Below the pieces are notes generated by a model. It had not been told where the DNA came from, made no database searches, and saw only the letters and a program-made list of their open reading frames with translations. The translations under genes were made by a program, and so were the position numbers. From Pseudomonadota bacterium (lineage in GTDB: Bacteria; Pseudomonadota; Alphaproteobacteria; Rhizobiales; Pleomorphomonadaceae), in assembly GCA_018262575.1 (NCBI GenBank), contig JAGSYU010000008.1:1-46493 (forward strand): 46,493 nucleotides of DNA. Reading direction: 5' to 3'. This document shows, piece by piece, positions 1 through 46,493 of the stretch (position 1 is the first letter of the stretch; each line of letters starts with the position of its first letter).

Positions 1-690
1 GGCCTTCTTGCCGTTGTCGGTGAACTCGATCTGCTTGTCCGGCCCCTCGATGCGCTCCTGGATCCACGCCTTCTCCTCGGGCGAGGAGATGTGCATGAAC
101 TCGTAGCCGATGGTGCCGCAGTAGGTGCGCTTCAAGATGTCGATCATCTGCCGCACGGTGGCATATTCGAGACCGAGCACGTGGTCGATGAAGATCGGCC
201 GATCCATGTCGGCCTCGGTGAAGCCATAGCTCGCCGGGTGCAGCTCTTCATGGTCGAGCTTGCGGGCGACGCCGATCGGGTCGAGGTCGGCATGCAGGTG
301 GCCGCGCATGCGATAGGCGCGGATCATCATGATGGCGCGCACCGAATCGAGCGTCGCCTGCCTCAGCTCTTCGGCAGTGATGCCGACCGGCTGCGCCTTG
401 GCTTCGATCTTCTTCTCGAGGACCTTGGTGGTCTCCGGCCAGTTTCCGTCAAGGGCGGACACCAGTTCGCCGTTGACCTTCGGCGGCCAGTCGGGCCGCG
501 ACCAGCTGGCGCCCTGCGCGCCGCGTGCCGCGTCGGGCTCCGAAACGGCGCCGAAGAACGCGCGCCACTCAGGGTCGACCGAGGCGGGGTCGGCGAGGTA
601 GCGGGCCTCGAGCGCCTCGATGTAGGCGGCGTTGCCGCCATAGAGGAACGAGGTTCCGGCGAAAGCGTCGTTATCGTTCTGCCGTGCCAT
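1..690 (-). CDS. sucA: 2-oxoglutarate dehydrogenase E1 component, N-terminal part
   Basis: This is the first 230 residues of the thiamine-diphosphate E1 subunit of the 2-oxoglutarate dehydrogenase complex, which decarboxylates 2-oxoglutarate in the TCA cycle. The gene runs off the left edge. The start is the ATG at 690. The first residues (MARQNDNDAF, then FLYGGNAAYIEALEARY) are the usual alphaproteobacterial SucA N-terminus, which helps dock the E2 core. A second recognisable block is RAYRMRGHLHADLDPIG near residue 110. The gene lies 102 bp downstream of sucD on the same strand, the normal order in this class, so co-transcription with sucCD is likely. The catalytic domains lie outside the window. 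Confidence 0.95.
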   Translation of the reverse strand, partial: MARQNDNDAFAGTSFLYGGNAAYIEALEARYLADPASVDPEWRAFFGAVSEPDAARGAQGASWSRPDWPPKVNGELVSALDGNWPETTKVLEKKIEAKAQPVGITAEELRQATLDSVRAIMMIRAYRMRGHLHADLDPIGVARKLDHEELHPASYGFTEADMDRPIFIDHVLGLEYATVRQMIDILKRTYCGTIGYEFMHISSPEEKAWIQERIEGPDKQIEFTDNGKKA

Positions 691-735
691 GTGCGTTTCG
701 GAGCCGTCCGCTCCGTCCTCGCGTTCTCGGAGGAA

Positions 736-767
736 CCCGCAGAGGCGGCTGGGCCAGCCTCCGCGGG
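736..767. other. Hairpin between sucD and sucA
   Basis: Arms 736-740 (CCCGC) and 763-767 (GCGGG) enclose a GC-rich inner stem around 747-759. There is no T-run on either side, so it is more likely an mRNA-processing or stability element between sucCD and sucA than a full terminator. This is inferred from complementarity only. Confidence 0.35.
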
Positions 768-792
768 ATTCCATTTGGCTGGAAAGCAGGCC

Positions 793-1707
793 TCAGCCCT
801 TCAGGCGCTCGGCGAGCGTGCGGCCAAGCTGGGCCGGCGATGGCGACACGATGATGCCGGCCGCCTGCATGGCGGCGATCTTGTCATCGGCCCCGCCCTT
901 GCCGCCGGAGATCACAGCGCCGGCATGGCCCATGGTACGGCCAGGCGGTGCCGTGCGGCCGGCGATGAACCCGACCGTCGGCTTCATGCGACCGCGCTTT
1001 GCCTCATCCTTGAGGAACTGCGCCGCCGCCTCCTCGGCCGAACCGCCGATTTCGCCGATCATGACGATCGACGTCGTCTCGGGATCGGCAAGGAACAACT
1101 CCAGAATGTCGATGAACTCGGTGCCCTTTACCGGATCGCCGCCGATGCCGACGGCCGTTGTCTGGCCGAGGCCCTCGTTCGTCGTCTGGAACACGGCTTC
1201 GTAGGTAAGAGTTCCCGACCGCGAGACAATACCGACCGAACCGCGTCGGAAGATGGAACCCGGCATGATGCCGATCTTGCACTCGCCGGGGGTCAGCACG
1301 CCGGGGCAATTGGGTCCGAGAAGGCGCGACGCCGAACGATCGAGCCGCGCCTTGACCTTCACCATGTCGAGCACCGGGATGCCCTCGGTGATGGTGACGA
1401 TCAGCGGCACCTCGGCGTCGATCGCTTCGATGATCGAGGCACCCGCGGCCTTCGGCGGCACATAGACGACGGAGGCGTTGGCGCCGGTCTTCTCCCGCGC
1501 CTCGGCGACAGTGTCGAACACCGGCAGCACCGCCTTTGACCCGTCGGGCAGCGTGCCTTCCCAGGTGCTCCCCCCCTTGCCGGGGGTGACACCGGCAACC
1601 ATCTTGGTGCCGAAATAGGCGAGCGCCTGCTCGGTGTGGAAGGTGCCGGTCTTGCCGGTCAGGCCCTGGACGATGACCTTGGTGTCCTTGTTGACGAGGA
1701 TGGACAT
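793..1707 (-). CDS. sucD: Succinyl-CoA ligase, alpha subunit
   Basis: The alpha subunit of succinyl-CoA synthetase binds CoA and carries the phospho-histidine. With SucC it converts succinyl-CoA to succinate with nucleotide phosphorylation. The 304-residue length is close to the family norm (about 290-300). The N-terminal CoA-binding Rossmann region ([19 protein letters not shown]) is intact, [14 protein letters not shown] is the conserved middle block, and the active-site histidine lies in [11 protein letters not shown] near the C-terminus. It starts 4 bp after the sucC stop, so the two subunits are probably translated in a coupled manner. Confidence 0.97.
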
Positions 1708-1711
1708 CGCG

Positions 1712-2908
1712 TCAGACTCCCTTCACGGCGGCGACGATCTTGCGGGCGGCATCGTCAAGATCATCGGCGGCGATGACGTCGAGGCCGCTGTTGGCAATGA
1801 TCTTCTTGCCGAGAGCAACGTTGGTCCCCTCGAGACGAACGACCAGCGGCACCTTGAGGCCGACCTCACGCACGGCGGCGATGACGCCTTCGGCGATGAC
1901 GTCGCATTTCATGATACCGCCGAAGATGTTGATCAGGATGCCTTTCACGGCAGGATCGGCGGTGATGATCTTGAAGGCCGCCGTCACCTTCTCGCGGGAC
2001 GCGCCGCCGCCGACGTCAAGGAAGTTGGCCGGCTCGGCGCCGTAGAGCTTGATGATGTCCATGGTCGCCATGGCCAGGCCCGCGCCGTTGACCATGCAAC
2101 CGATGTTGCCGGACAGCGCCACATAGGCAAGGTCGTGCCGATGCGCCTCGATCTCCTTCTCGTCTTCCTCGCTGAGGTCGCGCAGCGCCTCGACGTCCGG
2201 ATGGCGGAACAGAGCGTTGCCGTCGAAGGACATCTTGGCGTCAAGAACGCGCAAGTGGCCATCCTTCAGGACGATCAGCGGGTTGACCTCGAGCAGGCTC
2301 ATGTCCTTTTCAAGGAAGGACCGATAGAGGAGCGGGAACAATGCCTGGGCGTCCTGTGCCGCGGCGCCGTCGAGCTTCAGGGCGGCATCGATGGCCGCGA
2401 CGTCGGCGGTGGTGACGCCAGCCTCCGGATCGATGGCGACGGTGACGATCTTGTCCGGCGTATCGTGGGCGACGGTCTCGATGTCCATGCCACCTTCGGT
2501 CGAAACGACGAAGGCGACGCGACCGACCGACCGGTCGACGAGCAGCGAACAGTAGAGCTCGCGGGCAATGTCGGCGCCGTCTTCGACGTAGAGACGATTC
2601 ACCTGCTTGCCGGCCGGGCCGGTCTGCTTGGTGACGAGCGTCGAGCCCAGCATCTCACGCGCAAACTTCACAACCTCGTCCACCGAGCGGGCGAGGCGAA
2701 CGCCGCCCTTGTCACCGGCGGAAGCCTCCTTGAACCGACCCTTGCCACGGCCGCCAGCATGGATCTGGCTTTTCACGACCCAAAGCGGGCCAGGTAGGGA
2801 TCGGGCAGCCGCCTCCGCCTCATCGGCGGAAAAGACGGGTACACCAGCGGCGACAGGCGCGCCGAACCCCTTGAGCAGGGCCTTTGCCTGGTATTCGTGG
2901 ATGTTCAT
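1712..2908 (-). CDS. sucC: Succinyl-CoA ligase [ADP-forming], beta subunit
   Basis: The 398-residue beta subunit has an N-terminal ATP-grasp domain that binds the nucleotide and a C-terminal ligase domain that pairs with SucD. The start [12 protein letters not shown] and the block [18 protein letters not shown] are family signatures. Further on are LEVNPLIV and the phosphate-contact loop [15 protein letters not shown]. It is the first gene after the mdh terminator, with a 116-bp leader, so it may have its own promoter as well as receiving read-through from mdh. Confidence 0.97.
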
Positions 2909-2979
2909 CCGGACGTCCTTGGCTTGGAAGTGGAAAAGAGACGGACTGAGGGAAAATGCGGATGGATGCGATGGAGACG

Positions 2980-3010
2980 AAAAGGCCGGGTCGCCCGGAG
3001 GCGCCCGGCC
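2980..3010 (-). terminator. Rho-independent terminator after mdh
   Basis: On the minus strand the stem GGCCGGG/CCCGGCC (2984-2990 with 3004-3010) carries an inner CGCC/GGCG stem with a four-base loop, followed directly by TTTT (2983-2980). It lies 15 bp past the mdh stop and probably separates or attenuates mdh from sucCD. Confidence 0.8.
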
Positions 3011-3024
3011 AATGGTGTCAGTGA

Positions 3025-3993
<969 letters not shown>

Positions 3994-4001
3994 TTACCTT
4001 C

Positions 4002-4103
4002 CCTTTACGTAAAGGTTAGTTGTTAGATCGAAATCGATCGGCATCGAATTACAATGATCGCAAGTCACGTGCAAGGGAGACTATAGGGAAAAGTCAACTT
4101 TTC
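4002..4103 (-). promoter_or_regulatory. mdh upstream region with two palindromes
   Basis: The 149-bp gap between zapE and mdh holds a perfect 14-bp palindrome CCTTTACGTAAAGG at 4002-4015, just before the mdh ribosome site. A second dyad at 4088-4103 has arms GAAAAGT/ACTTTTC with a 2-base centre. The first has no loop, so it fits a dimeric protein operator better than an RNA hairpin. The second contains TTGACT on the minus strand, a possible -35, but no good -10 follows at standard spacing. Which regulator might bind is unknown. Confidence 0.4.
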
Positions 4104-4136
4104 ACGAAGACGCTATCCCTTTGGCAGTCCACTTCT

Positions 4137-5312
4137 TCATGGAATAGGTGACGTCCGCGTCATGCGGCCATAAGTTGCTGATCTAGATGGCTCGGCCGCC
4201 GCCCGGTGCAGCCAGGCCTCCGTTCGCATCTCGACGAGGCGGGACGCTGTGCGGGCGAACTCGAAGGCCTCGTTTCCGTCCGTGGCGCGATAAAGATCCG
4301 CCGGCTCGCCGTCGGCCGTCAACACCAGCGCCCGGCCGGCGTCGTAGAGCACGTCGACCAGCGTGATAAAGCGTTTCGCCCGATTGCGCTCGCCGGCAGC
4401 GAGGCGCGGCACGCCGGTCACCATCAGCAGATCGAAATGGCGGGCGAGCGCCCGATAGTCGGTCGCGCCAAGCGGCTGATCGCAGAGGTCTTCAAAGGTG
4501 AAGCGGGCGCGCCGGCCAGCGGCGCGCGGCACGTGAACCAGCCGGCCCTTGACGCGGAGGTCATGCGCCTCTTCGCCACCCGCTGAAAGGGTGGCCCAAA
4601 GACGTTCGGCGGCCACTTCGGTGGCGCGGTCGAGCGGCGAAAGATAGACATCGGCCGCCGACAGTCCCTCGAGCCGATGGTCGATGCCATCCTTGAGATG
4701 GACGACGTCGCAGCGCTCTTTCAGGAGATCGACAAAAGGCAGAAAGCTCTGGCGGTTGAGACCATTCCAGTAGAGGCGATCGGGAGCGACGTTGGAGGTG
4801 GCAACGAGCGTCAGGCCGAGGTCGAACAGACGACTGAACAGCCGGCCGAGCAGCATGGCGTCGGCAATATCGGTCACCGAGAACTCGTCAAATGAGAGGA
4901 GACGTACCTCGTCGGCAAGCTTCCGCGCCACGATTTCGACGGGATCACGCGAGTCACCGGCCGCCATCGCCCGCCGCGCTACGGCGATGGCATCGTGCAT
5001 ATCGGCCATGAAGGCATGAAAATGCTGCCGCCGTTTCTTTTCGACCGGCGCAGCCGCGTGAAAGTGGTCCATCAGCAGCGTCTTGCCGCGTCCGACTCCA
5101 CCCCAGAGATAGAGGCCACGCGCCGTCGGTGTCGGCCCGACCGGAATGACACCGAGGAGGCGACGACGGCGGCGTGGCACGGCCAGCCGGTCCAGCAGTC
5201 GATCCAAGGCGAGGGCCGCCTGCCGTTGGGCGGCATCGACGGCAAGCCGGCCGGCAGCGACCTCGCCATCGAGCCAGAGGACGATCTTGCCTGCCGAGGC
5301 CTTCGCCAGCAT
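4137..5312 (-). CDS. zapE: ZapE/AFG1-family cell-division ATPase
   Basis: A 391-residue P-loop ATPase of the AFG1/LACE1 family. In bacteria it is known as ZapE, which associates with the division ring, and its mitochondrial relatives act in protein quality control. The Walker A motif is in LWGGVGRGKTLLMDHF (residues 70-85), with HFHAFMADMHD after it. Walker B is LLSFDEFSVTDIADAM, and LVATSNVAPDRLYWNGLNRQSFLPF is a family signature. The ATG at 5312 lies 8 bp after the lipoprotein stop. No good ribosome site or other ATG/GTG is seen upstream in frame, so translation may be coupled to the upstream gene. Confidence 0.92.
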   Translation of the reverse strand: MLAKASAGKIVLWLDGEVAAGRLAVDAAQRQAALALDRLLDRLAVPRRRRRLLGVIPVGPTPTARGLYLWGGVGRGKTLLMDHFHAAAPVEKKRRQHFHAFMADMHDAIAVARRAMAAGDSRDPVEIVARKLADEVRLLSFDEFSVTDIADAMLLGRLFSRLFDLGLTLVATSNVAPDRLYWNGLNRQSFLPFVDLLKERCDVVHLKDGIDHRLEGLSAADVYLSPLDRATEVAAERLWATLSAGGEEAHDLRVKGRLVHVPRAAGRRARFTFEDLCDQPLGATDYRALARHFDLLMVTGVPRLAAGERNRAKRFITLVDVLYDAGRALVLTADGEPADLYRATDGNEAFEFARTASRLVEMRTEAWLHRAAAEPSRSATYGRMTRTSPIP

Positions 5313-5320
5313 GCCGGCGG

Positions 5321-5842
5321 TCAGCCGCGGAAGAACTGCACGCCGCGCTTGCTGACGTCGGTCTGGCCGGAATAGCGGTTGGGGGCCGCAGCATAGAGAC
5401 GGGCGACCACCGAGCCGGAGGCGTCCTTCAGCAAGACTTCCTTGCCAGCCACGTCCCAGGCGCCGATCGCCTTCAGCTCATCGGATACGCAGCCGCGCGT
5501 CGAGGCACGATAGCCGCCGCTCCAGCTGGTGAGATTCATCGACAGCTGGCACGTTTCGCCGGCCGAGGCCAACGTCCAGCCACCGATCAGATCGGGCTTG
5601 CGCACTTCCGAGGCCGCGGCGGGGTTGGTCGGGGCGGTCGCCAGGCCCGCCGGTTGGCCCATGGCGACATCGGTCGTCGGCTGCGGCATGACCGGGATCA
5701 CCGGCGCCGGCAGCGCTTGGCTCGCCACAGGATTGACCGGTTGCGGTGCGAGCGGAGCGATACGCGGCGGCTGCGGCGCATAGCTGCTGCAGGCGGTGAG
5801 CGCGAGGACGGACATGACAGAGGCGGTGGCAAGGATGCGCAT
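5321..5842 (-). CDS. Omp19-like outer-membrane lipoprotein, protease-inhibitor (Inh) domain
   Basis: A 173-residue lipoprotein. The signal peptide MRILATASVMSVLALTAC ends in the lipobox LTAC with the acylated Cys18. A Pro/Ala-rich linker runs to about residue 80. The remaining part (LIGGWTLASAGETCQLSMNL, then RGCVSDELKAIGAWDV) matches the AprI/Inh beta-barrel found in Brucella Omp19, with two cysteines (in ETCQL and RGCVS) placed for one disulfide. In that family the protein sits in the outer membrane and can inhibit proteases. Inhibition here is inferred from the family. It is directly upstream of zapE with an 8-bp gap. Confidence 0.85.
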   Translation of the reverse strand: MRILATASVMSVLALTACSSYAPQPPRIAPLAPQPVNPVASQALPAPVIPVMPQPTTDVAMGQPAGLATAPTNPAAASEVRKPDLIGGWTLASAGETCQLSMNLTSWSGGYRASTRGCVSDELKAIGAWDVAGKEVLLKDASGSVVARLYAAAPNRYSGQTDVSKRGVQFFRG

Positions 5843-6052
5843 CAGGTAAGGCTCCCAGGGGGCGAAGAGAAGACGCCGTGGCTCCCGGCGTGATTCTTAC
5901 AAAGCATTGTGCCCAATGATAGCCGCACAGGTCCTGGAGTGGAACCAAAGGCTGAAAAAACTTGAGAATCGCAACAAATGCTCATCGTCGACGTTGCACG
6001 GAAGACGCGAAAGCCGCAAGATGGCTCGGTGTTCGGGCGGGGAGCACGTTGA

Positions 6053-6385
6053 ATGTTGTCCTTTGTGGCGCGTGTGTTGGGGCTGGTGCTGTTTTCCATT
6101 GGCGTGGTGTCGCTGATTTCCGACGGTATCTCGTCGATCGCTGCCGACGCGGTGGTGATGACACCGCTATCGGGAAGTCTTTCTCTCATTGCACCCGACT
6201 TTGTCGACCGCATCGAGGCGGCGGTGACGCCGCTCATCGGCGAAGCGACCTGGGCCGAATGGGGCCCGGCAGTCCTCGCTTGGCCGACGCTCGCCGTCGC
6301 CGGCCTTTTCGGCATCTTCCTGATGCTGGCGGGTGCCCGTCGGACGCCCCGTTCGACGAGAGGCCATGTCGGCTTCCCCTCCTGA
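6053..6385 (+). CDS. Small two-helix membrane protein, function unknown
   Basis: A 110-residue protein with two predicted membrane helices: residues 4-28 (SFVARVLGLVLFSIGVVSLI) and about 73-97 (AVLAWPTLAVAGLFGIFLML). A soluble loop of about 45 residues separates them. The arginine-rich tail suggests a cytoplasmic C-terminus. I recall similar small proteins in Rhizobiales sometimes being annotated as PetM-like, but nothing in this sequence supports a cytochrome b6f role. Its last 20 bases overlap the start of the DUF429 gene, so the two are co-transcribed and probably translationally coupled. Confidence 0.7.
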   Translation: MLSFVARVLGLVLFSIGVVSLISDGISSIAADAVVMTPLSGSLSLIAPDFVDRIEAAVTPLIGEATWAEWGPAVLAWPTLAVAGLFGIFLMLAGARRTPRSTRGHVGFPS

Positions 6386-7190
6386 AACGGTCGTGCTGGG
6401 CATCGACGCTGCCTGGACTGCCGCAAACCCGAGTGGCGTGGCGCTGGCGGCCAAGATCGACGGTGTCTGGCGCCTCGTCACCGTGGCATCTTCCTTCAGC
6501 GAATTCATCAAACACATCGGTGGTGGAGAGGCCCCCAGCCCGACGGCGCTGATTGCCGCCGCCACCCGCCTTGCTGGACGGGCACCCGATCTCATTGCAG
6601 TGGACATGCCAATGATGGACGCGCCAATCCTGGCGCGCCGGGCCGCCGACAATGCCGTCAACCGAGCCTATGCGGGCCGGGGTGCCGGCACGCATTCACC
6701 GACCGGCAGCCGCCCCGGCGCCGTCGGCAGGGCGCTCGAGGCAGAGCTGTCCGTCGTCGGCTATCCGCTGGCCACCCTCGATATCCGACCGCCCTGTCGC
6801 ATCGAGATCTATCCGCATCCGGCGCTGATCGAACTTCTGGGCACGACCTATCGCCTGCCCTACAAAGCCGGCAACACCGGCAAATACTGGCGCGGCCTGC
6901 CGCTCGCCGAGCGGCGCATCCGCCTTTTCAAGGTATGGGCGACCATTGTCGCCGCTCTCGACGGTGTGATGGCTGGCACCGCCGCCCTTCTTCCTCTGCC
7001 GCCGACTGATGCGCGTGGCCGACGCCTCAAGGCTTTCGAGGACTGCCTTGATGCTGTCGTCGCCGCGCATGCCGGCGCCATGGCGCTCGACGGCCGGGCG
7101 CGACCTTACGGAGACGCGACATCAGCGGTGTGGGTGCCGTTGTCGAACGTGCCGACGACCGTCATCGCTACGCATCGACCGGCAGGTTGA
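6366..7190 (+). CDS. DUF429 family protein (predicted RNase H-fold)
   Basis: A 274-residue protein of the DUF429 family, predicted to have a ribonuclease H-like fold; the biochemical role is not established. The N-terminus ETVVLGIDAAWTAANPSGVALA has the Gly-x-Asp start of that fold, and LIAVDMPM near residue 80 holds a second acidic strand. The block RGAGTHSPTGSRPG, then IEIYPHPALIELLG and YKAGNTGKYWR, are conserved in the family. I chose the ATG at 6366 because an upstream in-frame ATG lies deeper in the preceding gene. It overlaps the small membrane protein gene by 20 bp. Confidence 0.85.
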   Translation: MSASPPETVVLGIDAAWTAANPSGVALAAKIDGVWRLVTVASSFSEFIKHIGGGEAPSPTALIAAATRLAGRAPDLIAVDMPMMDAPILARRAADNAVNRAYAGRGAGTHSPTGSRPGAVGRALEAELSVVGYPLATLDIRPPCRIEIYPHPALIELLGTTYRLPYKAGNTGKYWRGLPLAERRIRLFKVWATIVAALDGVMAGTAALLPLPPTDARGRRLKAFEDCLDAVVAAHAGAMALDGRARPYGDATSAVWVPLSNVPTTVIATHRPAG

Positions 7191-7286
7191 GGCCGGCAAG
7201 GCCTGACGACAGCTTGATGATGGAGCCAAAAGCTGGCGGGCATCGAGGTGCAAGCGCCAGCTCCGTCGACTGCAGATGGCATCGCT

Positions 7287-7310
7287 CCCGACCCGGCTTG
7301 CCGGATCGGG
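7287..7310. terminator. Hairpin between convergent DUF429 and gyrB genes
   Basis: Arms CCCGA/TCGGG (7287-7291 with 7306-7310) and CCGG/CCGG (7293-7296 with 7301-7304) with a 4-base loop. It lies in the 129-bp gap between two converging genes and could act in both directions, but neither side has a T-run. Confidence 0.45.
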
Positions 7311-7319
7311 AACTGAGCG

Positions 7320-9854
<2,535 letters not shown>

Positions 9855-9942
9855 TCAATGGCCTCACGGGATGCACATCCTGCCTGGGCGATGGTGGCCG
9901 AACCATGGTCCGGCAATCGGGTGGAAATGCGGCGAATCAGGC

Positions 9943-11094
9943 TCAAAATTCCAGGAAATCCGGGGCGGCGGCGTCCGGAATCGCGATGATTTCTGCCTCG
10001 TTCGAAAAGGACTCGAAGGGGGCGGCCTCTGTGCCGGTCATGAAGGCCTGGACGCCGAGCGCGGCGATGAGGTCGACCAGCGCCCGCCGACGGCGGGCGT
10101 CGAGATGGGCAGCCACCTCGTCGAGCAGCAGCACCGGCGGGCTGCCGGTCAGCTCAGTGACCAGCGCCGCCTGGGCAAGCACCAAGCCGGTGAGCAGCGC
10201 CTTCTGTTCGCCGGTCGAAGACGCTGAGGCGGGCATGTCCTTTTCGGCATGACGGACCGAGAGGTCGGAGCGGTGGGGGCCGACGAGCGTGCGACCGGCC
10301 GCCCGGTCGCGCGAGCGCCCCGCCTTGAGATCAGCCTTCAGCCAATCCTCGACATCGGCCGCCGCCGCACCGTCGAGCGCCGCATCGACGTCGCCGGCAA
10401 GCTGGACGGCGGCGCGCGGGAAGGCGCCGTAGCCGTCGGGGCGCGTCTCGATCAGTCGGGCGAGGCAATGCACCGTCTCGCGGCGGGCGGCGGCGATCGC
10501 AACGCCGGTGGCGGCGATCTCCATCTCAATTGAGTCGAGCCAGACGACGTCGGCCTCGCGCGCCTCGAGGAGGCGGTTGCGCGCGGCAACCGCCTGTTCG
10601 TAGGCCGAAACGCGCCGGCCATGCGTCGGATCGACGGCCAGAACCAGACGATCGAGGAAGCGGCGGCGGTCACCGGCCGGGCCGGCAAACAAGCCGTCCA
10701 TGGCCGGAACGAGCCAGATAAGACGCACATGATCGGAAAAGCGCTCACTGCCCTTCTGCGGCTCGCCGTCAACGACGAGTCGCCGACCCGGTTCGCCGTG
10801 GACGGCACCGGTGCCAATCCGCACGGAACCGAAGGCTCCCTCGACGTCAGCGAGCACCGAAAAGCCGCCGGATCCGCCGAGCCGGGCCATCTCGGCGAGC
10901 GTTGCTCGGCGAAAGCCCCGACCGGGGGCGAGCAGCGACAGGGCTTCGAGCACATTGGTCTTTCCGACACCATTCTGGCCGACGAGCACCACAGACCGGC
11001 CCGAAAAATCGAGCGCAAGGTCGGCATGGTTGCGGAAATCGACGAGGCGAAGGCGGCTTACGCGCACCTTCGCCTCCGGACGAGACTGGGTCAT
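9943..11094 (-). CDS. recF: DNA replication and repair protein RecF
   Basis: The 383-residue SMC-like ATPase helps load RecA at gaps in single-stranded DNA. The N-terminus RLRLVDFRNHADLALDF and Walker A VGQNGVGKTNVLEALSLLAPG are family signatures, and the C-terminal PPVLLLDEVAAHLDARRRRAL is the Walker B/D-loop. The ABC signature region reads SASSTGEQKALLTGLVLAQA. The gene begins 17 bp after the dnaN stop and is surely in the same transcript. The last ten residues are acidic and hydrophobic, without a known role. Confidence 0.97.
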   Translation of the reverse strand: MTQSRPEAKVRVSRLRLVDFRNHADLALDFSGRSVVLVGQNGVGKTNVLEALSLLAPGRGFRRATLAEMARLGGSGGFSVLADVEGAFGSVRIGTGAVHGEPGRRLVVDGEPQKGSERFSDHVRLIWLVPAMDGLFAGPAGDRRRFLDRLVLAVDPTHGRRVSAYEQAVAARNRLLEAREADVVWLDSIEMEIAATGVAIAAARRETVHCLARLIETRPDGYGAFPRAAVQLAGDVDAALDGAAAADVEDWLKADLKAGRSRDRAAGRTLVGPHRSDLSVRHAEKDMPASASSTGEQKALLTGLVLAQAALVTELTGSPPVLLLDEVAAHLDARRRRALVDLIAALGVQAFMTGTEAAPFESFSNEAEIIAIPDAAAPDFLEF

Positions 11095-11111
11095 GGCGCT
11101 CCGGCGGCGGC

Positions 11112-12230
11112 CTACACCCGCATCGGCATCAGCACGTAAAGCGTGGCGCCGTCGCCGTCGTCCTGAATCAGCGTCGGCGAACCGGCATCGGCGAGGTGGA
11201 ACACCGCCGTTTCGGAGGTCAGCTGGCCGGCGATGTCGAGGAGATAGCGGGCGTTGAAGCCGATCTCGAGCGGCGTGTCGCTGTAGTCGACCATCACTTC
11301 CTCAGTGGCGGTGCCCGAGTCCGGATTGACGACAGTCAACATCAGGCGGCCTTCGGCAAGCGCCAGTTTCACCGCACGACCGCGCTCGGACGAGATGGTG
11401 GAGACGCGATCGACAGCCTCGGCGAACTCGGCCTTGTCGACCCGGAGTTCCTTGTCATTGCCCTGCGGAATCACCCGGCCGTAGTCGGGGAAGGTGCCGT
11501 CGATCAACTTGGAGGTCAGCACCACGTTGCCGACCGTGAGTCGGATCTTGGCGTCCGACAGTTCAACCTTGAGCTCGGCCTTCGGATCCTCGATGAGGCG
11601 CTGGATCTCGCCCACCGTCTTCCTGGGCACGATGATGCCGGGCATGCCTTCGGAGCCCTTCGGCGCGGCAATGTCGGCGCGGGCAAGGCGGTGACCGTCG
11701 GTGGCAACGGCACGGAACAGCGCACCATCCGGGCCGTCAACGGTATGCATGAAAATACCGTTCAGATAATAGCGGATCTCCTCGTTGGAGATGGCGAACT
11801 GCGTCCGGTCGATCAGCCGCTTGAGATCACCGGCCTCCAGCGTGAAGGCATGGCTGAGCTCACCGACGGTGATATCGGGGAAGTCGCTCTCCGGCAGCAT
11901 CTGCAGCGAAAAGCGCGAGCGGCCGGAGGAAATCGTGAGCGTGGCACCGTCGGCCGAGCCCTCGAGGGAGACCTGGGAGCCCTCGGGCAGCTTGCGCACG
12001 ATGTCGTAGAACATATGCGCCGGCACCGTGGTCGCACCGGGGCGCTCGACGACAGCCGGCACCGTCTCCTGTGCTTCAAGGTCGAGGTCAGTCGCCTTCA
12101 GCTTGAGCTGGCCATCGTCGGTCCGAATCAGGACGTTGGAGAGGATCGGAATGGTATTCCGACGCTCGACGACGCGGTGGACGTGGGTGAGAGAGGCAAG
12201 GAGGTGCGACCGCTCCAGCGTAACGCGCAT
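11112..12230 (-). CDS. dnaN: DNA polymerase III sliding clamp (beta subunit)
   Basis: The 372-residue beta clamp forms a ring dimer that tethers the replicative polymerase to DNA. It has the usual three repeated clamp domains. The start MRVTLERSHLLASLTHVHRVVERRNTIPILSNVL at 12230 fits the family, and the end TLYVLMPMRV matches the conserved C-terminal (Met-Pro-Met-Arg) residues near the partner-binding pocket. The frame remains open 46 codons upstream, but nothing there resembles the family. It lies 322 bp after dnaA and 17 bp before recF. Confidence 0.98.
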   Translation of the reverse strand: MRVTLERSHLLASLTHVHRVVERRNTIPILSNVLIRTDDGQLKLKATDLDLEAQETVPAVVERPGATTVPAHMFYDIVRKLPEGSQVSLEGSADGATLTISSGRSRFSLQMLPESDFPDITVGELSHAFTLEAGDLKRLIDRTQFAISNEEIRYYLNGIFMHTVDGPDGALFRAVATDGHRLARADIAAPKGSEGMPGIIVPRKTVGEIQRLIEDPKAELKVELSDAKIRLTVGNVVLTSKLIDGTFPDYGRVIPQGNDKELRVDKAEFAEAVDRVSTISSERGRAVKLALAEGRLMLTVVNPDSGTATEEVMVDYSDTPLEIGFNARYLLDIAGQLTSETAVFHLADAGSPTLIQDDGDGATLYVLMPMRV

Positions 12231-12552
12231 GGAAAAACCCGTCTGTCGTGGCTGCCGCACCGGTCGGCCGCACTGGGTGCGACCGGCGCAGCCTCCGGAA
12301 AATCTGGCGCTGAGTACCCGCCGATCAGGCAGACCCTGCCCAATCAAAAAGCGGATGCTCCCGTACATGTCCCAAGCGTTTGCTTGTCGGCTTGATGTTG
12401 CGATCAGGCCGGCAAACGCTCTAGGCCGGTCCCCGCCGCCGCCAGAGCGGCGATCGCAGGGAACAGCACATTACGGCAACTACCGATTTCCGCAAGCCGG
12501 CAGGCCGGCGACCGAAGGGGTTTTCGCCGCCGTTTTCGTTTCCGGTCCGGTG
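12231..12552. other. dnaA-dnaN intergenic region
   Basis: 322 bp with no convincing gene and no strict DnaA box (TTATCCACA) on either strand by eye. It holds the long imperfect hairpin at 12375-12420. A dnaN promoter is expected here but I cannot assign -35/-10 elements with confidence. Confidence 0.5.
12375..12420. other. Extended dyad between dnaA and dnaN
   Basis: Nine-base perfect arms AGCGTTTGC (12375-12383) and GCAAACGCT (12412-12420) enclose CGGC/GCCG (12388-12391 with 12408-12411) and GAT/ATC (12394-12396 with 12403-12405) with a 6-base loop. A four-base bulge sits on one side. No T-run follows on the minus strand, so it is not a standard terminator for dnaA; it could be an RNA structure in the dnaA 3' or dnaN 5' region, or a protein site. 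Confidence 0.5.
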
Positions 12553-14013
12553 TCAGGCCTCGAGCATACGCTTCAGGACCTCGATCTCCTGCGTCAACAC
12601 CTCGTCGCCGCCGAGCAGATCCTCGACCTTGCGCACCGCATGCAACACGGTGGTGTGGTCGCGGCCACCGAACCGACGGCCGATCTCTGGCAGGGAGCGC
12701 AGCGTCAGCGACTTGGCCAGGTACATGGCGATCTGGCGCGGCCAGACGATCGAACGAGTCCGGCGTGAGGACAGAAGGTCCTGCTTGGAGACGTTGTAGT
12801 GCTTGGAGACGACGCGCTGGATATCCTCGATCTTGATGCGGCGCGTGTCGGTGACGCGGATGAGGTCCTTCAGCGTCGTCTCGGCCATGGCGAGCGACAG
12901 CGTAAGGCCGGTCAACTGGTTGTGGCCAGCAAGGCGCGTCACTGCGCCCTCAAGGTCACGGCCCGACGTGGTGACGTTGCGAACGATAAAATCGATGACG
13001 TCGTCGGGAACAGAGAAGCTTGGCATGTGCAACGCGGTGAGGGCGATGCGGCGTTCGACGATGGCGCGGCGCAGCGCAGCATCGGGTGCACCGATCTCGA
13101 TCAGCAGACCGCCGGAGAGACGCGAACGGACGCGCTCGTCCATGGTTTCCAACTCGACCGGCGGCCGGTCGGCGGCGACGATCACCTGCCGGGCGCCATC
13201 GATCAGCGTATTCACCGTATGGCAGAATTCCTGCTGGATCTGCTTTCCGTGCAGGAACTGCATATCGTCGATAACCAGCAGATCGATGGTCCGGAGCGCT
13301 TCCTTGAAGGCAAGCGCCGACTGGGTCTGCAGCGACTGCACGAAGCGGTACATGAAATGCTCGGCCGTGAGATAGAGCACCCGCATTTCCGGATGCTCGG
13401 CCTTGAGGTGATGCGTGAGGCCCTGCAGGAGGTGCGTCTTGCCCTGGCCGACCGAGGAATGGATGTAGAGTGGATTGAACTTGACGCCGGAGGCCGGGCC
13501 GTCGGCGACCTGGCGGGCAGCGGCCAGCGCCAGGCGATTGGAGGCGCCTTCGACGAAATTGTCGAAGGTATAGCGCGGATCGAGCGGCGAGGAGATATCG
13601 TCAAAAAGCCGAGCCGAAGCGGCGTCAGCCGGACGGGCCGGAGCGGTGGCGCGCAGCATTGGGGTGCTGGCCGTACGCACCACCTCCGGCGCCGCAAAGC
13701 GAGCCGGCGTCTCAACTCTGGCCCGCATGGCCGAGCGCACGGACACCTCAACCTTGCGATAGGCCGCACCTTCAGCCTGCCAGAGGCCGGCAAGCTTGTC
13801 GCGGTAGTGGGTGGAGATCCAGGTCTTCAGGAAGCGACTCGGCACCGAGAGCCAGACGGTGCCGCCCTCGATCTGCTCGACATTCATGCCAGCGAACCAG
13901 CAGGAGAACACCTCGTCGCCGAGATCGGCCTTGAGGCGGCCACGAACGCGCGCCCAGGCATCGGCATGATCAAGTGCCGCTCCGGCGACGCCGCAGGCTT
14001 CCGCTTCCAACAT
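12553..14013 (-). CDS. dnaA: Chromosomal replication initiator DnaA
   Basis: A 486-residue initiator ATPase that opens the replication origin. Domain I is at the N-terminus (WARVRGRLKADLGDEVFSCWFAGM), followed by a linker, then the AAA+ domain with Walker A HSSVGQGKTHLLQG and Walker B DLLVIDDMQFLHGK. The C-terminal helix-turn-helix includes GRRFGGRDHTTVLHAVRKVE, the DnaA-box reader. I chose the ATG at 14013 because GGAGG lies 7 bases upstream; an in-frame ATG at 14031 would add six residues but has a poorer ribosome site. The gene heads the dnaA-dnaN-recF-gyrB set. Confidence 0.97.
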   Translation of the reverse strand: MLEAEACGVAGAALDHADAWARVRGRLKADLGDEVFSCWFAGMNVEQIEGGTVWLSVPSRFLKTWISTHYRDKLAGLWQAEGAAYRKVEVSVRSAMRARVETPARFAAPEVVRTASTPMLRATAPARPADAASARLFDDISSPLDPRYTFDNFVEGASNRLALAAARQVADGPASGVKFNPLYIHSSVGQGKTHLLQGLTHHLKAEHPEMRVLYLTAEHFMYRFVQSLQTQSALAFKEALRTIDLLVIDDMQFLHGKQIQQEFCHTVNTLIDGARQVIVAADRPPVELETMDERVRSRLSGGLLIEIGAPDAALRRAIVERRIALTALHMPSFSVPDDVIDFIVRNVTTSGRDLEGAVTRLAGHNQLTGLTLSLAMAETTLKDLIRVTDTRRIKIEDIQRVVSKHYNVSKQDLLSSRRTRSIVWPRQIAMYLAKSLTLRSLPEIGRRFGGRDHTTVLHAVRKVEDLLGGDEVLTQEIEVLKRMLEA

Positions 14014-14194
14014 ATCTCGGCCTCCATCCATAATCTTCTGTCCGCCAGGTCTTCCATCCGAAGGACGCTTCCGCCAGGAGCTCCCTTCGCCGGCCGTCCG
14101 AAAACAGGCTCCGGACCGACCATCTTCTCCTTACCGGCCGGGGCGACAGCCTCTGGGAACACCCATCTGCCATCGTCCCGTCGGCGGGATTAAA

Positions 14195-14224
14195 GCACCT
14201 TTCCCTTGCGAGGAAGGCACCTTT
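14195..14224. promoter_or_regulatory. Paired 8-bp direct repeats upstream of dnaA
   Basis: GCACCTTT occurs exactly at 14195-14202 and again at 14217-14224, start to start 22 bp, about two turns of the helix. The pair is about 180-210 bp before the dnaA start. Same-face spacing suggests a bound regulator; the identity is unknown. Confidence 0.35.
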
Positions 14225-14260
14225 ATGATTTTGCCCGCCGCAAGGCCGACAACAACACTC

Positions 14261-14281
14261 ATGACGGGCAGAGCCCGTCAT
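14261..14281 (-). terminator. Hairpin downstream of the rhodanese gene
   Basis: Perfect nine-base arms ATGACGGGC (14261-14269) and GCCCGTCAT (14273-14281) with a 3-base loop. It lies 108 bp past the rhodanese stop. On the minus strand the following bases are GAGTGTTGTTGTC, T-rich but not a clean run, so it is a probable weak terminator separating the rhodanese gene from dnaA. Confidence 0.55.
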
Positions 14282-14388
14282 CTACCGGAGCCGCAGCTTC
14301 CGGACCTCAGCTTGTGGTCAGTGTGACAGGTATCCCGATCTGCGCGCACCGTGTCGACCGGAAGGCCGCTTCTGTCCAACGCATCGGT

Positions 14389-14844
14389 TCAACTCTGGAT
14401 CCAGGGCAGACCGCTCGCCTTCCAGCCATCGACACAGCCCCTGTGCCGATCCGGACCGAGCGCACCCTCGAAACCGCCTGTCACGTTGAAGGCCCGCGCA
14501 AACCCGCTGGCCGTCGCCGCGGTCGCCGCAGATCGACTGCGCGCTCCCGACCGGCAAATGAAATAGAGCGAGGCATCGGCGCCGACACCGAGGTCAGCGA
14601 GCGCCTCCGCGAGTTCGTCGATGAAGGCAGCGTTTACGGCCATGTCCGGAAACCGCTGCCACTCGACGAGCAACACCCGCTTGCCGATGCTCCCGAGATC
14701 GGGAAGACCGACGAAGTTCCATTCGGCCACCGTCCGGACATCGACCAGCACGGTCGAGGCATCAGCGACCAGTGCGTCCCAAGTCTCGGGCGCACCGACG
14801 TCTCCCGAATAACCCGGACCTTCGTCGAATGCCCCCGCAACCAA
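14389..14844 (-). CDS. Rhodanese-like sulfurtransferase domain protein
   Basis: A single-domain rhodanese of about 151 residues. The fold signatures are VLVDVRTVAEWNFVGLPD (residues 32-49) and the active-site loop YFICRSGARSRSAA with the persulfide cysteine at residue 97. GFARAFNVTGGFEG is the conserved helix after the loop. Family members move sulfane sulfur or act as redox sensors; the acceptor here is unknown. The best start is a TTG at 14844 with GGTGGGG upstream; no ATG or GTG lies near the domain start. It sits between dnaA and a long non-coding gap on the same strand as its neighbours. Confidence 0.85.
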   Translation of the reverse strand: MVAGAFDEGPGYSGDVGAPETWDALVADASTVLVDVRTVAEWNFVGLPDLGSIGKRVLLVEWQRFPDMAVNAAFIDELAEALADLGVGADASLYFICRSGARSRSAATAATASGFARAFNVTGGFEGALGPDRHRGCVDGWKASGLPWIQS

Positions 14845-15457
14845 GATCGCCCCACCACTTCAAGATAAATTCTGTAGAAAAGACAAAACAATCCCGCGCG
14901 CAGAATGCGCACACGATACGAATTACCTTTCCAGGATTGGGTTGGCTACTTTGCCTCGGTTATCACACTTAAAGAATTACCGACGGCTAGCCCCCTGCTT
15001 TAGTTCAATTTCGCAAGCGAGTTCTTGGCTCGCCCCCATCAACTTGGGTGACCATACACAGGCCCCAAGGGGGGAGCAAGAGCCGAATCTTCCTATGTCG
15101 TTAACCCGCTTTTTACCGGGGCGGACGCCTCCGGAAGGACGATCGGTGAACCCTAGGGGATTCAAAGATTTGCGACCACCCATCCGGCCAAACCCCATTT
15201 GGTCGTACGCCAACCGCTCGGCCATTCCTTAGCCGCGTTTTTGTTTCCGCCACCCCAGATTCACTGCCGCCTAAAGCCGACGTATGACCAAGCGTTTGTT
15301 TTTGAATGATAAAATCTGTCACCCGACTCCAGGCCGCCGCTGGCTCCCACTCAGGCCGCGCGAGCCGGAAAAGCAAAAGGGTCCGGCTTTAAGCCGGACC
15401 CCAAAACAATCATTTTGTCGCAACAAGAGTCGCACCGGCGCCATGCGGCGTCGGATA
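14845..15457. other. Non-coding gap between rhodanese gene and rpsT
   Basis: About 613 bp without a credible gene and visibly richer in A and T than the surroundings. It includes the rpsT terminator at 15369-15401. Other items are a dyad GCGAG/CTCGC around 15014-15032, the small palindrome CCCTAGGG near 15151, a CtrA-like TTAA-N7-TTTA near 15099, and relaxed DnaA-box-like words (TGTAGAAAA at 14873 and CATACACAG near 15053). None is strict, so origin function is open. Confidence 0.5.
15369..15401 (-). terminator. Rho-independent terminator of rpsT
   Basis: On the minus strand the arms GGGTCCGGC and GCCGGACCC (15401-15393 and 15387-15379), extended by one A-T pair and closed by a 3-base loop, are followed by TTTTGCTTTT. 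It lies 57 bp past the rpsT stop. Confidence 0.92.
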
Positions 15458-15724
15458 TCAGGCGCTGATCGACTTCAGGCGAGCCGCCAGGCGCGATACC
15501 TTGCGCGAGGCCGTGTTCTTGTGAACGATGCCCTTGGTGGCCGCCCGCATGATCTCCGGCTCGACAACCTTGAAGGCCTCGACGGCAGCGGTCTTGTCGC
15601 CGGAAGCGACAGCTTCCTCGAACTTGCGGACGTAGGACCGCATGCGACTGCGACGGGCCTTGTTGACTTCAGTGCGAGCCGCAATCTTGCGAGTCGCCTT
15701 CTTGGCCGAAGACGTATTGGCCAT
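15458..15724 (-). CDS. rpsT: 30S ribosomal protein S20
   Basis: An 88-residue basic protein that binds 16S rRNA in the 30S subunit. The start [20 protein letters not shown] at 15724 and the block [16 protein letters not shown], then [20 protein letters not shown], are the S20 signatures. The frame stays open 24 codons upstream of the true ATG. It is followed by a strong terminator and lies 165 bp downstream of mutM. The neighbourhood of dnaA and mutM is the usual one in Rhizobiales. Confidence 0.97.
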
Positions 15725-15889
15725 TATCGAGCCTTTCTCTCTCCCGGCGGTGCCGAGACTTGTTGTTGAGCCGCCGCGGCTGCCGGACCCGGCCACACGG
15801 ACGACATAAAACCATCAGGCGGCCGACGACCGCCGGTCACCGTCCTTGGGGCGGGCTTATAGACGGAGAAGCGTCCGCCGTCAACGCCG

Positions 15890-16777
15890 TCAGCACTGGC
15901 AGGACTGACAAAAGAAGGTCGAGCGCCCAGCCTGCCGGATCCGCGCCACCGCTCCGCCACAGCCAGGCCGCCGGCAAGGCTCGCCCTCACGATCATAGAC
16001 GGCGAAGCGGTGCTGGAAATAACCGAGCGTACCATCGGTGCGCATATGGTCGCGCAAAGTGGAGCCGCCAGCCTCGATCGCCTCGGCGATGACGGCACGA
16101 ATGGCCGCCGCGAGCCTTTCGGCCACCACCGAATCGGTGAGCACGGAGGCTGGTCGGCGTGGATCGAGGCCGGCCCGCCAAAGCGCCTCGCAGACATAGA
16201 TATTCCCGAGGCCGGCAACAACGCCTTGATCGAGCAGCGCCGCCTTGAGCGGCGTCCGCCGGTCGGCGAAGGCGGCAAGCGTTTCGGCCGAGAAGAGATT
16301 GGAGGTCGGCTCGATGCCGAGGCCCGCAAGGTGCGGATGACGCGCCATGTCGGCCTGCGGCAGAAGATCCATGAAGCCAAACCGTCGGGGGTCATTATAG
16401 ATGACCGTCGCCCCGCCCTGAAGATCGAAGCGAACGTGGTCATGACGGGCGTCGCGCGAGCGGGCAAGAGCGAAGGCGCCCGGCAAAACACCGGCCGCGC
16501 CCGATCCGGCATCTTCGATTCCGGGCCTCTCGATCCGGAAAGAGCCGGACATGCCGAGATGGGCGAGCAGCGTCTCACCACCCTCGATCTCCCAGAGGAG
16601 ATATTTCGACCGGCGGCCGAGGCCGAGAACACGGCGGCCGGCGAGGCGTTGGGAAAACTGGTCCGGGAAGGGATAGCGCAGCGCCGGCCGCGCCAGCGTC
16701 ACGCTTTGGATGGTCGCCCCCTCCAGCACCGGCTGAAGGCCGCGCCGCACCGTCTCCACTTCCGGCAGTTCAGGCAT
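15890..16777 (-). CDS. mutM: Formamidopyrimidine-DNA glycosylase (Fpg)
   Basis: A 295-residue bifunctional DNA glycosylase/AP lyase that removes 8-oxoguanine and ring-opened purines. After Met removal the N-terminal catalytic Pro2-Glu3 is exposed ([14 protein letters not shown]). The C-terminal zinc finger has cysteines at about 268, 273, 290 and 293 (CRRPGC and FFCQSC). The helix-two-turn-helix block [25 protein letters not shown] is intact. The ATG at 16777 is fixed by the need for Pro2. The gene is divergent from ubiE with a 129-bp gap. Confidence 0.97.
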
Positions 16778-16906
16778 TTTCGGACAAGCTCCTGTCGCGA
16801 CGCGGTCCGTCCCATCGCGTGCGGCCAACATAGCGCCCGCCGTTCTCTTCGGCTATGGTCACGGGCGCGCCGGTGGCGCGGGACTCACGGCAGGACGGGA
16901 TGGACG

Positions 16907-17662
16907 ATGACGGACAACAGCACTTCCTTCGGCTTTCGCGAGGTCAACGCGGGCGAAAAGCAGGGCCTCGTCGATAGCGTCTTCCACTCGGTCGCCGGCC
17001 GCTACGACCTGATGAACGACCTGATGTCGGGTGGCCTGCACCGGCTTTGGAAGGACGCGATGGTGTCCCGCCTCGCCCCGCCACGCTCCGGACGCCGGCC
17101 TTTCAAGGTGCTCGACATGGCCGGTGGCACCGGCGACATCGCCTTCCGTATCGCCGAGCGTTCGAACCGCACCGCCGACGTCACCGTGGCCGATATCAAT
17201 TCCTCCATGCTCGAGGTGGGCCGTGAGCGTGCCCAGGCGCGCGGCCTCGACAAGCTGGAGTTCGTCGAAGCGAACGCTGAGGAGCTACCCTGGGCGGATG
17301 CCAGCTTCGATGCCTATACGATCGCCTTCGGCATCCGCAACGTGCCGAAGATCGACCGGGCGCTGTCGGAAGCCTTCCGCGTTCTGAAGCCCGGCGGACG
17401 TTTCCTCTGCCTGGAATTTTCGCGCGTCGACGCCCCGGTCGCCGACAAGGTTTATGATCTTTATTCCCTTCACCTCGTCCCGAAGATCGGCCGCGTCGTC
17501 GCCAAGGACGAGGAGAGCTATCGCTATCTGGTCGAATCGATCCGCCGCTTCCCCGACCAGGAGCGTTTCAAGGCGATGATCGAGGCGGCCGGTTTTTCCC
17601 GCGTCAGCTATACCAACATGACGCTCGGCGTCGTGGCGCTCCACGTCGGCGTCAAGCTCTGA
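16907..17662 (+). CDS. ubiE: Ubiquinone/menaquinone C-methyltransferase UbiE
   Basis: A 251-residue SAM-dependent methyltransferase that methylates the benzoquinone ring in ubiquinone synthesis. The N-terminal signature [36 protein letters not shown] (read in parts) is diagnostic. The SAM-binding loop is [15 protein letters not shown], and [16 protein letters not shown] is the later motif. The ATG at 16907 fits the family start; the frame is open far upstream across mutM. It lies 22 bp before ubiB. Confidence 0.96.
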
Positions 17663-17684
17663 CGCCCACCGAGGAACTGTCCGG

Positions 17685-19217
17685 ATGCTTCCCGTCGATA
17701 TCGCCCGCCTCGTCCGCGCCACCTGGGTGCTCGCCCGCGAGGGAGTGATCAACGCGCTGCCGCTGCCCGAGCCGCGCCCCTTCGCCGTGTCCGCTGCGCT
17801 GTTCCTGGCCGGCGCGATCCGGCGGCGCGGTGCCGTTAGTCGGGCCGAGCGGCTCTCCATCGCCTTCTCCCGCCTCGGTCCTTCTTACGTCAAGCTCGGC
17901 CAGTTCCTCGCTACGCGACCGGACGTGGTTGGCGCGGCGCTTGCCACCGACCTCGCCGAGTTGCAGGACGCCATGCCCGATTTTGGCCTGTCGGGCGCGC
18001 GCGTGGTGATTGGCGAGAGCTTTGGTGCCGAGGCAGACCGGCTGTTTCCCGAGCTTAGCGCGCCGATCGCCGCCGCCTCGATCGCCCAGGTGCACAAGGC
18101 GACGGTGACCGACCGGGACGGCCGCCGCCGCGACGTGGCCGTGAAGGTGCTCAGGCCCGGCATCGACCGACGCATCGCCTCCGACCTCGCCGGCTTCTAT
18201 CTCGCTGCCCGACTGATCGAGGCGGCGGCGCCGCGCGTCCGCCGCCTCCGGCCGGTCGCCATCGTCGATACACTCGCCCGCTCGCTGATGCTCGAGATGG
18301 ACCTGCGCCTTGAAGCCGCTGCGTTGTCGGAGATGGGGCAGAATACGGTTGGCGACACCGATTTCCGCGTGCCCACCGTCGACTGGCAGCGCACGAGCCG
18401 TGCCGTGCTCACCATGGAGTGGATCGACGGCATCAAGCTGTCCGACGTCGCCTCCATCGGCGCCGCGGGCCATGACCTCAGAAAGCTTGCCGCCACGCTG
18501 CTGCAGTCCTTCCTGCGACACGCGCTGCGCGACGGCTTCTTTCACGCCGACATGCACCAGGGCAATCTGTTCGTCGACGACGCCGGCCGGATCGTCGCCG
18601 TCGACTTCGGTATCGTCGGCCGTCTCGGCCCGCGCGAGCGCCGCTTTCTCGCCGAGATCCTGCACGGTTTCATCACGCGCGATTACCGCCGTGTCGCCGA
18701 GGTGCACTTCGAGGCCGGCTACGTGCCGCCCGAGCAGGATCTTGAGACCTTCGCGCAAGCGCTCCGGGCGGTGGGCGAGCCGCTGCACGGCGTGCCGGCC
18801 TCGGAGATCGCCATGTCCCGGCTGCTCAACCAGCTGTTCGAAACCACCGAACTGTTCGCCATGCAGACGCGGCCCGAACTCATCCTGTTGCAGAAAACCA
18901 TGGTGGTGGTGGAGGGTGTCGCCCGCAGCCTCGACCCTGAACTCGATATGTGGAAGGTGTCCGAGCCAGTGGTCGGCGGCTGGATCGCCCGCAATCTCGG
19001 GCCGATCGGTCGCATCGAGACGGCGGTGACGGCGGCCGGCAATCTTCTTGCCCTCGCGCCGCGCCTGCCGCGTCTTCTCGATGCTGTGGAGAGGCTTGCC
19101 GTCCGCGCCGAGGCGGGCAACGACGACCGCAGGCGTCATCGCTCGCTCGTCCTGCCCCTCTGGGTCGGCGCGCTGTCGCTCGCCATCATCGCCGCTGCCA
19201 GCCTCGGCTGGATCTGA
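17685..19217 (+). CDS. ubiB: Ubiquinone biosynthesis protein UbiB (ADCK-type kinase-like)
   Basis: A 510-residue atypical protein-kinase-like ATPase needed for ubiquinone synthesis. The N-terminal KxGQ motif is within SRLGPSYVKLGQFLATRPDVVG. The invariant Ala-rich loop is in AAASIAQVHKATV, the catalytic-type loop is FFHADMHQGNLFVDD, and the DFG-like triad is AVDFGIVGRLG. One C-terminal membrane helix (residues about 486-508) anchors it. The stop TGA directly abuts the stop of the converging Crp/Fnr gene in TGATCA, so no intergenic base remains. Confidence 0.96.
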   Translation: MLPVDIARLVRATWVLAREGVINALPLPEPRPFAVSAALFLAGAIRRRGAVSRAERLSIAFSRLGPSYVKLGQFLATRPDVVGAALATDLAELQDAMPDFGLSGARVVIGESFGAEADRLFPELSAPIAAASIAQVHKATVTDRDGRRRDVAVKVLRPGIDRRIASDLAGFYLAARLIEAAAPRVRRLRPVAIVDTLARSLMLEMDLRLEAAALSEMGQNTVGDTDFRVPTVDWQRTSRAVLTMEWIDGIKLSDVASIGAAGHDLRKLAATLLQSFLRHALRDGFFHADMHQGNLFVDDAGRIVAVDFGIVGRLGPRERRFLAEILHGFITRDYRRVAEVHFEAGYVPPEQDLETFAQALRAVGEPLHGVPASEIAMSRLLNQLFETTELFAMQTRPELILLQKTMVVVEGVARSLDPELDMWKVSEPVVGGWIARNLGPIGRIETAVTAAGNLLALAPRLPRLLDAVERLAVRAEAGNDDRRRHRSLVLPLWVGALSLAIIAAASLGWI

Positions 19218-19916
19218 TCAGCCGCGGGCGAGGGTGGCGAGGCGGTTCTCGTCGGTGACGGAGATGCGGCGGCGGGCGCTCCGAACGATGCCCTGCCCTT
19301 CCCAGGCCGACAGCAGGCGACTCACCGTGTGCAGCGTCGTGCCGGTCATCTCGGCGATGTCCTGCCGGGTCAGCGGGAAATCGATAAGAATGGCTCCATC
19401 TTCTTCCTTCCGGCCGGCCCGGCGGACGAGGCGCAGCAGCGCATGGGCAACGCGGCGCTCCACTTCCTCGGTCGACAGCTCACGGATGCGCGTGTGCGCT
19501 TCCTGCAGCCGCTCGCCCACCGCCTCAAGGGCGTTGAAGGCGAGCACCGGATTGAGCGCCACGAAATCCTGCCACTGCGAAGACATCCAGACGAGCACGA
19601 GGCTCTCGGTCACCGCCTCGGCGGTGGCCGGATAGTCGGTGCGGCGGATGGCCTTGGCGATGCCGAACACCTCGCCGGGCAATACGTGGCGAACCACCAC
19701 CTGCTCGCCCGCCGACGTCACCTGGACGACCTTCAGATGACCGTGGAGCAGCAGGTAGAACTCGTCGGCCGGGGCGCCCTGACTGAACACCGGCTCGCCG
19801 GCATCGACGGTGCGCACCTGCACCGTGGCCAGCACGGCGTCGAGGTTCTCCTCCGTCATGTCGCGGAACAGGTCGAAGCCGCGGATCAGCGATCGGTCGA
19901 GCTTGCGGGACGCCAT
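19218..19916 (-). CDS. Crp/Fnr-family transcriptional regulator, cysteine-free
   Basis: A 232-residue regulator with an N-terminal cyclic-nucleotide-binding-like beta barrel (about residues 20-120, with GAPADEFYLLLHGHLKVV) and a C-terminal winged helix-turn-helix (LTRQDIAEMTGTTLHTVSRLLSAWEGQGIV, read in parts). The protein has no cysteine at all, so it cannot hold an Fnr-type 4Fe-4S cluster. NnrR/DNR-like or other ligand-sensing types are possible. The start at 19916 has AGGAG 11 bases upstream. It is divergent from msrA by 152 bp, where I see no clear Fnr box (TTGAT-N4-ATCAA). Confidence 0.88.
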   Translation of the reverse strand: MASRKLDRSLIRGFDLFRDMTEENLDAVLATVQVRTVDAGEPVFSQGAPADEFYLLLHGHLKVVQVTSAGEQVVVRHVLPGEVFGIAKAIRRTDYPATAEAVTESLVLVWMSSQWQDFVALNPVLAFNALEAVGERLQEAHTRIRELSTEEVERRVAHALLRLVRRAGRKEEDGAILIDFPLTRQDIAEMTGTTLHTVSRLLSAWEGQGIVRSARRRISVTDENRLATLARG

Positions 19917-20068
19917 AGGTAACAACTCCTCTTGCCGTCCGTTATAGCAAAGCACCGGCGGTTGGCCAGCCGGCCGTCTTGCAAAGCCGACGTGGCGGCT
20001 CCATCTTGAGAAGCCGGTCCGGGGGCCGCCCGCCGCCAAACGACAGGACGGGGAGAAAAGGAAAAGTC

Positions 20069-20737
20069 ATGGCCTTTTTCGAGACATTCCGGAAGCCGGC
20101 CACCCTGCCAACACCCGAGACGGCACTGCCCGGTCGCGCCTCGCCGATTGCCACCGCCGAAACCCATTTTGTCAACGGCCGGCCGCTGAAGGGGCCCGTG
20201 CCCGAGGGATACGCCGTCGCCACATTCGCCCTCGGCTGTTTCTGGGGCGCCGAACGGCTGTTCTGGCGCCTGCCGGGTGTCTACGTCACGTCGGTCGGCT
20301 ATGCCGGCGGCTTCACCGAAAACCCAACCTACGAGGACGTCTGCTCGGGCCGCACCGGCCATACCGAAGCGGTGGACGTGGTGTTTGATCCGACGATCGT
20401 CTCCTATGCCAACCTCGTCCGCCTGTTCTTCGAAAGCCACGACCCGACGCAGGGCATGCGCCAGGGCAATGACGTCGGTACGCAGTACCGTTCGGCGATC
20501 TTCGTGCATAACGAGGCGCAACGCGCTGTGGCCGAGGCAGCTCGCGCGGCCTACGGCGAGGCGCTTGCACGGGCCGGCCGTCCGGCGACCATCACCACGA
20601 CCATCGAGCCGGCCGGGCCCTATTATTTCGCCGAGGCGTATCACCAACAGTATCTCGCCAAGAATCCCGCTGGCTATTGTGGCCTTGGCGGCACCGGCGT
20701 CGCCTGTCCGGTACCCGGCGCCGGGGCGCTATCGTGA
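20069..20737 (+). CDS. msrA: Peptide methionine-S-sulfoxide reductase MsrA
   Basis: A 222-residue enzyme that repairs methionine-S-sulfoxide in proteins. The catalytic Cys57 is in [13 protein letters not shown], and [21 protein letters not shown] and [20 protein letters not shown] are the family blocks. Candidate resolving cysteines are at about 204 and 213 ([13 protein letters not shown]). The roughly 45-residue N-terminal extension is typical of the longer bacterial form. The ATG at 20069 has GGGGAG upstream. Its stop overlaps the GTG start of the next gene in GTGA, so the pair is coupled. Confidence 0.95.
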
Positions 20738-21315
20738 GGGACCGGCAGCCCACCCTGCTGGTGTTGTCCGGCTCGACGCGCGGCGGCAGCCATAACGGCC
20801 GCCTCGCGGCACTCGTCGGGCGTGAACTGGCGCTGCGCGATGTCGATGCGCGGATCGTGTCGCTCGCCGATTATCCGCTGCCGCTTTATGACGGGGACCT
20901 CGAGACAACCCGCGGCGTACCGGAGGCGGCGCTGAAGCTCGCCGAGCTGATGCTCGTCTCGGACGGCGTGTTCATCGCCTCACCGGAATACAACCAGTCA
21001 GTGACGCCACTTCTGAAGAACACCATCGATTGGCTGAGCCGTATCCGGGGCGATCGCCACCGTGCTCTGTGGACCGGGCGCGTCTTCGCCATCGGTGCCG
21101 CGTCTCCCGGTCATTTCGCCGGTATCCGCTCGCTGATGCATCTGAGGCAGATCCTCGAAAATGCCCTCGGTGCCCGCGTGCTCCCGCAGCAGGTGGCGGT
21201 ACCCTACGCCGACAAGGCCTTCGACGAGAAAGGCAATCTTGCCAACGACAAGGCGGCAGCACAGGTCGAGCGGCTGATCACCGCGCTGATCGCCGAAGCG
21301 GGGCGCCTGAGCTAA
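20734..21315 (+). CDS. NADPH-dependent FMN reductase family protein
   Basis: A 193-residue flavodoxin-fold protein. The FMN phosphate loop is [13 protein letters not shown] at about residues 12-24, and [21 protein letters not shown] is the second flavin-contact block of the ChrR/SsuE-like family. Family members reduce FMN, quinones or chromate with NAD(P)H. The GTG start at 20734 shares four bases with the msrA stop. Pairing with msrA suggests an oxidative-stress role, but this is inference from position. Confidence 0.88.
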
Positions 21316-21325
21316 GGTTCCGCCC

Positions 21326-22636
21326 TCAGTTCGCCCGCGCGATGACATGAAAGAAACTGCCGCTGACTTGGCCGCGCCGCGAGCCATCCAGCGATGCTGC
21401 GCCACCATGGGCATCGGTGACTTCGGCGAGCGGGGCGTCACCGCCGGTCGTCAAGATCGAGGCGTAGTGAAATTCATGGCCGGACAGGACGGCGCCGGCC
21501 GGGCCAAGTGGCCCGGTGGACAGCAGCGTCGCTCGCCGGTAGCCAAGATGCAGGCGGCGCTTCTCGTAGCTCGTTTCAAGGCCGAGGAGACCGGCCATGG
21601 CGTGACGGTCGCCGTTCGCGTCGACGAGGCCAGCCCCCAGCACCATGTAGCCGCCGCATTCGCCATGCACCGGCTTTTCCGCCGCGAACGCCTTGAGGCC
21701 TGAGAGGAAGCCGCCCGCCGCCGCGATGGTACCCGCGTGGAGCTCGGGATAGCCACCCGGCAGCCAGCAGACGTCGGCCGTCGGGTCGGGGGCCTCGCTG
21801 GCCAGGGGCGAGAACGGCAGGATTTCGGCGCCTGCCGCCTGCCATGCGGCGAGATGGTGCGGATAGACGAAGCTGAAGGCGGCGTCGCGGGCAAGCGCGA
21901 TGCGCTGGCCGGGTGGCGGCAGCGGTGGCGCGATGGCGGTCGCTGACAGCGCCACGTCATCGCAAAGATCGATGAGGCGATCGACATCGACGTGCCGCTC
22001 AACGAAATCGGCGAGGGCGTCGAGCCGACGGCGAAGGTCGTCCGTCTCCTCGGCCTGGACGAGGCCGAGATGCCGTTCCGGCAGTTCGATCGTCGTATCG
22101 CGCGGCAGGGCGCCCAGCACGGAGAGGCCGAGCGCCTCGACCGCCTCGCTGCAGAGCCGGCGGTGCCGCTCCGAGCCGACGCGATTGAGTACAACGCCGA
22201 GAAGCGTAAGCCTGGGATCGAGGAGCTTGGCGCCGAGCGCCACGGCGGCGGCCGAGGTCGACTGGCCCGTCACGTCGAGTACCAGCAGGACCTTGAGGCC
22301 GAGGGCCGCGGCAATATCGGCCGACGATCCCGTGCGGCCCGTCTCGTGGCCGACGCCATCGAACAGGCCCATCAGCCCCTCGGCCACCAGCACGTCGGCA
22401 CCTTTGGCCCCGACGGCCGCAAGGCCGGCCACCTGTACCGCTGTCATCGCCCAGCTGTCGAGATTGACGCCTGGCCGGCCGGCGGCGGCGGCGTGGAAGG
22501 CCGGATCGATATAGTCCGGGCCGCACTTGACCGGCGCCACCTTCAGCCCGCGCCGGGCGAGCGCCGCCATCAGCCCCAGCGACAGCGTCGTTTTGCCGGC
22601 CCCCGAACGTACCGATGCGATCAGAAAGCCCTTCAT
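21326..22636 (-). CDS. cobB: Hydrogenobyrinic acid a,c-diamide synthase
   Basis: A 436-residue glutamine amidotransferase that amidates the a and c side chains of the corrin ring using ATP. The P-loop is IASVRSGAGKTTLSLGL (residues 5-21), with VKCGPDYIDPAFH after it. The C-terminal class I-like amidotransferase triad region has the nucleophile cysteine in HGECGGYMVLG. The start at 22636 (MKGFLIAS) fits the family. It is the last gene of the minus-strand B12 set and is divergent from cbiD with a 75-bp gap, so it could have its own promoter. Confidence 0.94.
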   Translation of the reverse strand: MKGFLIASVRSGAGKTTLSLGLMAALARRGLKVAPVKCGPDYIDPAFHAAAAGRPGVNLDSWAMTAVQVAGLAAVGAKGADVLVAEGLMGLFDGVGHETGRTGSSADIAAALGLKVLLVLDVTGQSTSAAAVALGAKLLDPRLTLLGVVLNRVGSERHRRLCSEAVEALGLSVLGALPRDTTIELPERHLGLVQAEETDDLRRRLDALADFVERHVDVDRLIDLCDDVALSATAIAPPLPPPGQRIALARDAAFSFVYPHHLAAWQAAGAEILPFSPLASEAPDPTADVCWLPGGYPELHAGTIAAAGGFLSGLKAFAAEKPVHGECGGYMVLGAGLVDANGDRHAMAGLLGLETSYEKRRLHLGYRRATLLSTGPLGPAGAVLSGHEFHYASILTTGGDAPLAEVTDAHGGAASLDGSRRGQVSGSFFHVIARAN

Positions 22637-22711
22637 CGCCGCCTCACCTTTTCCCCTTGACCCGATAGCAGACAGCACCGACCTTGTCGCCCGAAAGGAT
22701 CAGGCGGAGCG

Positions 22712-23827
22712 ATGGCGGACAGGGACACGGAAGCGGAAGGCGGAACGCCAGATCTGCGGCGCGGCTGGACCACCGGCAGCTGCGCCACGGCCGCCGCTCG
22801 CGCCGCCTTCGAGGCTCTGGTCAGCGGCCGCTTTTCCGATCCCGTTACGGTGACGCTGCCGGGCGGCCAGACACCGGCCTTCGCCCTGGCGACCACCGCC
22901 ATCGGCAACGGCTGGGCGCGGGCCGGCATCGTCAAAGACGCTGGCGACGATCCCGACGTCACCCACGGCGCCCTCGTTCTGGCGACGGTGCGGCCGGCGG
23001 CGACCGGCGCCGGCCTGGTGTTTCGCGCCGGTCCTGGCGTCGGCACCGTCACTCGCCCCGGCCTGCCACTCGCCGTCGGCGAGCCGGCGATCAATCCGGT
23101 ACCGCGCGCCATGATCGCTCGGACGCTCGATGAGGCGCGCGCCGCCATCGGCGGCCCCGAGGACATCGAGGTGGAAATCTCGATCGACAACGGCGAGAAG
23201 CTGGCCGAGCGGACGCTCAACGGCCGGCTCGGCATCGTCGGCGGCCTTTCGATCCTCGGTACCACCGGTATCGTCATCCCCTTCTCCTGCGCCGCCTGGA
23301 TCGCCTCCATCCAGCGCGGCGTTGACGTGGCGCGGGCCTGCGGCTTCACCCATGTAGCGGCATCGACCGGCCACACGTCTGAAACAGCGGTGAAGGCGCT
23401 CCACGGCCTCGATGACATCCAGCTGATCGACATGGGCGACTTCGTCGGCGGTACGCTGAAATATCTCAGGAAGGCGCCGGTGCCGCGCGTGACGCTGGCG
23501 TTGGGTTTTGCCAAGGCGGTGAAGCTCGGCCAAGGGCTTCTCGATCTTCATTCCAAGCGCGGATCGGTCGACCTCGAAGCGTTGTCCGCCATTGTTGCCG
23601 ATCTCGGTGGCACCAGAGATCTCGTAGAGGCCGTGAAGGACGCCAACACCGCCCTTGAGGTGCTGGATCGCTGCCGTGCCGCCGGCCTCCCGGTCGCCGA
23701 GGCCGTGGCCGAGCGCGGTTTGGCGACGGCCGCCGCAGTGATCGCCGGCCGCGGCATGGCGCTGGAAGTCGTGCTGTTCGACCGGTCCGGCAGGCGGCTG
23801 GCCAGCACCGGCTTCCGAGACGTCTAG
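22712..23827 (+). CDS. cbiD: CbiD-type precorrin-5B C1-methyltransferase
   Basis: A 371-residue CbiD-family protein. In the anaerobic B12 route CbiD methylates C1 of cobalt-precorrin-5B; the aerobic route normally uses the unrelated CobF. The N-terminal [21 protein letters not shown] is the diagnostic CbiD motif, and [14 protein letters not shown] and [17 protein letters not shown] are later blocks. I see no CobF in the window. The gene is on the plus strand, opposite to most of the cluster, and its last four bases overlap the end of cobM. The ATG at 22712 has GGCGGAG just upstream. Confidence 0.93.
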
Positions 23828-24612
23828 GTTTCTTCCTCCCCCGCCCCGGCCCGCGAATCGCGCCCCCGGAAGCGGCGCTGATAGTCGGCCGAATAGAGGG
23901 CGCTCGCCCGGAAATCCTCGGCGCCCAGCACCCGCCCCACCAGGATGAGCGCCGTCCGTTCCATCGGCGTGTTCCGAAGTTCGCCGAGAATGGTAGCCAG
24001 CGTTCCCTTGACGATCCGCTCGTCCGGCCAGGTCACCCGGTAGACGACGGCAACCGGGCAGTCGGCACCATAGAAGGGGAGAAGTTCCTCGACGATGCGG
24101 TCGAGGACGTGGATGGAGAGGTGGAGGGCGAGCGTCGCGCCGGTGGCGGCGAAGGCCGACAACGTCTCCTTTGCCGGCATGGCCGAGGCGCGGCCGGAGG
24201 TGCGCGTCAGCACCAAGGATTGGCCGACCTCCGGCAGCGTCAGCTCGCGGCCGATCGCCGCAGCTGCCGCCGCGAAGGCCGGCACGCCGGGCGTCACGGT
24301 GTAGGGGATACCGTTCTTTTCCAGCAGGCGGATCTGCTCGCCGAGGGCGCTCCATACCGACAGATCGCCGGAGTGCAGCCGCGCCACGTCCTCGCCGGCC
24401 TGTTGCGCCCGGAGATACTCGGCCTCGATCTCCTCAAGCGACAGCGGCGCCGTATCGACGATGCGGGCGCCCACCGGGCAATGCGCCAGGATGGCCGGCG
24501 GAATCAGCGAGCCGGCGTAGAGGCAGACGGGACAGGCAGCGATCAGGTCGCGGCCGCGCAGCGTCAGCAAATCGGGTGCGCCGGGACCGGCACCGATGAA
24601 ATGGACGGTCAT
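23824..24612 (-). CDS. cobM: Precorrin-4 C11-methyltransferase
   Basis: A 262-residue SAM methyltransferase of the tetrapyrrole family that adds the C11 methyl group in corrin synthesis. The N-terminal loop [18 protein letters not shown] and [14 protein letters not shown] are family signatures, and [17 protein letters not shown] is the conserved middle block. The ATG at 24612 overlaps the cobE stop in ATGA. The 3' end overlaps the end of the opposing cbiD gene by four bases. Confidence 0.95.
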
Positions 24613-24989
24613 GGCAAAATCTCCTCGGCCACGGCGACGGTGACACCGCCTTCGGCACGGCGCGGAACGATGAGGCGGGCCCGACCGGCGAAGGCGGCGA
24701 GCGCGGCGGCTTCCGCTACCGATGGAATGCCGAAGCGGGCAAAGGCGGCCGATGACGGCGTGGCAATGCGATCGGCCATGGCGGAAAGCGCATCGCGTGA
24801 AAGAAAGACGAGCGGCAGGGCGAGACTCTCGGCCGCTTTGCACAGCCCCGCCTCCCCACGCTTGTCCTCTATGGTGAACAGGCCAACGGCGGGCGCGAGG
24901 CCGACGGTCGCCGCTTCAACCTGCCTGACGATCGACTCGGCCGACGTGCCCTTTCGACAGCCGACTCCGATGGCGAGCCTGCCACTCAC
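24609..24989 (-). CDS. cobE: CobE / CbiG C-terminal-like protein
   Basis: A 126-residue protein matching CobE and the C-terminal domain of CbiG, seen in [17 protein letters not shown] and [15 protein letters not shown]. Its exact step is not settled; CbiG opens the delta-lactone in the anaerobic route and CobE may act beside the methylases. I chose the GTG at 24989, which overlaps the cobL stop in GTGA; an ATG six codons upstream lies within cobL. It is joined by 4-base overlaps to both cobL and cobM. Confidence 0.85.
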
Positions 24990-26206
24990 GACTTCACCCA
25001 GGTCCACTGCACCACCGGCAACGCAGGCCGTAGCGCGTGGAAATCGCCGATCCGATCAAGCCGGGATATGGCGATCTGTGTCAGCTCGCCACCCAGCCGT
25101 GCCTGCAGGGCGAAGACCTCGGCCGTCGTTTCCAATGTCACGGCGTTGATCACCAGGCGGCCGCCGGATTTGAGTCGGTCGAGACAGGCGTCGACGACGC
25201 CGGGATCGCCCGAGCCGCCCCCGATGAAGATGGCGTCGGGATCGGGCAGAGCGTCAAGGCCGGCCGGCGCCTTCGACTCGACCACCTGCAATTCGGGCAC
25301 GCCGAAGGCCAGCGCGTTGCGCCCGACGCGGGCGGCGCGGGGCGGATTCTCCTCGATGGCGAAGGCGTGGAGCGACGGATCGCCGAGCATCCATTCGATG
25401 GCAACCGAGCCCGAGCCGGCGCCGACGTCCCAAAGCACGTTGCCGCGCGTCGGCCTCAGCGCAGCGACGGTGAGCGCCCGCACCTCGCGCTTCGAGATCT
25501 GGCCATCGTGTTCGAACCAGTCGTCCGGGAGGCCGGGCGTGAAAGGAATGACGCGGGCGTCTGGCCCCCCCTCTATCTCCACGGCAACGAGATTGAGCGG
25601 ATCGATCGTCTCGACGTCAAAAGCATTGGCCCGCGCCGAGCGGCGGCGCTCGCGCGGTCCACCCATCGCCTCGAGCACGGTGAGTCGGCTTTGGCCGAGG
25701 CCACGTGCCGTCAGGAGTGACGCAAGTTTTGCCGGCGTCGTGCCGTCCCAGGATAGCGCCAGTAATCTGGCTCCCGGCTGGGCATGCGGCAGGATGCGCT
25801 CAAGCGCCCTGCCGTGCAGGCTGACGCGGACGACATCCTGGCCCGGCCAACCGAGTCGGGCGGCGGCGAGAGCGAAGGAAGAGGGCGCCGGCAGCACGGT
25901 CATTTCCCGGGGATCAATGATCTCGGCGAGGAGCGAGCCGACGCCATGGAAGAAGGGATCGCCGGAGGCGAGCACCACAACGGGGCTGCCGCGCCGGGCG
26001 AGAATGGCCGGAAAGGCGTCCTGCAGCGGCGATGGCCAGGCCAGCGAAACGGCCGGATCGGCTTTGACGAGGTCGAGGTGGCGGCGGCCACCTACGATGA
26101 AACCCGCTTGTGCGAAAGTCGAAACTGCCGCAGGAGAGAGACCGTCGAGACCGTCCTCTCCGAGGCCGACGATCGTCAGCCAGGGTGAAAGGGAGGTTTC
26201 AGCCAT
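24986..26206 (-). CDS. cobL: Precorrin-6Y C5,15-methyltransferase (decarboxylating)
   Basis: A 406-residue two-domain enzyme that methylates C5 and C15 and decarboxylates the ring side chain. The N-terminal half is CbiE-like (TIVGLGEDGLDGLSPAA, then VVVLASGDPFFHGVG). The C-terminal half is CbiT-like with the SAM loop NVLWDVGAGSGSVAIEWM and AIFIGGGSGDPG. The ATG at 26206 has GGAG upstream. Its start codon overlaps the best cobK start on the other strand within CATG. It begins a second minus-strand block (cobL-cobE-cobM) 753 bp after cobJ. Confidence 0.96.
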   Translation of the reverse strand: MAETSLSPWLTIVGLGEDGLDGLSPAAVSTFAQAGFIVGGRRHLDLVKADPAVSLAWPSPLQDAFPAILARRGSPVVVLASGDPFFHGVGSLLAEIIDPREMTVLPAPSSFALAAARLGWPGQDVVRVSLHGRALERILPHAQPGARLLALSWDGTTPAKLASLLTARGLGQSRLTVLEAMGGPRERRRSARANAFDVETIDPLNLVAVEIEGGPDARVIPFTPGLPDDWFEHDGQISKREVRALTVAALRPTRGNVLWDVGAGSGSVAIEWMLGDPSLHAFAIEENPPRAARVGRNALAFGVPELQVVESKAPAGLDALPDPDAIFIGGGSGDPGVVDACLDRLKSGGRLVINAVTLETTAEVFALQARLGGELTQIAISRLDRIGDFHALRPALPVVQWTWVKS

Positions 26207-26984
26207 GGGGGACTCCGCAAGACAGATGCGCATTCTCGTCCTGGGTGGAACCACCGAGGCGTCGCGCCTCTCCGAGCGCCTGCAAAAACGCCAGGATATC
26301 TGGGCGTTGCTGTCGCTGGCCGGGCGCACCCACGAGCCGGCCGCCCAGGCGCTCAACACCCGCGTCGGCGGCTTCGGCGGCGTCGAGGGCCTTGCCGCTT
26401 TCCTGAGGGATCAGCATATCGATCTCGTCATTGACGCGACCCATCCCTTCGCCGCCCGCATTTCGGCCAACGCCGTGGCGGCCTGCGAGACAACCGGCGT
26501 GCCGCTCGTCCGTTACACCCGCGAGCCGTGGAAGCCGGTGGCCGGCGACACCTGGATCGAGGTGCCCGACCTCGACACCGCCTGCGCCGCACTCGGGCCC
26601 GAGCCGAAATGCGTGTTCCTCACCGTCGGACGGCTCGGCCTTTCCGCTTTCGAGGCGGCACCGCAGCACCATTATATCGTCCGCTCCATCGACCCGCCGC
26701 ATGAATTGAACCTGCCGGACTACCGGCTGCTGCTGGAGCGCGGGCCGTTCGACGAGGAATCGCAGGCCCGGCTGATGCAAGCCGAGCGGGTGGAGATCAT
26801 GGTCACCAAGAACGCTGGTGGCGATGCCACCTATGGCAAGGTGGCGGCGGCTCGCCGCCTGGGCTTGCCGGTGATCATGGTGGAACCGCCCGAACCGGTG
26901 ACCGTCACCACCTATCACGAGCTCGACGATGTGATGGCCGATGTCGGGGCGCGGCTCGCTCATGCCGCCCCGCCGCTGGCCTGA
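26205..26984 (+). CDS. cobK: Precorrin-6A reductase
   Basis: A 259-residue NADPH-dependent reductase that reduces precorrin-6A to dihydroprecorrin-6A. The start region MRILVLGGTTEASRLSERL is the family N-terminus, and VIDATHPFAARISANAV and MVTKNAGGDATYGKVAAAR are the conserved later blocks. Two starts are possible: 26205, which has GGGAGG 8 bases upstream, and 26226, which begins right at MRILVL. The first has the better ribosome site. The gene lies antisense in the gap between cobJ and cobL, and its end overlaps the end of cobJ by 25 bp. Confidence 0.94.
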   Translation: MGDSARQMRILVLGGTTEASRLSERLQKRQDIWALLSLAGRTHEPAAQALNTRVGGFGGVEGLAAFLRDQHIDLVIDATHPFAARISANAVAACETTGVPLVRYTREPWKPVAGDTWIEVPDLDTACAALGPEPKCVFLTVGRLGLSAFEAAPQHHYIVRSIDPPHELNLPDYRLLLERGPFDEESQARLMQAERVEIMVTKNAGGDATYGKVAAARRLGLPVIMVEPPEPVTVTTYHELDDVMADVGARLAHAAPPLA

Positions 26985-27727
26985 CGCGGACTGAGAATCC
27001 ACGGCGTGTCGCCCGGTCGATCGATCTGCCGGCTTTGCGACGAGCCGATGATCACCAGCGTCGCCATGTCGACGATCGACGGATCGGCTTCTGCAAGCGT
27101 CGTCACGACAATGCGCTCGTCCGGCCGACCAACGGCGCGGGCGAAGGCGACCGGCGTCGAGCCGGCTTTCAAGCTCCGCAAGAGATCGAAGGCCTCGAAG
27201 ATGCGGGCTGGCCGCGCCTTCGACGCTGGATTGTAAAGGGCAATGACGAAGTCGCCATCGGCGGCGGCCCGCAACCGCTTTTCGACGAGCGCCCAAGGCT
27301 TCAGGTTGTCGGATAGCGAGATGGCACAGAAGTCGTGGCCGAGTGGCGCACCGAGCCGCGCCGCCGCCGCTTGCATGGCCGAAACGCCGGGCATCACCGT
27401 CACGGACAGGTGGCGAGCGTTTGGGTCCGCCTCCACCGCCTCGACGACGGCCGCCGCCATGGCAAAGACGCCAGGGTCGCCGCCTGAGACGACGGCGACG
27501 AGGCGGCCGGCGCGGGCAAGATCGATAGCAAGGCGCGCCCGTTCGAGCTCGACGCGGTTGTCGCTGCCATGCCGCATCTGGCCGGGTTGTTCCGGGCAGC
27601 GGGCGAGATAGGGCTCGTAACCGACAAGGTCGGTTGCCCGTTCGAGCGCGGCGCTCGCCTCCGGCGTCCGCCACAGCTCGGGACCGGGACCAAGGCCGAC
27701 CACCAGGATCTCGCCTGCTCCGCTCAT
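26960..27727 (-). CDS. cobJ: Precorrin-3B C17-methyltransferase
   Basis: A 255-residue SAM methyltransferase that methylates C17 and drives ring contraction. The N-terminal ILVVGLGPGPELWRTPEA, then LVAVVSGGDPGVFAMA and VMPGVSAMQAAAARLGAPLG, and ALYNPASKARP are CobJ/CbiH signatures. Its start overlaps the cobI stop by four bases (ATGA). The 3' end overlaps the end of the opposing cobK by 25 bp. It is the last gene of the uninterrupted riboswitch-linked block. Confidence 0.96.
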   Translation of the reverse strand: MSGAGEILVVGLGPGPELWRTPEASAALERATDLVGYEPYLARCPEQPGQMRHGSDNRVELERARLAIDLARAGRLVAVVSGGDPGVFAMAAAVVEAVEADPNARHLSVTVMPGVSAMQAAAARLGAPLGHDFCAISLSDNLKPWALVEKRLRAAADGDFVIALYNPASKARPARIFEAFDLLRSLKAGSTPVAFARAVGRPDERIVVTTLAEADPSIVDMATLVIIGSSQSRQIDRPGDTPWILSPRQASGGAA

Positions 27728-28464
27728 GGCCGCCGTCCCTCGCCGCCGATCAGGATCAGGGAGAAATAAGGGGACGCATCATCCGTCTTGCCGGATAGCG
27801 GCAGCACGACTTCTCCGTCCATCGAGCCGCGCTCGATGTAGACGGCGCGATGCGCAAGGCCGGCCCGCGCAATCGCCTGCCTGACTTTCGGAAAGTTGGA
27901 GCCGAGCTTCATGATCACCGCCGCGTCGGCGCCCTGGAGACGGGCGACAAGATCGTCCTCGGAAAGCGTGCCCGGCAACACGGCGAGGACGTCATCACCC
28001 CAGGTCATCGGCAAGCCGGCCGCCGATGCGCAGCCGGAGAAGCCGGTGACGCCGGGGGTGATCCGCACCGGAAAACGGTCCTTGAGGCGCACGTAGAGAT
28101 GCATGAACGAGCCGTAGAACAGCGGGTCGCCCTCGGCGATCAGCACCACGTCACGACCAGCGCCCAGATGAGCCGCCAGCGCCTCGGCCGCTTCGGCGTA
28201 GAAGCCGCCGACCTCGCGCACATAAAGCGGATCGGAAAAACTCATCTCGGTGGTGAGCGGATAGTGAAGCGGCAGTTCCTCGGTCCCCGGCCGGACATAG
28301 GGCTCGACGATGGTGCGGGCGTGGCCGCGCCGACCCTTCTTGGCGAAATAGGCGAGAACGGGCGCCGCCCCGATCAGCCGCGCCGCCCGGACCGTGACGA
28401 GTTCGGGATCGCCGGGGCCGACGCCGACACCGTGCAGCGTGCCGGGAGGAACCGTTGCCGTCAT
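27724..28464 (-). CDS. cobI: Precorrin-2 C20-methyltransferase
   Basis: A 246-residue SAM methyltransferase acting on C20 of precorrin-2, the first committed step toward the corrin. The motifs are [22 protein letters not shown] at the N-terminus, [19 protein letters not shown] in the middle, and [20 protein letters not shown]. Its ATG overlaps the cobH stop and its stop overlaps the cobJ start, both by four bases, indicating coupled translation. Confidence 0.96.
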
Positions 28465-29087
28465 TCGCGATCGCTCGCCAGGGCGTTGACGGTAGCGGCG
28501 GCCATGGCCGAGCCGCCCTTGCGCCCACGCACCACAATATAAGGCACTCGGCCGTCAGAGATCAGCGCTTCCTTGGATTCGGCGGCACCGACGAAGCCTA
28601 CGGGCATGCCGATGATCGCCGCTGGCCGAGGAGCGCCGGCATCCAGCATTTCGAGGAGATGGAAGAGAGCAGTCGGCGCATTGCCGATGGCGACGACGGC
28701 GCCCTTGAGGCGATCGCCCCACAGCATCATGGCCGCCGCCGTGCGGGTGTTGCCGATGGTGAGCGCCAGCGTCGGGACGGAGGGGTCGTCGAGGGTGCAG
28801 ATCACGTCGTTGCTAGCCGGCAGGCGGCCACGGGTGACGCCATTGGCTACCATGCGGGAATCGCAGATCACCGGAGCGCCGGCCTGGAGCGCCGCTTTCG
28901 CCGCGGCGACGGCACCGGGGCCGAAGGCGAGGTCGGCGGCCACCTCCACCATGCCGGCGGAGTGGATGACGCGCACGGCTACTTTTTCTTCCTCGGGCGG
29001 GAAGCGGGCGAGGTCAGCCTCGGCGCGGATGATGGCAAAGGAGCGACGGTAGATTTCCGCACCGTCGCGGATGTAGTCGTGGGTCAT
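28461..29087 (-). CDS. cobH: Precorrin-8X methylmutase
   Basis: A 208-residue enzyme that moves the methyl group from C11 to C12, giving hydrogenobyrinic acid. The N-terminal [22 protein letters not shown] and the active-site histidine in [11 protein letters not shown] (about residue 42) are intact. [32 protein letters not shown] and [19 protein letters not shown] complete the family pattern. It is joined by 4-base overlaps to cobG upstream and cobI downstream. Confidence 0.97.
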
Positions 29088-30304
29088 CTGTCAATCATCC
29101 CGGAACGAAGAAGCGCCTCGACCGCCGCAGGCGACAGGCCAGAGAGGCGGGCTGGGTCGGTTGGTCTGCCGTCTAGCACGAGGTCGAGGCCGCCGTCACG
29201 GCCGACCAGCGTCACGGCGTGGCTTGCTGAACTGGCGCAGCCCTTTTCACAGCCCGAGACGTGCAGCCAGACGCCGCGAGCCTCGGAGTTCAGCGCCGCG
29301 AGGCGGCGGGCGAGGTCCCGTGTTTCAACACTCGCCGAAGCGCAGGCCGGCGCGCCAGGGCAGGCGGCAACGGCCAGTAGTGGATCGTCGGACAAAGCGA
29401 CGAGGCCGGCTTCGGCAACCCGTGGCAGGACATTCGCTGGCGCGCCCGCTAACAAAATGGCGCGGAACGGAGTCAGCCGAATATCGACGGTGGCGAGGTC
29501 GGCGAGAAGATGAAGCTGGCCAGCGGTCAGCCGGCCAAAGGGCAGGCCGACGCCGACGTGCGTTGGAAAGGCGCCGATCAGCGGCACGGCGAGGTGGCGG
29601 CGAGCTGGCAAGAGGCCTGCCGGTGCAAGCCCGGCGGCGGCGAAGATGGCTTCGGCACCTATTTGGGCAACCAGTGCCGCCATGCGGCGCGGTGGCGGAT
29701 CGATGCATCGCGCGAGGTCGAGGAAGACCTGGGCAATGCGGAGCGCGGCGGCCACCGCCATCCCGCCCGGCACCTTCACCGCTTGGACGTTACCATCGAG
29801 CGACAGCGTCACGTCGCCGCCGGCAAACCGCAGGCGCACGTCGGCCGGCACGTCGGCGAGGGCGAAGTGACCGCCGTCGTCGATCGAGAAGCCGAACTTC
29901 GCGGGCAGAGCATGGAAAAAATCGTCGGCGACAAGCGCCGTTTCCAATTGCTTTGCCAGCGCGAAGGCGTCGCCCTCGGCCATCTCATCTCGATCGGACA
30001 GGGGGGACGCGACGACATTGCGAACTGCCTCGGCCCCGGCGTCCGCATCGAGGAGGCCAAGCTCGGCAAGCCCCGTGATGGCGGCGGACAGGTGATCGTC
30101 GCGGATGCCCCGGAGCTGCAAGCCCCCCCGCCGGCCGAGGTCGATCTCGCCGTTGCCGTGGCGGGCGGCAAGGTCTGCGACGGCGCGGGCTGCGTCCGGC
30201 GCCAGGCGGCCGCCGGTGATCCGCAGGCGCAGGATCAGGCCATCGCCGCTCCGCATGGGGCGGAGCGCGCCGGGACACCAGCCGCGAACGAGGGTATCGC
30301 TCAT
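29084..30304 (-). CDS. cobG: Precorrin-3B synthase (oxygen-dependent)
   Basis: A 406-residue member of the nitrite/sulfite-reductase fold that uses O2 to hydroxylate precorrin-3A. Its presence marks the aerobic B12 route. The repeat start [22 protein letters not shown] and the block [17 protein letters not shown] are typical. The 4Fe-4S ligands are expected in [12 protein letters not shown] and [12 protein letters not shown] near the C-terminus. The ATG at 30304 overlaps the cobN stop, and its own stop overlaps cobH. Confidence 0.95.
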
Positions 30305-33300
30305 CCGAGGCGCGCCTCCGTTTCGGCAAGGCGGGCGGCCACCGAATTGCGGCGGAGCGTCCAGGCGCCGCGATCGATGACGTTGCGAAGGCGGAGAAGC
30401 GTGTCGCGGGCCGCCGCCGGATTGGCATCGATCAGGAAGTCGCGAACGCGGTCGTCACCGAAGGTGGCGTCGAACAGCCGGTCGAAATGTCGTTCATCGA
30501 CGGTATCCGACAATGTTGCGAAGGCGCAGAGGTTGGCGAGGGCCTCGCAGATCTCGGCGGCGCCGCGATGGCCATGGCGCATCTGGCCGGCGATCCAGCG
30601 CGGATTGGCGGCACGGCCGTGGACGATGCGGCTGATCTCCTCCTGGAGCGTGCGCGCCTTTGGCGCGTCGCCGGTGACGTCGACGTGATAGAGCGCCGCT
30701 CGGCCGCCCAGCCGTTCGGCTGCCGCCGCAAAGCCGCCCTCGTGAGCCGGAAAGGCGTCATTGGACAGGATATCCTGGCCATCGAGGTCCTGCACATGAA
30801 CGAAGGCATCGGCGGCGGCAACGCGCGCCGCAAAACCCTCGGGGTCGGCAACGTCGCCCTCGCTCGCATAGGCGTGGCCGGAGGCGGCGAGATAGGCATC
30901 GGCGAGCACCGCCCGATCGGCGGCAAGATCGTCCGGGGCCATCTCGCCGAGGCCGCTGCCGAAGGCCCCGGGCGCGGCGCCGTAGACGCGGGCCGGCGCG
31001 GCGGCGCGGCAGGCGGCGAGCGGATTGGTCTCTGCGTCCTCGTCGAGCGCTGCCACTGCCTTCACCGCCTGGTTGAACAGGACGATCTGACCGGGAAAGA
31101 CATCGCGGTAGAGACCGGAGACGCGTAGCGTTACGTCGACGCGCGGCCGACCAAGCCGGGCGGGAGCGAGCACCGTGAAGCCGGAAACACGGCCTGAGGC
31201 CGCGTCCCACGTCGGCCTGACGCCAAGGAGCGCCAGCGCTTGCGCGATATCGTCGCCGCCGGTACGCATCGACGCTGACGCCCAGACATCGAGCACGATG
31301 GATTTTGGCCAGTCGCCGTGGTCCTCGACGTAGCGGGCGACCACCTCCTCGGCGGTGCGGGTACCAATCTCCATGGCGGTGCGTGTCGGCACGGCGCGCG
31401 GATCGACGGAGTAAAGGTTACGTCCGGTCGGCAGCACGTCGAGCCGTTTCGGCCCCGGAGCACCGGACGGACCCGATGCGACGCGCCGACCGTCGAGCGC
31501 GGTCAGCAGCCCGTCGCGCTCGGCCTCGGCCGAGGCGAGGAAGGCGCCGGTGGCCGCAAGATCGCCACCAAGAGCACCAAGATGGGCAGCGACGCGGGCT
31601 TGATCCGGCGCCCGGCCGAACACGTGCAGGCCGTCGGTGATGCGCATGTCCTTGACGTCGCAGATCCAGGCGTCGAGCCGCGCCAGCTTGTCGGCCGGAT
31701 CGAGATCGGAGGACAGGCCGGCCGCCTCGGCGATGCCGGCCGCTTCCGCCTTGTCGATCAGGATGGCGGCAAGATGCTTGGCCCGCCGCGGATCGAGTGC
31801 CTGGGCGTTGGCGAATTCGTCGACCAGCATTTCGATGTCGGCGATGTCGCCGTGGGTGCCAGCGCGGGTCAAGGGCGGCGTCAGATGGCCGAGCGTAACA
31901 GCGGCGATACGGCGCTTGGCCTGCGCCGCCTCGCCGGGGTTGTTGACGATAAAGGGATAGACGACCGGCAGGCCGTCCGTCAGTGCCGCCGGGGCGCAGT
32001 CGGCGGAGAGACCGGCCGCCTTGCCCGGCAACCATTCGAGCGTGCCATGGGTGCCGAGATGGATCATGGCATGGACGTCGAAGCCGTGCCTCAGCCAGAG
32101 ATAGAACGCGGCATAGGCATGTCGCGGCGGCAGGTTGGGATCGTGATGATCGACAGTGCGGGAGTCGGCTCGGCCACGATCGGGCTGCACGGCGATGATG
32201 AGGTTGCCCGCGATGATCGCTGCGAGGCGGAAGGCGCCCTCCCTCACCGTTGGGTCGGCCTCCGGCTCACCCCAGGTGGTCAGCATCGACGCGCGCAATG
32301 CCTCCGGTCGGTCGGAAAGCCAACGGCGGTAGTCGGCAAGCGGGATATCAAGCGTCGCCTTGCCGCTCTCCAACGCGGCGATCAGCACCTTCTCGTCCGG
32401 TAGCGCCCCAACCTTAAATCCGGCGGTGCGAAGATCGTCGGCGATGGCGAGAAGCGAGGCCGGCCCGTCGAGGCCAACGGCATAGGCGGTACGGCCGCCC
32501 TTGCCGGAATAGTTGGAGAGAATGAGGCCGACACGACGATCATCGCGTGGCGTTCGTCTCAGCCGCGTCCAGCCATCCACGAGACGAACGAGGCGGGCGA
32601 CGCCGTCGGCGTCCGGCTTGTGGCGGATCGGCGTATATTCGAAGGCGTCGGCACGGTCGGCCGGCGCCTTGAAGCTGACGACCGGGCCGCCGAGACGGCC
32701 GTCGACCTCCGGCAGTACCACGCTCATGGCGAGATCGGTGGCCGATAGCCCGCGCGATGAGGCGGCCCAGGCCTCTCGAGACAGGGTGGAGAGCGGTGCC
32801 TGGATCACCGGCACGTCGGCGGTGTCGAGAAGCGTCGTACCGTCGTCGCGACGGGCGGAAAAGGCGGTGCAGTTGACGATCACGTCCGGCCGAAACGTGG
32901 CGATGGCCTCGCTGAGCGGGCCGGCCACCTCGGGATCTTTCAGCGAGGTGACCCAGACCGGCAGCACTGCGAAGCCGGATCCTGCCAGAGCCTCGGTGAT
33001 CGCTTCGATCGGCGCGGCGTCACCAGCATTGATGAGCGCCCTGTAGCCAACGACAAGGGCCCGGCCGTCGCCCCCGACCTGCGAAAAGACACCGAAGGGC
33101 GGCTGCGGCGTCGGCTCGACCCACGTCGTGGCATGCCCCAGGCGGGCGGCAATGAAGGCGAGCGACGCGGCAATGTTGTCGGGGCCGCCAAACCCGAACC
33201 AGCGCGTCAGGCGATCAAGATCGTCCGCCGGCAGCGTTGATGCCTCGGCAAGACGCGGGTCGGGCCTGTCGTCGCCGGGGATCAGCGCAAGGGCGATGCC

Positions 33301-33621
33301 TTTTGAGCGCGCCAGCATGGAGAGTTCGTCGACGCCATAGCGCCAATAGTCGGCGCCGCCAAGCAGCCGCACCAGCACAAAGCGGGCTTTCGACACCACC
33401 TTTTCGAGGTAGAGGTCGACCGAATAGGGGTGACGCAGCGCGGCAAGCGAAGCAAGGCGAAGGCTCGGCGCAGCGGGGCCGAGCCGGCCGTGCATGGCGG
33501 CGACGAGGCCGAGGTCGCTGTCGGAAAAGGACAGCACGACGATGTCGGCCGGCGTCTGGCCGAGATCGACCGCCGCGACGCTATCGTCGAGCGAGCGAAT
33601 CTGTTCGGCCAGAATGTGCAC
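30301..33621 (-). CDS. cobN: Aerobic cobaltochelatase subunit CobN
   Basis: The 1106-residue large subunit of the ATP-dependent cobaltochelatase, which with CobS and CobT inserts Co(II) into hydrogenobyrinic acid a,c-diamide. It belongs to the CobN/BchH/ChlH superfamily. Key blocks are MIHLGTHGTLEWLPGKAAGLS, LPVVYPFIVNNPGEAAQAKRR, NLYSVDPRAVPTRTAMEIG and DVTLRVSGLYRDVFPGQI. It starts with GTG at 33621, with AAGGAGG 6 bases upstream. It is complete but shorter than the roughly 1270 residues I recall for the Pseudomonas denitrificans protein. CobS and CobT are not in the window. Confidence 0.95.
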   Translation of the reverse strand: MHILAEQIRSLDDSVAAVDLGQTPADIVVLSFSDSDLGLVAAMHGRLGPAAPSLRLASLAALRHPYSVDLYLEKVVSKARFVLVRLLGGADYWRYGVDELSMLARSKGIALALIPGDDRPDPRLAEASTLPADDLDRLTRWFGFGGPDNIAASLAFIAARLGHATTWVEPTPQPPFGVFSQVGGDGRALVVGYRALINAGDAAPIEAITEALAGSGFAVLPVWVTSLKDPEVAGPLSEAIATFRPDVIVNCTAFSARRDDGTTLLDTADVPVIQAPLSTLSREAWAASSRGLSATDLAMSVVLPEVDGRLGGPVVSFKAPADRADAFEYTPIRHKPDADGVARLVRLVDGWTRLRRTPRDDRRVGLILSNYSGKGGRTAYAVGLDGPASLLAIADDLRTAGFKVGALPDEKVLIAALESGKATLDIPLADYRRWLSDRPEALRASMLTTWGEPEADPTVREGAFRLAAIIAGNLIIAVQPDRGRADSRTVDHHDPNLPPRHAYAAFYLWLRHGFDVHAMIHLGTHGTLEWLPGKAAGLSADCAPAALTDGLPVVYPFIVNNPGEAAQAKRRIAAVTLGHLTPPLTRAGTHGDIADIEMLVDEFANAQALDPRRAKHLAAILIDKAEAAGIAEAAGLSSDLDPADKLARLDAWICDVKDMRITDGLHVFGRAPDQARVAAHLGALGGDLAATGAFLASAEAERDGLLTALDGRRVASGPSGAPGPKRLDVLPTGRNLYSVDPRAVPTRTAMEIGTRTAEEVVARYVEDHGDWPKSIVLDVWASASMRTGGDDIAQALALLGVRPTWDAASGRVSGFTVLAPARLGRPRVDVTLRVSGLYRDVFPGQIVLFNQAVKAVAALDEDAETNPLAACRAAAPARVYGAAPGAFGSGLGEMAPDDLAADRAVLADAYLAASGHAYASEGDVADPEGFAARVAAADAFVHVQDLDGQDILSNDAFPAHEGGFAAAAERLGGRAALYHVDVTGDAPKARTLQEEISRIVHGRAANPRWIAGQMRHGHRGAAEICEALANLCAFATLSDTVDERHFDRLFDATFGDDRVRDFLIDANPAAARDTLLRLRNVIDRGAWTLRRNSVAARLAETEARLG

Positions 33622-33637
33622 GGTTGCCTCCTTGGAA

Positions 33638-34666
33638 TCAGGCGAGGGCGGCGCGGACGGCGGCTTCGTCGATGTCCCGCTCGCCGATCACCACCAGCGC
33701 ACTGCGGCGTGGTCCGGCCGGCCAAGGCCGGTCGAAGGCGTGGCGGAACCGACCGCCGACGCCCTGCACCAAGAGGCGCATCGGCTTGCCGGCGATCTCC
33801 ACGAAGCCCTTGATGCGCAGGATATCGTGCGCCTCGGCGACCGCCCTCAACCGGGCGATCAGGCTGTCCGGATCGCTGGCAGCGCCGATCTCGACGGCGA
33901 AGGTTGAGAAGTCGTCGTGATCGTGGTCGCCGAGACCATCGTGATGGCTCGGCCGGCCCGCCAGATCGTCTTCGGCGGCGGCGGCGAGGCCGAGCAGGAT
34001 TTCCGGGGCGATCTCGCCCTCGGAGGTCGGCACGATGCGCACCGCCTTTGGCAGCGAAGCGGCGATGCTCTCGCAGACGCGGGCCAACTCGTCGGGCGTG
34101 AGCAGATCGGCCTTGTTGAGCACCACGAGGTCGGCGGCGAGAAGCTGGTCCTCGTAGACCTCTTCGAGCGGATTGTCGTGATCGACCGACGGGTCGTCCT
34201 GGCGCTGGGCAAGCACGGCCTCGGGATCGTCGGCGAAACGGCCGGCGGCGACAGCGGCGGCATCGACCACGGCGATCACGCCATCGACGGTTAGGCGGGC
34301 ACGCACGTCCGGCCAGTCGAAGGCCTTGATCAGCGGCTTGGGCAGGGCGAGACCGGAGGTTTCGACGATGATGTGGTCGGGCCGGCGGGCGCCTTTGGTC
34401 AGCGCATCGATGGCCGGCAGGAAGTCGTCGGCGACGGTGCAGCAGAGGCAGCCATTGGCGAGCTCGACGATCGCCTCCTCCGGACAATCGGCGGCGCCGC
34501 AGGATTTGAGGATGTCGCCATCGACGCCGACGTCGCCGAATTCGTTGACGATAAGCGCCAGGCGGCGGCCACCGGCCCGCTCAATGACATGGCGGATCAG
34601 CGTCGTCTTGCCCGAGCCGAGAAAGCCGGTAACGATGGTGACGGGGATCTTGGACTGGGTGTTCAT
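33638..34666 (-). CDS. cobW: CobW-type cobalt metallochaperone GTPase
   Basis: A 342-residue G3E-family GTPase (COG0523) that supplies Co(II) for corrin synthesis. Walker A is GFLGSGKTT at residues 14-22. The metal-binding CxCC motif is NGCLCCTV with Cys73, Cys75 and Cys76. The guanine-specificity motif NKAD is at 184-187. A His/Asp-rich stretch HHDGLGDHDHDD at 241-252 could hold extra metal. It ends 16 bp before cobN, and its ATG at 34666 touches the DUF1636 stop by one base. Confidence 0.95.
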   Translation of the reverse strand: MNTQSKIPVTIVTGFLGSGKTTLIRHVIERAGGRRLALIVNEFGDVGVDGDILKSCGAADCPEEAIVELANGCLCCTVADDFLPAIDALTKGARRPDHIIVETSGLALPKPLIKAFDWPDVRARLTVDGVIAVVDAAAVAAGRFADDPEAVLAQRQDDPSVDHDNPLEEVYEDQLLAADLVVLNKADLLTPDELARVCESIAASLPKAVRIVPTSEGEIAPEILLGLAAAAEDDLAGRPSHHDGLGDHDHDDFSTFAVEIGAASDPDSLIARLRAVAEAHDILRIKGFVEIAGKPMRLLVQGVGGRFRHAFDRPWPAGPRRSALVVIGERDIDEAAVRAALA

Positions 34667-35028
34667 CAGCGGGTCTCCGGCTGCGGCGGGATGCGGGCGA
34701 CGAGGCCCGATTTCAGGAGCGGCGGCCGGTCGCGCCAGGGCACGCGGCCATCATCGCTTTCGGCATAGCGTTCGGCAGCGACAATCACCTCGGTCGGATC
34801 GGCCGCGTCGGCGGCGACATAGGTCCATCTGTCCGGAGCCGTGAAGGCGACGGTGACCGGCCGCTTGCAGACCGACAGGCAGTCGACGCCGGAAAGCCGG
34901 ATATCACTCCGGCCGTTGAGCAAGTCGCCGAGGACGGCGTGCAAGCGGGCGCCGGCCCGGCAGGCATCGTCATCGCCTGCGGTGCGGCAGGAGAGGCAAA
35001 CGTGAAGCGTGACCGGGCGCGCCGTCAT
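34666..35028 (-). CDS. DUF1636 protein, predicted metal/iron-sulfur binding
   Basis: A 120-residue protein of the DUF1636 family, which has a thioredoxin-like 2Fe-2S ferredoxin pattern. Cysteines at residues 11, 14, 23, 50 and 54 (HVCLSC, DACRAG, DCLSVCKRP) fit cluster or metal binding. The family often sits in cobalamin loci. It is the first conserved gene after the B12 riboswitch and directly precedes cobW, so a role in metal or electron supply for cobalt insertion is plausible but unproven. The ATG at 35028 overlaps the stop of a 20-codon upstream reading frame. Confidence 0.85.
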   Translation of the reverse strand: MTARPVTLHVCLSCRTAGDDDACRAGARLHAVLGDLLNGRSDIRLSGVDCLSVCKRPVTVAFTAPDRWTYVAADAADPTEVIVAAERYAESDDGRVPWRDRPPLLKSGLVARIPPQPETR

Positions 35029-35087
35029 GGCCGGCACTCCGGAAACGTCAACGAACGGCGGCCGGAAGCCGCCGGGGCAAGCGTCAT
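35025..35087 (-). CDS. Possible 20-residue leader peptide after the B12 riboswitch
   Basis: An ATG at 35087 with AGGA about 8 bases upstream opens 20 codons that end in TGA at 35027-35025, overlapping the DUF1636 ATG in ATGA. A perfect 7-bp hairpin lies inside it. The arrangement fits a short leader translated after the riboswitch and coupled to DUF1636. Too short to test by homology here; it could be chance. Confidence 0.35.
   Translation of the reverse strand: MTLAPAASGRRSLTFPECRP
35056..35074 (-). promoter_or_regulatory. Hairpin downstream of the B12 riboswitch
   Basis: Arms CGGCGGC (35056-35062) and GCCGCCG (35068-35074) with a 5-base loop. On the minus strand it is followed by TTCGTTGACGTTT. 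It lies between the riboswitch B12 box and DUF1636 and is a candidate expression platform (terminator-like or ribosome-blocking). Confidence 0.45.
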
Positions 35088-35129
35088 GGTCAGGTCCTTT
35101 CCCGCCCCACCGGCGGTGTCGACTTTCGC

Positions 35130-35308
35130 GCGCGGCGGCAGGTCTCCTGGCTAGCGGTTCGTCGTCGGACGCGGCCTTCCCGATCTTTCGATCAGTGGCA
35201 CGCTGGGCATCCGGCTCGCCGCTCACAGTTGCGGGGGCAGCTGCGGTTTTCGGGACTTTCCCGACTCCGCATTCCCTCTTTCGCCCTCCCCAGAGAGGAG
35301 GGACCGTC
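35130..35308 (-). ncRNA. Cobalamin (adenosylcobalamin) riboswitch
   Basis: On the minus strand the aptamer core is clear: GGTCCC near 35305, then a G-rich stem with AGAGGGAAT, the block CTGCCCCCGCAACTGTGAGCGG at about 35240-35220 (read in parts), GCCACTG near 35200, and the B12 box AGCCAGGAGACCTGCC at 35152-35137. These are the conserved elements of the class. It lies upstream of DUF1636-cobW-cobN and should turn the operon down when B12 is abundant. Confidence 0.95.
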
Positions 35309-35453
35309 GCGCCCGGCCATTTGCGGCCTGTTGCGAGGCAAAGTCAACCGAGCGGCAAGGCGCCATCCTTTACGCCCCCTTAAACCGCCGCATTTAGGGT
35401 AAATCGGAGGCTCCACGGGCCAACGTGGCCGGACGAACGAGTAACGGCGGGCG
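35309..35453. promoter_or_regulatory. Shared upstream region of the cob operon and the PBP gene
   Basis: 145 bp between the riboswitch 5' end and the plus-strand penicillin-binding protein start. Promoters in both directions must lie here, but I cannot place -35/-10 boxes with confidence. TAACGGCGGGCG precedes the PBP start. Confidence 0.4.
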
Positions 35454-37676
35454 ATGCGGAACGACAGACGGGACACGCGACGCGAGCGGGCGGAGCCGAC
35501 CTTCGGGTCGCCCGCGCACGCCGACGACCTTGCCGCGCGCGACGGTGACCGCTTCACGCCGCCAAGAAGCCTGCCGAATTCCCGTAGCGGACGGTCCCAG
35601 GCCGAGCGCGTCGAACCCCGCTTCGCCCCTGAGAACGACGAGCAGGAGGCGGAGATGGCCGAACGGCAACCCCGCCGCCGCAAATCCTCGAAACGCCAGC
35701 CGAAGCGGAGCCGGCGATCGGGCATGGGACTTGTCGGCCGCCTGGTCTATTGGAGCGCCGTCCTCTCTATCTGGGGGCTGATCGGCATCGCCGGTGTCAT
35801 CGGCTATACCGTCGCCACCATGCCGAAGATCGACGACTGGAAGGTGCCGACCCGGCCGCCCAACGTCGAAATCGTCGATGCCTCGGGCACGATCATCGCC
35901 AACCGCGGCGACACCGGCGGCGAGGAAGTGGCGCTATCGGACATGTCGCCCTTCCTGCCCGAAGCCGTGGTGGCCATTGAGGATCGCCGTTTCTACCACC
36001 ACTTCGGCGTCGACCCGATCGGTCTGTCACGAGCGCTGGTCACCAATCTTTTCGCCGGCTCCGTGGTGCAGGGCGGCTCGACACTGACCCAGCAGCTCGC
36101 CAAGAACCTGTTCCTGCAGCCCAACCGTACGCTGGAGCGCAAGCTGCAGGAGGCGGTGCTCGCCCTCTGGCTGGAATGGCGCTTCTCCAAGGCCGAGCTT
36201 TTGGAGATGTATCTCAACCGCGTCTATCTTGGCGCCGGCGCCTACGGCGTCGACGCGGCGGCGCAACGCTATTTTGGCAAGTCGGCTCGCGACGTCGACC
36301 TCGCCGAGGCGGCCACCATCGCCGGTCTCCTGAAGGCGCCATCGCGCTACGCGCCGACCAATTCGCCCAAGCTCGCCGCCGAGCGCGCCAAGGTGGTGCT
36401 CGCCGCCATGGTCGACGAAGGCTACGTCAGTCGTGATGACGCGGCGCGGGCAACGGCGGTCGGCGCGCCATCCTCCCCGACCAAGAGCGGCTCGGCTGCC
36501 AACTACGTCGCCGACTGGGTGATGGACCTCTTGCCCGGCTACGTCGCCCGTTACCGCAGCGACATCGTGGTGACCACGACGATCGATGCTCGCCTGCAAG
36601 CAGCCGCGGAAGGTGCCATCCGCACGACGCTCGACAAAGAGGGGATCAAGTACAAGGCGAGCCAGGGCGCGCTGGTCGCCATCGACAACGACGGTGCCGT
36701 CAAGGCGCTGGTCGGTGGCAAGGACTATGCGGCGAGCCAGTTCGACCGCGCCATCGAGGCAAGGCGCCAGCCAGGCTCGGCCTTCAAACCCTTCGTCTAT
36801 CTCACTGCCATCGAGCACGGCTACTCGCCGGACTCCATCGTCGTCGACGAGCCAATCTCCATAGGCAAGTGGACACCGAAAAACTACGAGAACGAGTATC
36901 TCGGTCCGGTGACGCTGACCACGGCGCTGGCCCGCTCGCTCAACACCGTGGCCGCCCGCCTTACCGCTACGCTCGGTCCGGAAACCGTGGTGCAGACCGC
37001 CCGTCGTGTCGGCATCGTCAGCCAGTTGCATGACAATCCGTCGATCGCCCTCGGCACCGGCGAGGTGACGCCGCTCGAAATCACCGCCGCCTACGTTCCC
37101 TTTGCCAATGGCGGCTGGGGCATCATTCCCTATCTTGTCGAGGACATCCGCACCAAGGACGGCGAGATCCTGTTCCACCGCCAGGGCGACGGCCCCGGTC
37201 GGGTGATTTCCGAGGTGGCCGTCGGCACCATGAACCGCATGCTGTCGGCCGTCGTCACCGACGGCACCGGGCAGAAGGCGCTTCTGTCCGATCGGCCATC
37301 GGCCGGCAAGACCGGCACCAGCCAGGATTTCCGCGATGCCTGGTTTATCGGCTACGTCAACGGCCTGACGGCCGGCGTCTGGCTGGGCAACGACGACAAC
37401 ACACCGACGAAGAAGGCGACCGGTGGCGCGCTGACCGCGCTGCTCTGGAACCGCTTCATGACGGACGCCGCCCGAGATCTGCCGGCCCGACCATTGCCAG
37501 GCGTCGAACTGGTGCCGCCACCGACCAACATCGGCGTCAGTTTCGCCGAGACGGACGGCCTGCCGAAGCAGGGACCGCAATTGCCGGGCGCTGCACCGAT
37601 GCCTCCACTTGATGTCCCGGTAACCGAGGCGAGCCAGCAGGAAAAGGGCCTGCTGGAACGGCTGTTCGGCAACTGA
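35454..37676 (+). CDS. Class A penicillin-binding protein (PBP1A/1B-like)
   Basis: A 740-residue bifunctional peptidoglycan synthase. Residues 1-92 are a charged, disordered cytoplasmic tail rich in Arg and Asp/Glu. A membrane helix follows at about 93-120. The GT51 glycosyltransferase has the catalytic Glu176 in AIEDRRFYHHFGVD and GGSTLTQQLAKNLFLQ. The transpeptidase has Ser442 and Lys445 in PGSAFKPF, SLN at 495-497, and KTGTS at Lys619. Both activities appear intact. It builds the cell wall from lipid II at the inner membrane. If the true start is the later Met at about residue 68, the tail would be shorter. Confidence 0.95.
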   Translation: MRNDRRDTRRERAEPTFGSPAHADDLAARDGDRFTPPRSLPNSRSGRSQAERVEPRFAPENDEQEAEMAERQPRRRKSSKRQPKRSRRSGMGLVGRLVYWSAVLSIWGLIGIAGVIGYTVATMPKIDDWKVPTRPPNVEIVDASGTIIANRGDTGGEEVALSDMSPFLPEAVVAIEDRRFYHHFGVDPIGLSRALVTNLFAGSVVQGGSTLTQQLAKNLFLQPNRTLERKLQEAVLALWLEWRFSKAELLEMYLNRVYLGAGAYGVDAAAQRYFGKSARDVDLAEAATIAGLLKAPSRYAPTNSPKLAAERAKVVLAAMVDEGYVSRDDAARATAVGAPSSPTKSGSAANYVADWVMDLLPGYVARYRSDIVVTTTIDARLQAAAEGAIRTTLDKEGIKYKASQGALVAIDNDGAVKALVGGKDYAASQFDRAIEARRQPGSAFKPFVYLTAIEHGYSPDSIVVDEPISIGKWTPKNYENEYLGPVTLTTALARSLNTVAARLTATLGPETVVQTARRVGIVSQLHDNPSIALGTGEVTPLEITAAYVPFANGGWGIIPYLVEDIRTKDGEILFHRQGDGPGRVISEVAVGTMNRMLSAVVTDGTGQKALLSDRPSAGKTGTSQDFRDAWFIGYVNGLTAGVWLGNDDNTPTKKATGGALTALLWNRFMTDAARDLPARPLPGVELVPPPTNIGVSFAETDGLPKQGPQLPGAAPMPPLDVPVTEASQQEKGLLERLFGN

Positions 37677-37691
37677 CCTATCGGCGAAAAA

Positions 37692-38441
37692 TCACGGCAG
37701 ATGGTGCAAGCCAGCGCCGTTCTTTTTCAGCCAGGCCTTGGCTGCCTCCGTTGCGGGGCAAAGTCCTTCGCAGATCGCCCAGAAGCGGTCGGAGTGGTTC
37801 ATTTCCTTGAGATGGGCCACCTCATGGGCGGCGACATAGTCGAGGACGAAGGGGGGCGCCATGATCAGCCGCCAGGAGAAGGCGAGCACGCCGCGCGATG
37901 AGGCCGACCCCCAACGCGACGTTGTGTCCTTCAGGCGGATTGCCGCGGGTCGGACGCCAAGCGCCGCCGCATGACGCGCCACGGCGGCGGCAAGGTCGAC
38001 CCGGGCTTCCTTCTTGAGGTAATCGGCGAGGCGGCGGCGAACATGCGGCAGCTCGCCAGGCACCTCGATCGCCGGGCCGTCGTCGAGAGTCATGATGTGG
38101 ATGCGGCCACGCGGCACGCCGGTGGGGAGGACGTGGTAGGCAATGCCGCGGACCGGAACGATAACTGGTACCTCCGGCATGTCGGGTCGGGCAGCGAGAC
38201 GCTCGGCGATCCAACCGGCGTGGCGGGCGACGAAGGCCTTGGCCTCGGCCAGCGAGCCGCGCTTGGGGATGGTGACGACGGCCCCCTCACCCCGGCGGTC
38301 GAGCCGCAGCGTGTAGCGGCGAGCGCGGACATTCCGGCGCACCGCCACCTCAACCACGCGGTCGCCGACGACAATGGGAAAGCTGGCAGGCGCCGAGCGC
38401 TTCTTTTCAGGCGATTGCAGGAAGGGGAGACGAATCGGCAT
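37692..38441 (-). CDS. YgjP/DUF45-type predicted zinc metallohydrolase
   Basis: A 249-residue protein of the YgjP family (M48-like fold). The zinc site is VAAHEVAHLKEMNHSDRFW near residue 207, an HExxH with a third histidine in NHSD. LKDTTSRWGSASSRGVLAFSWRLIMAP is the diagnostic block before it. No signal peptide is seen, so it is probably cytoplasmic. The substrate of this family is not established. It converges on the PBP gene with a 15-bp gap. Confidence 0.9.
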   Translation of the reverse strand: MPIRLPFLQSPEKKRSAPASFPIVVGDRVVEVAVRRNVRARRYTLRLDRRGEGAVVTIPKRGSLAEAKAFVARHAGWIAERLAARPDMPEVPVIVPVRGIAYHVLPTGVPRGRIHIMTLDDGPAIEVPGELPHVRRRLADYLKKEARVDLAAAVARHAAALGVRPAAIRLKDTTSRWGSASSRGVLAFSWRLIMAPPFVLDYVAAHEVAHLKEMNHSDRFWAICEGLCPATEAAKAWLKKNGAGLHHLP

Positions 38442-38471
38442 GTACCCAGTGTAGAAGCCCCATCCACCATG

Positions 38472-38509
38472 ACAAAGCCCCCGCGTCCGGTCGGGACGCG
38501 AGGGCTTGT
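38472..38509 (-). terminator. Hairpin after the DUF2852 gene
   Basis: Arms CGCGTCC/GGACGCG with a 5-base loop, extended by GCCC/GGGC and ACAA/TTGT. On the minus strand the sequence after the stem is weakly T-rich (CTTTGTC). It lies 27 bp past the DUF2852 stop and is the likely terminator. Confidence 0.65.
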
Positions 38510-38536
38510 CGGCAAACCGGTCGTGGAGGACCCGGG

Positions 38537-38935
38537 TCAGGCCGTCGGAGTGCGGCTCGACTTGAAGCGGTCGAACTCTTCCTGGTCTTTGGCGCGGCGC
38601 AGATTGGCGAGGAACTCGTCAAACTCGTCGCGCATGCGGTCGAGGGCGGCGCGTTCCTCCTCGAGGCGCTTGAATTCGGCTTCGCGATACGCGTCAAAGG
38701 CGCTGTTTCCGGTCGAGCCGGCGCGATGGTTATGGAAACCGCCGCGCTCGAAGCCGGCCCGACGGGCGGCACGCTCGAGATCAGGGCGAAGGTCGTTCCA
38801 GCGGGCGCGCATGCGATCCCCCCAAAGTATATAGGCAAGTACTGCCAAGCCAATCGGCCAGAAGATCACGAAACCGACGATCATTGCCGCGATGGATAGC
38901 GGATGAAAGCCGGGTCTCATCACGCAGCTTCTCAT
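38537..38935 (-). CDS. DUF2852 small membrane protein
   Basis: A 132-residue protein matching DUF2852, common in alphaproteobacteria. After a short N-terminus (MRSCVMRPGFHPLS) one membrane helix spans about residues 13-35 (MIVGFVIFWPIGLAVLAYIL), ending in WGDRM. The C-terminal half is charged and predicted coiled coil (FKRLEEERAALDRMRDEFDEF). The start at 38935 has GGGAAG 7 bases upstream; a second ATG five codons on is also possible. Function is unknown. Confidence 0.8.
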   Translation of the reverse strand: MRSCVMRPGFHPLSIAAMIVGFVIFWPIGLAVLAYILWGDRMRARWNDLRPDLERAARRAGFERGGFHNHRAGSTGNSAFDAYREAEFKRLEEERAALDRMRDEFDEFLANLRRAKDQEEFDRFKSSRTPTA

Positions 38936-39459
38936 TTTTCTTCCCTTTCGGAGCGTTCCGAACAACGATACCGAAGTGGCCCCGGCCAATGCCCCCTTCA
39001 AGAGTTGCGGAAGACTTTTTTGGAAGGGAACCTGGAACCGTCCTGATCTTGCAGGAAAAGGGTGCCGCATCGCGCCGGACGATTCGGCCGATTGGCGGCA
39101 AACCGATCCACCGTCCCACTCCGTCTGAAGCGACGCCGACGTCGGCGATTCGACGCTGGCACCGCCTTTGGTCGGCGCACGAGGTGCGTCAAGCACGTAA
39201 AAAAACGCAAAAAATGACTTTCAGACCGCCCGCGGCGCGATTTTCAAGCAGCAAAAACGCTAATATCTGTGGTAAGACTAGGAGTGGAGCGGTTCTGAAA
39301 TGCGGTCGGTCTGACGTGTCATTGCCCAGGCGATGATGCGATGTGCCGGGTAAAAGACGAATTCTGCGGTGGAATAGCTCTATAGAAACAAACTGGTTCG
39401 ATGCAGCGCTCCGCGGGCATCGGTCTGGAGCTATGTTTTGGCGGAGACGAGAAGACAGA
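38936..39459. other. Divergent upstream region of DUF2852 and the cold-shock gene
   Basis: 524 bp with no credible gene. The right part carries the structured leader at 39374-39434 and a TAATAT at 39261-39266 that could be a -10 for the cold-shock gene, though no good -35 is at standard spacing. A leader of about 190 nt would be in line with long cold-shock 5' UTRs. Confidence 0.5.
39374..39434 (+). ncRNA. Folded 5' leader of the cold-shock gene
   Basis: An outer 7-bp stem ATAGCTC (39374-39380) with GAGCTAT (39428-39434) encloses an inner hairpin CGATGC (39399-39404) with GCATCG (39417-39422), capped by CGC/GCG and a 3-base loop. The structure ends 25 bases before the ATG and just before the purine-rich GGCGGAGACGAGAAGACAG. 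It is a candidate temperature- or protein-responsive RNA element. Inferred from complementarity only. Confidence 0.55.
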
Positions 39460-40284
39460 ATGGGTAAGGGTAAGGATTTCCGCCCGCCGCGGCGGCGTGG
39501 TGGATTTGATGACGACGTTATGCCGTCGTTCGACATTCGTCCCGAGCGGCCGGCGCGCAGTTTTGGCGGCCCCTCGCCATATGACAGCGCTCCGCCGACC
39601 GGCCCGGTGGTTGAGGCAACGGTATCTTGGTTTAACCCGGAGAAGGGTTTCGGCTTCACCGCGCTCACTGACGGTTCAGGCGATGCCTTTCTGCACATCG
39701 GACAGCTGCAGGCGCTTGGTCGCGACAGCGTGCCGCCGGGCGCTACGCTGAAGGTCCAGGTGGCTCAGGGCGCCAAGGGCAAGCAGGTCGTCAAGGTGCT
39801 CGAGGTCGACGAAACGACCGCGACGCCGCAGGCACCGCGCGGCCCGCGTCCGGGTGGCTTCGGTGGTGGCGATCGCGGCGGCTTCGGCGGCGGTGATCGT
39901 GGCGGCTTCGGCGCTCCGCGTTCGGGCGGCTTCGGCGGTGGTGATCGCGGCGGCTTCGGCGGCGGTGATCGTGGCGGCTTCGGCGGCGGTGATCGTGGCG
40001 GCTTTGGTGGTGGCGATCGAGGTGGTTTCGGCGCTCCGCGCCCGCCGCGCCGGTCAGTCGACACGTCCCAGGCGACGCCGCTTGACGGCACCGTCAAGTG
40101 GTTCAACCCCGAAAAGGGTTTCGGCTTTGTGGCCGGCGAGGATGGTGGCAAGGACGTTTTCGTCCACATCTCGATCCTGCAGTCGGCCGGCATGGGTCCG
40201 TTGACTGACGGTCAGCGCGTCGCCATGAAGATCGTCGAGACCCCGAAGGGGCGCGAAGCGGTCGAGATCAGCCTGCTCGACTGA
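39460..40284 (+). CDS. Double cold-shock-domain protein with RGG-repeat linker
   Basis: A 274-residue RNA/DNA-binding protein. The first cold-shock domain is at about residues 50-116, with a variant RNP1 (VSWFNPEKGFGFTA) and a shortened RNP2 (DAFLHI). The second, at about 208-273, is canonical (GTVKWFNPEKGFGFVAGEDGGKDVFVHIS, read in parts). Between them residues 132-195 are eight 8-residue units in the order GGFGGGDR x2, GGFGAPRS, GGFGGGDR x4, GGFGAPRP, making six RGG motifs. The usual alphaproteobacterial two-domain cold-shock proteins lack such a linker as far as I recall. A strong terminator follows. Confidence 0.93.
   Translation: MGKGKDFRPPRRRGGFDDDVMPSFDIRPERPARSFGGPSPYDSAPPTGPVVEATVSWFNPEKGFGFTALTDGSGDAFLHIGQLQALGRDSVPPGATLKVQVAQGAKGKQVVKVLEVDETTATPQAPRGPRPGGFGGGDRGGFGGGDRGGFGAPRSGGFGGGDRGGFGGGDRGGFGGGDRGGFGGGDRGGFGAPRPPRRSVDTSQATPLDGTVKWFNPEKGFGFVAGEDGGKDVFVHISILQSAGMGPLTDGQRVAMKIVETPKGREAVEISLLD
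39853..40044 (+). repeat. Eight in-frame 24-bp repeats in the cold-shock gene
   Basis: The 192-bp tract encodes eight GGF-GGDR or GGF-APR units. The 24-bp units are nearly identical (for example GGCGGCTTCGGCGGCGGTGA), which makes slippage and copy-number change likely. Every change by one unit keeps the reading frame. Confidence 0.9.
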
Positions 40285-40310
40285 TCGCCGCGAACCTTGA
40301 CAATAGTTTT

Positions 40311-40350
40311 TCGGGCGGCGACACCCAGTCGCCGCCCGAGAGTTTGTTTT
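40311..40350 (+). terminator. Rho-independent terminator of the cold-shock gene
   Basis: Twelve-base arms TCGGGCGGCGAC (40311-40322) and GTCGCCGCCCGA (40328-40339) with a 5-base loop, followed by GAGTTTGTTTT. It lies 26 bp past the stop. Confidence 0.92.
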
Positions 40351-40449
40351 CTCGTGAAACTGATATTTTAGCGCAGATTTTCGATCTGCCGCCAAGCGGG
40401 GCAGTGGGCGCGCTTCGAGCCCACCACTCCTGCAAAGATCCCTCTGCCG

Positions 40450-40812
40450 TCACGGCATGCGCACGACGAACAGCTTGCGCGTCGTCTCCACGACCTCCCA
40501 GATACCTGAGAATCCCGGCCGCAGAATGAAGCTGTCGCCCGTTCTCAGCACGCGCGGCGCCTCCGTACCGGCCTCGTGCACGATGGAGATACCGGACAGG
40601 ATGGAGCAGAATTCCCATTCGTCATAGACGATGCGCCAAGCGCCCGGCGTCGATTCCCAGACGCCGGCATAGAGCTTCTCGGCGTCGCGCTCCTCCACCA
40701 GCCAGGTTCGGGTTCTCGGATTGCCCTTGATGATCCGGTCGGGATCAGGACCTCCGTCCTCCGGTTCAACGGCAGTGAGATCGAAGCCCAGGAACAATGC
40801 ATCGTCATCCAT
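40450..40812 (-). CDS. Cupin-domain protein (DUF861/EutQ-like)
   Basis: A 120-residue single-domain cupin. The end half contains the barrel pattern: YDEWEFCSILSGISIVHEAG, RVLRTGDSFILRPGFSGIWEVVE and TTRKLFVVRM. The WxxxxGAWRIVYDEWEFC block with ESTPGAWRI is typical of the DUF861 group (YlbA/EutQ-like). Its activity is unknown; small cupins of this kind bind sugars or amino-acid derivatives. It lies 51 bp downstream of the amidohydrolase on the same strand and probably shares its transcript. Confidence 0.82.
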   Translation of the reverse strand: MDDDALFLGFDLTAVEPEDGGPDPDRIIKGNPRTRTWLVEERDAEKLYAGVWESTPGAWRIVYDEWEFCSILSGISIVHEAGTEAPRVLRTGDSFILRPGFSGIWEVVETTRKLFVVRMP

Positions 40813-40863
40813 GGCAAACCTCTCCTTCTGCCGGCGACCGCGTAGGCCCGCCGCGTGCCCTTG

Positions 40864-41721
40864 TCAGCTGATCCCGTAAACGCGGGCGGCGTTGAGGTGG
40901 AACAGCTTCTCTCGCTCAGTCTGGCTCGCCGCCGCGACGAGGCGCTGCGTCGCCTCGACCCAATCCGCGAGCGAGGCGCACTGCGCCGACCATGGCCAGT
41001 CGCTTCCCCAGACGACGCGATCCCAGCCGAAGGTTTCAATGGTCGTCTCAACCACCGGCCGAAGGTCATCCACGGTCCATCCGTCGCCAACCGTGCCAAT
41101 GACACCCGACACCTTCGCAACGACGTTCGGCCGACGGGCGAGGTCAGCAAGCGCCGATTTCCAGGCCGCGAACAAGTCCGGCCGCGATGCCGAGCCGCCG
41201 CCGCAGTGATCGAGCACGAAGGCGACGCCGGGACAAGCGTCGACGAGTTCGGCGGCAATGCCAAGCTGATCGGCACGCACGCAGACGTCGAAGGTGAGGC
41301 CGGCGCCAGCGAGTCGGCGAACGTTGTCGCGGAAAACCAGCGTTCGCGAAACGTCATCGGGCACCACGTGCAGGATGCGGCGGAACCCCCGCACAAAGGA
41401 ATCGGCGCAGGCGCGATCGACTTGCGCGGGGAATGTCGCGTCCTCCGGCCGTCCATTTGAGACGGCAGCGCGGATACGGCGGGCAGGATCGCCTGCAAGG
41501 CCGCGGACGAGCTCGGTTTCGCGATCGATATCGGCCGCACCGACATCGACCTCCATGTGCAGGCAGTCGGTGACGCCAAGCGGATGCGCCTTGGCGGCGT
41601 AGAGCTCGTAGGTCCAATCCTGCGCGGCGAGGGCCGGCTCGCTCCCGAGCCAGGCGTAGGCCAGCCTATCCCGATAGATGAGATGCAAATGCGTGTCGAT
41701 CAGGCGCGTTGGAACGCTCAT
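40864..41721 (-). CDS. Amidohydrolase-2 family lactonase-like hydrolase
   Basis: A 285-residue metal-dependent TIM-barrel hydrolase of the COG3618 group, which includes L-fuconolactonase and L-rhamnonolactonase. The metal motif DTHLHL is at residues 9-14, FVLDHCGGG in the middle, VVAKVSGVIG, and the late acidic ligand in VVWGSDWPWS. Next to an FAH-family hydrolase and a sugar ABC system it probably opens a sugar-acid lactone. A related role on a pyrone or amide cannot be excluded. It is divergent from the FAH gene with a 185-bp gap. Confidence 0.82.
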   Translation of the reverse strand: MSVPTRLIDTHLHLIYRDRLAYAWLGSEPALAAQDWTYELYAAKAHPLGVTDCLHMEVDVGAADIDRETELVRGLAGDPARRIRAAVSNGRPEDATFPAQVDRACADSFVRGFRRILHVVPDDVSRTLVFRDNVRRLAGAGLTFDVCVRADQLGIAAELVDACPGVAFVLDHCGGGSASRPDLFAAWKSALADLARRPNVVAKVSGVIGTVGDGWTVDDLRPVVETTIETFGWDRVVWGSDWPWSAQCASLADWVEATQRLVAAASQTEREKLFHLNAARVYGIS

Positions 41722-41775
41722 TGGGGGCCTCGGGCAGGCAGAGGGCCTTGGCTGGCTGTTGCGGGAGAGTAGAGG

Positions 41776-41798
41776 AAAAAAGCGGGGTCAGGACCCCG
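41776..41798 (-). terminator. Intrinsic terminator upstream of the amidohydrolase gene
   Basis: On the minus strand CGGGGTC (41783-41789) pairs with GACCCCG (41792-41798) around a 2-base centre, then one C and six T (41781-41776). It lies 55 bp before the amidohydrolase ATG and points into that gene. Confidence 0.7.
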
Positions 41799-41906
41799 AC
41801 GAAGGTTGCAGAGCGCCGCCGGCCGTCGGACGGGTGTTTGTCACCTTCCCGGCGTCGCCATCCTGCGATAGAAGCGGAGACCCTTTGTTTTTCCGGGACG
41901 ATCCTC

Positions 41907-42749
41907 ATGAAGCTCATTCGCCACGGCGCTGTCGGCGCCGAAAAGCCGGGTCTCGTTGACGCCGCCGGTCGCTATCGCGATCTCTCCGGCCATGTCGCCG
42001 ATCTTTCTGGCGCTGCGCTGTCGAAGGCATCGTTCGCCGCGCTTGCCGCCATCCCTCCGGCGAGCCTGCCCCTGGTCCCCGAGGGCACTCGCCTCGGCGC
42101 GCCCGTGGCCGGCACACGCAACTTCATCGCCGTCGGCTTGAACTATGCCGACCACGCTGCCGAGACCGGCGGCACGGTGCCTCGCGAGCCTCTGCTGTTC
42201 AGCAAGGCACCCAACTGCATCGTCGGGCCCAATGACGACATCCTGATCCCGCCGGGCGCCACCAAGCTCGACTGGGAGGTGGAACTGGCCATCGTCATCG
42301 GCGAGAGCGCCTGGCAGGTCGAGGAAGCCGACGCCTTCAACCATGTGGCTGGCTTTGTGCTCTGCAACGACGTCTCCGAGCGCGCCTTCCAGATGGAAGG
42401 TACGGGCCAATGGCTGAAGGGCAAGAGCGCCCCCACCTTCGGCCCGCTCGGCCCCTGGCTGGTGACGCCCGACGAGATCGCCGACGTTCAGGCACTGGCC
42501 ATGGAACTCGACCTCAACGGTGCGCCGCGACAGCGCGGCAATACCGCCACCATGGTATTCGGCGCCCGGACACTGGTGTCCTACATATCGCGGTTCGTCC
42601 GCCTCGATCCGGGCGACGTCATCACGACCGGCACGCCGCCGGGCGTCGGCATGGGCCGCAAGCCACCAGAATTCCTGAGGGCGGGCGACGTGCTGCGTCT
42701 GTCGGTCGAAGGACTCGGTGAGCAGCGCCAGGTGGTGGCTGCGTCCTGA
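41907..42749 (+). CDS. Fumarylacetoacetate-hydrolase (FAH) family protein
   Basis: A 280-residue member of the FAH superfamily. Substrate-side residues are in GLNYADHAAETG; the metal ligands are expected in DWEVELAIVIG and CNDVSERAFQ; and ITTGTPPGVGMGRKPPEFLRAGD is the conserved C-terminal loop. Close families are 2,4-diketo-3-deoxy-L-fuconate hydrolase and ureidoglycolate lyase-like enzymes. With a COG3618 lactonase beside it the first is the better guess. The ATG at 41907 fits the family start MKLIRHG. It converges on the GntR gene. Confidence 0.85.
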   Translation: MKLIRHGAVGAEKPGLVDAAGRYRDLSGHVADLSGAALSKASFAALAAIPPASLPLVPEGTRLGAPVAGTRNFIAVGLNYADHAAETGGTVPREPLLFSKAPNCIVGPNDDILIPPGATKLDWEVELAIVIGESAWQVEEADAFNHVAGFVLCNDVSERAFQMEGTGQWLKGKSAPTFGPLGPWLVTPDEIADVQALAMELDLNGAPRQRGNTATMVFGARTLVSYISRFVRLDPGDVITTGTPPGVGMGRKPPEFLRAGDVLRLSVEGLGEQRQVVAAS

Positions 42750-42753
42750 GCGA

Positions 42754-42784
42754 CGCCGGCCGGATCCTCTAGATCCCTCCGGCG
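42754..42784. terminator. Bidirectional hairpin between FAH and GntR genes
   Basis: Arms CGCCGG/CCGGCG (42754-42759 with 42779-42784) and GGATC/GATCC (42762-42766 with 42772-42776) with a 5-base loop. The gntR stop codon (42771-42769) lies inside the loop. It probably stops transcripts from both sides. Confidence 0.65.
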
Positions 42785-43665
42785 GTTGGTGACAGCGACT
42801 GCATCAGTGACAAGCGCGCCGACGAAAGATGTCGCCGGCAGGCGGCCTCGACCGCTTCCGGCCGGTGCGTTTTCAGTGCCTCGATGTAGTCGAGATGCTC
42901 GAGGATCGCCTTGCCGTTGCGCTCGCGGGCATTCGCCTTGTTCCACTGGTAGTGGTAGTGGAAGACGATGGCGATGATGTCGTAGAAGTCGATGATGAAG
43001 CGGTTGCCCGAGGCCTGCTGGATCAGCCGGTGCAGGCGGTCGTCGAGCTCGGAGAATTCGAGATAGCGGCGATCGATGTCGGCCAGCACCTCGACATGGG
43101 CGCGGCGCAACGACTCGAGTTCGGTCCAGGCAGCATCGTCGGATGGCAGGCCAGCGAAGGCGACGGCCGATTTCAGCTCGAACATCTCGCGCACGTCGGT
43201 CAATTCCTCGGCGAACTGGCGGGTGAATCCCTTCAGCACCCAATGGCTGTTCGGTCGTTTGTCGATGAGGCCGAAGCGGCTGAAGCGGATCAGGAATTCG
43301 CGCACGGAGGTCGTGCCGACGCCGATTTCTCGGGCCAGCTCCAACTCGTTGATCTGCATGCCCGGTTCAGCGCCCCCCATCAGGATGCGCTTCATGAACG
43401 TGCGCTCGATCACCTCCGACAGCGAACTGGTCTCGTGCTCGGGGAAGAAATCGGCCTTGGTCGGCGAGCGCTGCACCGCCTTGGAGCGCTTGTTCCACTC
43501 AATGAGGCTGGCCTCGACCATCTGCGAGAGGATGGAGCGCACCGTCGTTCGAGACACGCCAAGCAGAGTGCAGAGTTCCGGCTCGGAGGGCAGACTCTCG
43601 CCCACAACCAACAGTCGCAGACACCTGTTGTAGGCGTCCTTGAAAACGGTATTCTGCTTCGGCAT
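42769..43665 (-). CDS. GntR-family regulator with tandem winged-helix domains and FCD
   Basis: A 298-residue regulator. Residues 1-65 look like one GntR winged helix (ESLPSEPELCTLLGVSRTTVRSIL). Residues 80-150 hold a second (GMQINELELAREIGVGTTSVREFLIRF), followed by the all-helical FCD ligand domain (DVREMFELKSAVAFAG, then ELDDRLHRLIQQASGNRFI and HLDYIEALKTHR). FCD domains usually bind a carboxylate and a metal. The ATG at 43665 has GAGGTG upstream. It sits between the FAH gene and an 885-bp region that leads to the ABC importer, so it probably controls both. Confidence 0.88.
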   Translation of the reverse strand: MPKQNTVFKDAYNRCLRLLVVGESLPSEPELCTLLGVSRTTVRSILSQMVEASLIEWNKRSKAVQRSPTKADFFPEHETSSLSEVIERTFMKRILMGGAEPGMQINELELAREIGVGTTSVREFLIRFSRFGLIDKRPNSHWVLKGFTRQFAEELTDVREMFELKSAVAFAGLPSDDAAWTELESLRRAHVEVLADIDRRYLEFSELDDRLHRLIQQASGNRFIIDFYDIIAIVFHYHYQWNKANARERNGKAILEHLDYIEALKTHRPEAVEAACRRHLSSARLSLMQSLSPTAGGI

Positions 43666-44229
43666 GTTCACCTCGTTTCCGGCCGTGTTCGCCGGCTGCG
43701 GAAGAGCGGGACCGACCCGGCGGTCTCGCCCAGCCCCTTTGTTTTCACGCCGCCACTCGGCAGGAAAGTCCGCAACTTTCCGAGTTGGCCTGCGGAGGCG
43801 CCTGCCAGCCAAAACGGTGTGCCGCTTGCCTCACACGCCTCGTTCCACCACCGTCCAGGATTCCGGCTTGTGTCAGGCTGATGTACCGAAGGAGGCGACC
43901 ACTGCAAGCGTGGCTCGCTATACTGCATATTATCGACAAAGAACATCAAGCGAAACGGGTCTTTGGCATTGGGACTGAGGGCGGTCGCCGCCGCGGTATC
44001 GTTTTGGCGCCCGTCGGCCGGTCAACAGTCTCCCTTATCGCAGTTCACCGTCCTGTAGCCGCGCCACCGCGCTAGGCCCCATCGTGCTGAGCTTTGATGG
44101 GATGCCTCCGATCAAGGCTGCACAACGCGGCGCATACATTTCTTTTCCTGCAGTATATGTAACGTATATTCTATACGGCCTATTGGCCAAAAGTCGACCT
44201 TCGTTTACAACCCGTTGATATATATATGT

Positions 44230-44246
44230 ATGTCATGTATTGACAT
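44230..44246 (+). promoter_or_regulatory. Dyad overlapping a -35-like TTGACA
   Basis: ATGTCA (44230-44235) and TGACAT (44241-44246) flank 5 bases. TTGACA at 44240-44245 is a perfect -35 word, so a bound protein would block it. A clear -10 at standard spacing is not seen. It lies about 305 bp before the importer gene. Confidence 0.4.
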
Positions 44247-44471
44247 GATGTGAAACGTTCTGAGAATTGGAAAACACGGAGGATGGACCGGGGATCGAAA
44301 CAAGTTCGTTTCGTTTTTCCGTAAAATGTTGTAAGACCTTGCTATCCGGCTCCCATAGTCGGCGGCGTTTGGGGAAATGCAGGGCGATGTCGACCAAAGG
44401 GTCGGTCGCCCTCCGGCCTGCGGGCCTTGCGCTAGTTGGGAGTTTCGGCTAATTGTCGCCTGTCGCTGTTT

Positions 44472-44483
44472 TTTATCGATAAA
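44472..44483. promoter_or_regulatory. Perfect 12-bp palindrome near the importer start
   Basis: TTTATCGATAAA, about 70 bp before the binding-protein ATG. The length and symmetry fit a small operator for a helix-turn-helix dimer. Confidence 0.4.
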
Positions 44484-44550
44484 GTCCGATGGCTGAGGAG
44501 CATGGATCGGACATTGTCGGAGGCGACGCTGATCTCGGGAGGATCACACC

Positions 44551-45537
44551 ATGAAAGCTGTTGGCATTACCCGTCGCACGCTCGTTGCGCTGGCCGGCGC
44601 CGTCGCGCTGTCGGCCGTCGCCCCGGTTGCCGCCCAGGCCGAAGAGTACACCATTCCGATCATCGTCAAGGACACCACGTCCTTCTACTGGCAGATCGTG
44701 CTGGCTGGCGCCCGCGCCGCTGGCAAGGATCTCGGGGTGACAGTAAACGAGCTCGGTGCCCAGTCCGAGGCTGACATCAACGGCCAGATCTCGATCATCG
44801 AGAACGCCGTTTCCTCGGGCGCCAACGCCATCGTGGTGGCGCCGACCGAATTCAAGGCACTCGGCAAGCCGATCGACGAGGCCGCAAAGTCCGTGCCGAT
44901 CATTGGCATCGACTCCGGCGCCGATTCCAAGGCCTTCACGTCCTTCCTGACCACTGACAACGTCCAAGGCGGCCGCATTGCCGCCGACGGCCTCGCCGCC
45001 GCCATCGGCGCCGCCAATGGAGGCAAGGTGGAAGGCGATATCGCCCTGATCACCAACCTGCCGGGCGCCGGCTCGCTCGAACAGCGCGCCCAGGGCTTCA
45101 AGGAGCAGCTGGCCGCCAAGTATCCCGGGCTCAAGCTGGTCGCCGACAAAGTCGGCGACGGTCAGGCAACCACCGCGCTCAACATCATGACCGATCTGTT
45201 GACCGCCAATCCGGATCTCAAGGGCGTCTTCGCGTCGAACCTGATCGCCGCCCAGGGTGCCGGCCAGGCGATCGCCGAAAACAAGCTGGGCGACAAGGTG
45301 GCGTTGATCGGCTTCGACAACGACGACAAGCTGGTCGGCTTCCTGAAGGACGGCGTGATCGACGCGCTTGTGGTGCAGGACCCGTATCGCATGGGTTACG
45401 ACGGGATCAAGACGGCGCTTGCCGCCGCCAAGAAGGAGAAGGTCGAGGCGTTTGTCGACACCGGCGCCAACTTGGTGACCACGGCGAACATGAACGAGCC
45501 GCGCGCCCAGGAACTGCTGAACCCCAAGGTAAAGTAG
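44551..45537 (+). CDS. Ribose-type ABC importer, periplasmic binding protein
   Basis: A 328-residue sugar-binding protein of the RbsB family (periplasmic binding protein type I fold). The signal peptide covers about residues 1-30 (ITRRTLVALAGAVALSAVAP...AQA), with a twin-arginine-like RR that leaves Sec or Tat export open. The mature protein has the usual two-lobe pattern: TSFYWQIVLAGARAAGKDLG, NGQISIIENAVSSGANAIVVAP, FASNLIAAQGAGQAI and LIGFDNDD. GGGAGG lies 9 bases before the ATG. The ligand is not predictable, but the lactonase/FAH neighbours point to a sugar or sugar acid. Confidence 0.92.
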   Translation: MKAVGITRRTLVALAGAVALSAVAPVAAQAEEYTIPIIVKDTTSFYWQIVLAGARAAGKDLGVTVNELGAQSEADINGQISIIENAVSSGANAIVVAPTEFKALGKPIDEAAKSVPIIGIDSGADSKAFTSFLTTDNVQGGRIAADGLAAAIGAANGGKVEGDIALITNLPGAGSLEQRAQGFKEQLAAKYPGLKLVADKVGDGQATTALNIMTDLLTANPDLKGVFASNLIAAQGAGQAIAENKLGDKVALIGFDNDDKLVGFLKDGVIDALVVQDPYRMGYDGIKTALAAAKKEKVEAFVDTGANLVTTANMNEPRAQELLNPKVK

Positions 45538-45550
45538 GCAAGGCTTCGGC

Positions 45551-45581
45551 GTCCGGACGGTCCTGAAGCGACCGTCCGGAC
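45551..45581 (+). repeat. 12-bp-stem hairpin after the binding-protein gene
   Basis: Perfect arms GTCCGGACGGTC (45551-45562) and GACCGTCCGGAC (45570-45581) with a 7-base loop and no T-run. Hairpins of this kind protect the highly expressed binding-protein mRNA from 3' decay. Confidence 0.6.
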
Positions 45582-45595
45582 AGCCACAGGCATTG

Positions 45596-45628
45596 CGCCG
45601 GATCCCTCCAGATCCGGCGTCTTTCTCC
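45596..45628 (+). terminator. Second hairpin before the ATPase gene
   Basis: Perfect nine-base arms CGCCGGATC (45596-45604) and GATCCGGCG (45611-45619) with a 6-base loop, followed by TCTTTCTCC. It is a probable partial terminator that lowers expression of the downstream ATPase relative to the binding protein. Confidence 0.6.
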
Positions 45629-45737
45629 ATGCCGAGCCGGGCTGCGGCCCGCGCCGCCGGCACCGGCTAGCGCCGGGACTCGCGGCCGGAATCGCGGCGA
45701 TTGCACGGCTTGCATCTCAAACTGACGCGGGTTGATC

Positions 45738-46493
45738 ATGGTCGGAACCAATCCCCACGGGCAGACGGCCGAGGCCGCCGTCGCCACCGCGAGCGTGCCT
45801 ATTCTCGAATTGCGCGGCCTCGAGAAGCGCTATGGCGCTACTCATGCACTGAAACCGGCCGATCTCATCTTCGCCCGAGGTGAGATTCACGCCATTGTTG
45901 GCGAGAATGGCGCCGGCAAGTCGACGCTCATCAAGCTCTTGACCGGCGTGATTACGCGCACCTCCGGCGAGGTGTTCTGGGAAGGCCAGCCGGTGGCGCT
46001 CGCCACACCGCACGAAGCCATCGAGTTCGGCATCAACGCCGTCCATCAGGAGGTGGTGCTCTGTCGTCATCTGACGGTTGCCGCCAACATGTTCCTCGGC
46101 GACGAAGATGTTGGCTTCGGCCTGCTCAAAAAACGCGACATGACGCGGAAGGCGCAGGCGATCCTTGACGACCTTGGCTTCCAGCTACCGGCGCACGTGC
46201 TGCTCGGCGACCTCACCATCGGCCAACAGCAACTGATCGCCACCGCCCGCGCCTCCATCCGCGGCACGCGCTTCCTGATCTTCGATGAGCCGACCGCCTA
46301 TCTCACCCGCACCGAGGCGGCGCAGCTGTTCGCGCTGATCCGTCGCCTCAAGGAGCGCGGCGTCACCATCGTCTACATCAGCCATCGCCTCGAGGAGGTG
46401 TTCGAGCTGTCGGACCGCGTGTCGATCCTGCGCGACGGCACGCTGGTCGGCACCCGCGTCACCACCGAGACCAACGAGACCGAGCTGATCTCA
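45738..46493 (+). CDS. Sugar ABC importer ATP-binding protein, N-terminal part
   Basis: The first 252 residues of an RbsA/XylG-type sugar ABC ATPase; the gene runs off the right edge, so the second ATPase half is not seen. Walker A is VGENGAGKSTLIKLL. The Q-loop region is NAVHQEVVLCRHLTVAANMFLG. The signature loop reads LTIGQQQLIATARA, a variant of the LSIGQQQ form common in this family. Walker B is FLIFDEPTAYLT, with ISHRLEEVFEL after it. It lies 200 bp after the binding protein gene, with two hairpins between. The permease gene is expected beyond the window. Confidence 0.93.
   Translation, partial: MVGTNPHGQTAEAAVATASVPILELRGLEKRYGATHALKPADLIFARGEIHAIVGENGAGKSTLIKLLTGVITRTSGEVFWEGQPVALATPHEAIEFGINAVHQEVVLCRHLTVAANMFLGDEDVGFGLLKKRDMTRKAQAILDDLGFQLPAHVLLGDLTIGQQQLIATARASIRGTRFLIFDEPTAYLTRTEAAQLFALIRRLKERGVTIVYISHRLEEVFELSDRVSILRDGTLVGTRVTTETNETELIS

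Follow-up and report, generated by a model that had tools for sequence, protein, structure and literature searches.

The gene cobK lies inverted within an aerobic vitamin B12 (cobalamin) operon, and its promoter very probably sits antisense within codons 1–37 of the adjoining gene, cobL. In the stretch of DNA analysed here (the window; 46,493 nucleotides of contig JAGSYU010000008.1 from a bacterium of the Pleomorphomonadaceae), the 753-bp gap between the minus-strand genes cobJ and cobL (26207–26959) is filled by plus-strand cobK, leaving no free base on either side. We consider it fairly probable that cobK, with its own promoter in cobL codons, is wedged into a riboswitch operon whose last genes, cobL, cobE and cobM, are reached by read-through, as in a noncontiguous operon. 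According to this reading, the minus-strand operon would start at a cobalamin riboswitch, and cobK would be transcribed from a promoter antisense in about the first 37 cobL codons (core at approximately 26107–26136), a short leader and a ribosome site running up to its ATG at 26205. Polymerases starting at the riboswitch would read through cobJ and across cobK to cobL, cobE and cobM; an operon switched on would thus yield antisense RNA covering the full length of the cobK message, and transcription of cobK would proceed toward it from within cobL. The locus has the build of a noncontiguous operon and may also work as one.

On the minus strand, the aerobic cobalamin operon runs in the order riboswitch, DUF1636 gene, cobW, cobN, cobG, cobH, cobI and cobJ, and then cobL, cobE and cobM, with two plus-strand genes, cobK and cbiD, as follows.

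35120–35323, minus strand: cobalamin riboswitch heading the operon (RF00174, 118.3 bits)
34666–35028, minus strand: DUF1636 gene, first in the operon (PF07845, E 1.4e-26)
33638–34666, minus strand: cobW (TIGR02475)
30301–33621, minus strand: cobN (NF008973)
29084–30304, minus strand: cobG (TIGR02435)
28461–29087, minus strand: cobH (NF006136)
27724–28464, minus strand: cobI (NF004647, TIGR01467)
26960–27727, minus strand: cobJ (TIGR01466), its last 25 bp (26960–26984) overlapping the end of cobK
26205–26984, plus strand: cobK, precorrin-6A reductase, antisense to the operon (PF02571 CbiJ/CobK, E 1.8e-69; NF005968, 315 bits)
24986–26206, minus strand: cobL, a CbiE+CbiT fusion (TIGR02467, TIGR02469)
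24609–24989, minus strand: cobE, CbiG C-terminal type (PF01890 on 24609–25007), with a 4-bp overlap between its start (GTG 24989) and the cobL stop
23824–24612, minus strand: cobM (TIGR01465)
22712–23827, plus strand: cbiD, the second plus-strand gene (NF000849, TIGR00312), overlapping cobM by 4 bp at the stop

The arrangement around cobK (cobL<, cobK>, cobJ<) is called layout A below. A first-pass annotation had described cobK as antisense in the operon, leaving cbiD aside; its coordinates and gene identities proved correct, and the 753-bp gap, the 25-bp overlap with cobJ and the CATG shared by the two starts are all exact. The cobK product scores 234.3 bits against PF02571 (cut-off 28.6) and exceeds the NF005968 cut-off of 231 bits, and the gene is 94% identical to cobK of Pleomorphomonas oryzae DSM 16300, a member of the same GTDB genus. 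The annotation's choice of 26205 as the start with the best ribosome site stands as well: AGGGAGG precedes this ATG with a spacing of 8 nt, and the in-frame alternative ATG at 26226 has no such site. Both the ATG and the AGGGAGG site are kept in 12 close genus genomes and absent from L042 and L043, which are more distant members of the genus. The ribosome site of cobL, GGAG at 26216–26213, lies inside cobK. The 4-base overlaps claimed along the operon are exact for cobN/cobG, cobG/cobH, cobH/cobI, cobI/cobJ and cobE/cobM, whereas that of cobL and cobE depends on a cobE start at GTG 24989; the longest open frame of this gene begins at GTG 25007. The RF00174 riboswitch is the sole Rfam match at gathering score in the window and lies ahead of the first gene, on the same strand as the operon, so that by its anatomy the operon appears to be riboswitch-controlled; the riboswitch was found in 6 of the 7 genus loci searched, the exception being L043.

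The features that bear on cobK transcription, both those read directly from the sequence and those predicted, are the following.

26091–26204, plus strand: conserved block within cobL codons 1–38, the candidate cobK promoter and leader
26107–26136, plus strand: predicted core promoter, with a CTTG −35-like box at 26107–26110, a weak putative −10 at about 26130–26136 and a start site placed near 26143 by position only
26190–26196, plus strand: AGGGAGG ribosome-binding site of cobK, within cobL codons 4–6
26204–26207, both strands: shared CATG that holds the ATG of cobL on the minus strand and that of cobK on the plus strand
26207–26959, minus strand: 753-nt stretch of the putative operon RNA, which would be antisense to cobK

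Across the block, the 11 genus genomes compared (the window and L031–L040) differ at 6 of 114 positions, or at 16 of 114 with L041 added; just upstream, 48 of 106 positions vary in the same 11 genomes. L041 keeps the promoter-side half (2 of 59 positions differ from the window) and is looser in the leader-side half (11 of 55), and L042 and L043 differ from the window at 21 of the 59 positions of 26091–26149. Synonymous change was scanned codon by codon in the 12 cob genes of 12 genus genomes, giving 4155 scan windows of 25 codons with a mean observed/expected ratio of 1.03 (s.d. 0.19); cobL was represented by 11 sequences (that of L035 was not recovered; 10 without L041) and cobB by 8 genomes. 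The lowest of all 4155 values is that of cobL codons 2–26, at 0.18, the next lowest being 0.43, and over the first 30 cobL codons the ratio is 0.24. Among codons that specify the same residue throughout, 22 of 30 are invariant in cobL codons 2–37 against 32 of 245 in the rest of the gene (11 sequences; p = 9e-12), and without L041 these figures become 30 of 32 against 36 of 258 (10 sequences; p = 3e-20). In the GC3 profile, the start of cobL is only slightly enriched in AT, much as other gene starts are. The possibility of a short mobile or repeated element was rejected, a 141-bp block having one full match in its own genome.

A weaker dip at the 5′ end of cobL is found in several other clades: 0.40 in Mesorhizobium, 0.55 in the genus of G053 (23 loci; probably Bradyrhizobium, judging from 74–80% DNA identity to the named locus L229), 0.61 in the set g110, 0.65 in an Agrobacterium-like set and 0.71 in Rhizobium/Ensifer. 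It is absent in Microvirga and weak in a Rhodobacterales set (0.83), and the Azospirillum set, with 3 loci, is too small to inform on it. Values as low or lower occur elsewhere in most clade sets (three in cobG in Mesorhizobium, one in cobK in the G053 genus and one at the cobG end in Rhizobium/Ensifer), the 5′ end of cobL being the lowest only in the window’s genus and in the Agrobacterium-like set. A nucleotide-conserved patch was also observed at the 3′ end of cobG, which may be a further promoter internal to the operon.

For the tetranucleotide CTTG, comparison was extended across clades by leaving out the 11 close relatives L031–L041 and keeping the window; 8 of the remaining 111 layout-A loci lacked a cobL anchor, leaving 103. 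The controls were cobL genes not adjoining an inverted cobK (24 loci, 23 with a cobL match, 18 anchored). On the cobK strand, 51 of 103 layout-A loci carry CTTG at +20 to +46 from the conserved EDG glycine, against 0 of 18 control genes (Fisher, 3e-5), for a tetramer singled out after seeing the alignments, in loci that are not phylogenetically independent and against a small control set whose own codon usage predicts 0.46 matches; the other 52 loci have no CTTG in the target region. Read in cobL sense, CAAG peaks at +22 (22 loci), +26 (16) and +42 (8) nt from this glycine, and the three peaks fall in three codon phases with different residues, namely AS or SS, AK and QA. Against synonymous shuffles keeping protein and codon usage, CTTG ranks first of 256 tetramers with z = 11.6 (9.7 on 80 de-duplicated loci, L044 and L152 being the same contig, so that full counts may hold a few duplicates). 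These z values are inflated, because other conserved peptides also give CTTG peaks, at about 696 nt of cobL (z = 8.2), 624 nt of cobK (z = 6.8) and 96 nt of cobI (z = 6.1), the peptide TKN in cobK being one of them; such peaks probably stem from codon-pair bias, and one other cobL region carries CTTG in 62% of loci. A codon-pair-matched test was run for this reason, in which CTTG was seen in 52 loci against 22.9 expected (z = 8.2), with maxima elsewhere of 4.2 in cobL away from the 5′ end and 4.6 in cobK. At the target, 20 of 21 AS pairs are written with CAAG compared with 102 of 1768 at other places in these loci's cob genes, as are 16 of 20 AK pairs (358 of 746 elsewhere) and 8 of 13 QA pairs (194 of 1044 elsewhere). 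The synonymous constraint and the recurrent CTTG together support the first-pass deduction that the cobK promoter must lie inside cobL, and comparison strongly indicates that the inner gene has a promoter of its own.

As to the type of this promoter, a sigma-70 consensus scan of 23700–28500 gave no match, and the candidate −10 of the window is poor. A weighted score for the consensus CTTGAC-N17-CTATAT averaged 7.17 at the cobL 5′ end (122 loci) against 6.54 further in (610 segments), and was set aside for the matched CTTG tests because part of its −10 comes from the conserved EDG codons. The main text of the Methylorubrum start-site paper makes no mention of cobK or cobalamin, and the main text of the Sinorhizobium meliloti start-site and sRNA papers makes none of cobK, cobL or cobalamin. 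Parts of the S. meliloti start-site study describe the sigma-70 −10 region as poorly conserved and speculate that RpoD promoters keep a TTG motif and little else (PMC3616915). A CTTG box with a weak −10, as proposed here, fits this idea.

Layout A occurs in all 14 genus genomes, in 14 of 37 fetched order/family loci, in 19 of 70 fetched class loci and in 76 of 80 named loci, the last figure coming from a biased scan that used a 14-sequence query alignment wholly from layout-A loci and kept the best 80 matches only. The 70 class loci represent 79 matching class genomes, and 51 loci represent 52 matching genomes. The commonest alternative, layout B (cbiD>, cobK>), was found in 13 of the 37 order/family loci and 38 of the 70 class loci, and four order loci have co-directional cobK> cobL>. 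The named layout-A loci include Mesorhizobium, Sinorhizobium, Rhizobium, Bradyrhizobium, Microvirga, Methylobacterium, Bosea, Azospirillum, Acetobacter, Gluconobacter, Ruegeria, Paracoccus, Sphingomonas and Novosphingobium and, among the same best 80 matches, a few beta- and gammaproteobacteria (Acidovorax, Tepidicella and Aidingimonas). After 9 loci without the cobK motif had been dropped from 122 layout-A loci, a CATG common to both starts was scored in 81 of 113 (69 of 101 once the 12 close genus genomes are set aside); it is missing in L042 and L043. Over the three phases, the relative frame of cobK and cobL is distributed 90/23/0 in these 113 loci, against about a third each expected; both the sharing and the frame bias go beyond chance, though related loci are not independent. 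At the other end, cobK and cobJ overlap in 101 of 110 layout-A loci outside the 12 close genomes, by 19–58 bp in 98 of them. The inverted-cobK layout is old, widespread across many Alphaproteobacteria and partly in print already, and what this analysis adds is a very probable location for the cobK promoter, within cobL, together with the finding that the shared CATG recurs and a view of how far the layout extends.

Such persistence may need no regulatory cause. We give a little less than an even chance to the explanation that the gene order is simply frozen, in which cobK keeps its promoter as any gene must and antisense RNA, if made at all, is a by-product without regulatory effect. Layout B outnumbers layout A two to one in the class sample, so that layout A is not required; a C>G (Rho-site) test of the antisense stretch detected no adaptation for read-through and no difference from controls (p = 0.45), and so no sign of selection on the antisense RNA; and whole-gene synonymous change in cobK is low in the window’s genus only (0.79, other sets 0.93–1.13). 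On the other hand, the exact shared start and the tail overlap have been kept over many lineages, though gaps of a few bases seem easy to gain. A bolder proposal is that selection, not inertia, keeps cobK inverted: with its promoter and start codon embedded in cobL, cobK transcription would run against riboswitch-driven read-through, and the two would form a B12-sensitive sense/antisense pair setting CobK against the rest of the corrin-ring enzymes in much of the Alphaproteobacteria, in an ancient, pathway-internal noncontiguous operon. We regard it as speculative and doubtful.

The first-pass annotation had also considered a separate cobL promoter inside cobK, and for this no comparable signal emerged. 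CTTG on the cobL strand at 24–60 nt of cobK shows a minor excess only (10 of 86 loci against 3.7 expected, z = 3.7), the cobL 5′ target reaching z = 11.1 in the same scan; in the 5′ part of cobK it is no commoner in inverted genes (10 of 100) than in non-inverted ones (6 of 67), and this part is not among the top codon-pair-matched cobK windows for CTTG. Since no comparable cobL promoter was detected, cobL, cobE and cobM are most likely served by read-through across cobK, and the layout would therefore be that of a noncontiguous operon; the lack of a separate signal fits read-through from the riboswitch-headed operon without proving it. A weak scan for intrinsic-terminator-like sites on the minus strand of the gap (26207–26959) found none.

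Two separate minus-strand units would account for the locus differently. The riboswitch operon would end in or before cobK, and cobL, cobE and cobM would have their own promoter in the 5′ part of cobK, so that divergent promoters lie in each other’s genes and no full-length antisense RNA arises. In favour of this, Rho would have access to 753 nt of untranslated RNA, and cobK codons 1–25 are constrained both in the window’s genus (0.51–0.54) and in that of G053 (0.60); this constraint and the minor CTTG excess could hide a cobL promoter, of another type. However, the constraint is far weaker than that of cobL and may stem from no more than start codons and ribosome sites, the CTTG excess is far below that of cobL and equally common in non-inverted cobK genes, and cobL, cobE and cobM would escape the riboswitch. 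We therefore see two units as possible but rather unlikely.

Other explanations concern the block itself or the source of cobK transcription. The block is nearly invariant over its whole length, exceeding the need of a bare promoter, and TGAAACC (26098–26104) can pair with GGTTTCA (26195–26201) to close three hairpins, as a structured RNA hiding the ribosome site might do, whether a riboswitch-like cobK leader or an element at the cobL start. Yet the fold z-scores (−1.05, −0.89 and 0.01) give no excess stability on either strand, the pairing arms are altered in L041, L042 and L043, and no Rfam family matches the block, which leaves such a structure improbable. In another scheme, of two interleaved operons, the cbiD promoter would serve cobK through a plus-strand RNA antisense to cobM, cobE and cobL; in its favour, cbiD too is a plus-strand gene, 2.4 kb upstream, and cbiD and cobK adjoin in layout B. 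But some layout-A loci have no cbiD within about 4 kb of cobK (for example S. meliloti L172 and the six Mesorhizobium loci tested), the local promoter-like signal makes such a transcript unnecessary, and we judge the scheme very improbable. Least probable of all is a coding block, with cobK starting at ATG 26097, which is in frame and which the 12 close genus genomes all have, and overlapping cobL antisense by 110 bp: dual coding was rejected in view of the coincident third positions of the two frames, which it would leave fairly free yet which are nearly invariant, and of L042 and L043, which lack that ATG and differ over 26091–26149 as given above, and the family models begin at about residue 8–9 of the 26205 product.

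The preferred reading, cobK with its own promoter wedged into a read-through operon, has its closest known parallel in Staphylococcus aureus. For the noncontiguous operon menE-menC-MW1733-ytkD-MW1731, co-transcription, RNase III processing and reciprocal control have been reported, as described in part of a review (PMC7154746). In both, an opposite-strand gene interrupts a series of pathway genes lying on one strand, and a read-through mRNA would overlap it completely; this much of the first-pass comparison with Staphylococcus holds, the fit being one of anatomy only. As far as that part of the review describes the men operon, cobK differs in that the inner gene belongs to the same pathway, the bases of its start codon are common with the next operon gene, and its promoter seems to lie inside that gene’s codons.

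Overlapping cob genes have been described before: in sections of an earlier paper (PMC4070679), every adjacent pair of cobH-I-J-K-L overlaps in Ensifer, Rhizobium and Pseudomonas denitrificans SC510, and a promoter, shared-start or antisense analysis was not found in those sections. The window resembles the cobF–cobM cluster of P. denitrificans SC510/Ensifer adhaerens, as represented there, in its overlapping order, and cobK is likewise inverted in the loci fetched here from S. meliloti and Ensifer; unlike the window, these have no cbiD in the stretch fetched. Among the literature matches listed for this arrangement, no paper treats cobK as antisense or noncontiguous.

If read-through occurs, a widespread B12 operon layout would be a noncontiguous operon, long kept, including in a B12 producer line and in legume symbionts, and it would offer a conserved and easily manipulated system, with a riboswitch input and one inverted pathway gene, in which antisense-in-operon regulation could be told from noise. 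The layout being old and widespread, any mutual regulation of the opposing RNAs, by way of polymerase collision or RNase III, becomes a question approachable in ordinary soil bacteria. If the first 37 cobL codons were recoded, for instance in strain engineering, cobK expression would be expected to suffer.

The layout is also annotated in public records of two plasmids. Nitratireductor plasmid pOM-1 has the same inverted cobK, which by annotation overlaps cobL by 2 bp and cobJ by 37 bp. Rhizobium sp. Q54 plasmid 7 likewise has an inverted cobK, and its cbiD lies on the plus strand as in the window; unlike those of the window, the cobL and cobK starts annotated there do not overlap but are one base apart.

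A short patch near the 3' end of cobG stands out at the nucleotide level, and constraint is also seen at the divergent starts of cobB and cbiD and inside cobN:

29206-29159, minus strand, nucleotide-conserved patch, cobG codons 367-382
22678-22712, back-to-back starts of cobB and cbiD, separated by a gap of 33 bp
about 31707-31633, minus strand, cobN codons 639-663

In the genus set, the cobG window beginning at codon 367 has the second-lowest synonymous change (observed over expected, 25-codon windows) at 0.43, and cobG 3' windows are low in other sets too, namely Rhizobium/Ensifer (0.46) and Mesorhizobium (0.24). The patch ends approximately 70 nt upstream of cobH, and a CTA codon in it is retained in all 11 sequences shown. 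It is possibly an internal promoter serving cobH onwards. The cobN window is likewise low (0.44).

Between cobB and cbiD, the narrow gap, together with constraint on the first 25 codons of both genes (0.60 and 0.59, respectively, in the genus set), suggests a compact divergent promoter region.

As for gene content, the aerobic cobG occurs in this cluster together with cbiD (22712-23827) and a cobE of the CbiG C-terminal type (24609-25007); cobF had no match above its cut-off among the subset of window proteins searched.

A cobK-like match in genome G017, of the same family (locus L048; see also L019), carries two in-frame stops, one TGA and one TAG, with no cob genes recognised adjoining; recognised neighbours are likewise absent at loci L046 and L057. 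In many alphaproteobacteria (layout B, loci L098-L130), cobK lies downstream of cbiD and co-directional with it, often convergent with cobM, with cobL at another place in the cluster; its strand is again opposite to that of cobM and cobJ.
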